DNA from: Gelidibacter salicanalis
GTDB taxonomy: Bacteria > Bacteroidota > Bacteroidia > Flavobacteriales > Flavobacteriaceae
NCBI RefSeq assembly: GCF_016469035.1
Contig: NZ_JAEHJZ010000004.1
Location: 261,683-325,682, forward strand
Direction of reading: 5' to 3'
Length of the DNA: 64,000 nucleotides
Part shown: positions 1 through 64,000 of the stretch, piece by piece
Layout of the letters: every line of letters begins with the position of its first letter
How positions within the stretch are numbered: the first letter of the stretch is position 1
Program-made: the position numbers and the translations under genes
The notes under the pieces: generated by a model
Database searches by the model: none
Told to the model about the DNA's origin: nothing
What the model saw: only the letters and a program-made list of their open reading frames with translations

Positions 1-301
1 CATTATTATGCTGTCGTGCCAACGCCGCAATTTCTTTACTCCAACATAACGCTGAACGCACCCCTTGGTGTTTATTTGCGGTCATATTGGCGCCGTTACC
101 GCTACCGCAGATAATAATTCCAAAATCTACCGTCTTATCCTCAACATCCTTAGCTACGGGATGTACAAAATCAGGATAGTCTACACTATCATTGGTATTG
201 GTTCCGTAATTTTTAACCACGTAATCTTTCTTTTCTAAATGCTTCATAATAGCCTCTTTGTACTCCGTACCAGCGTGATCATTACCAATTGAAATTTTCA
301 T
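1..301 (-). CDS. rpiB: ribose-5-phosphate isomerase B, N-terminal 100 residues (cut by window edge)
   Basis: Translating the minus strand from the ATG at 301 gives MKISIGNDHAGTEYKEAI, followed by YPDFVHPVAKDV and GIIICGSGNGANMTANK. This is the RpiB/LacAB sugar-phosphate isomerase fold, which interconverts ribose-5-phosphate and ribulose-5-phosphate in the pentose phosphate pathway. The N-terminal GNDHAG and the active-site CGSGNG segment with its Cys are both visible. The frame is still open at base 1, so about 40-45 C-terminal residues lie outside the window. It is transcribed away from rnr across a long AT-rich gap. The family assignment is secure; allose-phosphate isomerase activity cannot be excluded. 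Confidence 0.93.
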   Translation of the reverse strand, partial: MKISIGNDHAGTEYKEAIMKHLEKKDYVVKNYGTNTNDSVDYPDFVHPVAKDVEDKTVDFGIIICGSGNGANMTANKHQGVRSALCWSKEIAALARQHNN

Positions 302-319
302 ATATGTTGTGTTTTGTTT

Positions 320-328
320 CGTGGATAA
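320..328 (-). promoter_or_regulatory. DnaA box, one mismatch
   Basis: The plus strand reads CGTGGATAA, so the minus strand is TTATCCACG. It differs from the consensus only in the last base. It lies 19 bases upstream of the rpiB start, so it could also affect rpiB transcription. Confidence 0.4.
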
Positions 329-611
329 AGTTACTAAATGCTCTTAAATAAAAGGATATATTTATACATCTATATAGTAGGACAGAACACGTTGTTAACA
401 ACCCTCAAAGTTCTATTCATTACTTGTTAATATCTTGTAGCTAATTTCTAACATTAAAATTTTTATAAACCAGTTATTTTTACAACCAAGCTTACAAACA
501 TCAATTCCTAAAATTTAAGCCATTTTCTTCTGTTTACTTATCATTATCAAAAGAGGCTGCTGTAAACATAAAAATAGAATAATCTTATCATGAAAAAGTA
601 AGTATTTAGGG

Positions 612-631
612 TTATCAACAGTTGTTAATAA
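612..631. promoter_or_regulatory. pair of imperfect DnaA boxes in inverted orientation
   Basis: TTATCAACA (612-620) is followed after two bases by TGTTAATAA (623-631, the reverse complement of TTATTAACA). Each differs from TTATNCACA at one position. Together they form a near-palindrome, an arrangement that would place two DnaA monomers head to head. Confidence 0.4.
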
Positions 632-816
632 CAATGAAAATTAACCTTAAAATCAGCGTATTCGGATCAGATAACCTGTTAACTTCATCATAACAAAATG
701 TCAACTACAGACTTTCAAAGCAAAACCTAAAAAAGTTATAACGGCTATTAACATCCCATCATAACCATCATTATTTTTTTTAAATTTAAAGAAAAGCTTA
801 TTATAATATATACTAT

Positions 817-825
817 TGTGGATAA
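817..825 (-). promoter_or_regulatory. perfect DnaA box
   Basis: The plus strand reads TGTGGATAA, so the minus strand is TTATCCACA, an exact match to the consensus TTATNCACA. It is the strongest of the four boxes in this intergenic region. Confidence 0.6.
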
Positions 826-922
826 CTGTTTTAAAACCCAAGTTTAGAGTTTGTAAAAAGTTGCAAGGATTGACTTTTCTTAAATTTGATGTAAAGGAAA
901 CTTTCATTTAATATATAAATTG

Positions 923-930
923 TAGTTTTG
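923..930 (+). promoter_or_regulatory. candidate -7 element for rnr
   Basis: TAGTTTTG matches the Bacteroidota -7 consensus TAnnTTTG, about 90 bases before the rnr start. I see no TTG at the usual -33 distance, so this is a weak candidate. Confidence 0.3.
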
Positions 931-1021
931 TAAAAACTTAATTACCAATCTTCTCCTTTAATTGAGTTACAAATAACAGAATTTCGTTTAACTTTAGAAA
1001 TTCAATATGATTACATTATAA

Positions 1022-3220
1022 ATGACAAAAAAAAGAAGAAAGGGATCGTCAAACAAGATCTCCAACCTAACAAATACAATTCTAAGTATTTTAAAAAAAG
1101 ATAGAAACCAATCCTTTAACTATAAACAAATTGCTGCTAAACTTGAGGTTGATGATGCCTCCAGTAGAAATCAAATTATAAAGAAACTACAGGAGTTACT
1201 AGTTAAAAAAGAAATAGAAGAAACAGAACGCGGTAAGTTTAAAGCTGTTGTAAATACAGAATATCATACTGGAATCCTCGATATGGCCGCCAGGGGATCA
1301 GGATACATTATCAGTGCTGATTTTGATGAAGATGTTTATATCTCTTCAAACAATATCAACAAAGCTTTAAATGGCGATGAAGTTGAATTTTACGTCTATA
1401 AACGTAGAAAGCAAGGCAAGTTTGAAGGTGAAATTACAAACATCATCAAGCGTGCTAAAAGCGAGTATGTTGGAGTCATTCAAATTCATGACAATTATGC
1501 CTTTGTAGTGGTCAATGGGACTAAGATGTACACAGACATTTTTGTGCCAATCAATAAAATTAACAACGCTGAAAATGGCGATGTGGTATTGGTATCACTT
1601 GAAAGCTGGGAACAAAAAGAAGATTCGCCTAAAGGTGCCGTTATAAAAGTTTTAGGAAAGCCTGGAGAACACAATACAGAAATTCACGCTATTCTGGCAG
1701 AATATGGTCTTCCATACGATTTTCCTCCGGAAGTCGAAGAATATGCCAATACGCTTGATACCTCAATTACAGATGCTGAAATTGCCAAACGTCGCGATAT
1801 GCGTGATGTACTCACCTTTACCATCGATCCAAAAGATGCTAAAGATTTTGATGATGCCTTATCATTTGAAATGCTAGATAATGGCTTGTTTGAAATAGGA
1901 ATTCACATTGCTGATGTGTCGCATTATTTACAAGAGGGCACCATTTTAGATGATGAAGCTTATGAACGTGCAACCTCAGTATATTTGGTAGATAGGGTAG
2001 TACCTATGCTTCCAGAGGTGCTGTCCAACAATGCCTGTTCGTTACGTCCCAACGAAGAAAAATATACATTTTCTGCGGTTTTTCAAATGAATAATAAAGC
2101 CGAAATTAAATCACAATGGTTTGGAAGAACAGTGACGTATAGTGATGCACGTTTTGCTTATGAAGAAGCACAATCCATTATTGAAACTAAAGAAACTCAT
2201 ATTCCTGAGGAGATTTCCATTACAGGAAAAGCATATGAAGTGGACCAAAAAGTAGCAGATGCTGTTTTAAAAATGGACGATTTGGCAAAAATTATGCGTC
2301 GTGAACGTATGAAAGATGGCGCCATTTCATTTGATAAAGTAGAAGTAAAGTTCAATCTGGATGAAGAGGCAAACCCAATTGGGGTATTCTTTAAAACCAG
2401 TCAAGATGCCAACAAACTGATTGAAGAATTTATGTTGCTGGCCAATAAAAAAGTAGCACAATATATCGGCAAGCAATCGCCTAAAAAGACCTTTGTATAC
2501 CGTGTGCATGATGAGCCAGATGCTGCTAAGTTAGCGGCATTACAAGGTGTAGTATCTAAGTTTGGTTACAAACTTAATTTTAAGGATCGCAATAGCATAT
2601 CGTCTTCCTTAAATGGAATGTTACGCGATGTTCAAGGTAAAGCAGAGCAAAATTTAGTCGATACCTTGACTATTAGAACGATGAGTAAAGCAGAATATAC
2701 CACGCAAAACATCGGACATTACGGTTTAGCATTTGATTATTATACGCATTTTACCTCACCAATCCGTCGTTATCCTGATGTGATGGTACACCGTTTGTTG
2801 CAACATTACCTCGATGGTGATAAATCAGCAAACGAAGCTATTTACGAAGAGAAGTGTAACCACTCCAGTAATATGGAAAACCTGTCTACAAAAGCAGAAC
2901 GTGATTCGATAAAATACATGCAGATTAAGTTTATGGAAAACCATAAAAATGAAGAATTTGTGGGTGTTATTTCAGGGGTTACGGACTGGGGAATTTATGT
3001 AGAAATTGTCAGCAATAAATGTGAAGGTATGGTATCTGTCAGAGATATGAATGATGACCATTATGAATTTGACGAGACAGAATACGCTTTGGTTGGTAAA
3101 AAATCAGGCATAAGTTATCAACTTGGGGAAGAAGTAGTTGTAAAAGTTAAAAACACAGATTTAGTTAAGAAACACCTTGATTTTACGCTAATTGGAAAAC
3201 CACAGATTATAGAATTGTAA
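1022..3220 (+). CDS. rnr: ribonuclease R (3'-5' exoribonuclease)
   Basis: This 732-residue protein has the full RNase R layout: an N-terminal winged-helix segment (about residues 10-65), cold-shock-type OB domains (about 65-240), the RNB catalytic domain (about 250-590) and a C-terminal S1 domain (about 640-725, EFVGVISGVTDWGIYVEI). The catalytic Asp cluster DPKDAKDFDDALSF begins at residue 269. The HFTSPIRRYPDVMVHR signature of RNB enzymes is present. RNase R degrades structured RNA in quality control and rRNA turnover. The start ATG at 1022 follows an AT-rich leader and agrees with the family's Lys-rich N terminus. It diverges from rpiB and appears to have its own promoter. Confidence 0.96.
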   Translation: MTKKRRKGSSNKISNLTNTILSILKKDRNQSFNYKQIAAKLEVDDASSRNQIIKKLQELLVKKEIEETERGKFKAVVNTEYHTGILDMAARGSGYIISADFDEDVYISSNNINKALNGDEVEFYVYKRRKQGKFEGEITNIIKRAKSEYVGVIQIHDNYAFVVVNGTKMYTDIFVPINKINNAENGDVVLVSLESWEQKEDSPKGAVIKVLGKPGEHNTEIHAILAEYGLPYDFPPEVEEYANTLDTSITDAEIAKRRDMRDVLTFTIDPKDAKDFDDALSFEMLDNGLFEIGIHIADVSHYLQEGTILDDEAYERATSVYLVDRVVPMLPEVLSNNACSLRPNEEKYTFSAVFQMNNKAEIKSQWFGRTVTYSDARFAYEEAQSIIETKETHIPEEISITGKAYEVDQKVADAVLKMDDLAKIMRRERMKDGAISFDKVEVKFNLDEEANPIGVFFKTSQDANKLIEEFMLLANKKVAQYIGKQSPKKTFVYRVHDEPDAAKLAALQGVVSKFGYKLNFKDRNSISSSLNGMLRDVQGKAEQNLVDTLTIRTMSKAEYTTQNIGHYGLAFDYYTHFTSPIRRYPDVMVHRLLQHYLDGDKSANEAIYEEKCNHSSNMENLSTKAERDSIKYMQIKFMENHKNEEFVGVISGVTDWGIYVEIVSNKCEGMVSVRDMNDDHYEFDETEYALVGKKSGISYQLGEEVVVKVKNTDLVKKHLDFTLIGKPQIIEL

Positions 3221-3262
3221 CAATTGTGCTCTAGGTTCTACTAATCTTTTAAACATCAACTT

Positions 3263-3559
3263 ATGATCCTCACTACCACCAACTCTATAGAAGGGTTTAA
3301 AATTTTGGAATATAAAGGCATCGTTTCCGGTATTTCCGTCAACGCTCAAAAAATGACCATGACCTTCAATGTTGAAAAATATTATGAAGGTGTTGGGGTG
3401 AGTATGAGTCAAGTAAAGGAGCAGGCCTTTCAACAATTGCAGGACAATGCCAGAAACCTTAATGCCAATGCTATTGTGGGCATAAAGGTAGATATTGAGG
3501 TTACTGCCAGTAATTACATAGCCGTTTCTGTTACGGGAACCGCAGTTTCTGTAGCCTAA
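3263..3559 (+). CDS. YbjQ-family (UPF0145) protein
   Basis: This 98-residue protein matches the YbjQ / putative heavy-metal-binding family. It starts MILTTTNSIEGFKILEYKG, then runs VKEQAFQQLQDNARNLNANA and ends in a beta-strand-rich VTGTAVSV tail. These are the conserved family segments, and the length is typical (about 100-110). The family forms pentameric beta/alpha shells; its biochemical role is unknown and metal binding is only presumed. It starts 42 bases after rnr on the same strand and may be cotranscribed with it. Confidence 0.85.
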   Translation: MILTTTNSIEGFKILEYKGIVSGISVNAQKMTMTFNVEKYYEGVGVSMSQVKEQAFQQLQDNARNLNANAIVGIKVDIEVTASNYIAVSVTGTAVSVA

Positions 3560-3667
3560 GTTTTAAGTTATATTTATCAGATGATTTAGTTAAAAAGTGC
3601 TTTCAAAGTATTAAATTGAGGGTAGTTTTTTAACTACAGTAGACTTTAAAAATATAAAACACTAATT

Positions 3668-4342
3668 ATGAAAATACTTGTAATGGTAATGTCCCTATTT
3701 TTAGGTGTACAATCCATAGCCCAAGAGGGTATAGAAAAAAATATTGGAGATTTTGATGCACTGAAAGTTTACGATTTAATCAATGTGACTTTGGTGAAGG
3801 CTAATGAAAATAAAGCGATCATTTCCGGAGACCACAAAAGCGATGTGGAATTGGTTAACAAAAATGGTACCCTGAAAATAAAAATGCGCTTAGGAGAAAA
3901 ATTTGATGGTAACAAAACTAATGTGACTTTGTATTATAGAAATATTAGGGTTGTGGATGTCAATGAAGGGGCCTATGTGAGTTCTGAAGACACCTTTAAA
4001 CAGCACAAAATGGAACTCAGAGCCCAAGAAGGCGGCATCATTAAATTGAAGCTGGATGTTAGTGAAAATGAAGTTAAAGCCGTTACAGGTGGTGAAGTAC
4101 AAGTTTCTGGTAATGCCGTAAGACAGGATATTTCCATAAATACTGGTGGCATTTTCAATGGAAAATCTTTTGAGACAGAAGCTACACATGTATCCATTAG
4201 AGCAGCCGGAGAGGCCCATATTAATGCTTCAAAAGTGGCTGATATTAAAATAAGAGCTGGAGGTGATGTGTATATTTACGGAAATCCAGAACAAGTAAAT
4301 GAGAGCAAGGTGTTGGGTGGCCGTATTAAACGCATGAATTAA
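3668..4342 (+). CDS. secreted GIN-domain (DUF2807-type) protein
   Basis: This 224-residue protein has an N-terminal signal peptide (MKILVMVMSLFLGVQSIAQ, cleavage near residue 19). A repetitive right-handed beta-structure follows: short strands ending in polar turns, such as EVQVSGNAVRQDISINTGG and SIRAAGEAHINASKVADIKI. This is the head-GIN / DUF2807 adhesin-like fold, usually periplasmic or outer-surface in Bacteroidota. The C-terminal 'GDVYIYGNPEQVNESKVLGG' is the typical family end. The function is unknown. It is a stand-alone gene followed by about 120 bases before the LysE-type gene. Confidence 0.8.
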   Translation: MKILVMVMSLFLGVQSIAQEGIEKNIGDFDALKVYDLINVTLVKANENKAIISGDHKSDVELVNKNGTLKIKMRLGEKFDGNKTNVTLYYRNIRVVDVNEGAYVSSEDTFKQHKMELRAQEGGIIKLKLDVSENEVKAVTGGEVQVSGNAVRQDISINTGGIFNGKSFETEATHVSIRAAGEAHINASKVADIKIRAGGDVYIYGNPEQVNESKVLGGRIKRMN

Positions 4343-4463
4343 AAATCTCTTATGTTATAGGTGTTTGATAATGAACCAATGCCTATGATTGATCAGGTTT
4401 TTGAAAACCTCTGAGTACTATAAACACTAAAAATTTATGTAGCTTTGTTGAAACACAAGTTTT

Positions 4464-5150
4464 ATGTTTGACGACATTTTATCGGCTATCCCTTTCGGAT
4501 TTATACTGGCATTTACAATCGGGCCAGTATTTTTTGTACTTCTGGAAACTGGTGCTACAAAAGGATTTAAAAGTGCCCTAATTTTTGATTTGGGCGTGAT
4601 GTTGGCGGATATTTTATTTATTGCTGTGGCATTTTTTAGTACCAATAAATTATTGGATAAAATTAAGGATGACCCCAATTTTCTGGTATTTGGCGGTATG
4701 ATTCTAGTGGTTTACGGCATTATTAGCTTTACAAAAACTTCAAAATCCTTCCGCTCCATTGTTCGAGAATACCATAAGGTGGAACTCCAAAAAAATTACG
4801 GTAAGCTTTTTTTAAAGGGATTTTTACTGAATTTTATCAACATCGGTGTACTGGTGGGGTGGGTAGGCTTTATCATCATTGCCAATTCATTCACTGAAAC
4901 CAAAGGCGGTGTTATTGTCTTTTTAAGTACCATTCTGGTGACCTATTTTATCATCGATATTTTTAAGATTCTTATTGCTAAGAAACTTAAGAATAAGCTC
5001 ACCCCACGCCTTATTTTTAAGGCAAAAAAGATTATCGCTTTAGTGATCTTGGGTTTTGGAATTTTACTCCTTTCCCAGGTCTTCTTCCCAAAAGAAAAGG
5101 AATTGCTTAAAGACCAATTGGAACAAATCAACCCTTTTGACGCCGAATAA
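4464..5150 (+). CDS. LysE-family transporter, inner membrane
   Basis: This 228-residue, very hydrophobic protein has about six predicted membrane segments. The N-terminal 'PFGFILAFTIGPVFFVLLETG' is the LysE/RhtB signature (a GPxFxxxxxxxxxxG-like motif near residue 20). The family exports amino acids or related small solutes by proton exchange; the substrate cannot be read from sequence. A TAGCTTTG at 4440-4447 is a possible -7 element only 16 bases before the start codon. The next gene is a separate lipoprotein gene on the same strand. Confidence 0.88.
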   Translation: MFDDILSAIPFGFILAFTIGPVFFVLLETGATKGFKSALIFDLGVMLADILFIAVAFFSTNKLLDKIKDDPNFLVFGGMILVVYGIISFTKTSKSFRSIVREYHKVELQKNYGKLFLKGFLLNFINIGVLVGWVGFIIIANSFTETKGGVIVFLSTILVTYFIIDIFKILIAKKLKNKLTPRLIFKAKKIIALVILGFGILLLSQVFFPKEKELLKDQLEQINPFDAE

Positions 5151-5207
5151 TCTGCAGGATCACGCAACCATTTCGAATTGGTTCCATCTATTTAGAAACC
5201 TTATGTT

Positions 5208-5675
5208 ATGAAAAGCGTACTCATTCTCGTATTAGCTACGTTTATATTCACGGCTTGCAACTCTGACGACGATACTGTCGAAGCAGGAGATTATCTTATT
5301 TTCGGTCATTTTTATGGCATGTGTGGAGGAGAAGAATGTGTAGAAATTTTCAAATTGACGGATTCAAAACTCTATGAGGATACCAATGACAATTATACTT
5401 TAGATAATTTAAAATTCCGTGAGTTAGACCAAGCCACCTTTGATAAGGTAAAGGATTTTAAAAATGCGATTCCCGAACAATTACTAACAGACGAAACTAC
5501 TGTTTTTGGATGTCCAGATTGTGCTGATGGCGGTGGATTGTATATCCAACTCTCCTAAAATGAAAAACTATCTACCTGGAACCTCGACCAGATCAAAGAA
5601 AATGTACCTGAATATCTCCATAATTTTATTGATGAAGTGAATCAAAAGATCGCACTTATCAACAATAAAGCATAG
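5208..5675 (+). pseudogene. lipoprotein gene interrupted by an in-frame TAA stop
   Basis: The open part (5208-5558) encodes 116 residues with a lipoprotein signal ending FIFTAC (lipid-bearing Cys at residue 17) and two CxxC-like pairs, MCGGEEC and FGCPDC. After the TAA at 5556-5558 the same frame stays open for 38 more codons, NEKLSTWNLDQIKENVPEYL and onward through FIDEVNQKI, to a TAG at 5673. The downstream part has normal protein-like composition and looks like the natural C terminus of a beta-rich lipoprotein. One base change (for example AAA or GAA to TAA) would explain it. It is either a recent nonsense mutation, a sequencing error, or readthrough. I do not recognise the family. Confidence 0.7.
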
Positions 5676-5856
5676 TTTTTTTGGTCTGAATATTTAATCT
5701 TTCTAAAATATTAATATTCGCTTACCAGTTAATCAAGGTCGATAGCAGTCAAACCATTAGAAATTTGAGATAGAGAACTGGACTTTTTTTTAGATTGAAT
5801 GTTCATCAAATCCGTATGAACATAGATATATGCGTTTTTTTATACTTTTTAAACCA
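5676..5856. other. gene-free AT-rich stretch before the repeat array
   Basis: I see no coding frame, RNA gene or strong hairpin in this 181-base stretch. It leads directly into the tandem repeat array. Confidence 0.5.
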
Positions 5857-6890
5857 AATAAATCAGCTCTGATCAGACAAATCGGCGTCATCAGCGTTCC
5901 TTCGATTCAAACTTTAGAATAAAAAAACCCTCAACATAGTTGAAGGTTTCTTGAGGCATCAAGCGTCCCGATAGTTACCGGGAGAACCGCTGTAGAAGGT
6001 TTGATGGCTTTAATTAATTTTTCATAAAAATTTAGAATAAAATAAATAAATCAGCTCTCATCAGACAAATCCGCGTCATCAGCGTTCTTTCGATTTAAAA
6101 TTTAGAATAAAAAAACCCTCAACTTAGTTGAAGGTTTCTTGAGGCATCAAGCGTCCCGATAGCCATCGGGAGCACCGCTGTAGAAGGTTTATATGCTTTA
6201 ATCAATTTTTTATAAAAATTTAGAATAAAATAAATAAATCAGCTTTCATCAGACAAATCGGCGTCATCAGCGTTCCTTCGATTTAAAATTTAGAATAAAA
6301 AAACCCCCAACATAGTTGAAGGTTTCTTGAGGCATCAAGCGTCCCGATAGCCATCGGGAGCACCGCTGTAGAAGGTTTATGTGCTTTAATCAATTTTTTA
6401 TAAAAATTTAGAATAAAATAAATAAATCAGCTCTGATCAGACAAATCCGCGTCATCAGCGTTCCTTCGATTTAAAATTTAGAATAAAAAAACCCTCAACA
6501 TAGTTGAAGGTTTCTTGAGGCATCAAGCGTCCCGATAGCCATCGGGAGCACCGCTGTAGAAGGTTTATATGCTTTAATCAATTTTTTATAAAAATTTAGA
6601 ATAAAATAAATAAATCAGCTCTCATCAGACAAATCCGCGTCATCAGCGTTCTTTCGATTTAAAATTTAGAATAAAAAAACCCCCAACATAGTTGAAGGTT
6701 TCTTGAGGCATCAAGCGTCCCGATAGCCATCGGGAGCACCGCTGTAGAAGGTTTATGTGCTTTAATCAATTTTTTATAAAAATTTAGAATAAAATAAATA
6801 AATCAGCTCTCATCAGACAAATCCGCGTCATCAGCGTTCCTTCGATTTAAAATTTAGAATAAAAAAACCCCCAACATAGTTGAAGGTTTC
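5857..6890 (-). repeat. 188-bp tandem array of tRNA-Cys 3'-half remnants with hairpin and terminator
   Basis: The phrase AATCAGCT(C/T)T recurs at 5861, 6050, 6237, 6425, 6613 and 6801, a period of 187-189 bases. Read on the minus strand, each of the first five units contains 16 bases identical to tRNA-Cys (AAACCTTCTACAGCGG: anticodon-stem 3' side, variable loop and T-stem). A hairpin TCCCGAT-loop-ATCGGGA replaces the T-loop. The tRNA 3' end CGCTTGATGCCTC and the tRNA terminator follow. The remnants lie at 5951-6002, 6139-6190, 6327-6378, 6515-6566 and 6703-6754. The sixth unit merges into the intact tRNA-Cys. No tRNA 5' half is present in the remnants, so they cannot be tRNAs. Confidence 0.92.
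6861..6889 (-). terminator. rho-independent terminator of tRNA-Cys
   Basis: On the minus strand AAACCTTCAAC pairs with GTTGGGGGTTT around a TAT loop, with two G-U pairs, and runs into a T tract. It starts five bases after the tRNA 3' end. Each of the five array units carries its own copy, the first at 5921-5949. Confidence 0.85.
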
Positions 6891-6893
6891 TTG

Positions 6894-6964
6894 AGGCATC
6901 AAGCGGATTCGAACCGCTGTAGAAGGTTTTGCAGACCTCTGCCTAGCCACTCGGCCATGATGCC
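6894..6964 (-). tRNA. tRNA-Cys (anticodon GCA)
   Basis: The minus strand folds into a 71-nt cloverleaf. Acceptor GGCATCA pairs with TGATGCC, the discriminator base is T (U73, universal in tRNA-Cys), the anticodon loop is CTGCAAA with anticodon GCA (plus-strand 6930-6932), and the T-arm is GCGG-TTCGAAT-CCGC. CCA is not encoded. A terminator follows directly. The gene heads the 188-bp array, whose units copy its 3' half. Confidence 0.96.
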
Positions 6965-7015
6965 AAATTTGGAAGTGCAAATGTAAAAAAAATAAACGTG
7001 GTAAGCTATATAGTT

Positions 7016-7378
7016 CTATTTTTTTCGGCTTTCACTCATTTTAATCGTCACTTTTTCCACATCGCCACCAATTGGAGGATTCAATTTACTCACAGAAACG
7101 GTCACTTTTGTAACCAACTGATCTTCCTTAAAAATCCGGTTTAAGATCCGTTTGGCTACGGTTTCAAGCAAATATGAAGGCACTTGCATTTCTTCTTTAA
7201 TAATTTTGTTGAGTAACACGTAATCTACGGTATCACTCAATTTATCAGAGCTTGCAGAGGTTTGTAAATCGGCTTTTACCTTAAGATCTATCCGATAATC
7301 ACTCCCTATTTTTGTTTCTTCCTTTAAACATCCATGATGCGCAAACACCCTAATATTTTCAACTTTTATGACACCCAT
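7016..7378 (-). CDS. folB: dihydroneopterin aldolase
   Basis: About 120 residues from MGVIKVENIRVFAHHGCLKE, with the family's GCLKEETKIGSDYRID and the C-terminal 'SKLNPPIGGDVEKVTI' segment. FolB splits 7,8-dihydroneopterin to 6-hydroxymethyl-dihydropterin and glycolaldehyde in folate synthesis, and belongs to the T-fold enzymes that act as octamers. The frame is open to an ATG at 7396, but the ATG at 7378 gives the start seen in the family, so I prefer it. It diverges from glnS and follows the tRNA-Cys gene on the same strand. Confidence 0.92.
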   Translation of the reverse strand: MGVIKVENIRVFAHHGCLKEETKIGSDYRIDLKVKADLQTSASSDKLSDTVDYVLLNKIIKEEMQVPSYLLETVAKRILNRIFKEDQLVTKVTVSVSKLNPPIGGDVEKVTIKMSESRKK

Positions 7379-7430
7379 AATTCTATTTATAGCCACAAAA
7401 ATAAGGCATTTATAGAACTAAAAAAATCCC

Positions 7431-7438
7431 TAATTTTG
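7431..7438 (+). promoter_or_regulatory. -7 element of the glnS promoter
   Basis: TAATTTTG matches TAnnTTTG and lies 60 bases before the glnS start, in the divergent gap with folB. Confidence 0.4.
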
Positions 7439-7498
7439 CAATAGAATTCTTATTGCGCCTAAAAAAGCAACAAAGCACAAGAAATAAGCACGAGTCCT

Positions 7499-9508
7499 AT
7501 GTCAGAAGAATCAAAATCCCTCAATTTTATTGAGCACATTATAGAAGAAGATTTAGCCAACGGAATGTCTAAAGATGACCTGAGATTCAGGTTTCCGCCG
7601 GAACCAAACGGGTATCTGCATATTGGGCACATCAAAGCCATTGGTATTAGTTTTGGTTTGGGTGAAAAGTATAATGCACCTGTAAATCTTCGGTTCGATG
7701 ATACCAATCCAGCAAAGGAAGAACAAGAGTATGTAGACGCCATTAAAGAGGATATTTCTTGGTTGGGCTATACATGGGCTGATGAAGTGTATTCTTCTGA
7801 TTATTTTCAGCAGTTGTATGATTGGGCGGTTCAACTGATAAAAGATGGCAAGGCGTATGTCGATTCGCAGTCGTCTGAAGCCATGGCGGAACAAAAAGGA
7901 ACACCAACACAACCTGGTATAGATGGCCCGTATCGCAATAGAAGTGTTGAAGAGAATCTAGCACTTTTCGAAAAAATGAAAAATGGCGATTGTGAGGAAG
8001 GTTCGCATGTATTGCGTGCAAAAATTGATATGAAGCATACCAATATGCTCATGCGAGATCCCATTATGTACCGTGTGTTAAAGAAACACCACCACAGAAC
8101 GGGTAACGATTGGTGCATTTATCCAATGTACGATTGGACGCATGGCGAGAGTGATTATTTAGAACGTGTATCCCACAGTTTGTGTTCTCTTGAATTTAAG
8201 CCTCATAGAGAGCTTTACGACTGGTTTTTGGACCAAGTGGTTGAATCAGATGAAATACGTCCTAAACAACGCGAATTTGCCCGTTTAAATCTTAGTTATA
8301 CCATTATGAGCAAACGCAAGTTGCTAAAATTGGTAGAAGAGAAGATTGTTTCCGGTTGGGATGATCCGCGTATGCCTACCATTTCTGGGTTGCGTCGTCG
8401 TGGGTATACACCAAATGCCATCCGTAAATTTGTGGAAACTGTTGGGGTTGCCAAACGTGATAATGTGATTGATGTGGCGCTTTTAGAGTTTTGCATTCGT
8501 GAAGATTTGAATAAAACTGCGCCTCGAGTCATGGCTGTTTTAGATCCAGTTAAATTGGTCATCACCAATTATCCGGAAGGAAAAGAAGAGTGGTTGGAAG
8601 CGGAGAACAACCAGGAAGATGAGGGTATGGGCTTTAGAAAAATCCCTTTTTCTAGAGAACTGTATATTGAAAGAGACGATTTTAAAGAAGAGGCAGGTAG
8701 CAAATATTTCAGATTGACGCTAGGGAAACAGGTACGCTTAAAGAATGCTTACATCATTAAAGGTGAAAGCGTTGTTAAAGATGCTGACGGAACTATCATA
8801 GAAATTCATTGTACCTATACTGAAGATACTTCTATAAAAGTTAAAGGGACGTTGCATTGGGTGTCTATTAAATACGCTGTAAAAGCAGAGGTTAGAGAAT
8901 ATGATCGGTTGTTTATGGATGCCTCTCCAGATGCGCATGCGGAAAAGGATTTTATGGAATTTTTAAATCCTGAATCGTTAAAAGTTATAAGTGCTTACGT
9001 GGAACCAAGTCTAAAAGATGCAAAAGTGGGTGAACGTTACCAATTTCAACGTTTGGGGTATTTTAATGTTGATAAGGATTCGACGGCTGAAAACTTAGTG
9101 TTCAATAAAACAGTGGGCTTACGTGATTCTTGGACTAAGGAATCGAATACTGCAAAAACTGAGCAAAAGAATACGCCACAGCAATCGAAACCTAAAAATA
9201 ATCAACCGCAAAGAAAAGCTATTGATATCATTCAGCAATTAGGGAAAAAATACACCAATTTGCCTGAAGAGAAACAGTTAAAAACCAAAGCAGAGATTCA
9301 AGAACTTGCAAAAAATGTGAGTTATGATGATTTGCAGCCCTGGTTTAATACAGCGGCTAAAAAAGTAGGGACGCGTATTGCAACCATGATCACACTGGGT
9401 GTATTATTAGAGCAAGGCTTGGAACGCAATGAGGATATTGAGGCGTTTATCGCTTTAGGACTAGACGATAAAAATGAAGCCTTGTCGGCTGAGGCAAAAG
9501 CGCTCTAA
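7499..9508 (+). CDS. glnS: glutamine-tRNA ligase with C-terminal extension
   Basis: This 669-residue class I synthetase has the HIGH motif as 'PPEPNGYLHIGHIKAI' (about residue 31) and the KMSKS motif as TIMSKRK (about residue 266). The DDTNP segment typical of GlnRS is present. The catalytic domain is followed by the two anticodon-binding beta-barrels (about 340-555). It charges tRNA-Gln directly, so tRNA-Gln does not depend on amidation. About 110 extra residues (560-669) follow a Gln/Lys/Pro-rich linker and form a helical tail (KAIDIIQQLGKKYTNLPEEK), longer than the roughly 555-residue enterobacterial enzyme. Confidence 0.96.
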   Translation: MSEESKSLNFIEHIIEEDLANGMSKDDLRFRFPPEPNGYLHIGHIKAIGISFGLGEKYNAPVNLRFDDTNPAKEEQEYVDAIKEDISWLGYTWADEVYSSDYFQQLYDWAVQLIKDGKAYVDSQSSEAMAEQKGTPTQPGIDGPYRNRSVEENLALFEKMKNGDCEEGSHVLRAKIDMKHTNMLMRDPIMYRVLKKHHHRTGNDWCIYPMYDWTHGESDYLERVSHSLCSLEFKPHRELYDWFLDQVVESDEIRPKQREFARLNLSYTIMSKRKLLKLVEEKIVSGWDDPRMPTISGLRRRGYTPNAIRKFVETVGVAKRDNVIDVALLEFCIREDLNKTAPRVMAVLDPVKLVITNYPEGKEEWLEAENNQEDEGMGFRKIPFSRELYIERDDFKEEAGSKYFRLTLGKQVRLKNAYIIKGESVVKDADGTIIEIHCTYTEDTSIKVKGTLHWVSIKYAVKAEVREYDRLFMDASPDAHAEKDFMEFLNPESLKVISAYVEPSLKDAKVGERYQFQRLGYFNVDKDSTAENLVFNKTVGLRDSWTKESNTAKTEQKNTPQQSKPKNNQPQRKAIDIIQQLGKKYTNLPEEKQLKTKAEIQELAKNVSYDDLQPWFNTAAKKVGTRIATMITLGVLLEQGLERNEDIEAFIALGLDDKNEALSAEAKAL

Positions 9509-9623
9509 AGCGTACTATATTTTCTTGGTGTTTTTAACGCTTTTCAATCCGATAAATGGTGTTGAAATTCATACGACCAAATCATTATTGTCCGATAAAG
9601 AGTTAAGATCGCTGCGCTTATAG

Positions 9624-9641
9624 TCCCGATAACTATCGGGA
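9624..9641. repeat. REP-like palindrome TCCCGAT-AACT-ATCGGGA
   Basis: A perfect 7-bp stem with a 4-base loop. The same stem with loop AGCC or AGTT replaces the T-loop in the tRNA-Cys remnants at 5951-6754. It is therefore a repeated genomic element rather than a chance hairpin. Confidence 0.75.
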
Positions 9642-9878
9642 AAAGAACAAAGACTTGATTGTAGCTGAGTAATAAACAGTCGTTATTCTAAATTAAATTT
9701 GCCCAATCACTCTAAGTGAAATTGGTTTCAAAAAAAAAGTGTCATTTTTAATTTCTAGAACCAGATTATGTTTTAAAGGAGTTTGAAAACTTTTCACCAG
9801 TTTTACCGGGCACTGATGCGATCAAATATATAAAGTAAACATTCAAGAGGCTATCTAAAAAGTCTGTTTTACATAAAA

Positions 9879-9951
9879 ATGTCATATTGAGCGCAGTCGA
9901 AATATTTTGATAGGAAACCGTTAGGGTTTTCGACTGGGCTCAAATAGACAT
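9879..9951. repeat. imperfect inverted repeat (MITE/REP-like)
   Basis: The left arm ATGTCATATTGAGCGCAGTC, with its GAA, is answered by a right arm whose reverse complement is ATGTCTATTTGAGCCCAGTC, then GAA. That is about 20 of 23 matches around a 25-base loop. The core TGAGCGCAGT-GAA recurs in the atp operon at 61019-61044. Confidence 0.75.
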
Positions 9952-10109
9952 AATACGAACAAGAGGTACATCACAAATTCCATTAGAATGGAGTGCATTG
10001 ATTGCACATGATGTTTTCTTTAAAACAGATGGAAAATCTTAATATTAAATTAAATATTTTGTGGGCTTTGGTAATTTCAGTAACTTTTTTTTCTAAAAGC
10101 AGATAAAAG

Positions 10110-10319
10110 ATGGAACTATCACAAGAAATATTAGCAGAAATCACGCAAGTTACCAGAGCTATTGAAGATAATTATCCTGAACTTCAAAAGTATTTGGACG
10201 AAAATCCAATGACCCTTCCTAAGGGCGATAATAGTGATGTAGAAATGGATAACGAAGCTTTAAAGGAGTATCTAAATAGTTTGAAGGAACTGGTCATAAA
10301 ATATGAAAAAGAGCATTAA
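10110..10319 (+). CDS. small acidic conserved-looking protein (69 aa)
   Basis: A 69-residue, strongly acidic, helical protein (MELSQEILAEITQVTRAIED ... LKELVIKYEKEH) without signal peptide, membrane segment or cysteine. The clean start, the stop directly before a strong terminator and the protein-like codon use support a real gene. I do not recognise a function, though small proteins of this kind recur in flavobacteria. It is alone on the plus strand and converges on the SPFH gene. Confidence 0.7.
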   Translation: MELSQEILAEITQVTRAIEDNYPELQKYLDENPMTLPKGDNSDVEMDNEALKEYLNSLKELVIKYEKEH

Positions 10320-10325
10320 AAAATA

Positions 10326-10355
10326 AAAAGCCCCTCATAACTGAGGGGCTTTTTT
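10326..10355. terminator. bidirectional rho-independent terminator
   Basis: AGCCCCTCA-TAAC-TGAGGGGCT is flanked by A and T runs. It lies between the converging 69-aa gene and the SPFH gene and can serve both. Confidence 0.92.
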
Positions 10356-10360
10356 AATAC

Positions 10361-11299
10361 CTATTGTTTTTTCAGATCATTATCTTTTTTCTTGTTTTTG
10401 GCTTCTTTCATAGCTTCACCAATCTGATTGCTTGCCGTAAAACTGGCTACCATATTGTTCAACATATCACTTCCGGCTTGTGGTGAATTAGGTAACAATA
10501 TCAAGTTACTGTTAACATGTTCTCCAATAGATTGAAGCGTATCATAGTGCTGCGTTACCACAATTAATGCGGACGCTTCTTGAGAGTTGATCCCAACTTT
10601 ATTAAGTACTTCAACAGATTCTTCAAGACCACGGGCAATTTCACGACGTTGGTCTGCAATACCTTGACCTTGTAAACGTTTGCTTTCCGCCTCAGCTTTC
10701 GCACGTTCTACAATTAAAATACGCGCAGCATCACCTTCAAATTGTGCTGCAATTTTTTCACGCTCAGACGCATTAATTCTGTTCATCGCAGCCTTTACCT
10801 GAGCATCCGGATCGATATCAGTAACAAGCGTTTTAATAATGTCATAACCATAATCGGACATCGCATCATTCAGCTCGGTTTTAACGGCTATGGCGATGTC
10901 ATCTTTCTTAACAAATACATCATCCAATTTCATCTTAGGCACTTCCGCACGGACCACGTCAAACACGTAACTTGTAATTTGATCATGTGCATAATCCAGC
11001 TTATAAAATGCGTCGTACACTTTTTCTGAAATGACCATAAATTGTACAGAAATCTTTAACCTCACAAAAACGTCATCTAAGGTCTTTGTCTCAACAATAA
11101 CGTCAAGTTGCTGGATTTTAAGACTCATACGCCCCGCCACACGGTCTACAATTGGAATTTTCATCTGAAGGCCAGAATGTCTAATACTTTGAAATTTCCC
11201 GAAGCGTTCAATAATAGCTGCGGATTGCTGCTTAACGGTAAAAAAAGAAGAAATGACGATGATAAAGAGAATAACGGCGATAATGGGAATAATAAACAT
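10361..11299 (-). CDS. SPFH/band-7 (stomatin-like) membrane protein
   Basis: This 312-residue protein has one N-terminal membrane segment (about residues 3-22) and then a band-7/SPFH domain (AAIIERFGKFQSIRHSGLQM ... TLDDVFVRLKISVQFMV). An Ala/Glu-rich helical stretch (about 185-240) and a hydrophilic Lys-rich tail (EAKNKKKDNDLKKQ) follow. Such proteins form large membrane-attached oligomers and often control the FtsH protease or membrane microdomains. It most resembles the QmcA/stomatin subgroup. It is a single gene, and no NfeD partner is adjacent. Confidence 0.9.
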   Translation of the reverse strand: MFIIPIIAVILFIIVISSFFTVKQQSAAIIERFGKFQSIRHSGLQMKIPIVDRVAGRMSLKIQQLDVIVETKTLDDVFVRLKISVQFMVISEKVYDAFYKLDYAHDQITSYVFDVVRAEVPKMKLDDVFVKKDDIAIAVKTELNDAMSDYGYDIIKTLVTDIDPDAQVKAAMNRINASEREKIAAQFEGDAARILIVERAKAEAESKRLQGQGIADQRREIARGLEESVEVLNKVGINSQEASALIVVTQHYDTLQSIGEHVNSNLILLPNSPQAGSDMLNNMVASFTASNQIGEAMKEAKNKKKDNDLKKQ

Positions 11300-11467
11300 A
11301 ACTTGGTTTTTAAGGGTTAGACTATGTAAAATACTAAATTAAACTATATTTACTCTGAAACTTGTATTTTATTCAAAAAGGGCGGTTTCATAGTAATTGT
11401 TTTTCAATGAATTATGGAGTTTCTTAAATAAAAAAGCGAAATTTGTTTAAGGAACATCTCAATTTTT

Positions 11468-12145
11468 ATGAAAAATAAACTCGTCATTTTATTAGTCGCT
11501 CTCAGTGTAGCATCCGTTACAGTTGCACAAGCACAACAACATATAAAAACAAACAACGATATAGGACTCTACGGTGGTTTCACACAATTTGATATCACTA
11601 CAGACAACTTTATTACCACAAGTGGTCAGGGCTGGATAGGTGGTCTTGCAGCAAGTGTGGCCTTACCCCATAAATGGTATAACGTCAGTTATACTATCCA
11701 AATTGCACAGAATTCTATGGGTATTATGGCAAAACCTAATCTTACTAGTGCGCAAGAAGAGGTAGATTTTAACATGATTACCGCTCAGGTAGCGTTTTTG
11801 GTCCATCTCAAAGTCATTCAGGAGTATCTCACTATTGATGTAGGCCCAATGATACAGTATACTGGTGATTTAGAGGTGGAAAACGAACGTCAAGGAAGTT
11901 ATATCATAGAGAATTATACCCGCGTTACGGCTAAAGATATTTATAAAATCTCTCCGTTTAATATTAATGGTGCAGTTGGTGTGTCTGCTGGATTTCCATC
12001 ATTCAAATTGAGAGGCCAATATATTTATGGGTTTACCAATATATTAAACCAACTTAATGATGAGAAGTTTGCTGGAGAGACCAATACGAGTAAATTTAAA
12101 GGTAATCAAAGCATGTTTGCATTAACCGCGATGATTATATTTTAG
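11468..12145 (+). CDS. predicted outer-membrane beta-barrel protein
   Basis: This 225-residue protein has a signal peptide (MKNKLVILLVALSVASVTVAQAQ, cut near residue 22). Alternating aromatic/polar strands follow, such as WYNVSYTIQIAQ and FKLRGQYIYGFTNIL, and it ends in Phe (MFALTAMIIF), as outer-membrane barrels do. It resembles the 'outer membrane beta-barrel' proteins of Bacteroidota (OmpW/PorT-like size). The function is unknown. It has its own terminator and converges on gltX. Confidence 0.75.
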   Translation: MKNKLVILLVALSVASVTVAQAQQHIKTNNDIGLYGGFTQFDITTDNFITTSGQGWIGGLAASVALPHKWYNVSYTIQIAQNSMGIMAKPNLTSAQEEVDFNMITAQVAFLVHLKVIQEYLTIDVGPMIQYTGDLEVENERQGSYIIENYTRVTAKDIYKISPFNINGAVGVSAGFPSFKLRGQYIYGFTNILNQLNDEKFAGETNTSKFKGNQSMFALTAMIIF

Positions 12146-12182
12146 TCCTATTCATTACAGTTAGAAAGAATCCTGAAATATA

Positions 12183-12220
12183 AAAAGGCTTAGTTATACG
12201 TGTTGGAAACTAAGCCTTTT
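12183..12220. terminator. bidirectional rho-independent terminator
   Basis: AAAAGGCTTAGTT pairs with AAACTAAGCCTTTT around an 11-base loop, between the converging outer-membrane protein gene and gltX. Confidence 0.9.
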
Positions 12221-12239
12221 ATAGAAATAAATTATAGAA

Positions 12240-13751
12240 TTATGTGGCCTGCACCAAATTGTCGATACGTTGTACGGTTTCTGCTTTTCCAATCATAAAA
12301 ATGATTTCAAAAACATCCGGACCCTGCATGGCGCCAACCAATGCTAAACGCAACGGTTGCATGACTTTGCCAAACCCAATACCTTTTGTATCAATCCAGG
12401 TTTTAACATCTGATTGAATATTATCTACTGTAAAATCTGAACTATGACTGATTATTTGGGCCAGTTCGTTCATTAGTTCACGTGTTTCGTCATTCATTAT
12501 TTTTGCGAATGCCTTTTCATCATAGCTTTTAGGAACTTCAAAAAAGAATGATGATAAGTCCCAAAAATCAGAGATAAATATAGCGCGTTCTTTAATCATT
12601 GCAATAACTAAAGCGATGTAATTAACATCTATGGTTTCTAATTGAGGTTGACTGTTTTTAAAAGCTTCAGCCAGTTCATCATTATGTTGCATTTGCATGT
12701 ATTGATGATTGAACCATTTAATTTTGTCCGGATCAAAACGTGCACCTGATTTGTGAACACGTTCCAGTTCAAAAGCTTCTATAAGTTCATCCATTGAAAA
12801 CAATTCTTGTTCTGTACCTGGATTCCAACCTAAAAAGGCTAAAAAGTTGACCAAGGCATCATTAAAGTAGCCGTCTTCTTTATAACCACGTGAAACATCA
12901 GAAGTTTGTGGATCTTTCCATTCTAAAGGAAAAACAGGAAAGCCTAACTTATCACCATCACGCTTGCTCAACTTTCCTTTTCCGGTAGGTTTTAAAAGTA
13001 ATGGTAAATGTGCAAATTGAGGTCTATCCCATCCAAAAGCATCATACAATTGATAATGGAGGGCTAGGGAGGGTAACCATTCTTCGCCACGAATAACGTG
13101 GGTAATGTCCATTAAATGGTCATCCACAATATTGGCCAAATGGTAGGTGGGCATTCCATCACTCTTAAACAATACTTTATCATCTAAAATATTGGTGTCA
13201 ATACTAATATCGCCTCTAACCATATCGGTCAAATGCAAGGTTTGGTCTTTAGGCGATTTAAATCTGATGACAAAATCTTCACCAGTATCCAATTTCTTTT
13301 GTGTTTCTTCTGCAGATAATGAAATGGAGTTTAATAGTAACTTTCTATTATGCCAATTGTAAATAAAGGTTTTCCCTTTAGATTCGTGGTCTTTTCTATG
13401 GTGTTCTAAACTTTCAGCAGTGTCAAACGCATAATAGGCGTTGCCAGAAGCAACCAATTGCTCCGCATAATCTTTATATAAATGTTTGCGTTCACTTTGT
13501 CTATAAGGAGCAAATTTTTCATTCTTTCCCGGGCCTTCGTCATAAGGAATATGACACCAGTTTAGAGCGTCAATAATATATTGTTCAGCCCCTTCAACAT
13601 AACGATTTTGGTCAGTATCCTCTATTCTTAAAATAAAAGTACCATTATGTTTTTTCGCAAATAAATAGTTGAATAAGGCGGTACGGACACCACCAATATG
13701 AAGTGGTCCTGTTGGACTTGGTGCAAAACGCACACGAACGTGATCAGTCAT
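12240..13751 (-). CDS. gltX: glutamate-tRNA ligase
   Basis: This 503-residue class I synthetase begins MTDHVRVRFAPSPTGPLHIG (HIGH motif) and carries the KLSKRDGDK motif (KMSKS type) and GEEWLPSLALHYQLYDAFGW. It charges tRNA-Glu and supplies glutamyl-tRNA for translation and tetrapyrrole synthesis. The frame extends upstream to an ATG at 13826, but the homologous start is the ATG at 13751. A TATCTTTG (-7 element) lies between the two at 13778-13771, so the longer start would sit upstream of the promoter. It is a single gene with its own terminator. Confidence 0.96.
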   Translation of the reverse strand: MTDHVRVRFAPSPTGPLHIGGVRTALFNYLFAKKHNGTFILRIEDTDQNRYVEGAEQYIIDALNWCHIPYDEGPGKNEKFAPYRQSERKHLYKDYAEQLVASGNAYYAFDTAESLEHHRKDHESKGKTFIYNWHNRKLLLNSISLSAEETQKKLDTGEDFVIRFKSPKDQTLHLTDMVRGDISIDTNILDDKVLFKSDGMPTYHLANIVDDHLMDITHVIRGEEWLPSLALHYQLYDAFGWDRPQFAHLPLLLKPTGKGKLSKRDGDKLGFPVFPLEWKDPQTSDVSRGYKEDGYFNDALVNFLAFLGWNPGTEQELFSMDELIEAFELERVHKSGARFDPDKIKWFNHQYMQMQHNDELAEAFKNSQPQLETIDVNYIALVIAMIKERAIFISDFWDLSSFFFEVPKSYDEKAFAKIMNDETRELMNELAQIISHSSDFTVDNIQSDVKTWIDTKGIGFGKVMQPLRLALVGAMQGPDVFEIIFMIGKAETVQRIDNLVQAT

Positions 13752-13770
13752 TTTGTTTGATTTAAGACTA

Positions 13771-13778
13771 CAAAGATA
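13771..13778 (-). promoter_or_regulatory. -7 element of the gltX promoter
   Basis: The minus strand reads TATCTTTG (TAnnTTTG), 20 bases before the chosen ATG at 13751. It implies a very short leader and decides the start choice. No clear -33 TTG is visible at standard spacing. Confidence 0.45.
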
Positions 13779-14041
13779 GATTTTTCCAATGCAATCCGGA
13801 AGCTTCGGCGAAGGTTTAGAGTTCAAAAGTTTATTCAGATGATGCAGCTGCCACTACTAAACAACGGAAGGCTTGCTTAATGACGGAATCTTATGGGAGA
13901 AGAGGTAGATAAAGTTGATTTTTACTTCAAAACACAAGAAACCTTCTCTAAATTAACATAAGCTTATCTGATAAGGATAATTTTAGCTTAAAATAAAATC
14001 GTAATTTAGTAGGTTAGATAGCCAGTACTTCCAGACCTGAT

Positions 14042-17000
14042 ATGAACAATTTCAAGACCATACAAAACAAACTCGAGCAATTTATCAGACGGTACTACAC
14101 CAACGAGTTGCTAAAAGGCAGTATTTTGTTTTTCGCCATTGGTTTGCTTTATTTATTGATCACCTTGTTTATTGAATATATTTTGTGGCTGAACCCGACG
14201 GCTAGAGCTATTTTATTTTGGGTTTTTGTGGTGGTGGAAGTAGGGTTATTGGTGCGTTTTATTTTATGGCCATTATTGAAATTAGTCAAACTTCAAAAAG
14301 GCATTAATTATGATAAGGCTTCTAAAATTATAGGAAGGCATTTCCCTGAAGTCAGTGATAAGTTGTTGAATGTGCTTCAGCTGCAAAGAAACTCAGAACA
14401 GTCTGAACTGTTATTGGCGAGTATTGAGCAAAAATCGGCAGAGTTACAACCCATACCTTTTAAAAGGGCTGTGAATTTCAGGAAAAACATGATCTATTTA
14501 AAGTATGCTGCGATACCCGTCGGAATTTTATTGCTAACTTTTTTAACCGGTCATTTTAATTGGTTTAGCGACAGCTACGAGCGTGTGGTCAATTATAAAA
14601 CGGCTTATGAACCACCTGCACCGTTTCAGTTTTTTGTAGTAAATGATAATTTGCAGGCTGTAGAAAACAAAAATTTTAAATTGGTGGTAAAGACTGCGGG
14701 AAAAATTGTGCCTGAAAATGCGCAGATTCATTATTCGGGGGAAACTTATTTTTTAAGACAAACGGCACCTAGAGCTTTTGAATATGTTTTTCCGCAATTA
14801 AAGGATGCAATTTCATTTACACTTTCAGCAAATGAAGTGATCTCAAAACCGTATCACTTAAACGTGGTTATGGTGCCTACCTTGGTCAACTTTGAAATGG
14901 TTTTAAATTATCCAGCATATACCAATCTAACTGACGAAGTTTTAAAAAGTACGGGAAACACGACAATACCTGAGGGCACGAACGTTACTTGGAAAATCAA
15001 GGCGCGCTCTACAGATCAAGTGGTCATGTATGCCGGTGATACCGTTGGTTTCGAGATGAAGAGCTCGGGTGAGTTTGAGACCTCTAAACGTCTATTCTCC
15101 AGATTGGATTATAACATTGCAACCAGTAACCAAGCGTTGAAGGATTACGAAAATATTGCTTACAGTATTCAGGTGATTAAAGATGGCTACCCGGAGCTGA
15201 ATATAAAGGTTGAAAGAGATTCCATTGATCAACAATCCCTTTATTTTTATGGTCAGGCAAGTGATGATTATGGTTTAAGTAAACTTCAATTGGTGTATTA
15301 TAATTCTGATAATGAAGACGATAAAAAGGTGGAACCTCTGCCTATAACGGCTTCAAATTTTGCTGAGTTTATCAGTGCTTTCCCTAATAATTTAACCTTG
15401 GAAGAGGGGGTTAATTACGAATTATACTTCCAAGTGTTTGATAATGATGCTCTTCACAACTTTAAAAGCGTGAAAAGTAAAGTATTTTCTTACAGAAAAC
15501 TTACTAAAGATGAGGAAGAGCGCAGGCAATTGCAAGAACAGAGTGAAACCATCAAAAATATGGACAACTCGTTTGAGAAGTTAAAACTTCAGGATTTACA
15601 ATTGGAGGAATTGTCTAAAACCCAAAAGGAGAAAGAACAACTTAATTTTAGTGATAGGAAAAAGCTTGAAAATTTTATAAAGCGCCAGAAGCAGCAGGAG
15701 GAAATGATGCAGAATTTCAATCAGCAACTAAAAGAGAATTTGGAGGATTTTCAAAAAGAAAACAATGAACATGACCCGTTTAAAGAAGATCTTAAAGAAC
15801 GCTTGAAGGATAATGAAGAGCAGCTCCAAAATGATGAAAAGCTATTACAGGAACTGGAAAAACTCCAAGATAAAATCCAGAAAGAAGAACTTACTAAAAA
15901 GTTGGATGAGTTGGCCAAACAAAATAAGAATAAACAAAAGAGTTTACAGCAATTATTGGAATTAACCAAGCGTTACTATGTAGCCAAAAAGACTGAAAAA
16001 CTGCAACAGGAACTTGAAAAACTGGCAGACGATCAAGATCAATTGTCTAAAGAAGACATAGAATCAAACACCAAGGAAAAGCAGGACGAGTTGAGTAAGG
16101 AATTCGAGAAGTTCCAAAAAGAATTGGAAGAACTTCAAAAGGATAATAAGGCTTTAAAGAAACCTTTCGATGTGCCTCAGGATGTTGAAGCCGAAAAGGA
16201 GATCCAGAAAGATCAACAGGAAGCCTCTGACCAACTTGAAAAGAAAGAAGCCTCTGAAGAAAAAAAAGATCAAAACGATGCCAATCAAAAACAAAAGGAT
16301 GCGCAAAAAAAGCAAAAGGATGCTTCCAAGAAAATGAAAGAAATGAGTGCTAAGATGTCGCAATCCATGATGTCTGGGGGCAAAGAACAGTTACAGGAAG
16401 ATGCGGCCATGTTGCGTCAAATTTTGGATAATTTAGTGCTATTTTCTTTTGGTCAAGAAGCTTTGATGAACCAATTTAAAAGCATTCAAATCAATCATAA
16501 TCAATATGGCAAATTTTTACGGAAGCAGAGTAGTTTAAGAGAGCATTTTGAGCATATAGATGATAGTCTGTTTGCGTTAGCGCTCCGTCAGCCTAAACTT
16601 TCTGAGCAAGTCAATACTAAAATTACAGAAGTGTTTTTCAATATTGATAAGTCTATGGGTCAGCTTTCAGAAAATTACTTATATCCTGGTATAGCAACCC
16701 AACAATATACCATCACCGCTACTAACGACCTTTCGAGTTTTTTAAGTGACATTTTGGATACTATGGAATCTGACATGAATCCGGGTCAAGGAGAAGGCGC
16801 AGGAAAGGGCCTAGGGCAAGAGGGGGGTAAAGGCGGGATGCAATTACCCGATATCATCATGAGTCAGGAAGAGTTGAATAAGCAAATGGAAGAAGGGCTT
16901 AAAAAGGCTAATTCAGGAAAGTCAAAAGAGGGAGAAAGTGGTAATGACGGTGAAGGTAAAGAGGGTAAAGATGGGAAGGGTAAGTCTGGTGAAGGTTCTA

Positions 17001-17458
17001 ATGGTGAAGGTGAAGGTGATGGCAAAGGATCCTCCGAAAGTTTGAATGGAGAGCTCTATCGTATCTATCAAGAGCAACAAAAGTTGCGTCAGGCATTAGA
17101 AAAAAAGTTACAAGAATTAGGTAAAAATGTACAAGGGGAGCAATTGCTCAAACAAATGGAACATATAGCATCGGATTTAATCAACAATGGGTTTACCAAT
17201 CAAACTTTACAACGAATGATGAACTTGCAACATCAACTGCTTAAATTAGAAAATGCGACATTTTTACAGGGCGAAGAGAACAAAAGAGAGTCTCATACCA
17301 ACAGGAAACAGTTTGACAATACTACCAATAATCAGATTCCTACGGCTAAAGAATATTTTAATACTACTGAAATATTAAATCGTCAAGCCTTACCTTTGCA
17401 GCAACTTTACAAAAAGAAGGTTCAAGACTATTTTAAAAAAGAGAATGATCAGCTTTAA
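14042..17458 (+). CDS. large coiled-coil membrane protein (DUF4175-like)
   Basis: This 1138-residue protein has two N-terminal membrane segments (about residues 27-47 and 55-80), a third near 150-168 and a beta-rich region (about 170-480). A long charged coiled coil follows (about 490-790, rich in Glu, Lys, Gln and Leu). Next come a helical domain, a Gly/Lys/Glu linker (about 915-1000) and a C-terminal helical part. This layout matches a Bacteroidota family annotated as DUF4175. The function is unknown; the architecture suggests a cell-envelope scaffold with most of its length on one side of the membrane. Its last 14 bases overlap ybeY, so the two are probably translated together. Confidence 0.8.
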   Translation: MNNFKTIQNKLEQFIRRYYTNELLKGSILFFAIGLLYLLITLFIEYILWLNPTARAILFWVFVVVEVGLLVRFILWPLLKLVKLQKGINYDKASKIIGRHFPEVSDKLLNVLQLQRNSEQSELLLASIEQKSAELQPIPFKRAVNFRKNMIYLKYAAIPVGILLLTFLTGHFNWFSDSYERVVNYKTAYEPPAPFQFFVVNDNLQAVENKNFKLVVKTAGKIVPENAQIHYSGETYFLRQTAPRAFEYVFPQLKDAISFTLSANEVISKPYHLNVVMVPTLVNFEMVLNYPAYTNLTDEVLKSTGNTTIPEGTNVTWKIKARSTDQVVMYAGDTVGFEMKSSGEFETSKRLFSRLDYNIATSNQALKDYENIAYSIQVIKDGYPELNIKVERDSIDQQSLYFYGQASDDYGLSKLQLVYYNSDNEDDKKVEPLPITASNFAEFISAFPNNLTLEEGVNYELYFQVFDNDALHNFKSVKSKVFSYRKLTKDEEERRQLQEQSETIKNMDNSFEKLKLQDLQLEELSKTQKEKEQLNFSDRKKLENFIKRQKQQEEMMQNFNQQLKENLEDFQKENNEHDPFKEDLKERLKDNEEQLQNDEKLLQELEKLQDKIQKEELTKKLDELAKQNKNKQKSLQQLLELTKRYYVAKKTEKLQQELEKLADDQDQLSKEDIESNTKEKQDELSKEFEKFQKELEELQKDNKALKKPFDVPQDVEAEKEIQKDQQEASDQLEKKEASEEKKDQNDANQKQKDAQKKQKDASKKMKEMSAKMSQSMMSGGKEQLQEDAAMLRQILDNLVLFSFGQEALMNQFKSIQINHNQYGKFLRKQSSLREHFEHIDDSLFALALRQPKLSEQVNTKITEVFFNIDKSMGQLSENYLYPGIATQQYTITATNDLSSFLSDILDTMESDMNPGQGEGAGKGLGQEGGKGGMQLPDIIMSQEELNKQMEEGLKKANSGKSKEGESGNDGEGKEGKDGKGKSGEGSNGEGEGDGKGSSESLNGELYRIYQEQQKLRQALEKKLQELGKNVQGEQLLKQMEHIASDLINNGFTNQTLQRMMNLQHQLLKLENATFLQGEENKRESHTNRKQFDNTTNNQIPTAKEYFNTTEILNRQALPLQQLYKKKVQDYFKKENDQL

Positions 17459-17855
17459 CTACGAAACAGAATTTCAATTACAAAATGAACCGGCATTGTC
17501 TCAGTGGATCTCAAATGCCATCATAAATGAAGGGTTTAATGAAGGCGAAATCAACTATATTTTTTGTGATGATGCCTACCTTTTAGATTTGAACATTCAA
17601 TTTCTGGAACATGATACCCTGACGGACATCATCAGTTTCGATTATTCCCTTGGCAAACAAGTTAACGGCGATGTGTATATCTCAGTGGAAAGAGTTAGAG
17701 AGAATGCGGATGATTATGAGGTAAGTTTTGAGAACGAGATGAGCCGTGTTTTGATTCATGGTATTCTACACTATTGTGGCTACAAAGATAAGACTGAGGC
17801 TGACGGGGCTTTGATGCGCGAGAAAGAAAATTACTACATCTCGCAACTGGACTGA
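17445..17855 (+). CDS. ybeY: endoribonuclease YbeY (rRNA maturation factor)
   Basis: This 136-residue protein has the YbeY core 'TLTDIISFDYSLGKQVNGDVYISVERV' and the metal site HGILHYCGYKD (His105, His109, Asp115). The classical site is HGxLHLxGYDH with three His ligands; here the third His position carries Asp. I believe this is usual in Bacteroidota, but I could not check. YbeY trims the 16S rRNA 3' end and takes part in ribosome quality control. It overlaps the upstream DUF4175-like gene by 14 bases and is followed by the mnmG promoter. Confidence 0.92.
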   Translation: MISFNYETEFQLQNEPALSQWISNAIINEGFNEGEINYIFCDDAYLLDLNIQFLEHDTLTDIISFDYSLGKQVNGDVYISVERVRENADDYEVSFENEMSRVLIHGILHYCGYKDKTEADGALMREKENYYISQLD

Positions 17856-17872
17856 GTTTCAGTAATTTCACG

Positions 17873-17880
17873 TATATTTG
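17873..17880 (+). promoter_or_regulatory. -7 element of the mnmG promoter
   Basis: TATATTTG matches TAnnTTTG, 18 bases after the ybeY stop. It would give a leader of about 120 bases that includes the ParB-like palindrome at 17967. Confidence 0.45.
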
Positions 17881-17966
17881 CAGACTTTTTTATAAGGCCT
17901 TTAATTGAGAGGGTTGCATTTTGGGTTTCTGTTGTTAACGTGAGATCTTAATGGTTAAAATTAGAA

Positions 17967-17982
17967 TGTTCCACGTGGAACA
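17967..17982. promoter_or_regulatory. parS-like site (ParB-binding palindrome)
   Basis: TGTTCCACGTGGAACA is a perfect 16-bp palindrome that fits the bacterial parS consensus TGTT(T/C)CACGTG(A/G)AACA. As I recall, Pseudomonas parS has this same C/G variant. It extends one pair further on each side (17966-17983). It lies 24 bases before mnmG, a gene often near the chromosome origin. ParB binding itself is inferred. Confidence 0.65.
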
Positions 17983-18006
17983 TATAAGAATTAAAATTTA
18001 CAAACT

Positions 18007-19878
18007 ATGTTTGAAAATATATATGATGTGATTGTTGTTGGCGGGGGTCATGCTGGTAGTGAAGCTGCTGCGGCTGCGGCCAACATGGGGTGTTCGACCC
18101 TTTTAATTACCATGAATCTTCAAAATATTGCGCAAATGTCCTGCAATCCTGCCATGGGTGGAATTGCAAAGGGTCAAATTGTGCGGGAGATTGATGCGCT
18201 TGGCGGTTATAGTGGGATTGTGAGCGATACGTCGGCTATTCAGTTTAAGATGCTGAACAAATCTAAAGGGCCTGCCATGTGGAGTCCTCGCGTGCAAAGT
18301 GACCGGATGCGATTTGCAGAAGATTGGCGATTGATGTTGGAAGGCACTCCTAATTTAGATTTTTATCAGGATATGGTGTCAGGTTTGATTGTGGAGAATC
18401 ATCAAGTTGTTGGGGTGAAAACATCTTTAGGATTAGAAATTAAAGCCAAAACCGTGGTGCTTACAAATGGTACATTTTTAAATGGTTTGATCCATATAGG
18501 CGATAAGAATTTTGGAGGTGGAAGAGCTGGGGAAAGGGCCGCAACTGGCATCACTGAGCAGCTTGTGCAATTGGGTTTTGAGTCCGGAAGAATGAAAACA
18601 GGTACGCCTCCAAGGGTGGACGGAAGGTCTTTGGACTATTCCAAAATGGAAGTGCAGCCAGGGGACGATGTTCCAGAGAAATTCTCTTACTCTGATATTA
18701 CAAAGCCCTTGACGCGTCAGCGCGATTGCCATATGAGTTACACAAGTCCGCTTGTACATGATTTATTGCGCGAGGGGTTTGATCGGTCACCAATGTTTAA
18801 TGGCCGAATTCAAAGTACGGGACCGCGTTATTGTCCGTCAATAGAGGACAAGATCAATCGGTTTGCAACTAAAGAACGGCATCAGTTGTTTGTAGAGCCG
18901 GAAGGTTGGAACACGGTTGAAGTTTATGTCAATGGGTTTTCAACGTCGCTTCCAGAGGATGTCCAATTTAAAGCCTTACGCTCCGTTGTAGGATTTGAAA
19001 ATGTGAAATTTTTCAGACCTGGGTATGCTATTGAGTATGATTATTTCCCTCCTACGCAATTGAAGCATACGCTAGAAACCAAATTGGTAAAAGGTCTTTT
19101 TTTTGCGGGTCAAATTAACGGTACTACCGGTTACGAAGAAGCAGCGTCTCAAGGATTGATGGCGGGAATTAATGCCGCACTACAGGTTCAAGAAAAAGTG
19201 GAATTTATATTAAAACGCAATGAAGCTTATATTGGGGTTTTGGTCGATGATTTGATTACAAAAGGAACGGAAGAGCCTTATCGAATGTTTACCTCTCGTG
19301 CCGAGTACAGAACTTTACTGCGTCAGGACAATGCCGATTTAAGGTTGTCACCTAAAGGTTATGAACTTGGCTTGGTAAGTGAAAAACGTCTGAAACGCAT
19401 GGAAGATAAACATACCAAAGCGCAATCTTTTGTTGAATTTTTTAGAACCACAAGTGTATCATCTGAAGATATCAACCCTATTTTAAAAGACAATGATTCC
19501 GCATTGGTAAATCAGTCGGGGAAGTTGTTTAAAATCTTTGCAAGACCAAATATTGCGATGGAAGACATAAGAAAAATAGAGAGTGTAGAAGCTTATATTC
19601 AGAAGCACGATCTCGATAAGGAGATTATTGAGCAGACGGAGATACAGGTAAAATACTCTGGATATATTGACAAGGAAAAGAATAATGCAGATAAGTTAAA
19701 CCGTCTGGAGGATCTCAAGATTCCGTCGGATTTTGATTATTCTAAATTGAAATCGATGAGTATTGAGGCTCGTCAGAAGTTAGAAAAAATACAGCCGCGA
19801 ACTATTTCGCAGGCCTCTCGGATTAGTGGAGTGTCTCCGAGTGATGTGTCTGTGCTTTTAGTCTATATGGGACGATAA
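18007..19878 (+). CDS. mnmG: tRNA uridine-5-carboxymethylaminomethyl modification enzyme MnmG
   Basis: This 623-residue protein begins with an FAD-binding Rossmann motif (DVIVVGGGHAGSEAAAAAAN). It has the family signatures QMSCNPAMGGIAKGQIVREID, 'RYCPSIEDKINRF' and GQINGTTGYEEAASQG, and the C-terminal helical domain (SRISGVSPSDVSVLLVYM). With MnmE and a folate cofactor it modifies U34 of tRNAs that read NNA/NNG codons. The length equals the family's usual 620-630. It is flanked on both sides by palindromes with a CCACGTGG core; the downstream one also serves as terminator. Confidence 0.97.
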   Translation: MFENIYDVIVVGGGHAGSEAAAAAANMGCSTLLITMNLQNIAQMSCNPAMGGIAKGQIVREIDALGGYSGIVSDTSAIQFKMLNKSKGPAMWSPRVQSDRMRFAEDWRLMLEGTPNLDFYQDMVSGLIVENHQVVGVKTSLGLEIKAKTVVLTNGTFLNGLIHIGDKNFGGGRAGERAATGITEQLVQLGFESGRMKTGTPPRVDGRSLDYSKMEVQPGDDVPEKFSYSDITKPLTRQRDCHMSYTSPLVHDLLREGFDRSPMFNGRIQSTGPRYCPSIEDKINRFATKERHQLFVEPEGWNTVEVYVNGFSTSLPEDVQFKALRSVVGFENVKFFRPGYAIEYDYFPPTQLKHTLETKLVKGLFFAGQINGTTGYEEAASQGLMAGINAALQVQEKVEFILKRNEAYIGVLVDDLITKGTEEPYRMFTSRAEYRTLLRQDNADLRLSPKGYELGLVSEKRLKRMEDKHTKAQSFVEFFRTTSVSSEDINPILKDNDSALVNQSGKLFKIFARPNIAMEDIRKIESVEAYIQKHDLDKEIIEQTEIQVKYSGYIDKEKNNADKLNRLEDLKIPSDFDYSKLKSMSIEARQKLEKIQPRTISQASRISGVSPSDVSVLLVYMGR

Positions 19879-19886
19879 TTCCTAAG

Positions 19887-19924
19887 TTAAAACCAAACGT
19901 TCCACGTGGAACGTTTGGTTTTAA
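19887..19924. terminator. 38-bp perfect palindrome after mnmG: terminator with a parS-like core
   Basis: Nineteen bases read identically on both strands around a CGTTCCACGTGGAACG centre, with A-rich and T-rich ends. It sits 9 bases after the mnmG stop and ends in TTTT, so it can act as a terminator in either direction. The central 14 bases match the parS core (GTTCCACGTGGAAC). Confidence 0.8.
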
Positions 19925-20228
19925 TTGTAATATGTTCGCTCAAATGGCGAATAGATATTTGTAAGCCTGACTAAAATCGAAGACAATACTTTATACTTAG
20001 ATGGATTGTTTTGCGAAAAAAAAATGGCTTTACAACAGCTGAATTAGGTCAATATAGTATAGGGATCTAATACAACGTGTCTCCGTAGAGTTAATCATTT
20101 ATAATTTTAAATGGCATGGGAGTGAAGTAACCAAAAAATTCCTCAGAAGAAGTTGCTGTTAATTGCGACAAAAAATGCTTTCTATTTCTTAAATTTGCTT
20201 ACTTAATTCGCAAATAATAATTTTTATT
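19925..20228. other. 304-bp stretch without a recognised gene
   Basis: An AT-rich gap between the mnmG terminator and the methyltransferase gene. I see no open frame, hairpin or repeat worth naming. Confidence 0.5.
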
Positions 20229-21089
20229 TTGTCAAATTCAATTCATAAAAAAAACTATATAAAAGTAAAAGATCATTCAGTTTCTGGAGAGCATTTTGAC
20301 TTGATGATGAATGCTGAATTGGGAATGCTCGAAACTTTTCCAAAGCCTTCTGACGAGCGGTTGCCGGAATATTATAAGAGTGAAGATTACATTTCTCATA
20401 CAGACGCGAAGCGAAATGTTTTTGAAAAACTATACCACCTCATTAAAGGTGTCGCTTTAAAAAGGAAACTAAAGCTTATTGAGGAGCTTGTCACCAATTC
20501 AAAATCTCTGTTAGACGTTGGGTGTGGTACTGGGGATTTTTTACAAGTTGCTGCAAAAGCTGGATGGACAATTACGGGTATTGAACCAAATATTAATGCC
20601 CGAGCAATAGCCAATAAAAAGACGCAAAATGCAGTTCATAATGCGGAACGGCTTTTTCAATTTAAGGCCAACACTTATGACGTTATAACCCTATGGCATG
20701 TGTTAGAACATTTGCCTAATCTGGAAGAACATATTTCAACTCTTAAAAATCTTTTAAAGCCAGGGGGTACCCTCATAATTGCCGTTCCAAATTATAGAAG
20801 TTATGATGCGCAGCTGTACAAAGAATTTTGGGCTGCGTATGATGCACCACGACATCTTTGGCATTTTAGTCAGGATGCTATTAAAAATTTGTCCATTCGG
20901 GCGGATATGAACGTCATCGAAATATTACCCATGAAGTTTGATGCCTTTTACGTGAGCTTGTTGTCTGAAAAATATAAGTCAGGGAAAATGAATTATCTCA
21001 AGGGGTTTTGGAACGGGTGGCGCTCAAATGTTAAGGCACGGAGTTCGGGAGAGTATTCGTCATTGATTTATGTGATAAAGAAAGGCTAA
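20229..21089 (+). CDS. class I SAM-dependent methyltransferase
   Basis: This 286-residue protein has the SAM-binding motif 'LLDVGCGTGDFL' (about residues 95-106). It also has the acidic-loop motif 'TGIEPNINARAIAN', the post-II motif VITLWHVLEHLPNLEEHI and 'LKPGGTLIIAVPNYRS'. The chosen start is TTG, giving MSNSIHKKNYIKVKDHSVSG. A later ATG would lose the VKDHSVSGE segment, which looks conserved with the rest. The fold resembles UbiG/Methyltransf_23 proteins; the substrate is unknown and could be a lipid, sugar or small molecule. The C-terminal domain has aromatic residues typical of sugar or lipid methyltransferases. Confidence 0.85.
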   Translation: MSNSIHKKNYIKVKDHSVSGEHFDLMMNAELGMLETFPKPSDERLPEYYKSEDYISHTDAKRNVFEKLYHLIKGVALKRKLKLIEELVTNSKSLLDVGCGTGDFLQVAAKAGWTITGIEPNINARAIANKKTQNAVHNAERLFQFKANTYDVITLWHVLEHLPNLEEHISTLKNLLKPGGTLIIAVPNYRSYDAQLYKEFWAAYDAPRHLWHFSQDAIKNLSIRADMNVIEILPMKFDAFYVSLLSEKYKSGKMNYLKGFWNGWRSNVKARSSGEYSSLIYVIKKG

Positions 21090-21249
21090 AAGCTGTTTGA
21101 GACGTTTTTAACGCGTTTTAATGCTTCGTAAGTGTATTGTCATGTAAATTTCGTAAGACTTTTTTAAATCGAGCGGTACGCGTGTGTTTCTGATTGATAT
21201 AATTTATACAAAACTTAATTTTTATAATAAAAACCTATACTATATATTT

Positions 21250-21281
21250 TTGTTAATTTCCCGTTGACTTTATTACATTTG
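21250..21281 (+). promoter_or_regulatory. Bacteroidota-type promoter of the OmpH-like gene
   Basis: TTG at 21250-21252, a 21-base spacer, then TACATTTG at 21274-21281 fits TTG-N17-23-TAnnTTTG. The gene starts 24 bases later. Confidence 0.65.
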
Positions 21282-21305
21282 CACAAATTCTAATAAACAT
21301 AAATA

Positions 21306-21821
21306 ATGAAAAAAGGTTTTATCGCTCTACTAACTTTAGTGATGTTGTCATCATGTCAAGAGCAAACAAAAATTGGATTTGTCGATAACAGCAAATTGAT
21401 TAATGATTACCAAAAGAAAAAAGACATTGAAGCAAAGTTCCAAGTAGAAATAGACGCCTTCAATAAAAAAGTTGATAGTATTGGTCAGTCTTTTCAAGCG
21501 CAAGCTGCAGAGATGCAAGCATCAGATCCTAATATGGCTCAAAAAGGCTCCCAAGAGAAATACCAAGCTTTAGCGCAACAATACCAGCGTTTCCAACAAC
21601 AATTCCAAATGGAAGAACAACAAATACAAACTAAAAGTCAATCGCAAATAGATACGCTTATTAAACAAGTAAGAACTTTTGTGAAGAATTTTGGCGAAAA
21701 GAACGACTATTCTTATATTTTAGGAAGTAATGAGGCAGGAAGTGTCATGTACGGTGATGAAAGTAAAGACTTGACTAAAGAAATTCTAGAAGCACTTAAT
21801 GCGGAAGGTAAGAAAGATTAA
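21306..21821 (+). CDS. OmpH/Skp-like lipoprotein
   Basis: This 171-residue protein has a lipoprotein signal peptide ending MLSSC (Cys at residue 17). It then has the OmpH start 'IGFVDNSKLINDYQKKKDIEAKF' and a long Gln-rich helical coiled coil (about 45-125, QQYQRFQQQFQMEEQQIQ), followed by a compact C-terminal part (YSYILGSNEAGSVMYGDESK). Skp-type proteins chaperone unfolded outer-membrane proteins in the periplasm. The lipid anchor and Gln-rich helices differ from the soluble E. coli Skp. It is a single gene with its own promoter and terminator. Confidence 0.87.
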   Translation: MKKGFIALLTLVMLSSCQEQTKIGFVDNSKLINDYQKKKDIEAKFQVEIDAFNKKVDSIGQSFQAQAAEMQASDPNMAQKGSQEKYQALAQQYQRFQQQFQMEEQQIQTKSQSQIDTLIKQVRTFVKNFGEKNDYSYILGSNEAGSVMYGDESKDLTKEILEALNAEGKKD

Positions 21822-21874
21822 GCTACTATTGAAATTTGATGCGATTTGATCGACATCAATCTGCTATATGAATA

Positions 21875-21903
21875 AAAAAAGCCAGTTTTTAACTGGCTTT
21901 TTT
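21875..21903. terminator. bidirectional rho-independent terminator
   Basis: AAAAAAGCCAGTT-TTT-AACTGGCTTTTTT lies between the OmpH-like gene and holB. The holB stop codon (21889-21891) lies inside the hairpin. Confidence 0.92.
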
Positions 21904-23043
21904 ATGTAATAATCGCGTCAGTTTGATCGATAAATCCGTTAGGACTATTTTAGAATTACCATTGCGTTCTATATGGTAAATGGCATCTTCCAATTCTTGG
22001 CTGATGTCCATAATATTGCCTTCATGGATGAACGGCGCAAAATTCTCTAGTTTAAAATTCTTTGTTTTCGGCTCCATAAACACCAACGCATCGGCATTGT
22101 AGTTCATCAAAAGTGCTTGTCTGAAAAAATCCAAACAAAATTGTAAAAACTGTTTTTGTGTTTCGCGACCGGTTTTGGCAATTTGCTCACTCCAACTAAT
22201 TAAATCGTGGATAGCCGTTTTATTGCCCTTTGCTTTAAAAGCACTTCTGATCCAGAATACAAACCATTCTTCAAATTGTAAATCTTCAGAATCGTGGTAT
22301 ACTAAATCACAGGCTTTATTGTAGTTGCCATTAGATTGATGGGCTATTTTTGTAGCCGTAGCTTCGTCTAATTGGTAATTTCTTTGCAATGCTTCAATAA
22401 TGACGCCTTCTGCGAGAGGTGGAAAATGTAATACTTGGCAGCGGGACCGTATGGTGCTTATAATTTGCGATTCGTCTTCAGCAATCAAAATAAAGACGGT
22501 TTTGGCTGGAGGCTCTTCTATTAATTTTAGCAATTTGTTTGCGGCAGAAGTGTTGAGCTTCTCCGCCATCCAGATAAGCATTATTTTATACCCACCTTCA
22601 TAAGATTTAAGTGACAGCGCCTTGACAATATGTAAGGCTTCATCAACACCAATTTGCCCTTGTTTGTTTTCAACTCCTAAGATGCGATACCAATCAAAAA
22701 GGTTTCCATAGGGTTGCTCTTTAAGCAATTGGCGCCACTCTTCCATAAAATGGTTAGAAACGGGGTGCTTTTTAATCTTATCTGTAGTAGCCACCGGAAA
22801 AGCAAAATGCAAGTCAGGATGTGCAAAGTTTGCAAATTTTAGGTTGCAACTGTCATTACCACCAGTGTTTTCTGATTGCTTATTGCCACAAAGGATGTAT
22901 TGGGCGTAGGCCATAGCCATGGCTAAAGTTCCAGAGCCTTCCGGACCCACAAATAACTGTGCATGCGGTATGCGCCCGTTGTCTACACTTTGGGTCAAAT
23001 GATTTTTAAGATGATCTTGTCCTAATACGGTACTGAATTGCAT
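21889..23043 (-). CDS. holB: DNA polymerase III delta-prime subunit
   Basis: This 384-residue AAA+ clamp-loader subunit has the segments 'GRIPHAQLFVGPEGSGTLAMA' (degenerate Walker A without Lys), 'GYKIMLIWMAEKLNTSAANKLLK' and 'LIEEPPAKTVFILIAEDESQIISTIRSRC' (sensor and SRC motif). The SRC motif and the degenerate P-loop indicate the delta-prime role rather than the ATPase subunit DnaX. It helps load the beta clamp at the replication fork. On the minus strand TAGTTTTG lies 5 bases before the ATG, so the mRNA may be almost leaderless. It converges on the OmpH-like gene. Confidence 0.9.
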   Translation of the reverse strand: MQFSTVLGQDHLKNHLTQSVDNGRIPHAQLFVGPEGSGTLAMAMAYAQYILCGNKQSENTGGNDSCNLKFANFAHPDLHFAFPVATTDKIKKHPVSNHFMEEWRQLLKEQPYGNLFDWYRILGVENKQGQIGVDEALHIVKALSLKSYEGGYKIMLIWMAEKLNTSAANKLLKLIEEPPAKTVFILIAEDESQIISTIRSRCQVLHFPPLAEGVIIEALQRNYQLDEATATKIAHQSNGNYNKACDLVYHDSEDLQFEEWFVFWIRSAFKAKGNKTAIHDLISWSEQIAKTGRETQKQFLQFCLDFFRQALLMNYNADALVFMEPKTKNFKLENFAPFIHEGNIMDISQELEDAIYHIERNGNSKIVLTDLSIKLTRLLHKKAS

Positions 23044-23163
23044 GGCACAAAACTATGTATTTTTTTCCATAAAAGAAGCTGGAATTCCATTTCGTAAACG
23101 AATGGATTTTTTATCGTTTTAGAATTAGTTACATTTGTTTCCATTTTAACAAATTACATAACA

Positions 23164-24351
23164 ATGAAAACCTTAAACAACTTCAATTTTAAAGATAAAA
23201 AAGCACTTATTAGAGTAGATTTTAATGTGCCTTTAGACGATCAATTTAATGTGGCGGATGATACCAGAATTTCAGCAGCTAAACCAACCATTATTAAAAT
23301 TTTGGAAGATGGTGGCAGTTGTATCTTAATGTCACACTTAGGAAGACCAAAAGGTGTTCAGGAGGAATTTTCATTACAACATATTTTAAACAATGTGGAA
23401 GAGATTATTGGGGTAGAAGCTATTTTTGTATCGGATTGTGTTGGTGAAGAAGCACAGACTGCTGCCAATAATTTACAACCAGGTCAAATCCTGTTGCTGG
23501 AAAATTTAAGATTTTACAAAGAAGAGGAGGCAGGAGATAAAGATTTTGCTGAAAAGTTATCAAAACTTGGAGACATCTATGTCAATGATGCTTTTGGTAC
23601 CGCCCATAGAGCACACGCTTCCACTGCTGTTATTGCGCAGTTTTTCCCAGAAAAGAAATGCTTTGGCTATTTGATGGAGCAAGAAATTAATAGCATTAAA
23701 AAGGTAATGGAGACGGGAGAAAAGCCTGTATTAGCGGTTCTGGGTGGCGCAAAAGTGTCCTCAAAAATTACTATTATTGAGAACATATTAGATAAGGTGG
23801 ACCATTTAATCATTGGCGGCGGCATGACGTATACCTTTGTCAAGGCTCAAGGGGGCGCTGTTGGCGATTCGATATGCGAAGATGATAAAATGGAATTGGC
23901 ACTTGAAATTTTAAAACAAGCCGATGCCAAAAACGTAAAAATTCATCTTCCGGTAGATGTTGTGGCTGCAGATGACTTTAGCAATGATGCCAACACGCAA
24001 ATTGTTAAAGTGGATCAGATACCAGAAGGGTGGCAAGGTTTGGATGCGGGTCCAGAATCTATCAAAATTTTTCACGATGTGGTCCAACAATGCAAAACCA
24101 TTTTATGGAACGGACCTTTAGGCGTTTTTGAAATGGAAAATTTTGCTAAGGGTACTATTGAACTTGGAAATTCAATTGCCAAAGCTACCAAAAATGGCGC
24201 GTTTTCTTTAGTAGGTGGGGGCGACTCAGTTGCTGCCGTTAAAGAATTCGGTTTTGAAGATAAAGTAAGCTATGTGAGCACAGGGGGCGGTGCCATGTTA
24301 GAAAGTTTAGAAGGCAAAACACTCCCAGGAATTGCAGCCATATTAGAATAA
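23164..24351 (+). CDS. pgk: phosphoglycerate kinase
   Basis: This 395-residue protein has the PGK signature '[14 protein letters not shown]' near residue 12, '[10 protein letters not shown]', '[15 protein letters not shown]', '[15 protein letters not shown]' and the C-terminal ATP site '[16 protein letters not shown]' / '[11 protein letters not shown]'. It transfers phosphate from 1,3-bisphosphoglycerate to ADP in glycolysis. A TACATTTG at 23130-23137 may be the -7 element. The gene is followed by a long-range 14-bp inverted repeat at 24377-24460 rather than a compact terminator. Confidence 0.97.
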
Positions 24352-24376
24352 TAGTATATTCTCCATAATGTATAGC

Positions 24377-24460
24377 AAAATGATGGTATAGACCACAAGT
24401 AGTATTTATCCGATGAAACGCATTGGTTTGTGTTAAATTGTTGTTTTATACCATCATTTT
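24377..24460. repeat. 14-bp perfect inverted repeat with a 56-base loop
   Basis: AAAATGATGGTATA (24377-24390) is the exact reverse complement of TATACCATCATTTT (24447-24460). It lies between pgk and the MltD-like gene. It may form a long stem in the transcript or be the ends of a very small element. Confidence 0.7.
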
Positions 24461-24516
24461 AAATATTATTGTACGATTTTTATCTACAAATCGTTGATTT
24501 ATAAAATACCATACCA

Positions 24517-26094
24517 ATGAACCAAAAAATAGTATCTCTAACTTTTGGCGCCTTATGTGTATGTGGCCTTAGCTTTTCTCAAGTTCAAAAGCTAAAAAAG
24601 GACACTGACCTAGCACCAAATAAAACTGTTTCAGTTCAAATGGATTCCATTAGTGATGGAAAAAACTTGGCCGTGAAGGAGATAGAACCCGTTGCTGATT
24701 CTTTACAATCTACCAAGATTGAAGATTTGCTGATAGCTTCTGAAATTGACCAAAAATGGCTTGATGAGCTTTATGGAAACGAATTGTTTGACAGTATTTA
24801 TGAATCTGTTACGGATTTAAAATATGACGCTGTTGATTATCCTGAGTTGCCTACTGATACATTAAAAGTCCGACTTAAAAAATTAAGCGCTAGGACCCCT
24901 TTTAATATTGAATATAATGAGTCGTTAGAAAGTGTTATCAAATCGTATTTGAAGCATAGACGTCACTCTATGGAACGTTTAATGTCCTTAAGTGAGTATT
25001 ACTTCCCTTTATTTGAAAAGGAATTGGACAACTATAATATTCCTTTGGAGATAAAATATTTGGCCATTGTAGAATCGGCTTTAAAACCTAGGGCAAAATC
25101 ACGTGTTGGCGCCACCGGATTATGGCAGTTTATGTACGGCACCGGTAAAATGTATGGATTAGATGTAAGCAGTTATGTAGATGAGCGAAGTGATCCAATT
25201 AAATCCACAGAAGCAGCCAGCAAATATTTGGCGAAACTTTACGAGATTTTTGGCGATTGGGATTTGGCTCTTGCCGCCTACAATTCTGGTCCGGGTAACG
25301 TCAGTAAAGCCATCCGTCGTTCTGGAGGTTATGAAAATTATTGGAATATCAGACCTCATTTGCCACGTGAAACAGCAGGGTACCTCCCCGCCTTTTTAGC
25401 CACCATGTACATTTTTGAATATGCTGAAGAGCACGGTTTCAAAAAACATAAACCAAACTTTAGGTATATGGAAACTGATACGATCCACGTGAAACAGATG
25501 ATCAGTTTAGATCAAGTGTCCGAATTGTTGGAATTACCAATGGAAGAGCTTCAGTTTTTAAATCCTTCTTATAAATTGGACGTCATTCCTTTTGTTGAAG
25601 GCGAAAACTACACATTAAGATTACCAAAACATGCCGTTGGTAAATTTGTGAATAATGAAACAAGTATTTACGAATATGTTACTAATGAATTGAACAAACG
25701 TGAAAAACCAATCGTTCAAATTTTAGATTCTAAGTCTAAATCCACCTATAAAGTGCGGTCAGGAGATAATTTAGGTAAAATTGCGCGACAATATGGGGTG
25801 AGAGTCTCAGATTTAAAAGCTTGGAATGGATTGCGAAGCAACAATCTTAAAATCGGGCAACGCCTTTCGGTTTATAATGCTCAGCCCTCAAAATCTATAA
25901 GTACGGTTGCTAACAATTCTAGTATTAAGAACACTGCTTCCAATGGTTCAAAAACCTATAAAGTGAGGTCTGGAGATTCATTATGGAGCATTTCTAAAAA
26001 ATTTCCTGGCGTTTCCATTCAAAATATCAAAGATTGGAACGATATTAGTGGTGCTAATTTAAAAGTAGGTTCAACACTTAAAATTTCACGTTAA
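24517..26094 (+). CDS. membrane-bound lytic murein transglycosylase D-like protein with two LysM domains
   Basis: This 525-residue protein has a signal peptide (to about residue 21). Its SLT domain is 'LAIVESALKPRAKSRVGATG' (catalytic Glu186), then LWQFMYGTGKMYGL and 'AAYNSGPGNVSKAIRRSGG'. Two C-terminal LysM repeats follow, at about 411-455 and 481-524, each starting YKVRSGD. It cleaves the glycan strands of peptidoglycan with 1,6-anhydro product formation, and the LysM domains hold it to the wall. Two 14/16 matches to parS lie inside the gene. The DUF4837 gene follows 25 bases later. Confidence 0.93.
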   Translation: MNQKIVSLTFGALCVCGLSFSQVQKLKKDTDLAPNKTVSVQMDSISDGKNLAVKEIEPVADSLQSTKIEDLLIASEIDQKWLDELYGNELFDSIYESVTDLKYDAVDYPELPTDTLKVRLKKLSARTPFNIEYNESLESVIKSYLKHRRHSMERLMSLSEYYFPLFEKELDNYNIPLEIKYLAIVESALKPRAKSRVGATGLWQFMYGTGKMYGLDVSSYVDERSDPIKSTEAASKYLAKLYEIFGDWDLALAAYNSGPGNVSKAIRRSGGYENYWNIRPHLPRETAGYLPAFLATMYIFEYAEEHGFKKHKPNFRYMETDTIHVKQMISLDQVSELLELPMEELQFLNPSYKLDVIPFVEGENYTLRLPKHAVGKFVNNETSIYEYVTNELNKREKPIVQILDSKSKSTYKVRSGDNLGKIARQYGVRVSDLKAWNGLRSNNLKIGQRLSVYNAQPSKSISTVANNSSIKNTASNGSKTYKVRSGDSLWSISKKFPGVSIQNIKDWNDISGANLKVGSTLKISR

Positions 26095-26119
26095 GTGTTT
26101 TCATCTTAAAAACGACACC

Positions 26120-27091
26120 ATGAAAATTATTTACGCTCTTGCCTTTTCTTTACTCCTGTTCACTTCCTGCAACAATGGTAAAGGCCAACGAATTATTTCA
26201 GGATCTAATGGAAACATTAATAGCCTGTTAATAGTGGTCGACAATTTATTGTGGGAAGATAGCGTAGGTGAAACCATCAGAGATGTTGTGGCTGCATCAG
26301 TGCCAGAATTGACTCAATCTGAGCCCCTATTTTCACTAAGTCAAATGCCTCCAACTGTATTTGATGGATTTGCCACAAAGAGTAGAACCATTCTTAAAAT
26401 TGAAAAGGGAGGGCCCGCAGGTATGGTCATTAAACATGATGTCTATGCAAGACCTCAAACTGTAGTGGTTATTTCTGGTAAAACCGACCAGGAAATCAGT
26501 GAGCAACTCATAAATAATGGCGATGAAATTATTGCCGCCTTTAAAAAGGAAGAGCTAAAAGAGAATCAACGCCGCATTAAAATTTCATTGGTAGACGACA
26601 AACCACTACAAGAAACGTTGGGTGTCAAATTGAATTTCCAAACCGCCTATAGAATAGCCAAACAAGATAACGATTTCTTTTGGATTCGAAAAGATCTTCC
26701 TACAGGTACCATGGATATTTTGGTATATGAGGTGCCATTGAACACTATAAAGAATGGAGATAGTACTATTGTGGATATTGTGAGAATGAGAGATTCCATC
26801 GGAAAAGTCCATATTCCAGGGCCTGTAGAGGGCTCTTATATGATTACTGAAGAATCTTACACGCCCTATATGAATGAGACGAAGCTTGATGGCAAATTGA
26901 CCTATGAAACCAAAGGTATTTGGGACGTTAAGAACGCTTTCATGTCTGGACCATTTATCAATTATGCTATTGAAGATGTTGCGAATGATCGTTATGTGGT
27001 GATAGAAGGTTACGTTTTTGCGCCATCGGTTGAAAAACGAAATAATATCTTTGAGCTCGAGGCCATCATAAAATCCATCAGAATTCTATAA
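26120..27091 (+). CDS. DUF4837-family lipoprotein
   Basis: This 323-residue protein has a lipoprotein signal (LLLFTSCNNGKG, Cys at residue 17). Segments typical of DUF4837 follow: 'SNGNINSLLIVVDNLLWEDSVGE', 'YARPQTVVVISG', 'RKDLPTGTMDILVYEVPL' and a C-terminal 'GPFINYAIEDVANDRYVVIEGYVFAP'. The family is restricted to Bacteroidota, is predicted to sit in the periplasm and has no known function. It starts 25 bases after the MltD-like gene and is probably cotranscribed with it. Confidence 0.82.
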   Translation: MKIIYALAFSLLLFTSCNNGKGQRIISGSNGNINSLLIVVDNLLWEDSVGETIRDVVAASVPELTQSEPLFSLSQMPPTVFDGFATKSRTILKIEKGGPAGMVIKHDVYARPQTVVVISGKTDQEISEQLINNGDEIIAAFKKEELKENQRRIKISLVDDKPLQETLGVKLNFQTAYRIAKQDNDFFWIRKDLPTGTMDILVYEVPLNTIKNGDSTIVDIVRMRDSIGKVHIPGPVEGSYMITEESYTPYMNETKLDGKLTYETKGIWDVKNAFMSGPFINYAIEDVANDRYVVIEGYVFAPSVEKRNNIFELEAIIKSIRIL

Positions 27092-27106
27092 ACAAAAAGA
27101 AAGTGT

Positions 27107-27168
27107 CTCCATTCTTCCTAAATCCTTTTAAGAATGGAGTATTTTAAGGGCACTCCCATACGGGGAGT
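27107..27168 (+). repeat. two hairpins in the DUF4837 3' region
   Basis: CTCCATTCTT (27107-27116) pairs with AAGAATGGAG (27130-27139). A second hairpin, ACTCCC with GGGAGT, lies at 27152-27168. Neither has a T tract; the real terminator lies at 27185. Confidence 0.5.
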
Positions 27169-27184
27169 CTGCGAAGGGATCTAA

Positions 27185-27220
27185 AAAAAGCCGTTTCATA
27201 TAGTATTGAAAAGGCTTTTT
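27185..27220. terminator. bidirectional rho-independent terminator
   Basis: AAAAAGCC pairs with GGCTTTTT, then after one mismatch TTTCA pairs with TGAAA around an 8-base loop. It separates the converging DUF4837 and tatA genes. Confidence 0.85.
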
Positions 27221-27246
27221 GTTGTTTTTATAAGCTAAAAGGGCAA

Positions 27247-27441
27247 TTAGCGATTTTTATCTGTAGATGTGTTTGGTTCATCTCCATCTTCTTTGCTGGC
27301 ATCTTTAAATTCTTTGATCCCGCTTCCCAAACCTCTCATCAGTTCTGGAATTTTCTTTCCACCAAATAGCAATAATACCAATACAACTACAACTACTATT
27401 TGCCATGCTCCAATTGCTAAAAAAATACTTGCTGTTATCAT
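27247..27441 (-). CDS. tatA: twin-arginine translocase subunit TatA/TatE
   Basis: This 64-residue protein has one N-terminal membrane helix (about residues 5-24). The family hinge '[23 protein letters not shown]' follows, then a short acidic tail. TatA oligomers form the pore that moves folded proteins across the inner membrane. The [14 protein letters not shown] motif is diagnostic. No tatC is adjacent in this window. It converges on the DUF4837 gene and diverges from the M23 peptidase gene. Confidence 0.94.
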
Positions 27442-27554
27442 AACATTTAATTTGAACTACAAATTTAATAATTAAACTTCAAATTAAACGTTAAAAACAA
27501 ACTTTAGATGAAAGACCTAAAAGATTGCTTTAATTTTATTTAATTTTGTTGCGC

Positions 27555-28421
27555 ATGACAACTAGAAAAAAAGAGAAGAAATTCGCAAGGAAATTACTTC
27601 ATAAGTACCGTTTGGTCGTGCTTAATGAAGATACATTTGAAGAACGGTTCGCTATTAAACTGACCCGGTTAAACGTGTTTGTTATTGTCTCCTTGTCTAC
27701 TATTTTATTAGTGGCAGCAACCACCTTTTTAATTGCATTTACACCGCTTAGGGAGTTTATACCGGGATATTCTTCAGCAAAATTAAAAAAGCAAGCTACA
27801 GAGCTTAGTTTTAAGACAGACTCTTTACAACAGATTATTGATGTAAACGATAAATATTTCAATTCTATAAAACGTGTGTTAACTGGTGATGTTAAAACTG
27901 TAGATTTTAACAAGGACTCTATTTTAAACGCTGCCAATGAAGAAATTGCACAAATATCTGTAAAACCAACCAAGCAAGATTCGTTGTTGCGAGACAAAGT
28001 AGACAAAGAAGATAAGTACAATCTTTTTGAATCGGCTATCTCTGCTTCCAATTTTGTGTTGTTTCCTCCAGTAAACGGGACTATTTCAGAAGGTTATAAT
28101 GTAAAGGAAAAACATTATGCGGTAGATATTATCGTCGCTAAAAATACGCCTGTAAAAGCCACTGCCGATGGCACAGTGATTTTCGCAGAATGGACTACTG
28201 AAACAGGCTATGTGGTCATTATTGAGCACAGTTATGAATTGATCTCCGTGTATAAACACAATGCCTCTATAACCCAAGAGCAAGGCGATATCGTTAAGGC
28301 AGGAGAAGTCATTGCAATGGCCGGAAATAGTGGCGAATATACCACAGGACCACATTTGCATTTTGAATTATGGAGTAAAGGCTATCCCATCAATCCAACT
28401 AATTTTATAGATTTTAAATAA
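27555..28421 (+). CDS. M23-family (LytM) metallopeptidase, membrane-anchored
   Basis: About 288 residues: a basic cytoplasmic start, one membrane segment (about residues 42-64) and a helical stalk. A C-terminal LytM domain has 'HYAVDIIVAKNTPVKATADG' (HxxxD metal ligands) and 'GPHLHFELWSKGYPINP' (HxH ligand). These enzymes cut peptidoglycan cross-bridges or, when inactive, activate amidases; both metal motifs are intact here. The open frame reaches a TTG at 27546, but that TTG overlaps a TAATTTTG -7-like element (27541-27548), so I take the ATG at 27555. Its stop overlaps the GH3 gene start by one base (TAATG). Confidence 0.9.
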   Translation: MTTRKKEKKFARKLLHKYRLVVLNEDTFEERFAIKLTRLNVFVIVSLSTILLVAATTFLIAFTPLREFIPGYSSAKLKKQATELSFKTDSLQQIIDVNDKYFNSIKRVLTGDVKTVDFNKDSILNAANEEIAQISVKPTKQDSLLRDKVDKEDKYNLFESAISASNFVLFPPVNGTISEGYNVKEKHYAVDIIVAKNTPVKATADGTVIFAEWTTETGYVVIIEHSYELISVYKHNASITQEQGDIVKAGEVIAMAGNSGEYTTGPHLHFELWSKGYPINPTNFIDFK

Positions 28422-29923
28422 TGTTTTCAGTAAAATCTGCACTAGCCAAACCCTTTGCCTTCTTTATTAAAAGATCCGTGTTAAAATGGGCCAATAATCC
28501 AGTAGACACCCAAAATGCCGTGTTTAAAAACCTGATCCATGAGGCAAAAGATACGCAGTTTGGTAAGGATCATGATTTTTCAAATATACTGTCTCATGCA
28601 GACTTTGTGTCTCGGGTTCCCGTACGCGATTATGAAGATTTGAAGCCTTATATAGAACGCGTTGTTGCTGGAGAACTCGATATTTTATGGAAAGATAAGC
28701 CTATCTATTTTGCCAAAACCTCTGGCACAACCTCTGGAGCTAAATACATTCCCATTACTAAAGAGAGTATGCCAACGCATATTGAAGCGGCTAGAAATGC
28801 CATTCTGATGTACATTGCAGAAACCGGCAATGCCGATTTTGTAGACGGAAAGATGATTTTTCTTCAAGGAAGTCCAATTTTAAATGAGCAGAACGGGATT
28901 CAATTGGGCCGTTTATCTGGTATTGTGGCACATTTTGTTCCTAAATATCTACAGAAAAATAGAATGCCCTCTTGGGAAACCAATTGCATTGAAGATTGGG
29001 AAACCAAAGTAGAAGCCATTGTTGACGAAACCTTAGCAGAAAATATGACAGTAATTTCTGGAATTCCTTCGTGGGTACAGATGTATTTCGAAAAGATCAA
29101 TCAAAAAACCGGTAAAAAAGTTGGGGATGTGTTTAAGAATTTCAACCTTTTTATTTTTGGAGGGGTCAACTACGAGCCTTATCGGGCAAAATTTGAAAGT
29201 CTTATTGGGCGAAAGGTTGATAGTATTGAACTTTATCCCGCCAGTGAAGGCTTTTTTGCCTATCAAGATCAGCAGAATGAAAAAGGCATGCTCCTGCAAT
29301 TGAATTCAGGTATTTTTTACGAGTTTATTAAAGCCGAAGATTTTTTTGAGGATCAGCCCCAACGGATTACTATTAAAGATGTGGAGTTGCATACCAATTA
29401 TGTAATGATTATTTCTTCCACGGCGGGTCTTTGGGCGTATAATATTGGAGATACCGTGGAGTTTACCTCATTGTCACCTTATCGTGTAATCGTTTCGGGA
29501 CGCATCAAGCACTTTATTTCTGCGTTTGGTGAACATGTGATTGGCAAAGAAGTGGAGCAGGCTTTAAAGGCGGCGGTAGAAGGTACAACGGTTCAGGTCT
29601 CAGAGTTTACAGTGGCACCAGAAATTAATCCTCCAAACGGATTGCCTTACCATGAATGGTTTATAGAATTTGAAAACGAACCTGAAAATCTAGGCCACTT
29701 GGCAGATAAAATTGAGGCAGCCTTGCAAGCCCAAAACAGCTATTATGTTGATTTGATTGGAGGTAAAGTACTTCAACCATTAAAAATTAAGGTGGTAAAA
29801 AAGAACGGTTTTCAAGATTATATGAAATCCATAGGAAAATTGGGAGGCCAAAATAAGATTCCAAGACTTTCCAACGATCGGAAGATAGCGGACATTTTGA
29901 TCGCGAAAAATTTAACTAAATAA
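28421..29923 (+). CDS. GH3 auxin-responsive-promoter-family acyl-adenylate protein
   Basis: This 500-residue protein matches the bacterial GH3 family. It has the adenylation motif 'YFAKTSGTTSGAKYIPITKES' (P-loop-like, near residue 100), 'ELYPASEGFFAYQDQQ' and 'YNIGDTVEFTSLSPYRVIVSGR'. The fold joins acyl groups to amino acids through acyl-AMP in plants. In Bacteroidota the substrate is unknown and no auxin role is implied. Translational coupling to the M23 gene (TAATG) and the downstream DUF6909-like gene suggests one operon. Confidence 0.9.
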   Translation: MFSVKSALAKPFAFFIKRSVLKWANNPVDTQNAVFKNLIHEAKDTQFGKDHDFSNILSHADFVSRVPVRDYEDLKPYIERVVAGELDILWKDKPIYFAKTSGTTSGAKYIPITKESMPTHIEAARNAILMYIAETGNADFVDGKMIFLQGSPILNEQNGIQLGRLSGIVAHFVPKYLQKNRMPSWETNCIEDWETKVEAIVDETLAENMTVISGIPSWVQMYFEKINQKTGKKVGDVFKNFNLFIFGGVNYEPYRAKFESLIGRKVDSIELYPASEGFFAYQDQQNEKGMLLQLNSGIFYEFIKAEDFFEDQPQRITIKDVELHTNYVMIISSTAGLWAYNIGDTVEFTSLSPYRVIVSGRIKHFISAFGEHVIGKEVEQALKAAVEGTTVQVSEFTVAPEINPPNGLPYHEWFIEFENEPENLGHLADKIEAALQAQNSYYVDLIGGKVLQPLKIKVVKKNGFQDYMKSIGKLGGQNKIPRLSNDRKIADILIAKNLTK

Positions 29924-29951
29924 TCCTATATTTGTAGGCTAAACACTAAAT

Positions 29952-31640
29952 ATGAGTAATAAAAAGCATCATGCCAGAACGCGGGCTCAAGAGAGCTCAA
30001 ATGCTATTGAAAGAATGTATATTACCATGCGCCATTTGTTTAATCGCGGGTTTTACAAACCTATGGGCATTTCTGGTGAAACCCTTCGTGAATCTTTATT
30101 GCTATTAAGACCAGAAATTTATGGTTCAATTGGCGAGGAAAAAGCAGAATTGGAAGGCTTGCTCTATGTTGTTGATCGCTTACCCTATGGCATTGAAGAG
30201 TGTACATTTATTAACCTTACCAGTGATGAAGGATATACCAATTCTCATTTTAAAGCGATTATTCCTCCAAAAAGAAGACGTAATTGTTTCCGTATTGATG
30301 ACGAGCAAATGAACATTGAGATTACTCGTGGTCGTTCAGAAATTTATGATATTTTAACCCACCTGACCTTCATGTTTGTTGAATCCCATAAAATCAGTAA
30401 ACGTGTGCTGGTGGATGAGCAAGGCACCACCACCCGAGATTGGATAAAATTAGAGAAGGCAGTGCTTTCCAATGAAGAGTTATCTCAAGAAGATAGAGAG
30501 GTTGCCATTACGCATACCGCTAATATTTTAGGCAGAACTTTTAACGAATTGACTCAAATGTATAGTGCCTTTGCGTTACCTAATCAACCTGAACGCCTAT
30601 TGCATTTAGTGTACTGGCTTGGTAAACTTGCTATTGAAGAAGTGGTCAATAACAACAGACGTACGGTAACCTTTAGTCCGGTGCTAAGAGAACGACTTGG
30701 GCATCATATTCATGGCGAAATTTGGGCTAACACAATTAAGGATGCGCTTTTAAAAAACGGCCTTATAGAACGCCCTATCCATATTATCAGCGCGAACATG
30801 CACAGTGTGATGAATTCTCTGTTTGCACCGCAAGCACTCAAAACACTGGCTGCTAAGAAGAATATGTTTGAAGTTTATGAAGCTTTAAGCCAGAAAGAAA
30901 ATCAGGAATTGCGAAATAAAGTGACTAAAGAAGCTTTACAGCGCGGGATGATCTATATTCCAGACACGTCAGGAACAAACATTGACGTGCAGATTTTTGA
31001 TACCGCTAAGATTGATTTTCTAAAAACAGATCTTGAAGGCTATAAAATTCTGGATGATTCAGAAAAACCGGTAATCTTTGTGATGGATTACGCATTTGGA
31101 GAACAAGCTTATGAGACCATTGATGAATTGTTAAAACCGCTTAAGAGTAATGACCAGCAAATCCTGCTCAATGTGGATTCAATTTCTATAATGGGTAAAG
31201 CCGGAATTTTAGAAGGTGGAAAAGGAGATATCATGATTCCGTCAGCACATATCTTTGAAGGCACGGCAGATAATTATCCCTTAGAGAATGAACTTTCAAA
31301 GTCTGATTTTGATGGTCATGGCATTGCTGTTTATGAAGGATCTATGATTACGGTTTTAGGAACATCGCTTCAAAATAAAGAGATCTTAAAATTCTTCTTT
31401 AACTCCACCTGGAATGTTATCGGGTTGGAAATGGAAGGCGCACACTATCAGAAAGCCATACAGGCGGCTTCAAAGGTAAGGGGTAGTATCAATCCAAACG
31501 TTAAAGTAAGATATGCGTATTACGCCAGTGATAACCCTTTAGAAACCGGAAGTACATTAGCCTCAGGCGGATTGGGAACATCAGGGGTAAAACCGACCTA
31601 TCTCATAACGAGAAAAATATTACAGCAAATATTTAGTTAA
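29952..31640 (+). CDS. conserved Bacteroidota protein (probably DUF6909)
   Basis: A 562-residue soluble protein without signal peptide or membrane segment. I recognise it as a conserved family of Bacteroidota, which I believe is named DUF6909. The C-terminal third contains 'VIFVMDYAFGEQAYETIDELL' and 'NVIGLEMEGAHYQKAIQAA'. The xxxMEGAH pattern resembles the substrate-binding MEG motif of nucleoside phosphorylases and nucleosidases, so a nucleoside or nucleotide enzyme fold is possible. That link is inference. It follows the GH3 gene by 28 bases. Confidence 0.68.
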   Translation: MSNKKHHARTRAQESSNAIERMYITMRHLFNRGFYKPMGISGETLRESLLLLRPEIYGSIGEEKAELEGLLYVVDRLPYGIEECTFINLTSDEGYTNSHFKAIIPPKRRRNCFRIDDEQMNIEITRGRSEIYDILTHLTFMFVESHKISKRVLVDEQGTTTRDWIKLEKAVLSNEELSQEDREVAITHTANILGRTFNELTQMYSAFALPNQPERLLHLVYWLGKLAIEEVVNNNRRTVTFSPVLRERLGHHIHGEIWANTIKDALLKNGLIERPIHIISANMHSVMNSLFAPQALKTLAAKKNMFEVYEALSQKENQELRNKVTKEALQRGMIYIPDTSGTNIDVQIFDTAKIDFLKTDLEGYKILDDSEKPVIFVMDYAFGEQAYETIDELLKPLKSNDQQILLNVDSISIMGKAGILEGGKGDIMIPSAHIFEGTADNYPLENELSKSDFDGHGIAVYEGSMITVLGTSLQNKEILKFFFNSTWNVIGLEMEGAHYQKAIQAASKVRGSINPNVKVRYAYYASDNPLETGSTLASGGLGTSGVKPTYLITRKILQQIFS

Positions 31641-31652
31641 CACTAGTAAGAT

Positions 31653-32705
31653 ATGAATAAAGATTTGCCACCATCACAACCCTCTGAGGAAGTCGATTTA
31701 GGACAATTATTTAAATTAATTGGGAATGTTTTTGACCGTTTCTTCCGATTTATAGGCCGTATTTTTACAGGCATATTTGGGGTGATCCTCTTGTTTCTGT
31801 TTTTTATCCAAAAGCATTTTTTGAAATTTATTATTGTTGTTGTTGCAGGGGTAATTATAGGTGCAATCATAGATATAAAGAAGGAGCCTGAGTATATTTC
31901 CACTATGGTCATAGAACCAAACTTTAATAGTGTTCAACAACTCTACAATAACATTGCTTTTTACAATGAACTAGCAAAAGCCAACGATTTTTTATCTCTT
32001 TCTGAAGCCTTAGATATCACTGATGAAGAGGCCTTGTCTATTAGGGAATTTAGTGTGGAATCCTATTCTGATGAAAATCAGAAAATCATATTATTTGATC
32101 AATTTGTACGCAGTTTGGATTCTACAACCCAAAAAGCGATAGATATGAAGGCCTATCTTGAAAACTTCAATTCACTTGATGCGCGTTTTCATACTATTTC
32201 AGTTATAGCAAGTGACAATACTGTGGCAAAAAAAATTCAGCCTGCCATTATCTCCTCCATATCAAATAATAGCTATTTCAATTTACAAAAGGACATTAGT
32301 GACAGTAATATTAAATTACAGGATAGTCTTTATAAAAAGCAAATTACAGAGATAGATTCTTTGCAGCTATTATACAAAAGAGTGATGCTTAGAGAGGCCG
32401 AACGTGCGGTACAAGGCACAAATATTAGTCTTGGAGAACAGGGTACACAGAATAATAAAGAACTTTCATTGATCAATAAAATGGAAGAATTGAAATTAGG
32501 ACTGGTAGAACTCAACGAAGAACGTGGTAATAAGTCCAGCATTTTAAACGTGATTTCTGATTTTCCTAGAAAAGGTGTTCGTGAAAAGGGTCTTTTAAAA
32601 AGCTATAAATTCTTGGTGCCTGCCATACTTTTAATCCTAACGGTTTTGACGTTGTTATTGGTGTCTTTGAATACATATTTGAAGAATTATAAAAGGGAAT
32701 TATAG
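31653..32705 (+). CDS. Wzz-like polysaccharide chain-length or export regulator
   Basis: This 350-residue protein has a cytoplasmic start, a Phe-rich helical hairpin (about 30-70) that includes the first membrane segment 'FIIVVVAGVIIGAIID', a large periplasmic helical domain (about 75-320) and a C-terminal membrane segment (LVPAILLILTVLTLLLVSL). This is the two-helix topology of Wzz/PCP proteins, although no tyrosine-kinase domain is present. It lies 12 bases after the DUF6909-like gene and at the left edge of the polysaccharide locus, which fits a role in controlling chain length. The family assignment comes from topology more than motifs. Confidence 0.65.
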   Translation: MNKDLPPSQPSEEVDLGQLFKLIGNVFDRFFRFIGRIFTGIFGVILLFLFFIQKHFLKFIIVVVAGVIIGAIIDIKKEPEYISTMVIEPNFNSVQQLYNNIAFYNELAKANDFLSLSEALDITDEEALSIREFSVESYSDENQKIILFDQFVRSLDSTTQKAIDMKAYLENFNSLDARFHTISVIASDNTVAKKIQPAIISSISNNSYFNLQKDISDSNIKLQDSLYKKQITEIDSLQLLYKRVMLREAERAVQGTNISLGEQGTQNNKELSLINKMEELKLGLVELNEERGNKSSILNVISDFPRKGVREKGLLKSYKFLVPAILLILTVLTLLLVSLNTYLKNYKREL

Positions 32706-33350
32706 GAAAAGGAGTGATTGCAAGTGGCACAAAATTTATTGAGACGCATGTAATAAGATTATTACTCAATAATTAGCAGTTTGTGATATTTATAATTTTA
32801 GCGGTTCTAAGCACGCCCGAAGCTTAGAGAATTTGAAAAGACTTAAACCACTTATAAATCAATGTTCATAAAGGGCACTATTAAAGATAGGACTTGTAAA
32901 AAAATAATTTAAATCCCTATAGATTTTAGTGTGGCCATTTAATTGACTACTGAGACCCTTTTGGACAGGAGGATATAAAGCCCTTGGGCATAATTAAAGA
33001 CTAACATCAGAGGGGGTAATTATGCTTAAAACGGCAATATAAAATTAGGTATAAATTAAAATCCGAAGGTCCTCTTATCACTGTAGTTTTTGAAATAAAA
33101 AATTCCCTATGGAGTGTTATTTCATGACGCCAAATTGAAAATGTCACTGTGACTATATAGTATCATTTAGTATGATTTGAAAATGTCTAATTTATCTTAA
33201 TTTCTATTCATAATATAAGCATGTTGTTATTACGCTTAATCGTCGAAAATTGTAGAAATAAATAAGTATTATTCCTCGTTAAATCTTCAATATATTCTAT
33301 TTTTGTCCTAGCTTACCGTGTATGGTCATTCAATTACAAAATTTGTAAAA
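32706..33350. other. 645-bp gene-free AT-rich leader of the polysaccharide genes
   Basis: No open frame looks real. It holds an 11-bp direct repeat TTGAAAATGTC at 33135-33145 and 33177-33187 (42 bases apart), a TATTTTTG -7-like element at 33298-33305, and a 15-base palindrome TTACAAAATTTGTAA at 33334-33348 directly before the epimerase start region. A regulatory role is likely but unproven. Confidence 0.5.
33334..33348. promoter_or_regulatory. 15-base palindrome before wecB
   Basis: TTACAAAATTTGTAA reads the same on both strands apart from the central base. It sits three bases before the ATG at 33351 and could be an operator or a translation-blocking hairpin. Confidence 0.4.
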
Positions 33351-33366
33351 ATGTTTAAAAAAAAAA
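33351..33366 (+). other. A10 tract that puts the wecB start codon out of frame
   Basis: ATG TTT is followed by ten A's (33357-33366). With eleven A's the frame would run from this ATG straight into LIIFGTRPEAIKMAPLIK, the normal epimerase N terminus. With ten it ends at a TAA after six codons. The in-frame side has a TAA at 33356-33358 and no other ATG before 33404. Confidence 0.8.
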
Positions 33367-33403
33367 TCTAATTATTTTTGGTACTCGTCCTGAAGCCATT
33401 AAG

Positions 33404-34480
33404 ATGGCACCATTAATTAAAGCATTTCTTAAGGAAAATTCATCATTCGAAACCAAGGTTTGTATTACAGCACAACACAGAGAAATGCTTGATCAAGTAT
33501 TGGGGTTTTTTGAAATTGTACCAGATTTTGATTTAGATGTAATGACGCCTAACCAAAATCTATATTCACTGACGGCTGATATAATTACCAAGTTAAAACC
33601 GGTTTTGGAAGACTTTAAACCTGATTTTGTTTTTGTTCATGGTGATACCTCAACTACAATGGCGGCAAGTATTGCGGCATTCTACTCCGGCGCAAAAGTG
33701 TGTCATGTTGAAGCGGGTTTAAGAACCTTCAATAAACGCTCTCCTTTCCCTGAAGAAATCAACAGAAGCATTACTGGTCGTATTGCTGACTATCATTTTT
33801 CTCCAACAGGCATTTCACAGCAGAATTTGATTGATGAAAATATTTCAACGAAAAATATTTTAGTTACTGGCAATACTGTTATTGATGCGCTTCAGTTCAG
33901 TATTAAAAAAGTAAATGCAGAAGATTTTTTTGATGAGGAAATTGAAATGCTCAAATCAATAATCGATTCTAAGAAAAGATTAATTTTAGTTACAGGACAC
34001 AGGAGGGAGAACCACGGGCAAGGTTTTATTAATATTTGCAAAGCACTCAAGCAAATTGCATTTCATAATCAAGATACTCAAATTATTTATCCTGTCCATC
34101 TTAACCCGAATGTTCAGAAACCAGTTTATGAACAGCTTGAGAACATACAAAACATACATCTCATAAATCCGCTTTCCTACCCCGCTTTTGTATGGCTAAT
34201 GGATAATTCATATTTGATAATTACAGATAGTGGTGGGGTGCAGGAGGAAGCGCCAAGTTTAGGGAAACCTGTATTGGTAATGCGTGATACGACAGAACGT
34301 CCGGAAGCGGTAGATGCCGGTACAGTTGTTCTTGTGGGAACAGATCCTGATAAAATATACTCAGAAACCAAAATTTTACTGGACAACGCAGAGGCTTATG
34401 ATGATATGAGTAAGTTGCACAATCCATATGGAAATGGAAATGCATGTGAGAAAATTGTAAATTTCATGTTGGATCTTTAG
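33404..34480 (+). CDS. wecB: UDP-N-acetylglucosamine 2-epimerase (non-hydrolysing), start disrupted
   Basis: This 358-residue open frame carries the epimerase signatures VHGDTSTTMAASIAAFYSGA, 'HVEAGLRTFNKRSPFPEEINR', 'GHRRENHGQGF', 'ITDSGGVQEEAPSLGKPVLVMRDTTERPEA' and a typical C terminus. The enzyme converts UDP-GlcNAc to UDP-ManNAc for surface polysaccharide. The first ATG of the frame lies after the conserved GTRPEAIK segment, which is encoded just upstream (33368-33403) but is cut off from its natural ATG (33351) by a one-base deficit in an A10 tract. Slippage, a sequencing error or a null allele are the options. A second, intact epimerase gene lies at 43314-44408. Confidence 0.88.
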   Translation: MAPLIKAFLKENSSFETKVCITAQHREMLDQVLGFFEIVPDFDLDVMTPNQNLYSLTADIITKLKPVLEDFKPDFVFVHGDTSTTMAASIAAFYSGAKVCHVEAGLRTFNKRSPFPEEINRSITGRIADYHFSPTGISQQNLIDENISTKNILVTGNTVIDALQFSIKKVNAEDFFDEEIEMLKSIIDSKKRLILVTGHRRENHGQGFINICKALKQIAFHNQDTQIIYPVHLNPNVQKPVYEQLENIQNIHLINPLSYPAFVWLMDNSYLIITDSGGVQEEAPSLGKPVLVMRDTTERPEAVDAGTVVLVGTDPDKIYSETKILLDNAEAYDDMSKLHNPYGNGNACEKIVNFMLDL

Positions 34481-34491
34481 TGTAACAATTT

Positions 34492-35784
34492 ATGAAAAGA
34501 CTAATAGGCTTAGTAAAAGCTAAGGCGAATGTACAAACGTTTGGAACTATTGCATTAAGAGGAGCTGGAGTTCTATTCCTATTTGGAATTTCAATTTTGA
34601 TGACTAATAATTTTCCACCAACAGTAGTGGGAGAATATGAATTTATTCGTGTTTTTTTATTGGTTTTTGGAAGCTTATGTTTATTAGGAACGGATGTTTC
34701 TATTCTCTTTTTTTCGGGAAAATTAAAAGCATTACATAGTTTCGAAGAAATTAAGAATATTTACTTTACAATAATTAAAATTATAAGTGCGAGTTCAATA
34801 CTTTGTTTTGGAATATTTTTTGTATTTTTTTCTAAAGCGCAAGTTGATTCTTTTTTTGAAGAAGGGTTTTATGAAATAATTTTTAACAGCCTTTTAGTGC
34901 TATCATTTTATGTCATCTCCTTATTTAATATCGAAATTCTCAGGGCCATTGACAAGCCAATTTTATCTGAACTTTTTAGAAATGTTTTCAAGTACCTTCC
35001 ATTAGGAGTAGGCATATTTATTCATATAATTTATATAGAATTTTTAACGCTATATCAATATTATATTTATGGATTTATAATTTTATTTATCGCCTCTCAA
35101 TTAACCGTATGGTATTGTTTTAGGGCAATTCAAAACTCACGCACGCAGTCATTTTCAACTAAAGAAATTATCAAAATATCCTTACCAATGGGGGTAAGCA
35201 ATTTAGTAATGTTTCTATTACTTAGCATAGATGTCTTTTTGCTTAAAAAATATTACGGGAGTGATTATGTCGCATTTTATGCAATCGGAATAAAACTAAT
35301 TACTATATTATCTGTAGTTATGATAAGTTTTAACATCAACGCTTCTCAACAAATTGCTGAATTTTTTGCGTCTGGCACTAAACAACAGATACAGGTGTTA
35401 ACAAGGAAAACGGCAAAAAAGATTTTTTTGATCAATTTAGGTATTTCAGCTTTTATTGTAGTTTTTCTCAACGAAATTTTAATGACTTTTGGAGAAGCAT
35501 ATCTCTATATCAAAGAAGCCATTTATGTGCTGTTATTTGCACAGCTTTTTGCTTCTGCATTTGGAATGGTACCAGTATATTTGAACATGACTGGAAGAGG
35601 TAACATATATCAGCTAATTTTATTAGTAGCCCTGTTACTTAATGGTGCATTGAACATGATTTTAATTCCTAAATTTAATGTTATGGGCGCTGCATATACA
35701 TTTGCTTTGACTGTTATGTTTTGGAATATAATTGTGACTTTATACGTTTATAAAAAAGATAAAATAAATTTATTTCTACATTGA
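34492..35784 (+). CDS. wzx: oligosaccharide flippase (Wzx/MATE-like)
   Basis: This 430-residue, very hydrophobic protein has about 12 predicted membrane segments. An N-terminal 'FGTIALRGAGVLFLFGISI' and a second half starting 'KEIIKISLPMGVSNLVMFLLL' give the two-bundle layout of polysaccharide flippases (MOP superfamily). It would move lipid-linked repeat units across the inner membrane. It starts 11 bases after the epimerase gene, so the two are probably cotranscribed. The composition is AT-rich, with many AAA/ATT/TTT codons. Confidence 0.88.
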   Translation: MKRLIGLVKAKANVQTFGTIALRGAGVLFLFGISILMTNNFPPTVVGEYEFIRVFLLVFGSLCLLGTDVSILFFSGKLKALHSFEEIKNIYFTIIKIISASSILCFGIFFVFFSKAQVDSFFEEGFYEIIFNSLLVLSFYVISLFNIEILRAIDKPILSELFRNVFKYLPLGVGIFIHIIYIEFLTLYQYYIYGFIILFIASQLTVWYCFRAIQNSRTQSFSTKEIIKISLPMGVSNLVMFLLLSIDVFLLKKYYGSDYVAFYAIGIKLITILSVVMISFNINASQQIAEFFASGTKQQIQVLTRKTAKKIFLINLGISAFIVVFLNEILMTFGEAYLYIKEAIYVLLFAQLFASAFGMVPVYLNMTGRGNIYQLILLVALLLNGALNMILIPKFNVMGAAYTFALTVMFWNIIVTLYVYKKDKINLFLH

Positions 35785-35927
35785 AATTGCAGATGTAATG
35801 ATTTCTAATAAGGTGTTTTTATTAGACATTTTCTAAATTGCAAATCAATCATTATTGTAATTTTATATAGTTTACAAGTCCGATATATGCTTCAAAATCT
35901 TAAAATTTCATAATAACGACGTACCTC

Positions 35928-36665
35928 ATGATACCTAAAAAAATTCATTATTGTTGGTTTGGAAGAAAACCATTACCAGCATTAGCATTAATGTGCATAG
36001 AATCATGGAAAAAATTTCTTCCCGATTATGAAATCATAGAATGGAACGAAGATAATTTTGATGTTAATCTTTATCAATATGCAAAAGAAGCTTACCATAT
36101 GAAAAAATATGCTTTCGTTTCTGATGTATGTAGATTGTATGCGTTGAAAGAAATAGGAGGTTTGTACATGGATACTGATCTGGAAGTTCTTAAACCTTTA
36201 GATGCATTTCTACATCACAATGCGTTCTCCGGTTATGAAAGTAATGGTTATATCCCTACTGCCTTAATGGGTAGTAAAAAAAATGGTGAGTGGGCAACCG
36301 ATATGCTTGCATACTATGATAATAAATCTTTTATTTTAAGTGATAACGCTTTAGATATGTCAACCAATGTTGAAATTATCACTAAACTTATGCAACCTAA
36401 AGGTATAAGGCTCGATAATACATTTCAAGAAATAGAAGATTATATAGCTTTTTACCCGAGTGAATATTTTTGTCCAAAGGACTATATTAGTGAACAAATT
36501 ATCATAACCGAAAATAGTCATTGCATACACCATTTTGCAGGTTCTTGGTATCCACCAAAAAGAAAATTCTTCAAGAGCTCTAAAAAAATACTCATCAATT
36601 TTTTTGGATTTAATAATGTCAGAGGTTTGATATTTTTTATGAAACGAATGAAAAATAAAAAGTAG
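35928..36665 (+). CDS. glycosyltransferase with a DxD sugar-binding motif (OCH1-like)
   Basis: This 245-residue protein starts MIPKKIHYCWFGRKPLP, the usual start of this family. It has 'KKYAFVSDVCRLYALKEIGGLYMDTDLEVLKP', where DTD is the metal/nucleotide-sugar site (DxD), and a C-terminal 'HHFAGSWYP'. This places it with the Gly_transf_sug/OCH1-like (GT32) glycosyltransferases that act on capsule or O-antigen. The sugar and acceptor cannot be deduced. It sits 143 bases after the flippase gene. Confidence 0.9.
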   Translation: MIPKKIHYCWFGRKPLPALALMCIESWKKFLPDYEIIEWNEDNFDVNLYQYAKEAYHMKKYAFVSDVCRLYALKEIGGLYMDTDLEVLKPLDAFLHHNAFSGYESNGYIPTALMGSKKNGEWATDMLAYYDNKSFILSDNALDMSTNVEIITKLMQPKGIRLDNTFQEIEDYIAFYPSEYFCPKDYISEQIIITENSHCIHHFAGSWYPPKRKFFKSSKKILINFFGFNNVRGLIFFMKRMKNKK

Positions 36666-36691
36666 AAAAAAATACTAAGCGCCATTCAATA

Positions 36692-37750
36692 ATGAAAATA
36701 TCAAAATCAAATTTAGTTTTTTACGCATTACTAGTATTTGGTATTTTCGTTTCTGTAATTAGTTTTTACATCTTGCCGGATCATTTTTATAATGATACGA
36801 GAACATTAGTTTTTGACGAATTTAATGAAATTGGTTTGGTGGGAAGTTATCCATTTACTATCTGGTTTTATAACTTCACAGGCTTAAAACATTTGCATTT
36901 TATTCTTATTGGTATCATACAATATGTCATTGCTCTATATATGTTGTTTAAGGTTGGTATTCCTGAGCGTTTTTATAGGTTAACCATTAAAAACTTACTT
37001 GTATACTTTGCTATTGTTATGGTTGCCATTTTTCTTTCCATGCCAAGCAAAGAATTTATCAATTTCATATTTATCTTTATAATTGTCAGATTGTTTAAAA
37101 AGCAAGAAAGAGGATATCTATCAACCATTGTTATTGTTCTAACCCTATTACTTTTCTTTGGATACTTTTTTAGGCCTTACTATATTTTAATAGCAATACT
37201 AAGCGTGGTGCTTTTTCTTGTAAGTAAGGTTAATTTTAAGAATAAAAAAATCACAACCTTATTTTATGGAATTCTAGTGGCAATAATAATGTCCCTGAGT
37301 TACGGTTTGGTTAAAGGGAAATTTATATCTCAAAAAACAAGGGAAGATTTAAATGAAACAAGAATTGGCGGTGAACAGTCTGCAAATTCAGCAATTGTTT
37401 CACCATTAGACTCTAGTACATGGTATGGGGAGTCTTTTGGGATAGTTTACGGGTTTTTCTCTGTAAATATACCCGTCAATGGGTTGAGGCATTTTATGTC
37501 CCCACAAATCATTTTATTTGTGATATGGCAATTATTTTTATTTGCGATCCTTTTTTTACGATATGGTAGATGCTTAAAGGATGGCACTTATCAAAATCGT
37601 GAGCTATGGGCATTTTTTGTGTTATTCTCTTATTTCATTGTTCAGGGTGTTTTTGAGCCCGATTTAGGGTCCGCGGTTAGGCATAAGATTGGGATTTTAC
37701 CATTAATTTATTTTGTTTTATACTATGATTCTTTCAGAAAAAAGGTTTAG
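36692..37750 (+). CDS. polytopic membrane protein of the polysaccharide locus (possible Wzy/EpsG-type polymerase)
   Basis: This 352-residue protein has about nine predicted membrane segments and few polar residues. One hydrophilic loop at about 215-250 (QKTREDLNETRIGGEQSANS) precedes the last helices. I do not recognise a specific family motif. The size, topology and position between a glycosyltransferase and an O-antigen-ligase-like gene suggest a polymerase of the Wzy or EpsG kind, but this is inference. It overlaps the next gene by 26 bases. Confidence 0.55.
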   Translation: MKISKSNLVFYALLVFGIFVSVISFYILPDHFYNDTRTLVFDEFNEIGLVGSYPFTIWFYNFTGLKHLHFILIGIIQYVIALYMLFKVGIPERFYRLTIKNLLVYFAIVMVAIFLSMPSKEFINFIFIFIIVRLFKKQERGYLSTIVIVLTLLLFFGYFFRPYYILIAILSVVLFLVSKVNFKNKKITTLFYGILVAIIMSLSYGLVKGKFISQKTREDLNETRIGGEQSANSAIVSPLDSSTWYGESFGIVYGFFSVNIPVNGLRHFMSPQIILFVIWQLFLFAILFLRYGRCLKDGTYQNRELWAFFVLFSYFIVQGVFEPDLGSAVRHKIGILPLIYFVLYYDSFRKKV

Positions 37751-39023
37751 CCAGATTATTAATATTTTGATTACCCTAATAATTTCCACGATATTCTTTA
37801 GAGTATTATGTACTTGGCTAATTATAATCTTCGTTGTTTTTAACTTAATATTTTACAAAAGGTTACAATTTTCAAAAAGGTCATTAGTATTGACTTTGTG
37901 TATTTCTTCTCCTTTTTTATTAGAACTATTGTTTTTTTGGAATAATGATGTGTTATCAGATGGCCTAAAATCTGCCGAGAAAACAGTATCACTTTTATTG
38001 TTACCGCTTTTTATAATTGGAAATAGGGATAGAATAGATTTCAAAAAAACACTTTTTGCTTATATTTTAATAACTGTAGCGTTAGTTTTATTTTTGTTTA
38101 TTCGTTTTATGCTTATCTCGCCTAAATTTTTTGATGTTTACTTAAGAGGTTTAGAATTATGGGAAGTAGGTTACCAATTTGCCAACAGTTTTGGCATGCA
38201 TGCTCCAATTTTAAACATGCACTTGGCATTTTTAACTGTAGGGTGTTTTTGGTTTGCGTTGGATGCATTGAAAAATAAAAATCAAAAAAAAATCGTCATA
38301 TCCTTACTATTGGGATGTTTAAGTTTCTTCTTCGTCCTGTTTGTAAATACTAGAATAGCACTACTTAATGTGTTTTTAGGAATGTCTGTAATATTTTTTT
38401 ATGAGGTTGTAAGAAAATATAAATTACGAAATGTCATTGTGATCTTTTTAGCTGGAACTGCGATTCTATTAAGTACACTCTACATATATGTGAACAACAA
38501 TCCTTATATGAAAACTAAATATTTTGATGTTACGTTTGCACACTTAGATAAAATAAACAATTTAGATTCATTTGAAAACCCTGAAGTAGAGGTTTATAAC
38601 TCTTTTGTTACCCGATTATCAATTTGGAATTCGGCTTGGGATATATCTAAAAAAAATATCCTGATTGGAGTAGGCTCATCTGATGGGAAGAAAAAATTGA
38701 ATGCGTATTATAAGGATACTAACCAAATGTTCTTATATAAATATAAATTTCCAGTTCATAATCAGTATTTGGATTTTGCGCTGAGGTTTGGAGTAATGGG
38801 AATCGCAGTAATTATGTTGTATTTATTTACGATAGGCTATATGGGCTATATCACAAGGAATGCTATCATTACAACGTTCTTTTTAATCTTTTCTATATCC
38901 AATTTAACCGATGATTTTTTAATACTCTTTCACGGAATTGTTTTTAGCGGCTTTTGGGCTTCTATTTTTGCTTGTTATTATTTATGTAAAGATCCTTTTG
39001 ATAAATTGAATAGAGATCATTAA
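37725..39023 (+). CDS. O-antigen ligase / polymerase-like membrane protein
   Basis: About 432 residues and about 11 membrane segments. A large periplasmic loop (about residues 270-340) contains 'SFVTRLSIWNSAWDISKKNILIGVGSSD', and then 'FPVHNQYLDFALRFGVMGI' with the His of the ligase/polymerase family (Wzy_C, PF04932 type). It either ligates or polymerises the repeat unit. The open frame reaches a TTG at 37713, but the ATG at 37725 gives the better start. The 3' end overlaps the converging glycosyltransferase gene by 62 bases. Confidence 0.8.
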   Translation: MILSEKRFSQIINILITLIISTIFFRVLCTWLIIIFVVFNLIFYKRLQFSKRSLVLTLCISSPFLLELLFFWNNDVLSDGLKSAEKTVSLLLLPLFIIGNRDRIDFKKTLFAYILITVALVLFLFIRFMLISPKFFDVYLRGLELWEVGYQFANSFGMHAPILNMHLAFLTVGCFWFALDALKNKNQKKIVISLLLGCLSFFFVLFVNTRIALLNVFLGMSVIFFYEVVRKYKLRNVIVIFLAGTAILLSTLYIYVNNNPYMKTKYFDVTFAHLDKINNLDSFENPEVEVYNSFVTRLSIWNSAWDISKKNILIGVGSSDGKKKLNAYYKDTNQMFLYKYKFPVHNQYLDFALRFGVMGIAVIMLYLFTIGYMGYITRNAIITTFFLIFSISNLTDDFLILFHGIVFSGFWASIFACYYLCKDPFDKLNRDH

Positions 39024-40074
39024 AATTCTTATTAATGTCAAATAAATTCTCACAACGTTTAAAACCTTTTTCACCCATCTCTAAACGTTTATCTGCATCC
39101 TCCAAAATAGTAAAGTAAGTGTCAAGTGATGCATCAATTGTTTCAAATAAAAATCCTGTTTCATTGTGTAACACAATGTCTTTATTGCCAATAATATTGG
39201 TAGCTACAACTGGTTTTCTTAATGCCATTGCTTCAAGTATTGCAATAGGTAGGCCTTCCCAAGAGGACGTTTGTATGTATATATCAATGGACGTAAGATG
39301 CCTTAAAACGTCTGTTTCATTAAATAACCAGCCTGTAACTGAAATATTAGGCGCTGTAATTTCTTTTCTCAAATGCCCATCTCCAATCCAAATAAAATTA
39401 TATTTAGGATACCTTAGCGCAATATTATTAAAAATTTGAGGATTTCTAGCTTCAGTTATTCTACCAACAATACCAATTGTCAATTTTTCATTCTGAGGCA
39501 TTTTAAAGTGTTTTGAGATGTGTTTTATATTGACACCATTTCTTATAAGGCTTGATTTTCCGATACCACATGCAATTTCATGTTCAGTATCTCCGCAGGA
39601 AATGGTTGTGGCTTCAAAAAAATAATTCATCTTTGATTCAATAAGTTTGTAGGCTGTTTTTTTAAGTTTAGAAATGTCAGTTCTTATAAATGAGTAGCCA
39701 TGTGGGGTATAATACACAAGGCTCTTTTTCTTCAAGAAAAAATTAGATATCCTACCCAATACTCCTGCCTTAGATGAATGGAGATGGATAATGTCAGCAT
39801 TTATTTTTTTTAAGGTTTTTATTAGTTGTACAGTGGATTTGGCATCTTTAGTCAAAGAGAATTCTCTGATCATTGGAACCTCTATTAAATTGACATCTGG
39901 GGAAAACTCTTCTTTAACCTTTAATGGATTGATTTCACTTCTATTGCCACTGTAAATAATATAAGTTTCTATTTCGGAATTTAGATTGCCAAAAAAGAAA
40001 GACAATGCCTTAAAATAAGAGTAAACGCCTCCCCCCAATGCTTCTACAACGTGAACTACTATTATTTTTTTCAT
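38962..40074 (-). CDS. GT4-family glycosyltransferase
   Basis: This 370-residue GT-B protein starts MKKIIVVHVVEALGGGVYSY and has the N-terminal acceptor domain. The nucleotide-sugar site is 'TIGIVGRITEARNPQIFNN', then 'SSWEGLPIAILEAMALRKPVVATNIIGNKDIV', which carries the ExxxxxxE motif. It transfers a sugar during polysaccharide assembly; the sugar is unknown. It is the only minus-strand gene between 31.6 and 42.1 kb, and its stop lies inside the ligase-like gene. Confidence 0.92.
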   Translation of the reverse strand: MKKIIVVHVVEALGGGVYSYFKALSFFFGNLNSEIETYIIYSGNRSEINPLKVKEEFSPDVNLIEVPMIREFSLTKDAKSTVQLIKTLKKINADIIHLHSSKAGVLGRISNFFLKKKSLVYYTPHGYSFIRTDISKLKKTAYKLIESKMNYFFEATTISCGDTEHEIACGIGKSSLIRNGVNIKHISKHFKMPQNEKLTIGIVGRITEARNPQIFNNIALRYPKYNFIWIGDGHLRKEITAPNISVTGWLFNETDVLRHLTSIDIYIQTSSWEGLPIAILEAMALRKPVVATNIIGNKDIVLHNETGFLFETIDASLDTYFTILEDADKRLEMGEKGFKRCENLFDINKNFNDLYSIYQKDLYINNNKQK

Positions 40075-40768
40075 TATTCAGTACTTATGCTTCTACAGTT
40101 AGCGAAGGTCATTAATTATATTTGAAAACACAATTATTTCATTCTGCATAATTTATGATTACTTTCTTCTTAAGTGTTACAACCTATTTAGAATAGGCTA
40201 TTTTATTCTCTTATGATTGGCTAAACTTCTGCACTTCACCATCGAACTATTATCTTTTTGAAACTATTATAAACAGGTACATTCTGACTATAATTATTCT
40301 AACAAGTGGTTAGTTGACTGTTTTATTCTATTTAAAAATATCAAAAATGTTTGGATTTAATTCTATCTATCGAGAATTTTAAATGATTGTAGTATTGTGC
40401 GCGGTGGGCAATCAAAAAGATTAGATTTTAGTATATTTGAAGTCTGCTTAAAAGCTTTTATTTAATTATAATAATGACGATTACTGGAAATATTTGTTGG
40501 TTATTATTTTAATATTAGCAATTGATGTTAGTATATCTACAATTGTTATATTTTTTATGTTTAATAAATGAAATTGTATCTCCAACAGATACTGGATAAA
40601 AAGAATTTATAATAACTGTTAATGGGTATTTATTAGCAAAGACCTCCGTTAATTTAAATAGTAAAGAGACTCTATTCTGTTTGTAGAAAATTGGAGGAGT
40701 TAAAGCAGTAAACTACTATTACTTTGCTATAGTATAAACCAAATAGAAACTGTACAGTAAAAAGCACC
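40075..40768. other. 694-bp gene-free AT-rich stretch between glycosyltransferase and WcaJ-like genes
   Basis: No real open frame is present. Two divergent genes face away from it, so it must hold promoters for both. TATATTTG at 40432-40439 matches the -7 consensus but has no TTG at the expected distance. I see no RfaH/ops-like element. Confidence 0.5.
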
Positions 40769-42151
40769 ATGACATTAACTACCTCAGTAACAACTAAATT
40801 GGACTACAAAAAAGGAAGATATTCAGGTTTAATAAAGCCATTATTTGTGCTTGTCGATTTGGTTTTGCTAAATGTCACGGTTGCTTTTTTTGCAACAAAC
40901 ATTACAAATACGTATCTCTTTGGTATTTATATTTCCACACTTTGGATCCTATTTTCCTTTAAAAATAATTTTTATGAAATTCAGAGACATACCAAGATCA
41001 TTCAAATTTTGCCTTTGGTATTTAGACAAATCATTCTTTTTGCATTTGTGCTCTATGCTTTTATTGGGTTCTTTAAACAACCTATTGTCAGCCGGCTGGC
41101 CTTAGGACAATATTTCTTGACAGTTTCTTTATTAATTATAATTTTTAAAATCTTTACGTTTTACTTATTAAAAAAATACCGATCTATTTTAAGTGGTAAC
41201 ACCAGGCAGGTGATTGTCATAGGTAAGAACTATAAAACCCGACAGTTAGTCAATACGTTTAAAACCAAATTAGATTTTGGATATCGCTTAAAGGCACAAT
41301 TTGATGTGGCCGATGCCGATTTTTCGTTAGAGAAATGCTTTGGGTATATTATTGACAATAATATTGATGAGATCTATTTTTCAGTTGCCGAATTGTCCAA
41401 CAATCAAATTAATCAATTGGTAGATTTTGCAGATAATAATTTAAGAGAGCTCAAGTTTATTCCTGACAATAAAGATGTTTTTTCTAAAAAATTAAAATAC
41501 GAGTATTATGATTATACTCCAATTTTGTCAATAAGGGCCATTCCCTTAAAAGAACCCTTTAATAAATTTTCTAAACGCTTATTTGATATTTTGTTTGCAT
41601 CCTGTATTATTGTTTTTATTCTCTCTTGGCTCACTCCAATCCTAGCTATTTTAATTAAATTGGAATCTAAAGGCCCTGTGTTTTTTAAGCAATCGAGAAA
41701 CGGATTTAATTATAAGGAATTTGGCTGTTATAAATTCAGATCTATGATGCCAAATTCTAATGCAAATTCTAATCAGGCCATTAAGGGTGATCTCCGTGTA
41801 ACCAAGGTGGGGAAATTTTTGAGAAAAACGAGTATTGACGAATTGCCGCAGTTTTTCAATGTGCTGTTTGGAGATATGTCTGTTGTTGGTCCGCGCCCGC
41901 ACATGGTGAGCCATACCAGTGAATTTGCAAAGCGCATTGATAAATTTATGGTCAGGCACTTCGTAAAACCTGGTATCACCGGATTGGCCCAAATAAGCGG
42001 ATTTAGAGGCGAAATTGAAACGGATAAAGACATTATTGGTCGTGTTAAATACGACATTTTCTATATTGAAAACTGGTCGTTGTTGTTGGACCTGAAAATT
42101 ATCATAAGAACTTTTATGAATGCTATAAATGGAGAAGACAAAGCCTATTAA
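40769..42151 (+). CDS. undecaprenyl-phosphate sugar phosphotransferase (WcaJ/WbaP-like)
   Basis: This 460-residue protein has four or five N-terminal membrane helices and a central NAD-fold-like domain (RQVIVIGKNYKTRQLVNTF). Next comes the bacterial sugar-transferase domain: 'KRLFDILFASCIIVFILSW', 'CYKFRSMMPN', 'RKTSIDELPQFFNVLFGDMSVVGPRP' and 'VKPGITGLAQISGFRGEIE'. This enzyme starts the repeat unit by loading sugar-1-phosphate on undecaprenyl phosphate. Its last 4 bases overlap the stop of the converging GT4 gene. Confidence 0.94.
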   Translation: MTLTTSVTTKLDYKKGRYSGLIKPLFVLVDLVLLNVTVAFFATNITNTYLFGIYISTLWILFSFKNNFYEIQRHTKIIQILPLVFRQIILFAFVLYAFIGFFKQPIVSRLALGQYFLTVSLLIIIFKIFTFYLLKKYRSILSGNTRQVIVIGKNYKTRQLVNTFKTKLDFGYRLKAQFDVADADFSLEKCFGYIIDNNIDEIYFSVAELSNNQINQLVDFADNNLRELKFIPDNKDVFSKKLKYEYYDYTPILSIRAIPLKEPFNKFSKRLFDILFASCIIVFILSWLTPILAILIKLESKGPVFFKQSRNGFNYKEFGCYKFRSMMPNSNANSNQAIKGDLRVTKVGKFLRKTSIDELPQFFNVLFGDMSVVGPRPHMVSHTSEFAKRIDKFMVRHFVKPGITGLAQISGFRGEIETDKDIIGRVKYDIFYIENWSLLLDLKIIIRTFMNAINGEDKAY

Positions 42152-43314
42152 AGCTCAGGCACTAATGCGTCTAATTGTTTGTTAAAGTTAAAATGTGCCG
42201 TTGCCGTTGTGATGATCTCTTCTTTAAGGGCTGTGCTAAAACTTGAAGGTCTTAAATTAGATAGTATTGTATTCAAGGCATTATAATCTCCAGCACGCGC
42301 TACCCAACCCAATTGATGCTCACTAATAATGGTTTCGCCTTCACCACCGCCAAAATAGAGCATTGGAAGCCCCAATTTTGCGTATTCAAATATTTTTGAG
42401 GGTACTGAACCATAAATACGATGGCGTAGCGGAATGATGCCCAAATCGTATTGTAGCAGTTCTTGGTGTAACACTTCCCTTGGGAGCTCTCCATGATATA
42501 CAATGGGCAACTCAGGATGTGTGGAAATATAATTTGTAATCTGATCCTGTTCTGCACCCGCACCATAAATATGAAACTCTATCCTGTGATAATCCAATTC
42601 TTGACAAAGCCTTAAAATACCTTGTGCAATTCCCAATAAGCCAGCATAAACCATTCTAATCTTGGTGTTAGGTTTTTTGGTGTTTGCCATATGCTTTGGC
42701 AGATTGAAATCTGGGTAATTTCTGTATAAAAAGGTGGGTTTATTTGGAACTAATGAGTGGATATGCGTCAAGATTTCATTGCTTTGTCCCAAAATTAAAT
42801 TAGCTTTTTTATAATTTGAGTGTTCAATACGTTCTAAAATAGTATAGGCAAAATTTCTTTTCAGTGCCCCTAATTCCAAACCTGCAATGGGCCACAAATC
42901 GCTGACATTGAGAATGATCTTACGTTTTTTAGATCTTAAAAAGGTACAACAGGTAAAGGCCACTAACAGTGGTGGCGACTGTACGATAACCGTTTTAGGA
43001 ATGTCGTTGAACAAAAAAAACCAAATGAGACTTAAACTATAGGAAAGCATTGCAAATAAACGGATGACTTTATTTTTTGAGTTGGAAGCGTAAATCCATA
43101 AACGGTGGATGGTAAGTTCGCCTTCAACCGCGGTGTTACTAAATGTTCCGCGATACGATTTAAAAATTTTACCTGTGGGATAATTGGGAAGCGGAGTGAT
43201 GACAGAAACTTTAAAATTGCGCTTGTGCAAACCTTCTGCCAAATGGAAAATCCTATTGGAGGCGGCACCAGTTTCTGGTGGAAAATAACTTGTAATGATG
43301 AGAATTTCTTTCAT
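42148..43314 (-). CDS. GT4-family glycosyltransferase (WbuB-like)
   Basis: This 388-residue protein starts 'MKEILIITSYFPPETGAASNRI', the typical WbuB-type N terminus, and has 'TKIRMVYAGLLGIAQGI' at the start of the nucleotide-binding domain and 'SVPSKIFEYAKLGLPMLYFGGGEGETII' in place of the usual ExxxxxxE site. It acts on amino-sugar-containing polysaccharide. It is coupled to the upstream epimerase gene by a one-base TAATG overlap, so the two products probably act in sequence. Confidence 0.9.
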   Translation of the reverse strand: MKEILIITSYFPPETGAASNRIFHLAEGLHKRNFKVSVITPLPNYPTGKIFKSYRGTFSNTAVEGELTIHRLWIYASNSKNKVIRLFAMLSYSLSLIWFFLFNDIPKTVIVQSPPLLVAFTCCTFLRSKKRKIILNVSDLWPIAGLELGALKRNFAYTILERIEHSNYKKANLILGQSNEILTHIHSLVPNKPTFLYRNYPDFNLPKHMANTKKPNTKIRMVYAGLLGIAQGILRLCQELDYHRIEFHIYGAGAEQDQITNYISTHPELPIVYHGELPREVLHQELLQYDLGIIPLRHRIYGSVPSKIFEYAKLGLPMLYFGGGEGETIISEHQLGWVARAGDYNALNTILSNLRPSSFSTALKEEIITTATAHFNFNKQLDALVPEL

Positions 43315-44408
43315 TACAGCCTGAAAATTTCTACTATGTGATTGATGATACGTTCAGCAGCATGCCCATCCCATAATTCGGGGATAGTACCTCTTTGCCA
43401 ACCTCCAGAAAGTAGTGTCTCAAAAGCATTCGCAATTTTATCAGGATCATTGCCAACTAAAATATTTGTGCCCAGAGTGCAGGTTTCCGGACGTTCAGTG
43501 TTGGCTCTTAACGTCATGCAAGGCACATGCATCACGGTAGTTTCTTCTGTAATTCCTCCCGAATCTGTCAGCACTGCTAAGGCGTTTTTAACCAGATAAT
43601 TGAATTCCAAATACCCTAAAGGTGCCACATAATGCAGATTTTCGAAATTTAAACTGAGTCCTTCTAAAAGTTTTTTGGTTCTGGGGTGTACCGGAAAGAT
43701 GATAGGGTAGTCTTTACCTAATTCAGAAAGTTGTGTAATTAATGCCTTGAGCTGTTCTTCTTCATCAACATTGCTCGGTCGATGCAACGTCATGACCATG
43801 TATTTTTGAGTTTCTAAGTGCAGCAATTCCCAAAGCGCCGGTTGTTGGAGTCGGCTCTCATTTTTAAAGAGTGTATCAATCATCACGTTCCCCACAAAAT
43901 AAATTTGGCTTTTTGAAATGCCAAGATTTTCTAATGTTGTTGAAGCCAGGGTTGTGGTGGTAAAGAAATAATCTGTTAAGCTATCCGTTACAATCCGATT
44001 AATCTCTTCAGGCATAGAGAGGTCTCCTGAGCGAATCCCGGCTTCTACATGCGCTACTTTTATACCCGCCTTTTTTGCGACAATGGTACAGGCCATCGTT
44101 GAGGTCACATCGCCTACTACCATAACCAAATCTGTAGGGTTGGCAACCAAAACCTTTTCAAATCCAATCATAATAGCCGCAGTTTGCTCTGCTTGTGTCC
44201 CACTTTGGACATTTAAATTAATGTCGGGAAATGGAATGTTCAATTCTTCAAAAAAGGTATCACTGAGATTTTTATCATAATGTTGGCCGGTATGGATCAA
44301 TTGATAATTAAGGTCCACTCCTTGTGATTGTTGCTGTTTGATAGCCTCAATAATGGGGGCTATCTTCATGAAATTGGGTCGTGCACCTGCTATAATGGTA
44401 ATAATCAT
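43314..44408 (-). CDS. wecB: UDP-N-acetylglucosamine 2-epimerase (non-hydrolysing), second copy
   Basis: This 364-residue complete protein starts 'MIITIIAGARPNFMKIAPII' and has 'DLVMVVGDVTSTMACTIVAKK', 'HVEAGIRSGDLSMPEEINRI' and 'VLTDSGGITEETTVMHVPCMTLRANTERPET'. It belongs to the GARPN branch, distinct from the GTRPE branch of the copy at 33404. It makes UDP-ManNAc or a related epimer. It overlaps the CapK-like gene by four bases (ATGA) and the GT4 gene by one, forming a tight three-gene operon. Confidence 0.93.
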   Translation of the reverse strand: MIITIIAGARPNFMKIAPIIEAIKQQQSQGVDLNYQLIHTGQHYDKNLSDTFFEELNIPFPDINLNVQSGTQAEQTAAIMIGFEKVLVANPTDLVMVVGDVTSTMACTIVAKKAGIKVAHVEAGIRSGDLSMPEEINRIVTDSLTDYFFTTTTLASTTLENLGISKSQIYFVGNVMIDTLFKNESRLQQPALWELLHLETQKYMVMTLHRPSNVDEEEQLKALITQLSELGKDYPIIFPVHPRTKKLLEGLSLNFENLHYVAPLGYLEFNYLVKNALAVLTDSGGITEETTVMHVPCMTLRANTERPETCTLGTNILVGNDPDKIANAFETLLSGGWQRGTIPELWDGHAAERIINHIVEIFRL

Positions 44409-45721
44409 ATGTGAGGTAATAAAGAGGTGAACTGTTTTAATTTCCCCGAGTCGGAACGCTTTAAAAAAGGTTGACGTTCAAAAATGATCTGCAGTCCTTT
44501 TTCAAGATAGTGTTCCATTTCCTGGGTGATGGTTTCTGTTTGTTTAACTGATAACTTCTCAGTGCTGATATATATAATTTTGAAGGTTTGCAGGTCTAAT
44601 TGCTCAATTATAAACTCCTTTACATTACCATCATCTTCTATAATACTTTTGGTAATATAGTAAAATGTAAGTCCTGCTGCTTTTTTTCCACTCGGCAATA
44701 GGGCAATATCATTTGTGCGGCCAATTAACTTTTGAAGCTGAGGTTTCTGGAGGGTACTGGTTTTAGATAATATCCCTACATCGCCAATATCATAGCGAAT
44801 AAATGGATGTGCCTTATTGTATAGTGAGGTAATGACTACGCGGCCTTCTTCGCCGTAAGGCAGAACCTGATCCTGATCATCCAGAATTTCAACAAAAAGA
44901 GTCTCGCTGTTAACAATCCATTCATCATTTTGATTTTGGAAGGCAATCAAATCCAATTCAGAAGCACCATATTCATTAATAATTGGAACCCCAAAAAACT
45001 GTTCCATCAGCAGTTTGTCATTTTCAAATAGCATCTCTGAAGTTACCACGCAGGCTTTGAGTGTAGGGCATTCCGTTTTTAAAACCACTTTTTTTTGCTT
45101 TAAATATTTCGCAAACTGAACAATGGCGCTGGTATAGCCGTTAATATAATCAAAGTCAGTAGATTTAAACTTTTCCAAATAGGTCTCCAATGCATCATCG
45201 CTCAAATCGAATACGGAAAACCGGAACCGTTTAGTCAACGCATCCTTAAATCGTTCTTTATAATAGCCTTTTTTATCTAAAGGAATGCCGTAAAAGCGCG
45301 CCTGAAGCGAACGGTTAAAATCGAGCTTGTGCCAACCAAACCGGTCTTGAATAATGCTCCAAGTAAGAGCGTGGCAAAACTTGTCCTTGGCAAAAACAAA
45401 AGGATCTCCAGAAGAGCCTGAGGTGTTATTGACATAGGTGTTTTTTTTGGTAAAACCGTCAGATAATCGGTTGGCCAAGGGCTGCTGTAAATCTTGTTTC
45501 GTCATGATGGGCACAGCATCCCACGTGGTATAGGGTAGTCTTTTAAAAAGAGTTTTATAATAAACATTGTGTGCCAAATGATAATTGACAATGGCTTTCT
45601 TTTGCTGTTCAACATAGTCATGAAACGCCGTTTTTTCAAGCTGTTGAATAGCGTTCAAAACAGACCTTGCTTCCTTAAGTGGAAACCCATTCAATTTTAA
45701 TGAAAGATCAAATACATTCAA
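44405..45721 (-). CDS. CapK/PaaK-like adenylate-forming protein
   Basis: This 438-residue protein has the ANL-type signature 'YVNNTSGSSGDPFVFAKDKF' (phosphate-binding loop), 'INEYGASELDLIAFQNQ', 'GRVVITSLYNKAHPFIRYDIGD' and a C-terminal domain with 'FLKRSDSGKLKQF' (catalytic Lys region). It matches the CapK relatives of phenylacetate-CoA ligase found in capsule loci, where they are thought to activate an acyl group for polysaccharide decoration. It is the first gene of the minus-strand operon CapK-epimerase-GT4. Confidence 0.88.
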   Translation of the reverse strand: MNVFDLSLKLNGFPLKEARSVLNAIQQLEKTAFHDYVEQQKKAIVNYHLAHNVYYKTLFKRLPYTTWDAVPIMTKQDLQQPLANRLSDGFTKKNTYVNNTSGSSGDPFVFAKDKFCHALTWSIIQDRFGWHKLDFNRSLQARFYGIPLDKKGYYKERFKDALTKRFRFSVFDLSDDALETYLEKFKSTDFDYINGYTSAIVQFAKYLKQKKVVLKTECPTLKACVVTSEMLFENDKLLMEQFFGVPIINEYGASELDLIAFQNQNDEWIVNSETLFVEILDDQDQVLPYGEEGRVVITSLYNKAHPFIRYDIGDVGILSKTSTLQKPQLQKLIGRTNDIALLPSGKKAAGLTFYYITKSIIEDDGNVKEFIIEQLDLQTFKIIYISTEKLSVKQTETITQEMEHYLEKGLQIIFERQPFLKRSDSGKLKQFTSLLPHI

Positions 45722-45957
45722 GTGCTAGGCGGTTTATTGGAATGTAAAGTAAAGAAATTTATTAAACTCTCCCTTACAATCCATCTACAACATCTTGGGA
45801 GTTTACAATTTGAGGGTTGATTTTTGCGATCTGACATTCTCAATTCCTCTAGATTAAAGTCTTGGTTCTTGATTCTAATAGCCCAATAATCTTAATTATT
45901 TTAGCACACTGTCCGTATTTTATACTTGAAATATTATAGTTTTCATGGCATAAACTA

Positions 45958-45965
45958 TATTTTTG
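45958..45965 (+). promoter_or_regulatory. -7 element of the purD promoter
   Basis: TATTTTTG matches TAnnTTTG, 17 bases before the chosen purD start. It also argues against the longer open frame starting at 45926. Confidence 0.4.
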
Positions 45966-45982
45966 CATCAAACAACACAAAC

Positions 45983-47254
45983 ATGACCATTTTAATTCTC
46001 GGTTCCGGTGGAAGGGAACATACGTTTGCCTGGAAACTTGTCCAAAGTCCATTATGTCAAAAACTATTCGTCGCTCCAGGAAACTCCGGAACGGCAGAAA
46101 TAGCTGAAAATATTGATCTCAATGTCACTGATTTTGAAGCGATCAAAAACCTGGTTTTGGAAAAACAGATCGATATGGTAGTGGTGGGTCCAGAAGATCC
46201 ATTGGTACTGGGTATTCATGATTACTTTCTGAAGGATCCTGAATTAAAACATGTGGCGGTTATTGGACCACAAAAAGCTGCTGCACAATTGGAAGGCAGT
46301 AAGGAGTTTGCCAAAGAATTTTTATTCCGCCATAATATCCCCACCGCAGCTTACCAAAGTTTTGATGCCAGTTCATTAGAAGCGGGATATGATTTTCTGG
46401 AGACGTTAAATCCGCCCTATGTATTGAAAGCAGATGGATTGGCAGCGGGTAAAGGTGTACTGATCTTAAATGATCTCGCAGAGGCTAAAGCGGAGCTTAA
46501 GAGCATGCTGGTTGACGCCAAATTTGGCGAAGCAAGTAGCAAAGTGGTGGTGGAAGAGTTTTTGGACGGTATTGAACTGAGTTGTTTTGTCCTTACAGAT
46601 GGGAAACATTATCAAATTTTACCAACCGCCAAAGATTATAAGCGCATTGGTGAAGGAGATAGCGGACTGAATACGGGCGGGATGGGTGCTGTTTCTCCTG
46701 TGCCGTTTGCTACTGAATCCTTTTTGAATAAAATTGAAGAACGCGTTGTCAAGCCTACAGTTGCTGGACTTCAAAGAGATGGGCTGGATTATAAAGGGTT
46801 TATTTTTATCGGAATTATTAAAGTAGGAGATGATCCAAAGGTCATTGAATATAACGTGCGTATGGGTGATCCTGAAACAGAAGTGGTATTGCCGCGACTC
46901 AAAAATGACCTTGTTGAAATTTTTCAGGCCATTGCCAATCAGAAATTGGATAAAATTAAGATAGAAATTGATGAAAGAGCTGCCACAACAGTAATGTTGG
47001 TGTCAGGCGGTTATCCTGAAGCTTATGAAAAAGGGAAGGAAATTACAGGCTTGCTAAACCTAACGGATGTGATTCCTTTTCATGCTGGTGCCATTTTGAA
47101 AGATGGTAAAGTGGTGACGTCTGGCGGCCGTGTAATGGCTATTACTGCGTTTGGAAACACCTACCAAGAAGCCATAAAAAAATCTTATCAAAATATAGAA
47201 AAACTACATTTTGATAAGATGTATTACCGTAAGGATATTGGTTTCGATTTATAA
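45983..47254 (+). CDS. purD: phosphoribosylamine-glycine ligase
   Basis: The 423-residue protein begins MTILILGSGGREHTFAWKL, the invariant GARS start. It has the ATP-grasp parts 'YVLKADGLAAGKGVLI' and 'LNTGGMGAVSPVPF' and the metal-binding 'VIEYNVRMGDPETEVVLPRL'. It makes glycinamide ribonucleotide in purine synthesis. The open frame begins 19 codons upstream, but that part overlaps the promoter, so I use the ATG at 45983. It overlaps the converging small membrane protein gene by six bases. Confidence 0.97.
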   Translation: MTILILGSGGREHTFAWKLVQSPLCQKLFVAPGNSGTAEIAENIDLNVTDFEAIKNLVLEKQIDMVVVGPEDPLVLGIHDYFLKDPELKHVAVIGPQKAAAQLEGSKEFAKEFLFRHNIPTAAYQSFDASSLEAGYDFLETLNPPYVLKADGLAAGKGVLILNDLAEAKAELKSMLVDAKFGEASSKVVVEEFLDGIELSCFVLTDGKHYQILPTAKDYKRIGEGDSGLNTGGMGAVSPVPFATESFLNKIEERVVKPTVAGLQRDGLDYKGFIFIGIIKVGDDPKVIEYNVRMGDPETEVVLPRLKNDLVEIFQAIANQKLDKIKIEIDERAATTVMLVSGGYPEAYEKGKEITGLLNLTDVIPFHAGAILKDGKVVTSGGRVMAITAFGNTYQEAIKKSYQNIEKLHFDKMYYRKDIGFDL

Positions 47255-47476
47255 ATACGAATGGGATGAGATGCTCTTATCCTCTTCGTCGTTGTCATTG
47301 TAACTTTTCAATTGTAGCATCCAATATACAAATGCCACCATCCCTATAACGATAAATACCCAAGAGATAATATTGGCTAACCACCAACTGCTTAGCTCTA
47401 ATTCTTTTAAAGCGTCAAAAGGCAAAAAAAGAACGTTTACAAACAACTCTCCAATACCATTAAAAAATTCTTTCAT
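47249..47476 (-). CDS. small single-pass membrane protein (DUF6341-like)
   Basis: A 75-residue protein with an amphipathic start (MKEFFNGIGELFVNVLFLPF), a membrane segment (about residues 33-54, IISWVFIVIGMVAFVYWML) and an acidic tail. I believe it belongs to a small flavobacterial family (DUF6341). The function is unknown. The neighbouring DUF6427-like gene on the other strand is often nearby in this group, as far as I remember. The stop lies inside the end of purD. Confidence 0.6.
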   Translation of the reverse strand: MKEFFNGIGELFVNVLFLPFDALKELELSSWWLANIISWVFIVIGMVAFVYWMLQLKSYNDNDEEDKSISSHSYL

Positions 47477-47602
47477 GATAATAAATATTATATTTACCCT
47501 ACAAAATTACACTTTTTTTATTTGAAAAGTTTAATAAAATTGTGACGAATTTTATTTTCACGGAACTTTAAGATCCAGCAATGAACCTAGAACCTAGCCT
47601 AA

Positions 47603-48526
47603 ATGATTTCAAGTTTTTTCAGTAAAGCAAAACCCATTCATTTGCTTGTGGTCAGCGCCCTACTTTTTGTTGTGTTTACCATCGCTAAACTGTCGGCCAT
47701 AACTGCGCCTTTTTCTCTCGAACTCTTTTTTAAGCAAGCGTTTCTTTTTGGGGTGTGTTTAGCATCGCTTTTTGTATTGGATTTCTTTGTGAGTAAAAAT
47801 AATCTGACCAAAAAGAACAGTTATAAAATTTTGATGTTTGGTCTTTTTGTTGCCGTATTGCCAGAAACCTTGCTCAATTCAAAACTGTTAATAGCTAATT
47901 TGTTTATTTTGCTGGCCTTAAGAAGGCTGATGAGTTTGAGGTCTCGTAAACAGATTAAGAAAAAACTTTTTGATGCTGCGTTTTGGATCAGCTTGGCCAC
48001 ACTCTTGTTTTTTTGGGCCTCCTTGTTTTATATCCTGATTTTACTGGCCTTGTTGCTTTATTCCATTATAGATGTTAAAAACTGGATCATCCCCATCATT
48101 GGGATGCTCTGTGTTGCGGTTATCGCGGCATCCTATATGATTGTAATGAATTTTGAGTTTGAGCCCTATTTAGAAGGTTTTTTTGATGTGAGTTTTGATT
48201 ATACACCGCTCAATTCCAGACGTATCATTATTGCAGCTACCCTATTATTGTCGTACGGTGCATGGGCCTCATTTTATTACCTAAGAAACTTAAAACACCA
48301 ATTAAAAAGTCATAGACCTTCCTTTATCCTTGTGATCTTTTCTTCTCTAATTGCCTTATTGATCATTTTGGTCTCCCCTTATAAAAATGGAAGCGAATTT
48401 ATATTTCTATTCGCACCACTGTCCATTATCATGTCTAACTATCTCGAAATTATAAAGGAAAAGTGGTTTAAGGAAAGTTTAATTATGGGCTTGATATTGG
48501 TTTCCGTAGTCAATTTAATGCTGTAG
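47603..48526 (+). CDS. polytopic membrane protein (DUF6427-like)
   Basis: A 307-residue protein with about nine predicted membrane segments and a start 'MISSFFSKAKPIHLLVVSAL'. I recognise it as a conserved flavobacterial membrane family, probably DUF6427. Helix-rich content with few charged loops suggests a transporter- or polymerase-like fold, but no motif supports a function. It overlaps the end of the converging upp gene by 12 bases. Confidence 0.65.
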   Translation: MISSFFSKAKPIHLLVVSALLFVVFTIAKLSAITAPFSLELFFKQAFLFGVCLASLFVLDFFVSKNNLTKKNSYKILMFGLFVAVLPETLLNSKLLIANLFILLALRRLMSLRSRKQIKKKLFDAAFWISLATLLFFWASLFYILILLALLLYSIIDVKNWIIPIIGMLCVAVIAASYMIVMNFEFEPYLEGFFDVSFDYTPLNSRRIIIAATLLLSYGAWASFYYLRNLKHQLKSHRPSFILVIFSSLIALLIILVSPYKNGSEFIFLFAPLSIIMSNYLEIIKEKWFKESLIMGLILVSVVNLML

Positions 48527-49174
48527 TTTTTCTCCAAAGGCTAAATCGCCAGCGTCTCCAAGACCGGGCATGATATACCCTTTCTCATTCAAATCTGGGT
48601 CTACCGTTGCAATCCATAAATGCGTGTCTTTTTCAAAATGCTTGCTGATATAATCAATGCCTTCTTGAGCTCCAATTACGCAGGCCAAATGGACTTCTTT
48701 AGGTTTTCCAAAAGGTTTTAACGCTTCAAACGTAGCCACTAAAGATTGCCCTGTAGCCAACATTGGGTCAGCCAAAATAAGGGTTTTGTTTTCGAGGTTG
48801 GGACATGCCAAATATTCTACAATAATCTCAAAGCTGTCCGGTTTTTTGTGGTGTTGCCTGTAGGCTGAAATAAAAGCGTTTTGGGCATTGTCAAAATAGG
48901 TCAGCAAACCGTTGTGTAAAGGTACACCCGCTCTCAATATGGAACAGAGCACAATATCATTGTCCATAACATTCATCTCACAGGTGCCTAAAGGGGTTTC
49001 AATTTGTGACGGTTTATAATTTAAAACTTTACTGATTTCATACCCTAAGATCTCTCCGATACGTTCAATATTCCGTCGGAAACGCATGCTGTCTTTTTGA
49101 ATGGTAACGTCCCTCATTTCTGAAATAAACGTGTTTAATATGGAATCTTGTTCTGTTAAGTTGTGAATGTGCAT
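48515..49174 (-). CDS. upp: uracil phosphoribosyltransferase
   Basis: This 219-residue protein has the PRPP-binding loop 'KTLILADPMLATGQSLVATF', 'VLCSILRAGVPLHNGLLTYF' and the uracil-binding C-terminal 'YIMPGLGDAGDLAFGEKLQ'. It salvages uracil to UMP. The length and motifs match the family. It is a single gene that diverges from the DUF4254 gene across 73 bases. Confidence 0.95.
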   Translation of the reverse strand: MHIHNLTEQDSILNTFISEMRDVTIQKDSMRFRRNIERIGEILGYEISKVLNYKPSQIETPLGTCEMNVMDNDIVLCSILRAGVPLHNGLLTYFDNAQNAFISAYRQHHKKPDSFEIIVEYLACPNLENKTLILADPMLATGQSLVATFEALKPFGKPKEVHLACVIGAQEGIDYISKHFEKDTHLWIATVDPDLNEKGYIMPGLGDAGDLAFGEKLQH

Positions 49175-49219
49175 AAGGCTTAAACTCTATTTTGAATCGT
49201 AAAGTTAATTAATTAGAAG

Positions 49220-49227
49220 TATATTTG
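49220..49227 (+). promoter_or_regulatory. -7 element for the DUF4254 gene
   Basis: TATATTTG matches TAnnTTTG, 20 bases before the start codon. A TTG at 49192-49194 gives a 25-base spacer, slightly long. Confidence 0.45.
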
Positions 49228-49247
49228 TCTTTTAAAATCATCAGACT

Positions 49248-49856
49248 ATGTTTACAGCAAAAGCTAACGAAATTTTCCAAAAAGTAATCGACACCTATCA
49301 CTTAAAAAATACGGTAGACCAGCCCTTTGAAAATATTTATGATGAAGACAAACAACTTATAGAACATCTTTTACACAGAAAATGTTGGATAGACACGGTG
49401 CAATGGCATTATGAAGACATCATTAGAGATCCAAATATTGATCCTGTGGCAGCACTAAAGTTAAAAAGACAAATTGACGCTTCAAATCAGGACAGAACCG
49501 ATATGGTAGAGTACATTGATAGTTATTTTTTGGATTTGTATGGCGATGTGCAACCCAAATCAGATGCCACTATCAATACTGAAAGTCCAGCTTGGGCCAT
49601 TGATAGGTTGTCCATTTTAGCCTTGAAGATTTATCATATGAATGAAGAGGTGGAGCGTCCTGATGCAGCTTCATCCCATAAATTGAACTGCCAAACAAAA
49701 CTTACTATTCTTCTTGAGCAACGTAAAGATTTGAGTCAGGCCATTGATGATTTATTGGTAGACATTAAGCAAGGTGATAAATATATGAAAGTGTACAAGC
49801 AAATGAAAATGTACAATGACGATGAGCTCAACCCTGTGTTAAGAGGTCAAAAATAA
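49248..49856 (+). CDS. DUF4254-family protein
   Basis: This 202-residue soluble, mostly helical, acidic protein contains 'LLHRKCWIDTVQWHYEDIIRDPNIDP', 'KLKRQIDASNQDRTDMVEYID' and 'SPAWAIDRLSILALKIYHM', which I recognise as DUF4254. The function is unknown. In Bacteroidota it is typically next to a GT9 glycosyltransferase gene, as here, which suggests a role in lipopolysaccharide or related envelope synthesis. That role is inferred. Confidence 0.82.
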   Translation: MFTAKANEIFQKVIDTYHLKNTVDQPFENIYDEDKQLIEHLLHRKCWIDTVQWHYEDIIRDPNIDPVAALKLKRQIDASNQDRTDMVEYIDSYFLDLYGDVQPKSDATINTESPAWAIDRLSILALKIYHMNEEVERPDAASSHKLNCQTKLTILLEQRKDLSQAIDDLLVDIKQGDKYMKVYKQMKMYNDDELNPVLRGQK

Positions 49857-49870
49857 GTCCTAATTAAATT

Positions 49871-49927
49871 GCCTTCCTTTTTAATAAGGAAAGTTGGATT
49901 CCCATGCCAATTGGAAGACGGAAGGGT
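49871..49927. repeat. dispersed palindromic repeat, copy 1
   Basis: Begins CCTTCCTTTTT, then AAGGAAAG and CCAATTGGAA, and ends GACGGAAGGGT. The same layout (CCTTCC ... AAGGGAAGG ... GTCGGAAGGGT) occurs at 57848-57911. It contains the out-of-place ATG at 49904. Confidence 0.7.
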
Positions 49928-49933
49928 AACATT

Positions 49934-50956
49934 ATGTCAAAACTACCAAAGCACATCCTTGTCATCCGACTCTCAGCAATGGGAGACGTGGCCATGACCG
50001 TTCCTGTATTGCGGGACTTTACAGAACAATATCCAGATATTAAATTAACAGTATTGACCAGAGGCTTTTTTAAACCTTTTTTTCGGGATTTAAAAAATGT
50101 GACGGTTTTTGCTATAGATTTAGAAGCAAAACACAAAGGTTTTTTTGGACTTTTAGACCTTTCTAAGGAATTGCGAATGTTGGGGATTGATGCTGTAGCC
50201 GACTTGCACAATGTACTTCGAAGCAAGATCTTAAAAGTATTTCTTTTAGATCTTAAACCCATTCAAATAGATAAAGGCCGGGCAGAAAGAAAGACCTTGG
50301 TTAAAGGAGAGCTCTTTGAGCAGCTTAAAACCACACACCAGCGTTACAGAGATGTTTTTGAGAAATTAGGCGTTCCCATTAAAGATGCACCCCCTAAGTT
50401 TCCTGAGCGCTCTGAGCTTACTACCAAAACACTTGACCTTATAGGAAGCGATCCAAAAAAACGAATAGGCATTGCCCCATTTGCGGCTCATAAAAGTAAG
50501 GAGTATCCCTTGCCGCTTATGGAGAAAGTAATTAAAGGACTTTCAAAAGAGTACACTGTGTTATTGTTTGGAGGAAAAGAGGATGCCGAATATTTAAGCA
50601 CACTACAAACTGAACAGGTGCATACTATTGCAGGAAAATTAAGTTTGGACGAAGAATTGGATGTCATTTCGAATTTGGATGTGATGGTTTCTATGGACTC
50701 TGGCAATGCGCATATGGCGGCAATGTTGGGGATAAAAGTAGTCACACTCTGGGGCGTAACCCATCCTTATGCCGGATTTTACCCCTATAACCAAGATCCA
50801 AGTTTTGCGCTGTTGGCTGATCGTAGCAAATTTCCTAAAATTCCAACCTCTATTTACGGCAATAAATTCCCAGAGGGATATGAATCGTGCATGAGCACCA
50901 TTAGTCCAGACGAGGTTATCCAAAAGGTGGATGCCATTATAAAAAAACCCTACTGA
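49934..50956 (+). CDS. glycosyltransferase family 9 (heptosyltransferase-like)
   Basis: About 340 residues starting 'MSKLPKHILVIRLSAMGDVA', the family's N terminus with the GD motif. The C-terminal domain has 'IGIAPFAAHKSKEYPLPLMEKV' and 'VMVSMDSGNAHMAAMLGIKVVTLWGVTHPYAGF'. GT9 enzymes transfer heptose or related sugars to the LPS core. The open frame reaches an ATG at 49904, but that lies within the dispersed repeat, so I use 49934. It is paired with the DUF4254 gene. Confidence 0.9.
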   Translation: MSKLPKHILVIRLSAMGDVAMTVPVLRDFTEQYPDIKLTVLTRGFFKPFFRDLKNVTVFAIDLEAKHKGFFGLLDLSKELRMLGIDAVADLHNVLRSKILKVFLLDLKPIQIDKGRAERKTLVKGELFEQLKTTHQRYRDVFEKLGVPIKDAPPKFPERSELTTKTLDLIGSDPKKRIGIAPFAAHKSKEYPLPLMEKVIKGLSKEYTVLLFGGKEDAEYLSTLQTEQVHTIAGKLSLDEELDVISNLDVMVSMDSGNAHMAAMLGIKVVTLWGVTHPYAGFYPYNQDPSFALLADRSKFPKIPTSIYGNKFPEGYESCMSTISPDEVIQKVDAIIKKPY

Positions 50957-51012
50957 TAAGCATGGCTAATGTTTTGGATAGAATTTCTTAATTTTTCGAT
51001 GGATCACAACCA

Positions 51013-52068
51013 TTAAATATCGTCATAATCAATACTGACATTTGTTGTGATAGGATGCGCCTGACAGGTCAGAATCAAACCATCGGCCACTTCACCATCA
51101 GTCAAGATATTATTTTGGCGCATTTTTACTTCACCTTCCGTTACACGGGCTAAACAACTACTACAAATGCCGCCTTGGCAAGAATAAGGAGCATCTAAGT
51201 CTTTATCTAGGGCAGCATCAAGAATGGTTTGTTTTTGCGACATTTCAAAAGTTGTTGTTTCATCATCTAAAACAATAGAAATTTTAGTTTGTCCGTCAGG
51301 AATAACGGTCGTATCCCTTTCTGTAGGTTTGGCGGCTTTAAACAATTCGAAAAAGACGCGTTCTCTTGGGGTGTGGTGCTCTGCAAGAACATCCTTAACA
51401 GTGTGGATCATCGCTTCCGGTCCGCATAAATAGAAAGCATCAATGGTCAAATCTTTATGTTTGTTTTTTAAGATGAGGTTGACCGTACTTTTTTCAATAC
51501 GTCCAAAAATAGAATCGCTTTCTTGCTCTTGGCTGAATACAAATTGAATGGACAAGCGTTTGCTGTATTGATGTTGCAGCTCTAGGAGCTCCTTTAAAAA
51601 CATGGTGTCGTCCGTAGTTTTGTTACCATATACCAGAACGGCGTTACTCAACACTTCTTCTTCCAAAGCGCATTTAACAATACTCAAAATGGGCGTGATG
51701 CCACTTCCTGCGGCAAAGGCAGCAATATGTTTAACCTGCGAATCATTGGGTTTAAAAGCAAAATGTCCCTTTGGTGGCGCTACGTCTAAAGTGTCTCCAG
51801 CCTTCAGTGTGTTGTTTGCGTGGATAGAAAACGTACCGCCCTGTACTTCCTTTACGGCCACTTTTAAATCACCACTTTTGGGAGATGAACACAAAGAGTA
51901 ATCACGTCTTATTTCTGTACCATCCAGGGTGGTTTTTAAAGTGACATATTGGCCTGCTTTAAATGAATAGGTTTCTTTTAAATCTTGGGGAACCTCAAAG
52001 CTAATGGTGACCGCTTTTGAAGTTATTCTCTCAATATTTTTTATAGTTAGGGTATGAAAATGTGACAT
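51013..52068 (-). CDS. PaaE-like ferredoxin-NAD(P)H reductase with 2Fe-2S domain
   Basis: About 351 residues in three domains. An FAD domain has 'EIRRDYSLCSSPKSGDLKV' (the RxYS flavin site). A NAD(P)H domain has 'HIAAFAAGSGITPILSIVK' and 'FYLCGPEAMIHTVKDVL'. A C-terminal plant-type ferredoxin domain has 'CQGGICSSCLARV' and a fourth Cys in LTCQAH. It passes electrons from NAD(P)H to an unknown oxygenase or desaturase; no such partner is adjacent. Two adjacent ATGs exist (52071 and 52068) and the frame reaches 52086; MSHFHTLTI is the best start. Confidence 0.9.
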   Translation of the reverse strand: MSHFHTLTIKNIERITSKAVTISFEVPQDLKETYSFKAGQYVTLKTTLDGTEIRRDYSLCSSPKSGDLKVAVKEVQGGTFSIHANNTLKAGDTLDVAPPKGHFAFKPNDSQVKHIAAFAAGSGITPILSIVKCALEEEVLSNAVLVYGNKTTDDTMFLKELLELQHQYSKRLSIQFVFSQEQESDSIFGRIEKSTVNLILKNKHKDLTIDAFYLCGPEAMIHTVKDVLAEHHTPRERVFFELFKAAKPTERDTTVIPDGQTKISIVLDDETTTFEMSQKQTILDAALDKDLDAPYSCQGGICSSCLARVTEGEVKMRQNNILTDGEVADGLILTCQAHPITTNVSIDYDDI

Positions 52069-52248
52069 CATTAAATTTTTTTCCAAAAGTAACGAATGCG
52101 TAGAATAAATGCCACATCTCTAACAAAATAATAAGAAATGAAGCACAATTAACCATGGACTCATCTTTTTAAATTTCCCCTATTTGGAATTTGTTTGTAA
52201 CAAAAAGTGTATTACTATTACCAATGTTTAAACCACAACTTAAATAGT

Positions 52249-53721
52249 ATGCTCAAATATTTTATTAGTCTCGAGTGGAAATCCTTTATAAGGTCAGCGT
52301 CTTTTAAGACCAATCTTTTCTTAAAGATCATGATGGTTATAGGAGCGCTATGGATGACTGCTTCCTTTCTGCTTTTGGGCTTTGGCGCCTATTTTATGAT
52401 TGAAGATGGATTACAAATGGAACCCTTTGAAGTGGTCAATAAGGCACTGATTTATTATATGGTTTTTGATTTGGCGTTTCGATATTTTCTACAAAAAATG
52501 CCAGTCCTAAATATCAAACCCTTAATGTATTTGCCTATTAAAAGGACCGCCATTGTCAATTTTGCCATTGGTAAAACCATGATCTCATTTTTTAATTTGC
52601 TTCATGCCTTTTTCTTTATTCCGTTTTCAATAGTACTCATCATGGAAGGATTTCCGGCACTACAGGTCATTGCCTGGTATTTGGCCATCTTAGGCTTGGT
52701 GTTTTGCAATAACTTCATTAACATTTTCATCAATAATAAAGACGTCGTTTTTTATGCTGTTGTGGGGTTTGTAATTGTGATGATAGGACTTCAGTATTTT
52801 GGGGTTTTTGATATCACCAACTATACTGCGCCCATATTTAGAGCGTTTTATGCCATTCCGTATCTTGCTTTAATCCCTATTGTTTTAGCGGTCGTGTTTT
52901 ATAAAATGGCATTTAGTTATTTTAAGAAAAACTTGTATTTGGATGCAGGGCTGTCTTCCAAACATGATATTGCTGAAACAGAGGACTATTCGTGGTTAAA
53001 CCGTTTTGGAAGTTTGTCTACCTTTCTTAAAAATGATATTAAGCTTTTAAGGCGTAACAAGCGTTCTAAAATGACCTTGTTCATGAGTTTTGTCTTCATA
53101 TTTTATGGCTTATTATTCTTTACCAATGCTGTTGAAGCCTATGACGGGCCTTTCTGGAAGATCTTTGCGGGCATTTTTGTGTCTGGCGGATTTCTGTTCA
53201 CCTTCGGACAATTTGTGCCAAGTTGGGACAGTGCCTATTACCCATTAATGATGAGTCAGAACATTCGTTATAAAGAGTATTTAGAATCAAAATGGTATTT
53301 AATGGTCTTTGCAACCCTCCTTTCCACAGTGGTCTCAGTATTTTATTTGTATTGGGGTTGGCAAGCTTATGCAGCAGTAGTTGTGGGTGCTGCCTACAAT
53401 ATTGGAGTTAACAGTCATCTCGTGCTTTTGGGCGGTGCCTATATTAAAACGCCTATTGATTTAACCACCAGTAAAAAAGCATTTGGAGATAAACAGGCCT
53501 TTAATGCCAAAACCATGTTACTGACCATTCCAAAATTGCTATTGCCTATGGCCATTTACGCCGTGGGACATTTTACACTGGGAGAAGCCTTTGGATTTGC
53601 ACTTGTCGCTATTTTCGGATTGGCAGGCTTATTGTTCAAAAAGAAAGTGTTTGCCATTATAGAAAAAATCTATAAATCAGAAAAATATAAAACCTTAGCC
53701 GCTTACAAACAAACCAATTAG
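52249..53721 (+). CDS. ABC exporter permease (DUF5687-like)
   Basis: About 490 residues starting MLKYFISLEWKSFIRSASFK, with about 11-12 membrane segments in two halves joined by a charged loop (KHDIAETEDYSWLNRFGSL, near 240-260). It matches a Bacteroidota permease family I know as DUF5687. The ATP-binding subunit follows 2 bases after the stop. The substrate is unknown. The open frame reaches a GTG at 52207, but the upstream residues are Tyr/Asn-rich and unlike a start, so I use the ATG at 52249. Confidence 0.85.
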   Translation: MLKYFISLEWKSFIRSASFKTNLFLKIMMVIGALWMTASFLLLGFGAYFMIEDGLQMEPFEVVNKALIYYMVFDLAFRYFLQKMPVLNIKPLMYLPIKRTAIVNFAIGKTMISFFNLLHAFFFIPFSIVLIMEGFPALQVIAWYLAILGLVFCNNFINIFINNKDVVFYAVVGFVIVMIGLQYFGVFDITNYTAPIFRAFYAIPYLALIPIVLAVVFYKMAFSYFKKNLYLDAGLSSKHDIAETEDYSWLNRFGSLSTFLKNDIKLLRRNKRSKMTLFMSFVFIFYGLLFFTNAVEAYDGPFWKIFAGIFVSGGFLFTFGQFVPSWDSAYYPLMMSQNIRYKEYLESKWYLMVFATLLSTVVSVFYLYWGWQAYAAVVVGAAYNIGVNSHLVLLGGAYIKTPIDLTTSKKAFGDKQAFNAKTMLLTIPKLLLPMAIYAVGHFTLGEAFGFALVAIFGLAGLLFKKKVFAIIEKIYKSEKYKTLAAYKQTN

Positions 53722-53723
53722 TC

Positions 53724-54419
53724 ATGATAACAGTAACCAATTTATCCAAAAAATACAATGCAGATCCCGTTTTAAACATAGACACCCTAGACATTCCTAA
53801 AGGTCAAAGTTTCGGGTTGGTAGGCAATAACGGCGCTGGCAAAACGACATTTTTCAGTTTGTTGCTGGATTTGATCCAGCCTACCACAGGACATATTAAA
53901 AGCAAGGACATTCAAGTTAACGAAAGTGAAGATTGGAAACCTTTTACGTCGGCCTATATTGATGAATCGTTTTTAATTGGGTATTTAACCCCAGAAGAAT
54001 ACTTTTATTTTATAGGGGAATTGCGTGGTCAGAATAAAGCTGATGTAGATGCATTATTGCAGGACTTCTCAGATTTCTTCCATGGTGAGATCCTCAATCA
54101 GAAAAAATATTTGAGAGACTTAAGCAAGGGTAATCAAAAGAAAGTCGGTATTGTGGCGGCACTTATTGGAAGTCCAGAAATCATTATTCTAGATGAACCT
54201 TTTGCCAACCTAGATCCAACCACCCAAATCCGCTTGAAGCAGATCATCAAAAACCTAGCAGAGCAAAAAGGGGTAACCGTATTGGTGTCGAGTCATGATT
54301 TGATGCATGTTACCGAGGTTTGTGAGCGTATCGTAGTGTTGGAGAAGGGTCAGGTTGTTAAAGATTTGGCTACAAGCGCAGCTACATTACAAGAGTTGGA
54401 GATTCATTTTGCGGGATAA
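53724..54419 (+). CDS. ABC transporter ATP-binding protein
   Basis: This 231-residue nucleotide-binding subunit has Walker A 'GLVGNNGAGKTTFFSLLLDL', the Q-loop region 'FTSAYIDESFL', the signature LSKGNQKK (in place of LSGGQ), Walker B 'PEIIILDEPFANLDP' and the switch His in VLVSSHDLMHV. It energises the DUF5687-like permease directly upstream. The two genes form a compact exporter operon; the cargo is unknown. Confidence 0.95.
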   Translation: MITVTNLSKKYNADPVLNIDTLDIPKGQSFGLVGNNGAGKTTFFSLLLDLIQPTTGHIKSKDIQVNESEDWKPFTSAYIDESFLIGYLTPEEYFYFIGELRGQNKADVDALLQDFSDFFHGEILNQKKYLRDLSKGNQKKVGIVAALIGSPEIIILDEPFANLDPTTQIRLKQIIKNLAEQKGVTVLVSSHDLMHVTEVCERIVVLEKGQVVKDLATSAATLQELEIHFAG

Positions 54420-54634
54420 TTTCTAAAAAATTCGAGTTTGCGTTAGGAGGGTTTTGGCCATGGCTGCATTTCTCATGCTTTTATAAGCATGGGCTAGTGT
54501 TTTTCTTGACTTCCCTGCAGGGTGATAAAGTCCTCTTTTTTTATCCCTAAAATTCAAAAAGATGCTTATTTTTACCGCATAGCATAATATATGTAGCTGT
54601 TTTTTAGTTATCTTATAAACCAAACCCAATCCAC
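54420..54634. other. 215-bp spacer between ABC and porW genes
   Basis: It contains a locally less AT-rich patch (about 54440-54540) and a 68-codon minus-strand frame with basic, Ala-rich composition. I see no other support for a gene. It must contain the porW promoter. Confidence 0.4.
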
Positions 54635-57184
54635 GTGCGCACTCTTATTAAACCCATGTTTTTGCTGTGTCTTACAGCGTTTATAGTGACCAGTTGCTCG
54701 CGGAAGAATGACACGTTTGTAAACAGGAATTTCCACGCTTTGGGTACCAAGTATAATATTCTCTACAACGGTAATATTGCCTTAGAAAACGGAAGGGAAA
54801 CGGTAGATGATGCATTTACTGACAATTACTGGCAATTACTACCGGTAGAGCGCATGGAAACCATGGACGATTTTATGCTTCCTGGCCAATCTAAAAATTC
54901 TGATTTTGAACGTGCTGAGGAAAAAGCGATTAAAGCGGTTCAAAAACACGGCATGAACATCAAAGGGAAGGAGTATAATCCTCAAATTGACGAAGCCTAT
55001 TTGTTACTGGGTAAAGCTCGCTATTTCGACCAACGGTTTATACCGGCCTTAGAGGCCTTTAACTATATTCTTTTTAAATATCCCGCAAGCGATAAGATTA
55101 ATGTGGCAAAAATTTGGCGGGAAAAAACCAATATGCGACTTGAAAACAATGAGCTTGCTATCCAGAATTTAAAGCGCCTATTGCGATTGGAGCAGTTGGG
55201 CGATCAAGATTTGGCGGATGCCAGTGCAACGTTAGCACAAGCCTATATCAACATTAAAGCAAAAGACAGTGCCCTGGCCCAATTGACCACAGCGGCAAAT
55301 TTGACCAAAAAGAATAGCGAAAAAGCGCGATACAATTATATAAGAGGCCAACTTTACAATGAGTTTGGGTATAAAGACAGTGCTAATTTGGCGTTTGATA
55401 AAGTTATTGATTTACACCGTAAAGTACCAAGAGCCTACTTTATTAATGCCCATTTGGCTAAAGCCAGCAATTTTGATCTGGAGACCGGAGATGTGGTGAT
55501 GTTTTCTAATTATCTGAAAGAACTGGAAGAGGATCGTGAAAACCGACCTTTTCTAGACAAAATTTACTACCGCATTGCCGAATTCCACAAACAAGCCCAC
55601 CGTGACTCTTTAGCAATTGCCTATTACAACAAGTCTCTTGATGCATCTTTATCTGATACGCAATTAAGAGCGTTGGCCTACACCACGCTTGGCGATATGA
55701 GTTTCGATACCTCTGAATATAAAATGGCAGGGGCCTATTATGACAGCACCATGAGTAATATGGTAGTGGATTCAAAACCATTCAGAATTGTTAAAAGAAA
55801 ACGAGAAAATCTACAGGATGTCATTTATTATGAAGGGGTGGCCCAAGTAAATGACAGCATCCTAAACTTGGTTAACTTGTCTGATGACGATAGATTGGCA
55901 CTGTTTACAACGCATGTAGAGCAATTAAAGGCGAAGGCCGAAATTTTAAAAGCCCAAGAGGAAGCTGCACAGCGCACTAGTTCTGGAATTGTCAGCTCTA
56001 ATATAGCGGGTAATACTGTTGCAGGTAGGGCAGGTGCAAACGTGCCAGGAGGTGGAGGACAGGAGTTTTATTTTTATAACCCTACCACCGTGGCTTATGG
56101 TAAAAATGAATTCGTAAAAAATTGGGGAGACCGATCACTTAAAGACAATTGGCGCCTGTCTAATATGCGTACCAATGAACTCTCTGTACAAAGTAATGAT
56201 GTGATTGCTGATGCTACTGAAGAAGAACGCTATGACCCAGAATTTTATGTTTCCAAAATTCCGACCGAGCCAAAAGCTATTGATAGCCTTATTAAGGATC
56301 GGAATTATGCGTATTATCAGTTAGGAATTATTTATAAGGAGAAGTTTGACGAATACGGGTTAGCCAAAGAAAAGCTCGAAACGTTGTTGGACAATAACCC
56401 TGAAGAACGTTTGATCTTACCTGCTAAATACAATTTATACAAAACATATGTCCTGTTGGGTGAACACAGTAGTGCTGAGCAGATAAAACAAGATATCCTC
56501 ATAAACAATCCAGAAAGTAGATATGCTTCCATTCTGTTGAATCCGAAGTCAGAAATATCCAAGGATGAAGATAGTCCAGAACGTGTTTATGAGCGCACCT
56601 ATGCTGCTTATGAAGCCCAGGAATTTCAGCAGGTCATTGACCAGAGCGATAGGTACATTGCAGAGTTTGAAGGTGAGCCAATTGTGCCTAAGTTTGAAAT
56701 TTTAAAGGCTTCAGCAAGAGGTCGATTGTATGGTTTTGAAGCCTATAAGGAAGGTGTCAATTTTATCGCTTTAAACTATGGGAATTCTGAAGAGGGCAAG
56801 CGCGCACAAGAAATCATGCAAAATGTTATTCCTCTTTTAGAAGTCCGTGATTTTAAGGACAATGCTTTAGCCGCTAATTTTAATGTCATCTATCAGTTCG
56901 AAAACGCCAAGACCGAAGAAATTGATGAATTTTTAAAAAAACTCAATGAGGAAGTCACCCAAATACGCTATTATGATTTGAGTGTTTCAAAAGATATTTA
57001 TGATAAAAACACCATATTTGTGGTGGTCCATGGCCTAAGTAGTATACAAGGCGCTAGCGGATTTGCCGATTTGCTCCGAGAACGAAAAGCAAATATCACA
57101 CGGCCATATATCGCCATTTCATCACCTAACTATGAAATTGTGCAACGCCATAAAAATTTAAAAGCATACCTCAAATCCCAATAA
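54635..57184 (+). CDS. sprE: type IX secretion periplasmic lipoprotein PorW/SprE
   Basis: This 849-residue TPR lipoprotein has a signal peptide ending FIVTSC (Cys at residue 21) and the family start 'RNFHALGTKYNILYNGNIALENG'. Several TPR blocks lie at about 110-400 and 560-720, with a Gly-rich linker at about 450-480. PorW/SprE links the PorKN ring to the translocon of the type IX secretion system and is needed for gliding in Flavobacterium. The start is GTG at 54635, decided by the signal peptide directly behind it. Bactofilin and the atp genes follow. Confidence 0.93.
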   Translation: MRTLIKPMFLLCLTAFIVTSCSRKNDTFVNRNFHALGTKYNILYNGNIALENGRETVDDAFTDNYWQLLPVERMETMDDFMLPGQSKNSDFERAEEKAIKAVQKHGMNIKGKEYNPQIDEAYLLLGKARYFDQRFIPALEAFNYILFKYPASDKINVAKIWREKTNMRLENNELAIQNLKRLLRLEQLGDQDLADASATLAQAYINIKAKDSALAQLTTAANLTKKNSEKARYNYIRGQLYNEFGYKDSANLAFDKVIDLHRKVPRAYFINAHLAKASNFDLETGDVVMFSNYLKELEEDRENRPFLDKIYYRIAEFHKQAHRDSLAIAYYNKSLDASLSDTQLRALAYTTLGDMSFDTSEYKMAGAYYDSTMSNMVVDSKPFRIVKRKRENLQDVIYYEGVAQVNDSILNLVNLSDDDRLALFTTHVEQLKAKAEILKAQEEAAQRTSSGIVSSNIAGNTVAGRAGANVPGGGGQEFYFYNPTTVAYGKNEFVKNWGDRSLKDNWRLSNMRTNELSVQSNDVIADATEEERYDPEFYVSKIPTEPKAIDSLIKDRNYAYYQLGIIYKEKFDEYGLAKEKLETLLDNNPEERLILPAKYNLYKTYVLLGEHSSAEQIKQDILINNPESRYASILLNPKSEISKDEDSPERVYERTYAAYEAQEFQQVIDQSDRYIAEFEGEPIVPKFEILKASARGRLYGFEAYKEGVNFIALNYGNSEEGKRAQEIMQNVIPLLEVRDFKDNALAANFNVIYQFENAKTEEIDEFLKKLNEEVTQIRYYDLSVSKDIYDKNTIFVVVHGLSSIQGASGFADLLRERKANITRPYIAISSPNYEIVQRHKNLKAYLKSQ

Positions 57185-57195
57185 CAACCAAAACC

Positions 57196-57630
57196 ATGTT
57201 TGCAGAAAACAAAAAGAACAAAGCCTCTTCAGAATCCTCCAACCAACAAAATACCATTGCTAAAGGCACCACCATTACCGGAGATATTATAAGCGATAGC
57301 GATTTTAGAATTGAAGGCACCGTGCAAGGTAATATCAAAACGCCAGGCAAAGTGGTCCTTGGCAAGACAGGAATCATCAACGGGACACTTAAAGGCGCCA
57401 ACGCTGATATTGAAGGCAAATTTTCAGGAAAACTGATGCTTACCGATACCTTATCTTTAAGATCTTCTGCCTTTGTGGAAGGTGAAGTAGAAGTGGGTAA
57501 ATTGTCAGTAGAACCAGGAGCTACCTTTAGCGCCACTTGTGTGATGAAACGCACTGTTAAGGAACTTGTCAGTAACAGCAATACAAAAGTAGAAAAAGCT
57601 TATGAAGCCAAAAAAGGACAGTTCGTTTAA
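57196..57630 (+). CDS. bactofilin (polymer-forming cytoskeletal protein)
   Basis: This 144-residue protein has a Lys/Ser-rich N-terminal tail. The bactofilin beta-helix follows: 'TIAKGTTITGDIISDSDFRIEGTVQGNIKTPGKVVLGKTG', 'GTLKGANADIEGKFSGKLML' and 'EGEVEVGKLSVEPGATFSATC'. Bactofilins form nucleotide-free filaments that organise the cell envelope. It starts 11 bases after porW/sprE, and its last 29 bases overlap the atpZ start, so the three genes look like one transcription unit. Confidence 0.95.
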   Translation: MFAENKKNKASSESSNQQNTIAKGTTITGDIISDSDFRIEGTVQGNIKTPGKVVLGKTGIINGTLKGANADIEGKFSGKLMLTDTLSLRSSAFVEGEVEVGKLSVEPGATFSATCVMKRTVKELVSNSNTKVEKAYEAKKGQFV

Positions 57631-57829
57631 TAGCTATGCCAGATATTCTGGTATAGGCATACAAATGTTTGCTATTATTGGAATAGGAAGTTTTATAGGG
57701 GTCAAACTTGATGAGCGGAATGGGGGCGATGGTAATCTATGGACCATTATCTTGGCGCTAACTTCAACAATTATTGCGGTGGTTTTTGTAATTAGACGTA
57801 TTATTGCAAACTCAAAAGACGATAATTAG
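57602..57829 (+). CDS. atpZ: AtpZ/AtpI-family ATP synthase assembly protein
   Basis: This 75-residue protein has two membrane helices (about 15-35 and 45-65), with 'FAIIGIGSFIGVKLDE' and the second helix 'LWTIILALTSTIIAVVFVIR' as in the AtpZ/AtpI (PF09527-like) family. The family is thought to help F0 assembly or Mg2+/Ca2+ transport. It overlaps the bactofilin gene in another frame, so it depends on translational coupling. The rest of the atp cluster follows. Confidence 0.85.
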   Translation: MKPKKDSSFNSYARYSGIGIQMFAIIGIGSFIGVKLDERNGGDGNLWTIILALTSTIIAVVFVIRRIIANSKDDN

Positions 57830-57847
57830 AAGCAATAACTTAGTAGG

Positions 57848-57911
57848 GTTCCTTCCTTTTTTAAGGGAAGGTGGCTTAAATTCCCGAAACGGAATTTAAG
57901 TCGGAAGGGTT
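57848..57911. repeat. dispersed palindromic repeat, copy 2
   Basis: CCTTCCTTTTTT, AAGGGAAGG, an inner hairpin CTTAAATTC/GAATTTAAG, then GTCGGAAGGGT. It shares its frame of blocks with the copy at 49871-49927. It lies between atpZ and the following atp-cluster gene. Confidence 0.7.
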
Positions 57912-57954
57912 ATTAAAAATTCCATATAATATTCCATAAAAATTTCCATTTTTA

Positions 57955-58356
57955 ATGACTGCAGACTTCAAGAAAAGACAACTAACCTTTTTACTACTCA
58001 TAACCGTTTTAAGTGTGGTGTTGTACGGCATCCATAGTTATGTACTTTCATACTTTGGGTCGGAGTTAAAATTATTTTTCCCCGTATGGCACATTTATGC
58101 ATTTCTTTTTGCTGTAACCGCCTTGCTATATACCGTTGTAAACTATAAATTTTCAACAGGAAAAACAGATGTTTTGATGCTTTTTATGGGAGGTACGCTT
58201 GTAAAGATGTTTCTCGCTATTTTGTTTTTATTACCTGTTATTTTATCAGATTTTGAAAATAAACAACCTGACATTTTTAACTTTTTTATACCCTATTTTT
58301 TATACCTGGCATTTGAGGTGTATACCATCACGAGGTTCCTTGAGAAAACCCCATAA
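57955..58356 (+). CDS. small membrane protein of the atp cluster (AtpI-like position, possibly DUF6168)
   Basis: This 133-residue protein has four predicted membrane helices and a basic start (MTADFKKRQLTFLLLITVL). Position between atpZ and atpB and the four-helix layout match the AtpI-like or DUF6168-type proteins of flavobacteria. I cannot name the function; a role in c-ring assembly is a guess from position. The atpB promoter starts 32 bases after its stop. Confidence 0.6.
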   Translation: MTADFKKRQLTFLLLITVLSVVLYGIHSYVLSYFGSELKLFFPVWHIYAFLFAVTALLYTVVNYKFSTGKTDVLMLFMGGTLVKMFLAILFLLPVILSDFENKQPDIFNFFIPYFLYLAFEVYTITRFLEKTP

Positions 58357-58388
58357 TGTACCTGCCTTTAATATTGATAAAAAAGTGT

Positions 58389-58418
58389 TTGACAATTAAA
58401 CTAATGTGTGTACATTTG
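58389..58418 (+). promoter_or_regulatory. strong Bacteroidota promoter of the atp operon
   Basis: TTG at 58389-58391, a 19-base spacer and TACATTTG at 58411-58418 match TTG-N19-TAnnTTTG exactly. It lies 38 bases before the atpB start at 58457. Confidence 0.85.
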
Positions 58419-58456
58419 CACGGAATTTAGAGCAAGGTATTTTTAAGCTATTCATA

Positions 58457-59539
58457 ATGACATTAAACACTTTAAGAGCCGTATTATTTTTAGTTTTTTC
58501 TGTAGCTATCACCAATTTTGGTTTTGCCGCACAAGATAACGAAGACCAAGACAAAGGGTTCAATGCCACAGAGATGATCATGCATCACGTTAAAGATGCC
58601 CATGAATTTCATATTGTAGACTGGGACAATAAGCCTATCAGTATCCCGTTGCCAATTATTCTTTTTACAGATAACGGACTCACCACATTTATGTCTAGCG
58701 AGTTCCACCACGACGATTCAGGATCAACCATTGTTGAAAAAAATGGAGAACGATTTGTAAAATATCACGAAAAAATCTATCAATTGGAGCCGGGTGTAAA
58801 TACCCTAACTTTTGATGAAGAACTCCATCCTAACAACGCAGCCACACCCCTCGATTTTTCCATTACCAAAAACGTCTTTATGATGTGGGTGTCGGTAATT
58901 TTATTGTTCATTATCTTTATTTCTGCAGCGCGTAAATACAGCAAATCAAACAACAACATACCAAGAGGTGTTGCTTCTTATGTGGAGCCATTGGTTGTTT
59001 TTATCAGGGATGAGGTGGCCATTCCTATGATTGGAGAAAACAAATATAAAAGGTATATGCCGTTTTTATTAACGGTATTTTTCTTTATTTGGATCAATAA
59101 TATTTTCGGTCTGATTCCTATTTTAAACGGTGCCAACGTGAGTGGAAATATTGCCTTTACGTTGTCTTTGGCTTTGTTCACCTTTTTTATAGTGATGTTC
59201 AATGGTAATAAAAATTACTGGAAACACATTTTCTGGATGCCTGGAGTTCCGGTACCAATGAAATTGTTCTTAATGCCTATTGAGATTATAGGAATGTTTG
59301 TAAAACCATTCTCATTGACCATCCGTTTGTTTGCTAACATTACCGCAGGACATATCATTATCCTGTCGTTAATGTCCCTAATCTTTACCTTCCAGAGCGT
59401 TGCAATTGCACCGGTATCTGTTGGGTTCTCATTATTCATTTTAATTATAGAAATTGTAGTTGTTGCAATTCAAGCATATATATTTACCGTGTTGTCTGCC
59501 TTGTATATAGGTATGGCTACCGCAGAAGATCATCATTAA
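58457..59539 (+). CDS. atpB: ATP synthase F0 subunit a
   Basis: About 360 residues from MTLNTLRAVLFLVFSVAI, which looks like a signal peptide. An N-terminal domain (30-140) is followed by five to six membrane helices. The critical Arg lies in 'KPFSLTIRLFANITAGHII'; a C-terminal helix has 'EIVVVAIQAYIFTVLSALYIGMA'. The a subunit forms the proton half-channels next to the c-ring. The long N-terminal part is usual in Bacteroidota. The open frame begins earlier, at 58406, but that overlaps the promoter. Confidence 0.95.
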   Translation: MTLNTLRAVLFLVFSVAITNFGFAAQDNEDQDKGFNATEMIMHHVKDAHEFHIVDWDNKPISIPLPIILFTDNGLTTFMSSEFHHDDSGSTIVEKNGERFVKYHEKIYQLEPGVNTLTFDEELHPNNAATPLDFSITKNVFMMWVSVILLFIIFISAARKYSKSNNNIPRGVASYVEPLVVFIRDEVAIPMIGENKYKRYMPFLLTVFFFIWINNIFGLIPILNGANVSGNIAFTLSLALFTFFIVMFNGNKNYWKHIFWMPGVPVPMKLFLMPIEIIGMFVKPFSLTIRLFANITAGHIIILSLMSLIFTFQSVAIAPVSVGFSLFILIIEIVVVAIQAYIFTVLSALYIGMATAEDHH

Positions 59540-59558
59540 TTAATTTAAATTTTATATT

Positions 59559-59768
59559 ATGACTATTACAGGAATCGCAGCACTTGGAGCTGGTATGGCA
59601 GTTATTGGAGCAGCAATTGGAATTGGTAAAATCGGTGAGTCAGCTATGAACGCTATGGCTCGTCAACCGGAAATCCAAGGAAAATTACAGACTTCAGCGC
59701 TTATCTTAGCGGCTTTCGTAGAGGCAGTAGCACTATTTGGTGTTGTTGCGGCTATCATCGTTAAGTAA
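59559..59768 (+). CDS. atpE: ATP synthase F0 subunit c
   Basis: This 69-residue hairpin protein has helix 1 'GMAVIGAAIGIGKIGESAM', the polar loop ARQPE (residues 34-38) and helix 2 'LILAAFVEAVALFGVVAAIIV' with the ion-carrying Glu55. The residue after Glu55 is Ala rather than Ser/Thr, so a proton rather than sodium ring is expected. A perfect hairpin follows at 59780, between this gene and atpF. The c ring needs many copies per complex. Confidence 0.95.
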   Translation: MTITGIAALGAGMAVIGAAIGIGKIGESAMNAMARQPEIQGKLQTSALILAAFVEAVALFGVVAAIIVK

Positions 59769-59779
59769 GTATTAAAATA

Positions 59780-59812
59780 GACACAGAAATAACGGTTGGT
59801 TATTTCTGTGTC
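59780..59812 (+). promoter_or_regulatory. 14-bp perfect hairpin between atpE and atpF
   Basis: GACACAGAAATAAC (59780-59793) pairs exactly with GTTATTTCTGTGTC (59799-59812) around GGTTG. It is followed by TTTATTA, a weak T tract. It may partly terminate transcription or protect the atpBE transcript, raising c-subunit output. Confidence 0.75.
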
Positions 59813-59881
59813 TTTATTACGCTTCGAAGCTGTAGTGTCGAAGAAAAAAATTTAAATTATAAAAACTAAAACCTATTATAA

Positions 59882-60376
59882 ATGGATTTAATTACACCAG
59901 GCTTAGGACTTGTTTTTTGGTCACTCATAACCTTTTTTATTCTACTTGTAGTCTTGAAAAAGTTCGCGTGGAAACCAATTTTAGGAGCTGTTGATGAGCG
60001 CGAGAGCGGTATCAAAAATGCTTTAGAAGCGGCAGACAAAGCGCGTAAGGAAATGGAAAACCTTAAAGCAGATAATGAGCGTATCCTTAATGAAGCACGT
60101 GCTGAGCGTGAAGCTATGTTGAAAGATGCACGTGACATCAAAAATAAGATGGTAAGTGATGCCAAAGAGGAAGCACAGCTACAAGCTACTAAAATGATTG
60201 CTCAGGCCCAAGAAGCCATTGAAAATGAAAAGAGAGTAGCTATGGCTGAACTTAAGAACCATGTCGCAACTTTATCTATTGAAATCGCTGAAAAAGTAGT
60301 ACGTCAGGAGTTAGGTAGCAAAGACAAGCAACTAGAGTTGGTAGAGTCTATGTTGGGTGACGCCAGATTAAATTAA
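59882..60376 (+). CDS. atpF: ATP synthase F0 subunit b
   Basis: This 164-residue protein has one N-terminal membrane helix (about residues 8-25) and a long charged helix (30-150) ending in 'KVVRQELGSKDKQLELVESML'. The family motif 'WKPILGAVDERESGIKNAL' is present. It forms the peripheral stalk that holds F1. It starts 113 bases after atpE behind a strong hairpin, so its expression may be lower than that of atpE. Confidence 0.95.
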   Translation: MDLITPGLGLVFWSLITFFILLVVLKKFAWKPILGAVDERESGIKNALEAADKARKEMENLKADNERILNEARAEREAMLKDARDIKNKMVSDAKEEAQLQATKMIAQAQEAIENEKRVAMAELKNHVATLSIEIAEKVVRQELGSKDKQLELVESMLGDARLN

Positions 60377-60382
60377 GAACTT

Positions 60383-60406
60383 ACACTGGGCGCAGAAAAA
60401 ATGTGT
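60383..60406. repeat. degenerate copy of the TGAGCGCAGT repeat
   Basis: ACACTGGGCGCAG followed by AAAAAATGTGT aligns at 18 of 24 positions with the hairpin at 61021-61044 and keeps its ACAC/GTGT arms. It lies between atpF and atpH. Confidence 0.5.
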
Positions 60407-60464
60407 TCATGAGAATAGTATATTAGAATAATTAAATGAGATACCCACCTACGTGGGCATTAGT

Positions 60465-61001
60465 ATGGCACAAACAAGAACAGCAATACGATACGCAAAA
60501 GCAGTTTTAGATCTTGCAAAAGATCAGAATTCGGCAGCCGTGGTACACGCTGATATGAAGTCAATTGCAAATGCTGTAGAGGCAAGTACAGATCTTAAAG
60601 ACATGCTTTTAAGTGCTGTAATACCTACTGCAACAAAAAAATCGGCTTTATTGGCAGTATTTACTGGTTTGGACAAGCTGAGCATCAACTTAATAGATAC
60701 GTTAATTTCTAATAAACGTATCGCTATATTGGGTACGGTTGCTCAGGTATATACTGAATTATACAATGAAGGAGAAGGCAAACAAGTTGCAACTGTAACT
60801 ACCGCGGTCTCACTAACAGAGGAGCTTCAGGCAAAAGTGTTGGCCAAAGTAAAGGAATTGACAGGTAAAGAGGCTGAAATACTAAATGTAATTGACGAAG
60901 CTATCTTAGGAGGTTTCATCTTACGTGTAGGAGATATGCAGTACGATGCAAGTATTGCAAACAAGTTGAATAAGTTAAAAAGAGAATTTACATTAAACTA
61001 A
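60465..61001 (+). CDS. atpH: ATP synthase F1 subunit delta
   Basis: About 178 residues from 'MAQTRTAIRYAKAVLDLAK', the usual start of the delta subunit (RYA-AL motif), to 'LGGFILRVGDMQYDASIANKLNKLKREF', the conserved C terminus. It links the peripheral stalk to the top of F1. The open frame extends to a GTG at 60453 but the ATG at 60465 gives the family start. A CCCAC/GTGGG mini-hairpin lies just upstream. Confidence 0.94.
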   Translation: MAQTRTAIRYAKAVLDLAKDQNSAAVVHADMKSIANAVEASTDLKDMLLSAVIPTATKKSALLAVFTGLDKLSINLIDTLISNKRIAILGTVAQVYTELYNEGEGKQVATVTTAVSLTEELQAKVLAKVKELTGKEAEILNVIDEAILGGFILRVGDMQYDASIANKLNKLKREFTLN

Positions 61002-61018
61002 AAGTTTTATTGATGTTG

Positions 61019-61044
61019 TCACACTGAGCGCAGTTGAAGTGTGA
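61019..61044. repeat. hairpin repeat with TGAGCGCAGT core between atpH and atpA
   Basis: TCACACT and AGTGTGA form a 7-bp stem around GAGCGCAGTTGA. The core TGAGCGCAGT(C/T)GAA is shared with the repeat at 9879-9951. Confidence 0.65.
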
Positions 61045-61077
61045 AATTAAAGTCAATAAAAATAATATCTAATAAAA

Positions 61078-62658
61078 ATGGCAGAAGTAAAACCAGCTGA
61101 AATTTCAGCAATCTTAAAGCAACAATTGTCAGGTTTTGAAGCTAGCGCTTCATTAGACGAAGTAGGAACGGTATTGACAGTTGGAGATGGTATTGCACGT
61201 GTGTATGGCCTAGCCAACGTTCAATATGGTGAATTAGTTGAATTTGCGGATGGTCTTGAAGGCATCGTACTGAATCTTGAAGAAGATAACGTAGGTGTTG
61301 TATTGTTGGGCCCTTCAGTAGGTGTCAGCGAAGGCTCTATCGTTAAACGTACAAAACGTATTGCTTCCTTAAAAGTAGGAGAAGGAATTGCTGGACGTGT
61401 TGTGGATACTTTAGGAACTCCAATTGACGGTAAAGGTCCAATTGAAGGAACGCTTTATGAAATGCCATTAGAACGTAAAGCTCCTGGTGTTATCTACCGT
61501 CAACCGGTAACTGAACCATTACAAACGGGTATCAAAGCTATTGATGCCATGATTCCTGTAGGTCGTGGGCAACGTGAGTTGGTTATTGGTGACCGACAAA
61601 CTGGTAAAACAGCAGTTTGTATTGATACCATTATCAATCAAAAAGAATTTTATGATGCAGGAGAACCTGTATATTGTATCTATGTAGCTATCGGACAAAA
61701 AGCGTCCACAGTTGCTTTAATTGCAAAAACATTAGAAGAAAAAGGAGCAATGGACTACACAACCATAGTTGCGGCCAATGCCTCTGACCCTGCTGCAATG
61801 CAAGTGTATGCACCGTTTGCTGGTGCTGCAATTGGTGAGTATTTTAGAGATACTGGCCGTCCTGCATTGATTGTTTTTGACGATTTATCAAAACAAGCAG
61901 TAGCATACCGTGAGATTTCGTTATTGTTACGTCGTCCACCGGGACGTGAGGCGTACCCAGGTGACGTATTTTACCTTCACTCAAGATTGTTGGAGCGTTC
62001 AGCTAAAATCATCAATAACGATGCCATTGCTAAAGAAATGAACGATTTGCCTGACGTGTTGAAACCAATCGTAAAAGGTGGTGGTTCTTTAACCGCATTA
62101 CCAATTATTGAAACACAGGCTGGTGACGTTTCGGCGTATATCCCAACCAACGTGATTTCTATTACAGATGGTCAGATTTTCTTGGATGGAGATTTGTTTA
62201 ACTCTGGTGTTCGTCCAGCAATTAACGTAGGTATTTCTGTATCCCGTGTTGGTGGTAACGCACAGATCAAATCGATGAAAAAAGTATCGGGTACTCTAAA
62301 ATTAGATCAAGCACAATACCGTGAGTTGGAAGCGTTTGCGAAGTTTGGATCTGATTTAGATGCAGTTACTTTAAACGTTATCAACAAAGGGAAACGTAAT
62401 GTTGAGATCTTAAAGCAAGCACAAAACGATCCGTTTAGGGTTGAAGACCAAGTGGCGATTATCTATGCGGGTTCTAAAAACTTATTGAGAGACGTTCCTG
62501 TGGAAAAAGTAAAAGAATTTGAACGCGATTATTTAGAGTTTTTAAAGGCTAAGCACAGTGATGTATTAGCATCTTTAAAAGCAGGAAAACTAACTGATGA
62601 AGTTACGGATACTCTTGCGGCAGTAGCTAAAGAATTATCAGCGAAATATAGAAAATAA
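61078..62658 (+). CDS. atpA: ATP synthase F1 subunit alpha
   Basis: This 526-residue protein has the alpha-type P-loop '[18 protein letters not shown]' (about residue 174), '[48 protein letters not shown]' (the family signature region, with the Arg finger in a later segment '[16 protein letters not shown]'). It alternates with beta in the F1 hexamer. The stop at 62656 is directly followed by the left inverted repeat of a four-helix-bundle cassette. Confidence 0.97.
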
Positions 62659-63105
62659 AGTTATGAGTTCGGAGTTATGGGTTCAGAGTGTTTCGATTCT
62701 CGAGCAACTTATAACTCCATATTTATAATTTAGAATAGATACTTAGATGTCGTTAGAAAACAGTCCAATTAGAATAAAGAGTTTTCTTTTTGCTTGTGAG
62801 GTTGTAAAGTATTGCGATATATTGAAACAAAATAGAGATTTCGAGCTAGCATCTCAATTATTAAAAAGCGGGACGAGCATTGGAGCTAATTCTCGTGAAG
62901 CTCAAAGGGGTGTTAGTAGAAAAGATTTTAAAAATAAGTTTGGAATTGCTCTAAAGGAGGCTGATGAAACCAAATATTGGTTAGAAATATTAGAAGCAAC
63001 CGGTAGAGAAGTACCAAAAGATTTGATGAACAAGTGTGAAGAATTAATCAGGATTTTAGTGGCAATTACGAAAAACTCATAACTCTGCACTCCGAACTCA
63101 TAACT
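62659..63105 (+). mobile_element. 447-bp inverted-repeat cassette carrying a four-helix-bundle gene inside the atp operon
   Basis: AGTTATGAGTTCGGAGT (62659-62675) is matched by its exact reverse complement at 63089-63105. Between them lies one gene of the four-helix-bundle family. The left repeat starts on the base after the atpA stop and the right repeat ends 7 bases before the atpG start. Inside the ends, partial copies of GAGTTATGAGTT continue on both sides. In the transcript the ends would pair and present the gene as a loop, as in 23S rRNA intervening sequences. Confidence 0.75.
62747..63082 (+). CDS. four-helix-bundle protein (23S rRNA intervening-sequence type)
   Basis: This 111-residue helical protein has the family segments 'SFLFACEVVKYCDILKQNRDFELASQLLKSGTSIGANSREAQ', 'FGIALKEADETKYWLEILEA' and 'ELIRILVAITKNS'. 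These match the IVP/S23 and Avd-like four-helix-bundle family, whose genes are found in rRNA intervening sequences and scattered through Bacteroidota genomes. The fold binds nucleic acid in known relatives; the role here is unknown. Its stop codon lies inside the right repeat region. It interrupts the usual atpA-atpG adjacency. Confidence 0.88.
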   Translation: MSLENSPIRIKSFLFACEVVKYCDILKQNRDFELASQLLKSGTSIGANSREAQRGVSRKDFKNKFGIALKEADETKYWLEILEATGREVPKDLMNKCEELIRILVAITKNS

Positions 63106-63112
63106 AGAAAAA

Positions 63113-63973
63113 ATGGCAAACTTAAAAGAAATACGTAACAGAATAACATCGGTATCTTCCACGATGCAGATTACCAGTGCCATGAAAATGGTATCGGCTG
63201 CAAAACTGAAGAAGGCACAAGATGCTATTACTGCAATGCGTCCGTATTCTGATAAATTAACAGAATTGTTACAAAGCTTAAGCGCAACTTTAGATGCTGA
63301 TTCTGGAAGTAAATTTGCCGAGCAACGCGATGTCAATAAAGTATTATTAGTTTCAATAACTTCTAACAGAGGTTTGGCAGGTGCATTCAACTCTAACATT
63401 ATTAAACGAACTAACCGTTTAATAAATGAAGAGTATGCCGGTAAAGACGTTTCTATTTTAGCAATAGGTAAAAAAACAAATGATGCTTTTAAGAAAGGTA
63501 ACCGAGTTATTGCTAATAAGAGTGAAATTTATGATGATCTGACTTTTGATAATGTTGCTGAAATTGCTGAATTATTGATGGATAAGTTCTTAAAGGAAGA
63601 ATCAGATAAGATTGTTTTAGTTTATAACAAATTTAAAAACGCAGCTACACAAGAAATCATGACTGAACAGTTTTTACCAATTGTTCCAATGGAAAAGGAT
63701 GAAGATGTTGATGTCGATTATATTTTTGAGCCTTCTAAAGCTGAAATCGTTAAGCAATTGATTCCTAAATCTCTAAAAACACAGCTTTTTAAAGCGCTTA
63801 GAGACTCTTTTGCCTCTGAACATGGTGCACGTATGACCGCCATGCATAAAGCGACAGACAACGCCACAGAATTGAGAGACCAATTGAAGCTGACGTATAA
63901 CAAAGCACGTCAAGCGTCCATCACCAATGAAATTTTAGAAATTGTAGGAGGAGCGGAAGCTTTGAACAATTAG
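63113..63973 (+). CDS. atpG: ATP synthase F1 subunit gamma
   Basis: This 286-residue protein starts 'MANLKEIRNRITSVSSTMQI', has 'TSAMKMVSAAKLKKAQ' and the C-terminal 'EHGARMTAMHKATDNATELRDQLKLTYNKARQASITNEILEIVGGAEAL', the gamma-subunit signatures. It is the rotating central shaft of F1. No atpD or atpC follows in the remaining 27 bases; in Bacteroidota these usually form a separate operon. Confidence 0.97.
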   Translation: MANLKEIRNRITSVSSTMQITSAMKMVSAAKLKKAQDAITAMRPYSDKLTELLQSLSATLDADSGSKFAEQRDVNKVLLVSITSNRGLAGAFNSNIIKRTNRLINEEYAGKDVSILAIGKKTNDAFKKGNRVIANKSEIYDDLTFDNVAEIAELLMDKFLKEESDKIVLVYNKFKNAATQEIMTEQFLPIVPMEKDEDVDVDYIFEPSKAEIVKQLIPKSLKTQLFKALRDSFASEHGARMTAMHKATDNATELRDQLKLTYNKARQASITNEILEIVGGAEALNN

Positions 63974-64000
63974 GCGGATCGGAGTGGCGCCAAATTCTTC

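Follow-up and report, generated by a model that had tools for sequence, protein, structure and literature searches.

Genes of the S23 family between mirrored heptamer arrays, one of them in the atp operon of Gelidibacter salicanalis, point to a widespread and little-noticed genetic element

The gap between atpA and atpG in Gelidibacter salicanalis holds a cassette in which a gene of the S23 (IVP) family is placed between inverted, degenerate arrays of 7-bp units; with a probability of about one half, this cassette belongs to a widespread, semi-selfish class that rides in operons. The architecture recovered around S23 relatives on chromosomes and plasmids points to a widespread and little-noticed genetic element. 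Our analysis started from a stretch of 64,000 nucleotides (the window), whose atp genes are called an operon here on account of their strand and spacing.

The atpA-atpG gap measures 454 bp and lies between protein-coding genes, outside any rRNA gene; its single sense ORF is the S23 gene (Table 1). An earlier note on this DNA had described a four-helix-bundle gene in a perfect 17-bp inverted repeat at 62659..63105, in a cassette filling the gap from one base after the atpA stop (62658) to 7 nt before atpG (63113). These coordinates are right, and the S23/IVP profiles and a structural model agree with the identity given to the gene. The two arms, 37 nt each, are 81% complementary. Their outermost 17 nt (62659-62675 and 63089-63105) are perfectly paired; past these the duplex has mismatches. 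The predicted RNA fold of 62640-63125 is more stable than 100 out of 100 dinucleotide shuffles (z -4.0), and the arms folded alone give a duplex of -43.6 kcal/mol, as expected of the discrete cassette with pairing ends that had been claimed. Three features had been missed: the 7-bp periodicity of the arms, the S23 stop codon in the 3' arm and the self-folding 5' leader. The local repeat is strong in only 6 of 29 long 5' leaders, so that a local leader fold is not general. Since S23 is the sole sense ORF of at least 60 aa in the cassette, there is no transposase or recombinase gene inside it on the sense strand, and the reported absence of a transposase stands; an antisense frame (62902-63399) overlaps the cassette and extends into atpG. 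An Rfam search of 58300-63300 matched no family up to E 1, and no target-site duplication was evident when filled and empty gaps were compared by eye.

Table 1. The cassette and its host genes in window coordinates.
Feature	Position	Strand	Basis
atpA, upstream host gene	61078..62658	+	ORF list; used as tblastn query to locate the site in other genomes
5' arm, degenerate heptamer array of GAGTTAT type	62659..62695	+	complementarity; lag-7 periodicity in atp cassettes
5' leader, local fold possible as an alternative to the long-range stem	62659..62746	+	RNA fold -25.9 kcal/mol
S23/IVP-family gene, 111 aa, four-helix-bundle protein	62747..63082	+	ORF, profiles, model; intact relatives under purifying selection
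3' arm, includes the S23 stop codon	63069..63105	+	complementarity to the 5' arm
atpG, downstream host gene, 7 nt past the 3' arm	63113..63973	+	ORF list

The encoded protein matches the profiles PF05635 (E 1.1e-19, 71 bits, cut-off 33.8) and TIGR02436 (E 5.7e-26, 90.9 bits, cut-off 24). Its AlphaFold2 monomer model is a four-helix bundle (pLDDT 94.5) that matches the S23 structures 2RLD (TM 0.83-0.91) and 2GSC; the resemblance to Avd (4DWL) and to the complex of a diversity-generating retroelement (DGR, 8UB7) is far weaker, with TM about 0.6 and a Foldseek E of about 1. Intact copies from the same site in relatives are under purifying selection (median dN/dS 0.087, 197 pairs). Removal of identical gaps from 111 atp loci left 93 distinct copies, on which intactness and arm classes were counted; 26 of the 93 are not intact, a missing ATG being scored as broken.

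How widely is this site occupied? We read 50 of 60 genomes, that of G. salicanalis included; one has no atpA, and among the 49 readable gaps six contain the S23 gene. The earlier note had advised to look for an empty site in close relatives; the gene is absent from 43 of the 49 gaps and from seven of ten Gelidibacter genomes, the other three carrying it. At E<=1e-22, 53 of 397 Flavobacteriaceae genomes match. The loci of the best 30 of these 53 all lie between atpA and atpG, which gives a lower bound of at least 30 confirmed carriers in the family; four other loci were read besides. A scan of GTDB species located 79 of the best 80 of 105 relatives at atpA-atpG, in Flavobacteriaceae and Crocinitomicaceae, a result biased to the atp site because the query was built from atp-located copies. 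The lone other locus, in a Clostridia MAG, lies between two other co-directional ORFs and has mirrored heptamers by eye. A MAG record labelled Rhodobacteraceae (L120) has the same cassette ends as the Flavobacteriaceae genome G345 and is likely mislabelled.

In a quick phylogeny with few columns and long-branch warnings, which used 91 of the 93 distinct atp copies, the atp-located S23 genes group together as a single clade, apart from 32 S23 genes of other locations (SH-aLRT 92). Distances between S23 genes track those between the atpG genes (Pearson 0.65; Mantel 0/2000; 89 loci), so that shared descent outweighs exchange. The window cassette is about 80% identical to cassettes of its own genus and of other genera alike, and neither the comparison of cassette identities nor the Gelidibacter tree test makes a recent exchange of this cassette visible. 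Two scenarios found no support: a recent insertion into this genome, given a subfamily long at the site and a cassette about equidistant from the others, and an independent origin of the three Gelidibacter cassettes, one shared origin not being rejected (AU p 0.906). Judged by these comparisons, the atp-site subfamily is loyal to one site, patchy in its occurrence and decaying.

Comparison of Mariniflexile gromovii with M. maritimum gives one clear case of a cassette exchanged as a unit between species. Their cassettes are 98.2% identical, against 82.1% for atpA and 80.9% for atpG. Identity is complete in the leader, counted from the base that follows the atpA stop, and again between the S23 stop and the start of atpG; the final 30 bases of the M. 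gromovii atpA are those of a gene-less congener (L219). Both S23 copies are broken, in different ways. S23 identity averages 0.763 (sd 0.064) over the 560 pairs whose atpA identity is 0.80-0.85; the Mariniflexile pair reaches 0.973, the highest value, followed by 0.913. The edges of other discordant pairs are blurred, some extending into atpG, and the exact-edged exchange is one pair. Of the mobile insert that the earlier note had suspected, the exchange of a unit between species is supported in one clear case; an arrival in this genome in recent times is not supported. The six Mariniflexile genomes contain a GAGTT cassette (two), a GAATT cassette (one), a gene-less GAGTTAT hairpin (one) and a gene-less TCCCTCTCC hairpin (two). 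Gene-less hairpins of the TCCCTCTCC type occur at atpA-atpG in several genera (L219, L221, L043, L050, L052).

The arms themselves are built from heptamers. Among the lags of 3-14 tested, the best self-match falls on 7 or 14 in 89 of the 93 5' arms and 92 of the 93 3' arms of atp cassettes. Three arm classes, GAGTT, GAATT and GACTT, are represented, and the two arms of a cassette belong to one class in 91 of the 93 distinct cassettes. When partners are exchanged over the entire set, pairing is weaker than in the native combinations (mean -24.8 vs -27.3 kcal/mol for the native ones; 0/10,000 permutations); inside the GAGTT class (75 cassettes) the native combinations have no such advantage (p 0.81). 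Base-by-base covariation was hence not found within a class: common to both arms is the class, not the individual base pair. The agreement in class could come from the swapping of whole cassettes or from homogenisation at the DNA level. Furthermore, the S23 stop codon lies inside a heptamer-like motif in 58 of the 67 intact copies.

Such periodicity is not confined to the atp site, as lag 7 or 14 is also the best in 72 of 114 arms at other S23 sites. Clear 7-bp arms were found at 71 of 103 S23 loci, with 52 distinct heptamers. When aligned by rotation, these share the grammar NNN-g-A-[AGT]-T (A 0.97, T 0.90, G 0.53), whose log-likelihood is 138.9, compared with 97-111 in 12 letter shuffles. 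Exact GAGTTATGAGTT is present at three places in the genome of G. salicanalis; of the two outside the cassette, read by eye, one (L008) consists of just one match and the other (L010) of a short isolated array, and a dispersed GAGTTATGAGTT family in this genome is rejected. The expectation of other copies with GAGTTATGAGTT ends fails accordingly, the flanks of the other six S23 genes being different, and what holds in general is that S23 genes have inverted arms of their own sequence. No strict lag-7 array was detected in the window at the threshold used, below which the cassette's own arms also fall. Heptamer arrays without S23 exist too. The motif GAGTTATGAGT was counted 49, 36 and 20 times in genomes G429, G004 and G009, often 7 or 14 bp apart in the rows listed, and only three times in the window's genome; in a control, the reversed GAGTTATGAGT pattern is commoner than GAGTTATGAGT in some genomes (e.g. 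G210, G377).

Six further S23 copies reside in the genome of G. salicanalis, each between co-directional protein genes, which from a reading of their sequences we take to resemble scoA/scoB, mraY/murD, an RND pair, batC/batD, a paaG/paaH-like pair and DUF1599/DoxX. At three of these sites, other genomes too carry S23 between the same neighbours, and an inverted repeat above shuffles flanks five of the six copies. In relatives, simple ORF calling places 76 out of 78 S23 copies on the strand of both adjacent genes; the same is true of 27 of 50 window genes and of 8 of 12 small ones (up to 200 aa). Inverted arms above all 25 shuffles are present at 67 of the 78 copies and at 3 of 49 window genes; many of the 78 loci, like several of the 25 plasmid loci described below, represent one site shared by related genomes, and the counts and Fisher values are thus not those of independent events. 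The set of 78 is without one copy (G030:C17) and without two rows that are second pieces of counted copies. At scoA|scoB, the S23 gene is present in 8 of the 30 genomes read (of 48); the two S23 genes there whose arms are of the TAATGTA type share 65% identity, and at most 55% with the remaining ones. One contig contains three S23 genes inside about 3.5 kb (L262, L273, L277; G019:C23:22146-25643).

S23 matches were also obtained on 25 plasmid records, all of which were read: 20 are cyanobacterial, and five come from four other phyla (Bernardetia, Treponema, Monoglobus and two from Chlorohelix). Mirrored arms exceed shuffles at 24 of the 25 plasmid genes, with a clear 7-bp period in 23 and, in some, perfect pairing over 33-39 bp; among the control genes of one Nostoc plasmid, 5 of 42 pass the same arm test, and a heptamer array is present at one of these five. 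According to an incomplete gene table, 17 of the 25 genes are co-directional with both neighbours, four are antisense between a co-directional pair and four have divergent neighbours. Several of the co-directional ones lie inside gene rows for restriction, DISARM or CRISPR. The plasmid genes L330, L332 and L334 are within annotated type I restriction (hsdS/hsdR) and DISARM rows. On Nostoc and Anabaena plasmids (L314, L315), S23 is antisense between cas2 and cas1. Among phage records, 2 of 50,697 have a distant S23 (<60% identity).

Hairpins are frequent between the genes of the atp operon. The atpE-atpF gap (window 59769-59881) forms a strong one, with z<-3 in 21 of 21 operons; values of z<-2 were obtained in 8 of 11 atpF-atpH gaps, 12 of 19 atpH-atpA gaps and 15 of 19 gene-less atpA-atpG gaps. 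We propose that the operon tolerates the cassette because the atpA-atpG junction often has a hairpin in any case. This is not a general rule: the scoA|scoB gaps without S23 span from 0 to 347 bp, several measuring just 0-8 bp, and z<-2 was reached in 5 of 12 tested.

According to our model, the arms would pair in the atp mRNA, forming a stem whose loop contains the S23 gene, and this stem would stand in for the atpA-atpG hairpin. The 5' leader could pair either locally or with the far arm, and translation of S23, whose stop lies within a 3' arm that ends 7 nt before atpG, would open that arm. Double-strand cutting of the stem by RNase III, argued by analogy with 23S rRNA intervening sequences such as that of Coxiella, would be plausible. 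The S23 protein, distantly related to Avd, may recognise the heptamers of the arms, be it as RNA or as DNA. Where arms are nearly identical, cassettes could replace each other at the site through recombination, and we propose that this yields exact edges where donor and recipient are of one class. The heptamer repeats of cyanobacteria are of the STRR type. In REP/RAYT systems and REPINs, short repeats go with one protein family and stand in inverted order around its gene. S23 differs in being no transposase and in repeats that vary between copies. As a tentative and rather unlikely extension of our model, S23/IVP proteins would be the partners of heptamer repeats, recognising NNN-g-A-[AGT]-T units and spreading, mirroring or maintaining them as RAYTs do with REPs; S23 cassettes, gene-less heptamer hairpins, the arrays of Cyanobacteria and Bacteroidetes and the rRNA intervening sequences (IVSs) might then be one family that colonises transcribed spacers in at least five phyla.

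Four rival explanations of the cassette were weighed. As a strict mRNA intervening sequence, its stem would be cut by RNase III, which would free the S23 RNA and split the atp transcript. Protein family, sense position and terminal stem are those of the Coxiella burnetii 23S rRNA IVS according to a passage in PMC4990558, where a 28-bp stem cut by RNase III in vitro is reported, and a stem is predicted here as well. Yet the duplex is mismatched past the outer 17 bp and a competing local hairpin is possible in the leader, and we regard the strict form as somewhat unlikely. Still less probable is a host regulator, in which the stem and S23 translation would set the alpha:gamma ratio via translational coupling. 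The 3' arm ends 7 nt before the atpG start, the gene has been long at the site under a median dN/dS of 0.087, and further junctions of the operon, such as atpE-atpF, have hairpins as well; however, 43 of 49 readable gaps have no such gene and at least 30 carriers stand among 397 family genomes, 26 of 93 distinct copies are not intact, and the same type of cassette is found between unrelated genes.

The arms could also be neutral simple-sequence DNA, heptamer arrays having arisen by slippage and been mirrored by template switching, with S23 merely among them. Arrays without S23 and the lack of covariation within an arm class would fit this origin, which we nevertheless consider improbable: arms were detected at 67/78 and 24/25 S23 loci against 3/49 and 5/42 controls (from one window and one plasmid, the loci not being independent), the heptamers share a grammar, and exchange is cassette-sized. 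Very improbable, finally, is retrohoming, in which S23 would play the part of Avd and a reverse transcriptase would return a copy of the cassette RNA to the gap it came from. The exact cassette edges would suit it, as would the weak fold similarity between the S23 model and the four-helix bundle of Avd and its DGR complex; a resemblance of PF05635 to Avd is also stated in a passage of PMC10053308. This route is weakened by the lack of an RVT_1 match at E<=1e-8 in 3 of 12 genomes, including M. maritimum, a partner in the exchange. Moreover, no reverse transcriptase was recognised among the neighbouring ORFs of eight S23 loci by reading, and reading likewise revealed none beside the atp-site S23, an apparent difference from DGRs.

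A semi-selfish cassette riding in operons, the reading that we prefer, has known counterparts. The likeness to 23S rRNA IVSs drawn in the earlier note is sound in that the gene is, as there, of the S23 family; here it lies in sense between co-directional genes. According to passages in PMC4990558 and PMC11270868, the IVSs of C. burnetii, Leptospira and CPR have a terminal stem whose loop contains an S23 ORF, are patchy and are thought to have spread horizontally; a first mention of a conserved ORF in an IVS dates back to at least 1993, as the title in a reference list indicates. The atp cassette differs in its place between protein-coding genes and in arms made of 7-bp arrays, its stem being a predicted one. 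IVP genes are described in cas loci (excerpt of PMC3936711) and in rRNA insertions, and S23/IVP proteins are still called functionally uncharacterised (both in an excerpt of PMC11270868). In Flavobacterium columnare, a four-helix-bundle gene between those for guanylate kinase and nicotinate-nucleotide adenylyltransferase is tabulated among phage elements (excerpt of PMC5524665). The TAACTGA repeats described in Beggiatoaceae, Cyanobacteria and five Bacteroidetes (PMC4679880) are likewise tandem intergenic heptamers, partly in the same phyla, but the sections of that paper at hand treat mainly direct repeats of the one heptamer TAACTGA; of their horizontal spread they say that 'no mechanism is evident', and they nowhere use the terms 'intervening sequence', 'S23' or 'four helix'. 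Likewise, 'ATP synthase' occurs 0 times in the available portion of a transcriptome paper on F. psychrophilum (PMC9723704). Within the open-licence literature of PubMed Central, we found no paper that links S23 genes to mirrored heptamer arrays.

The link between S23 and heptamers, together with the shared grammar and the cassette exchanged in an essential operon, brings the function of S23 and the spread of the repeats within direct reach of tests, on the binding target of S23, on possible cleavage of the stem in mRNA and on the way in which the cassettes move.
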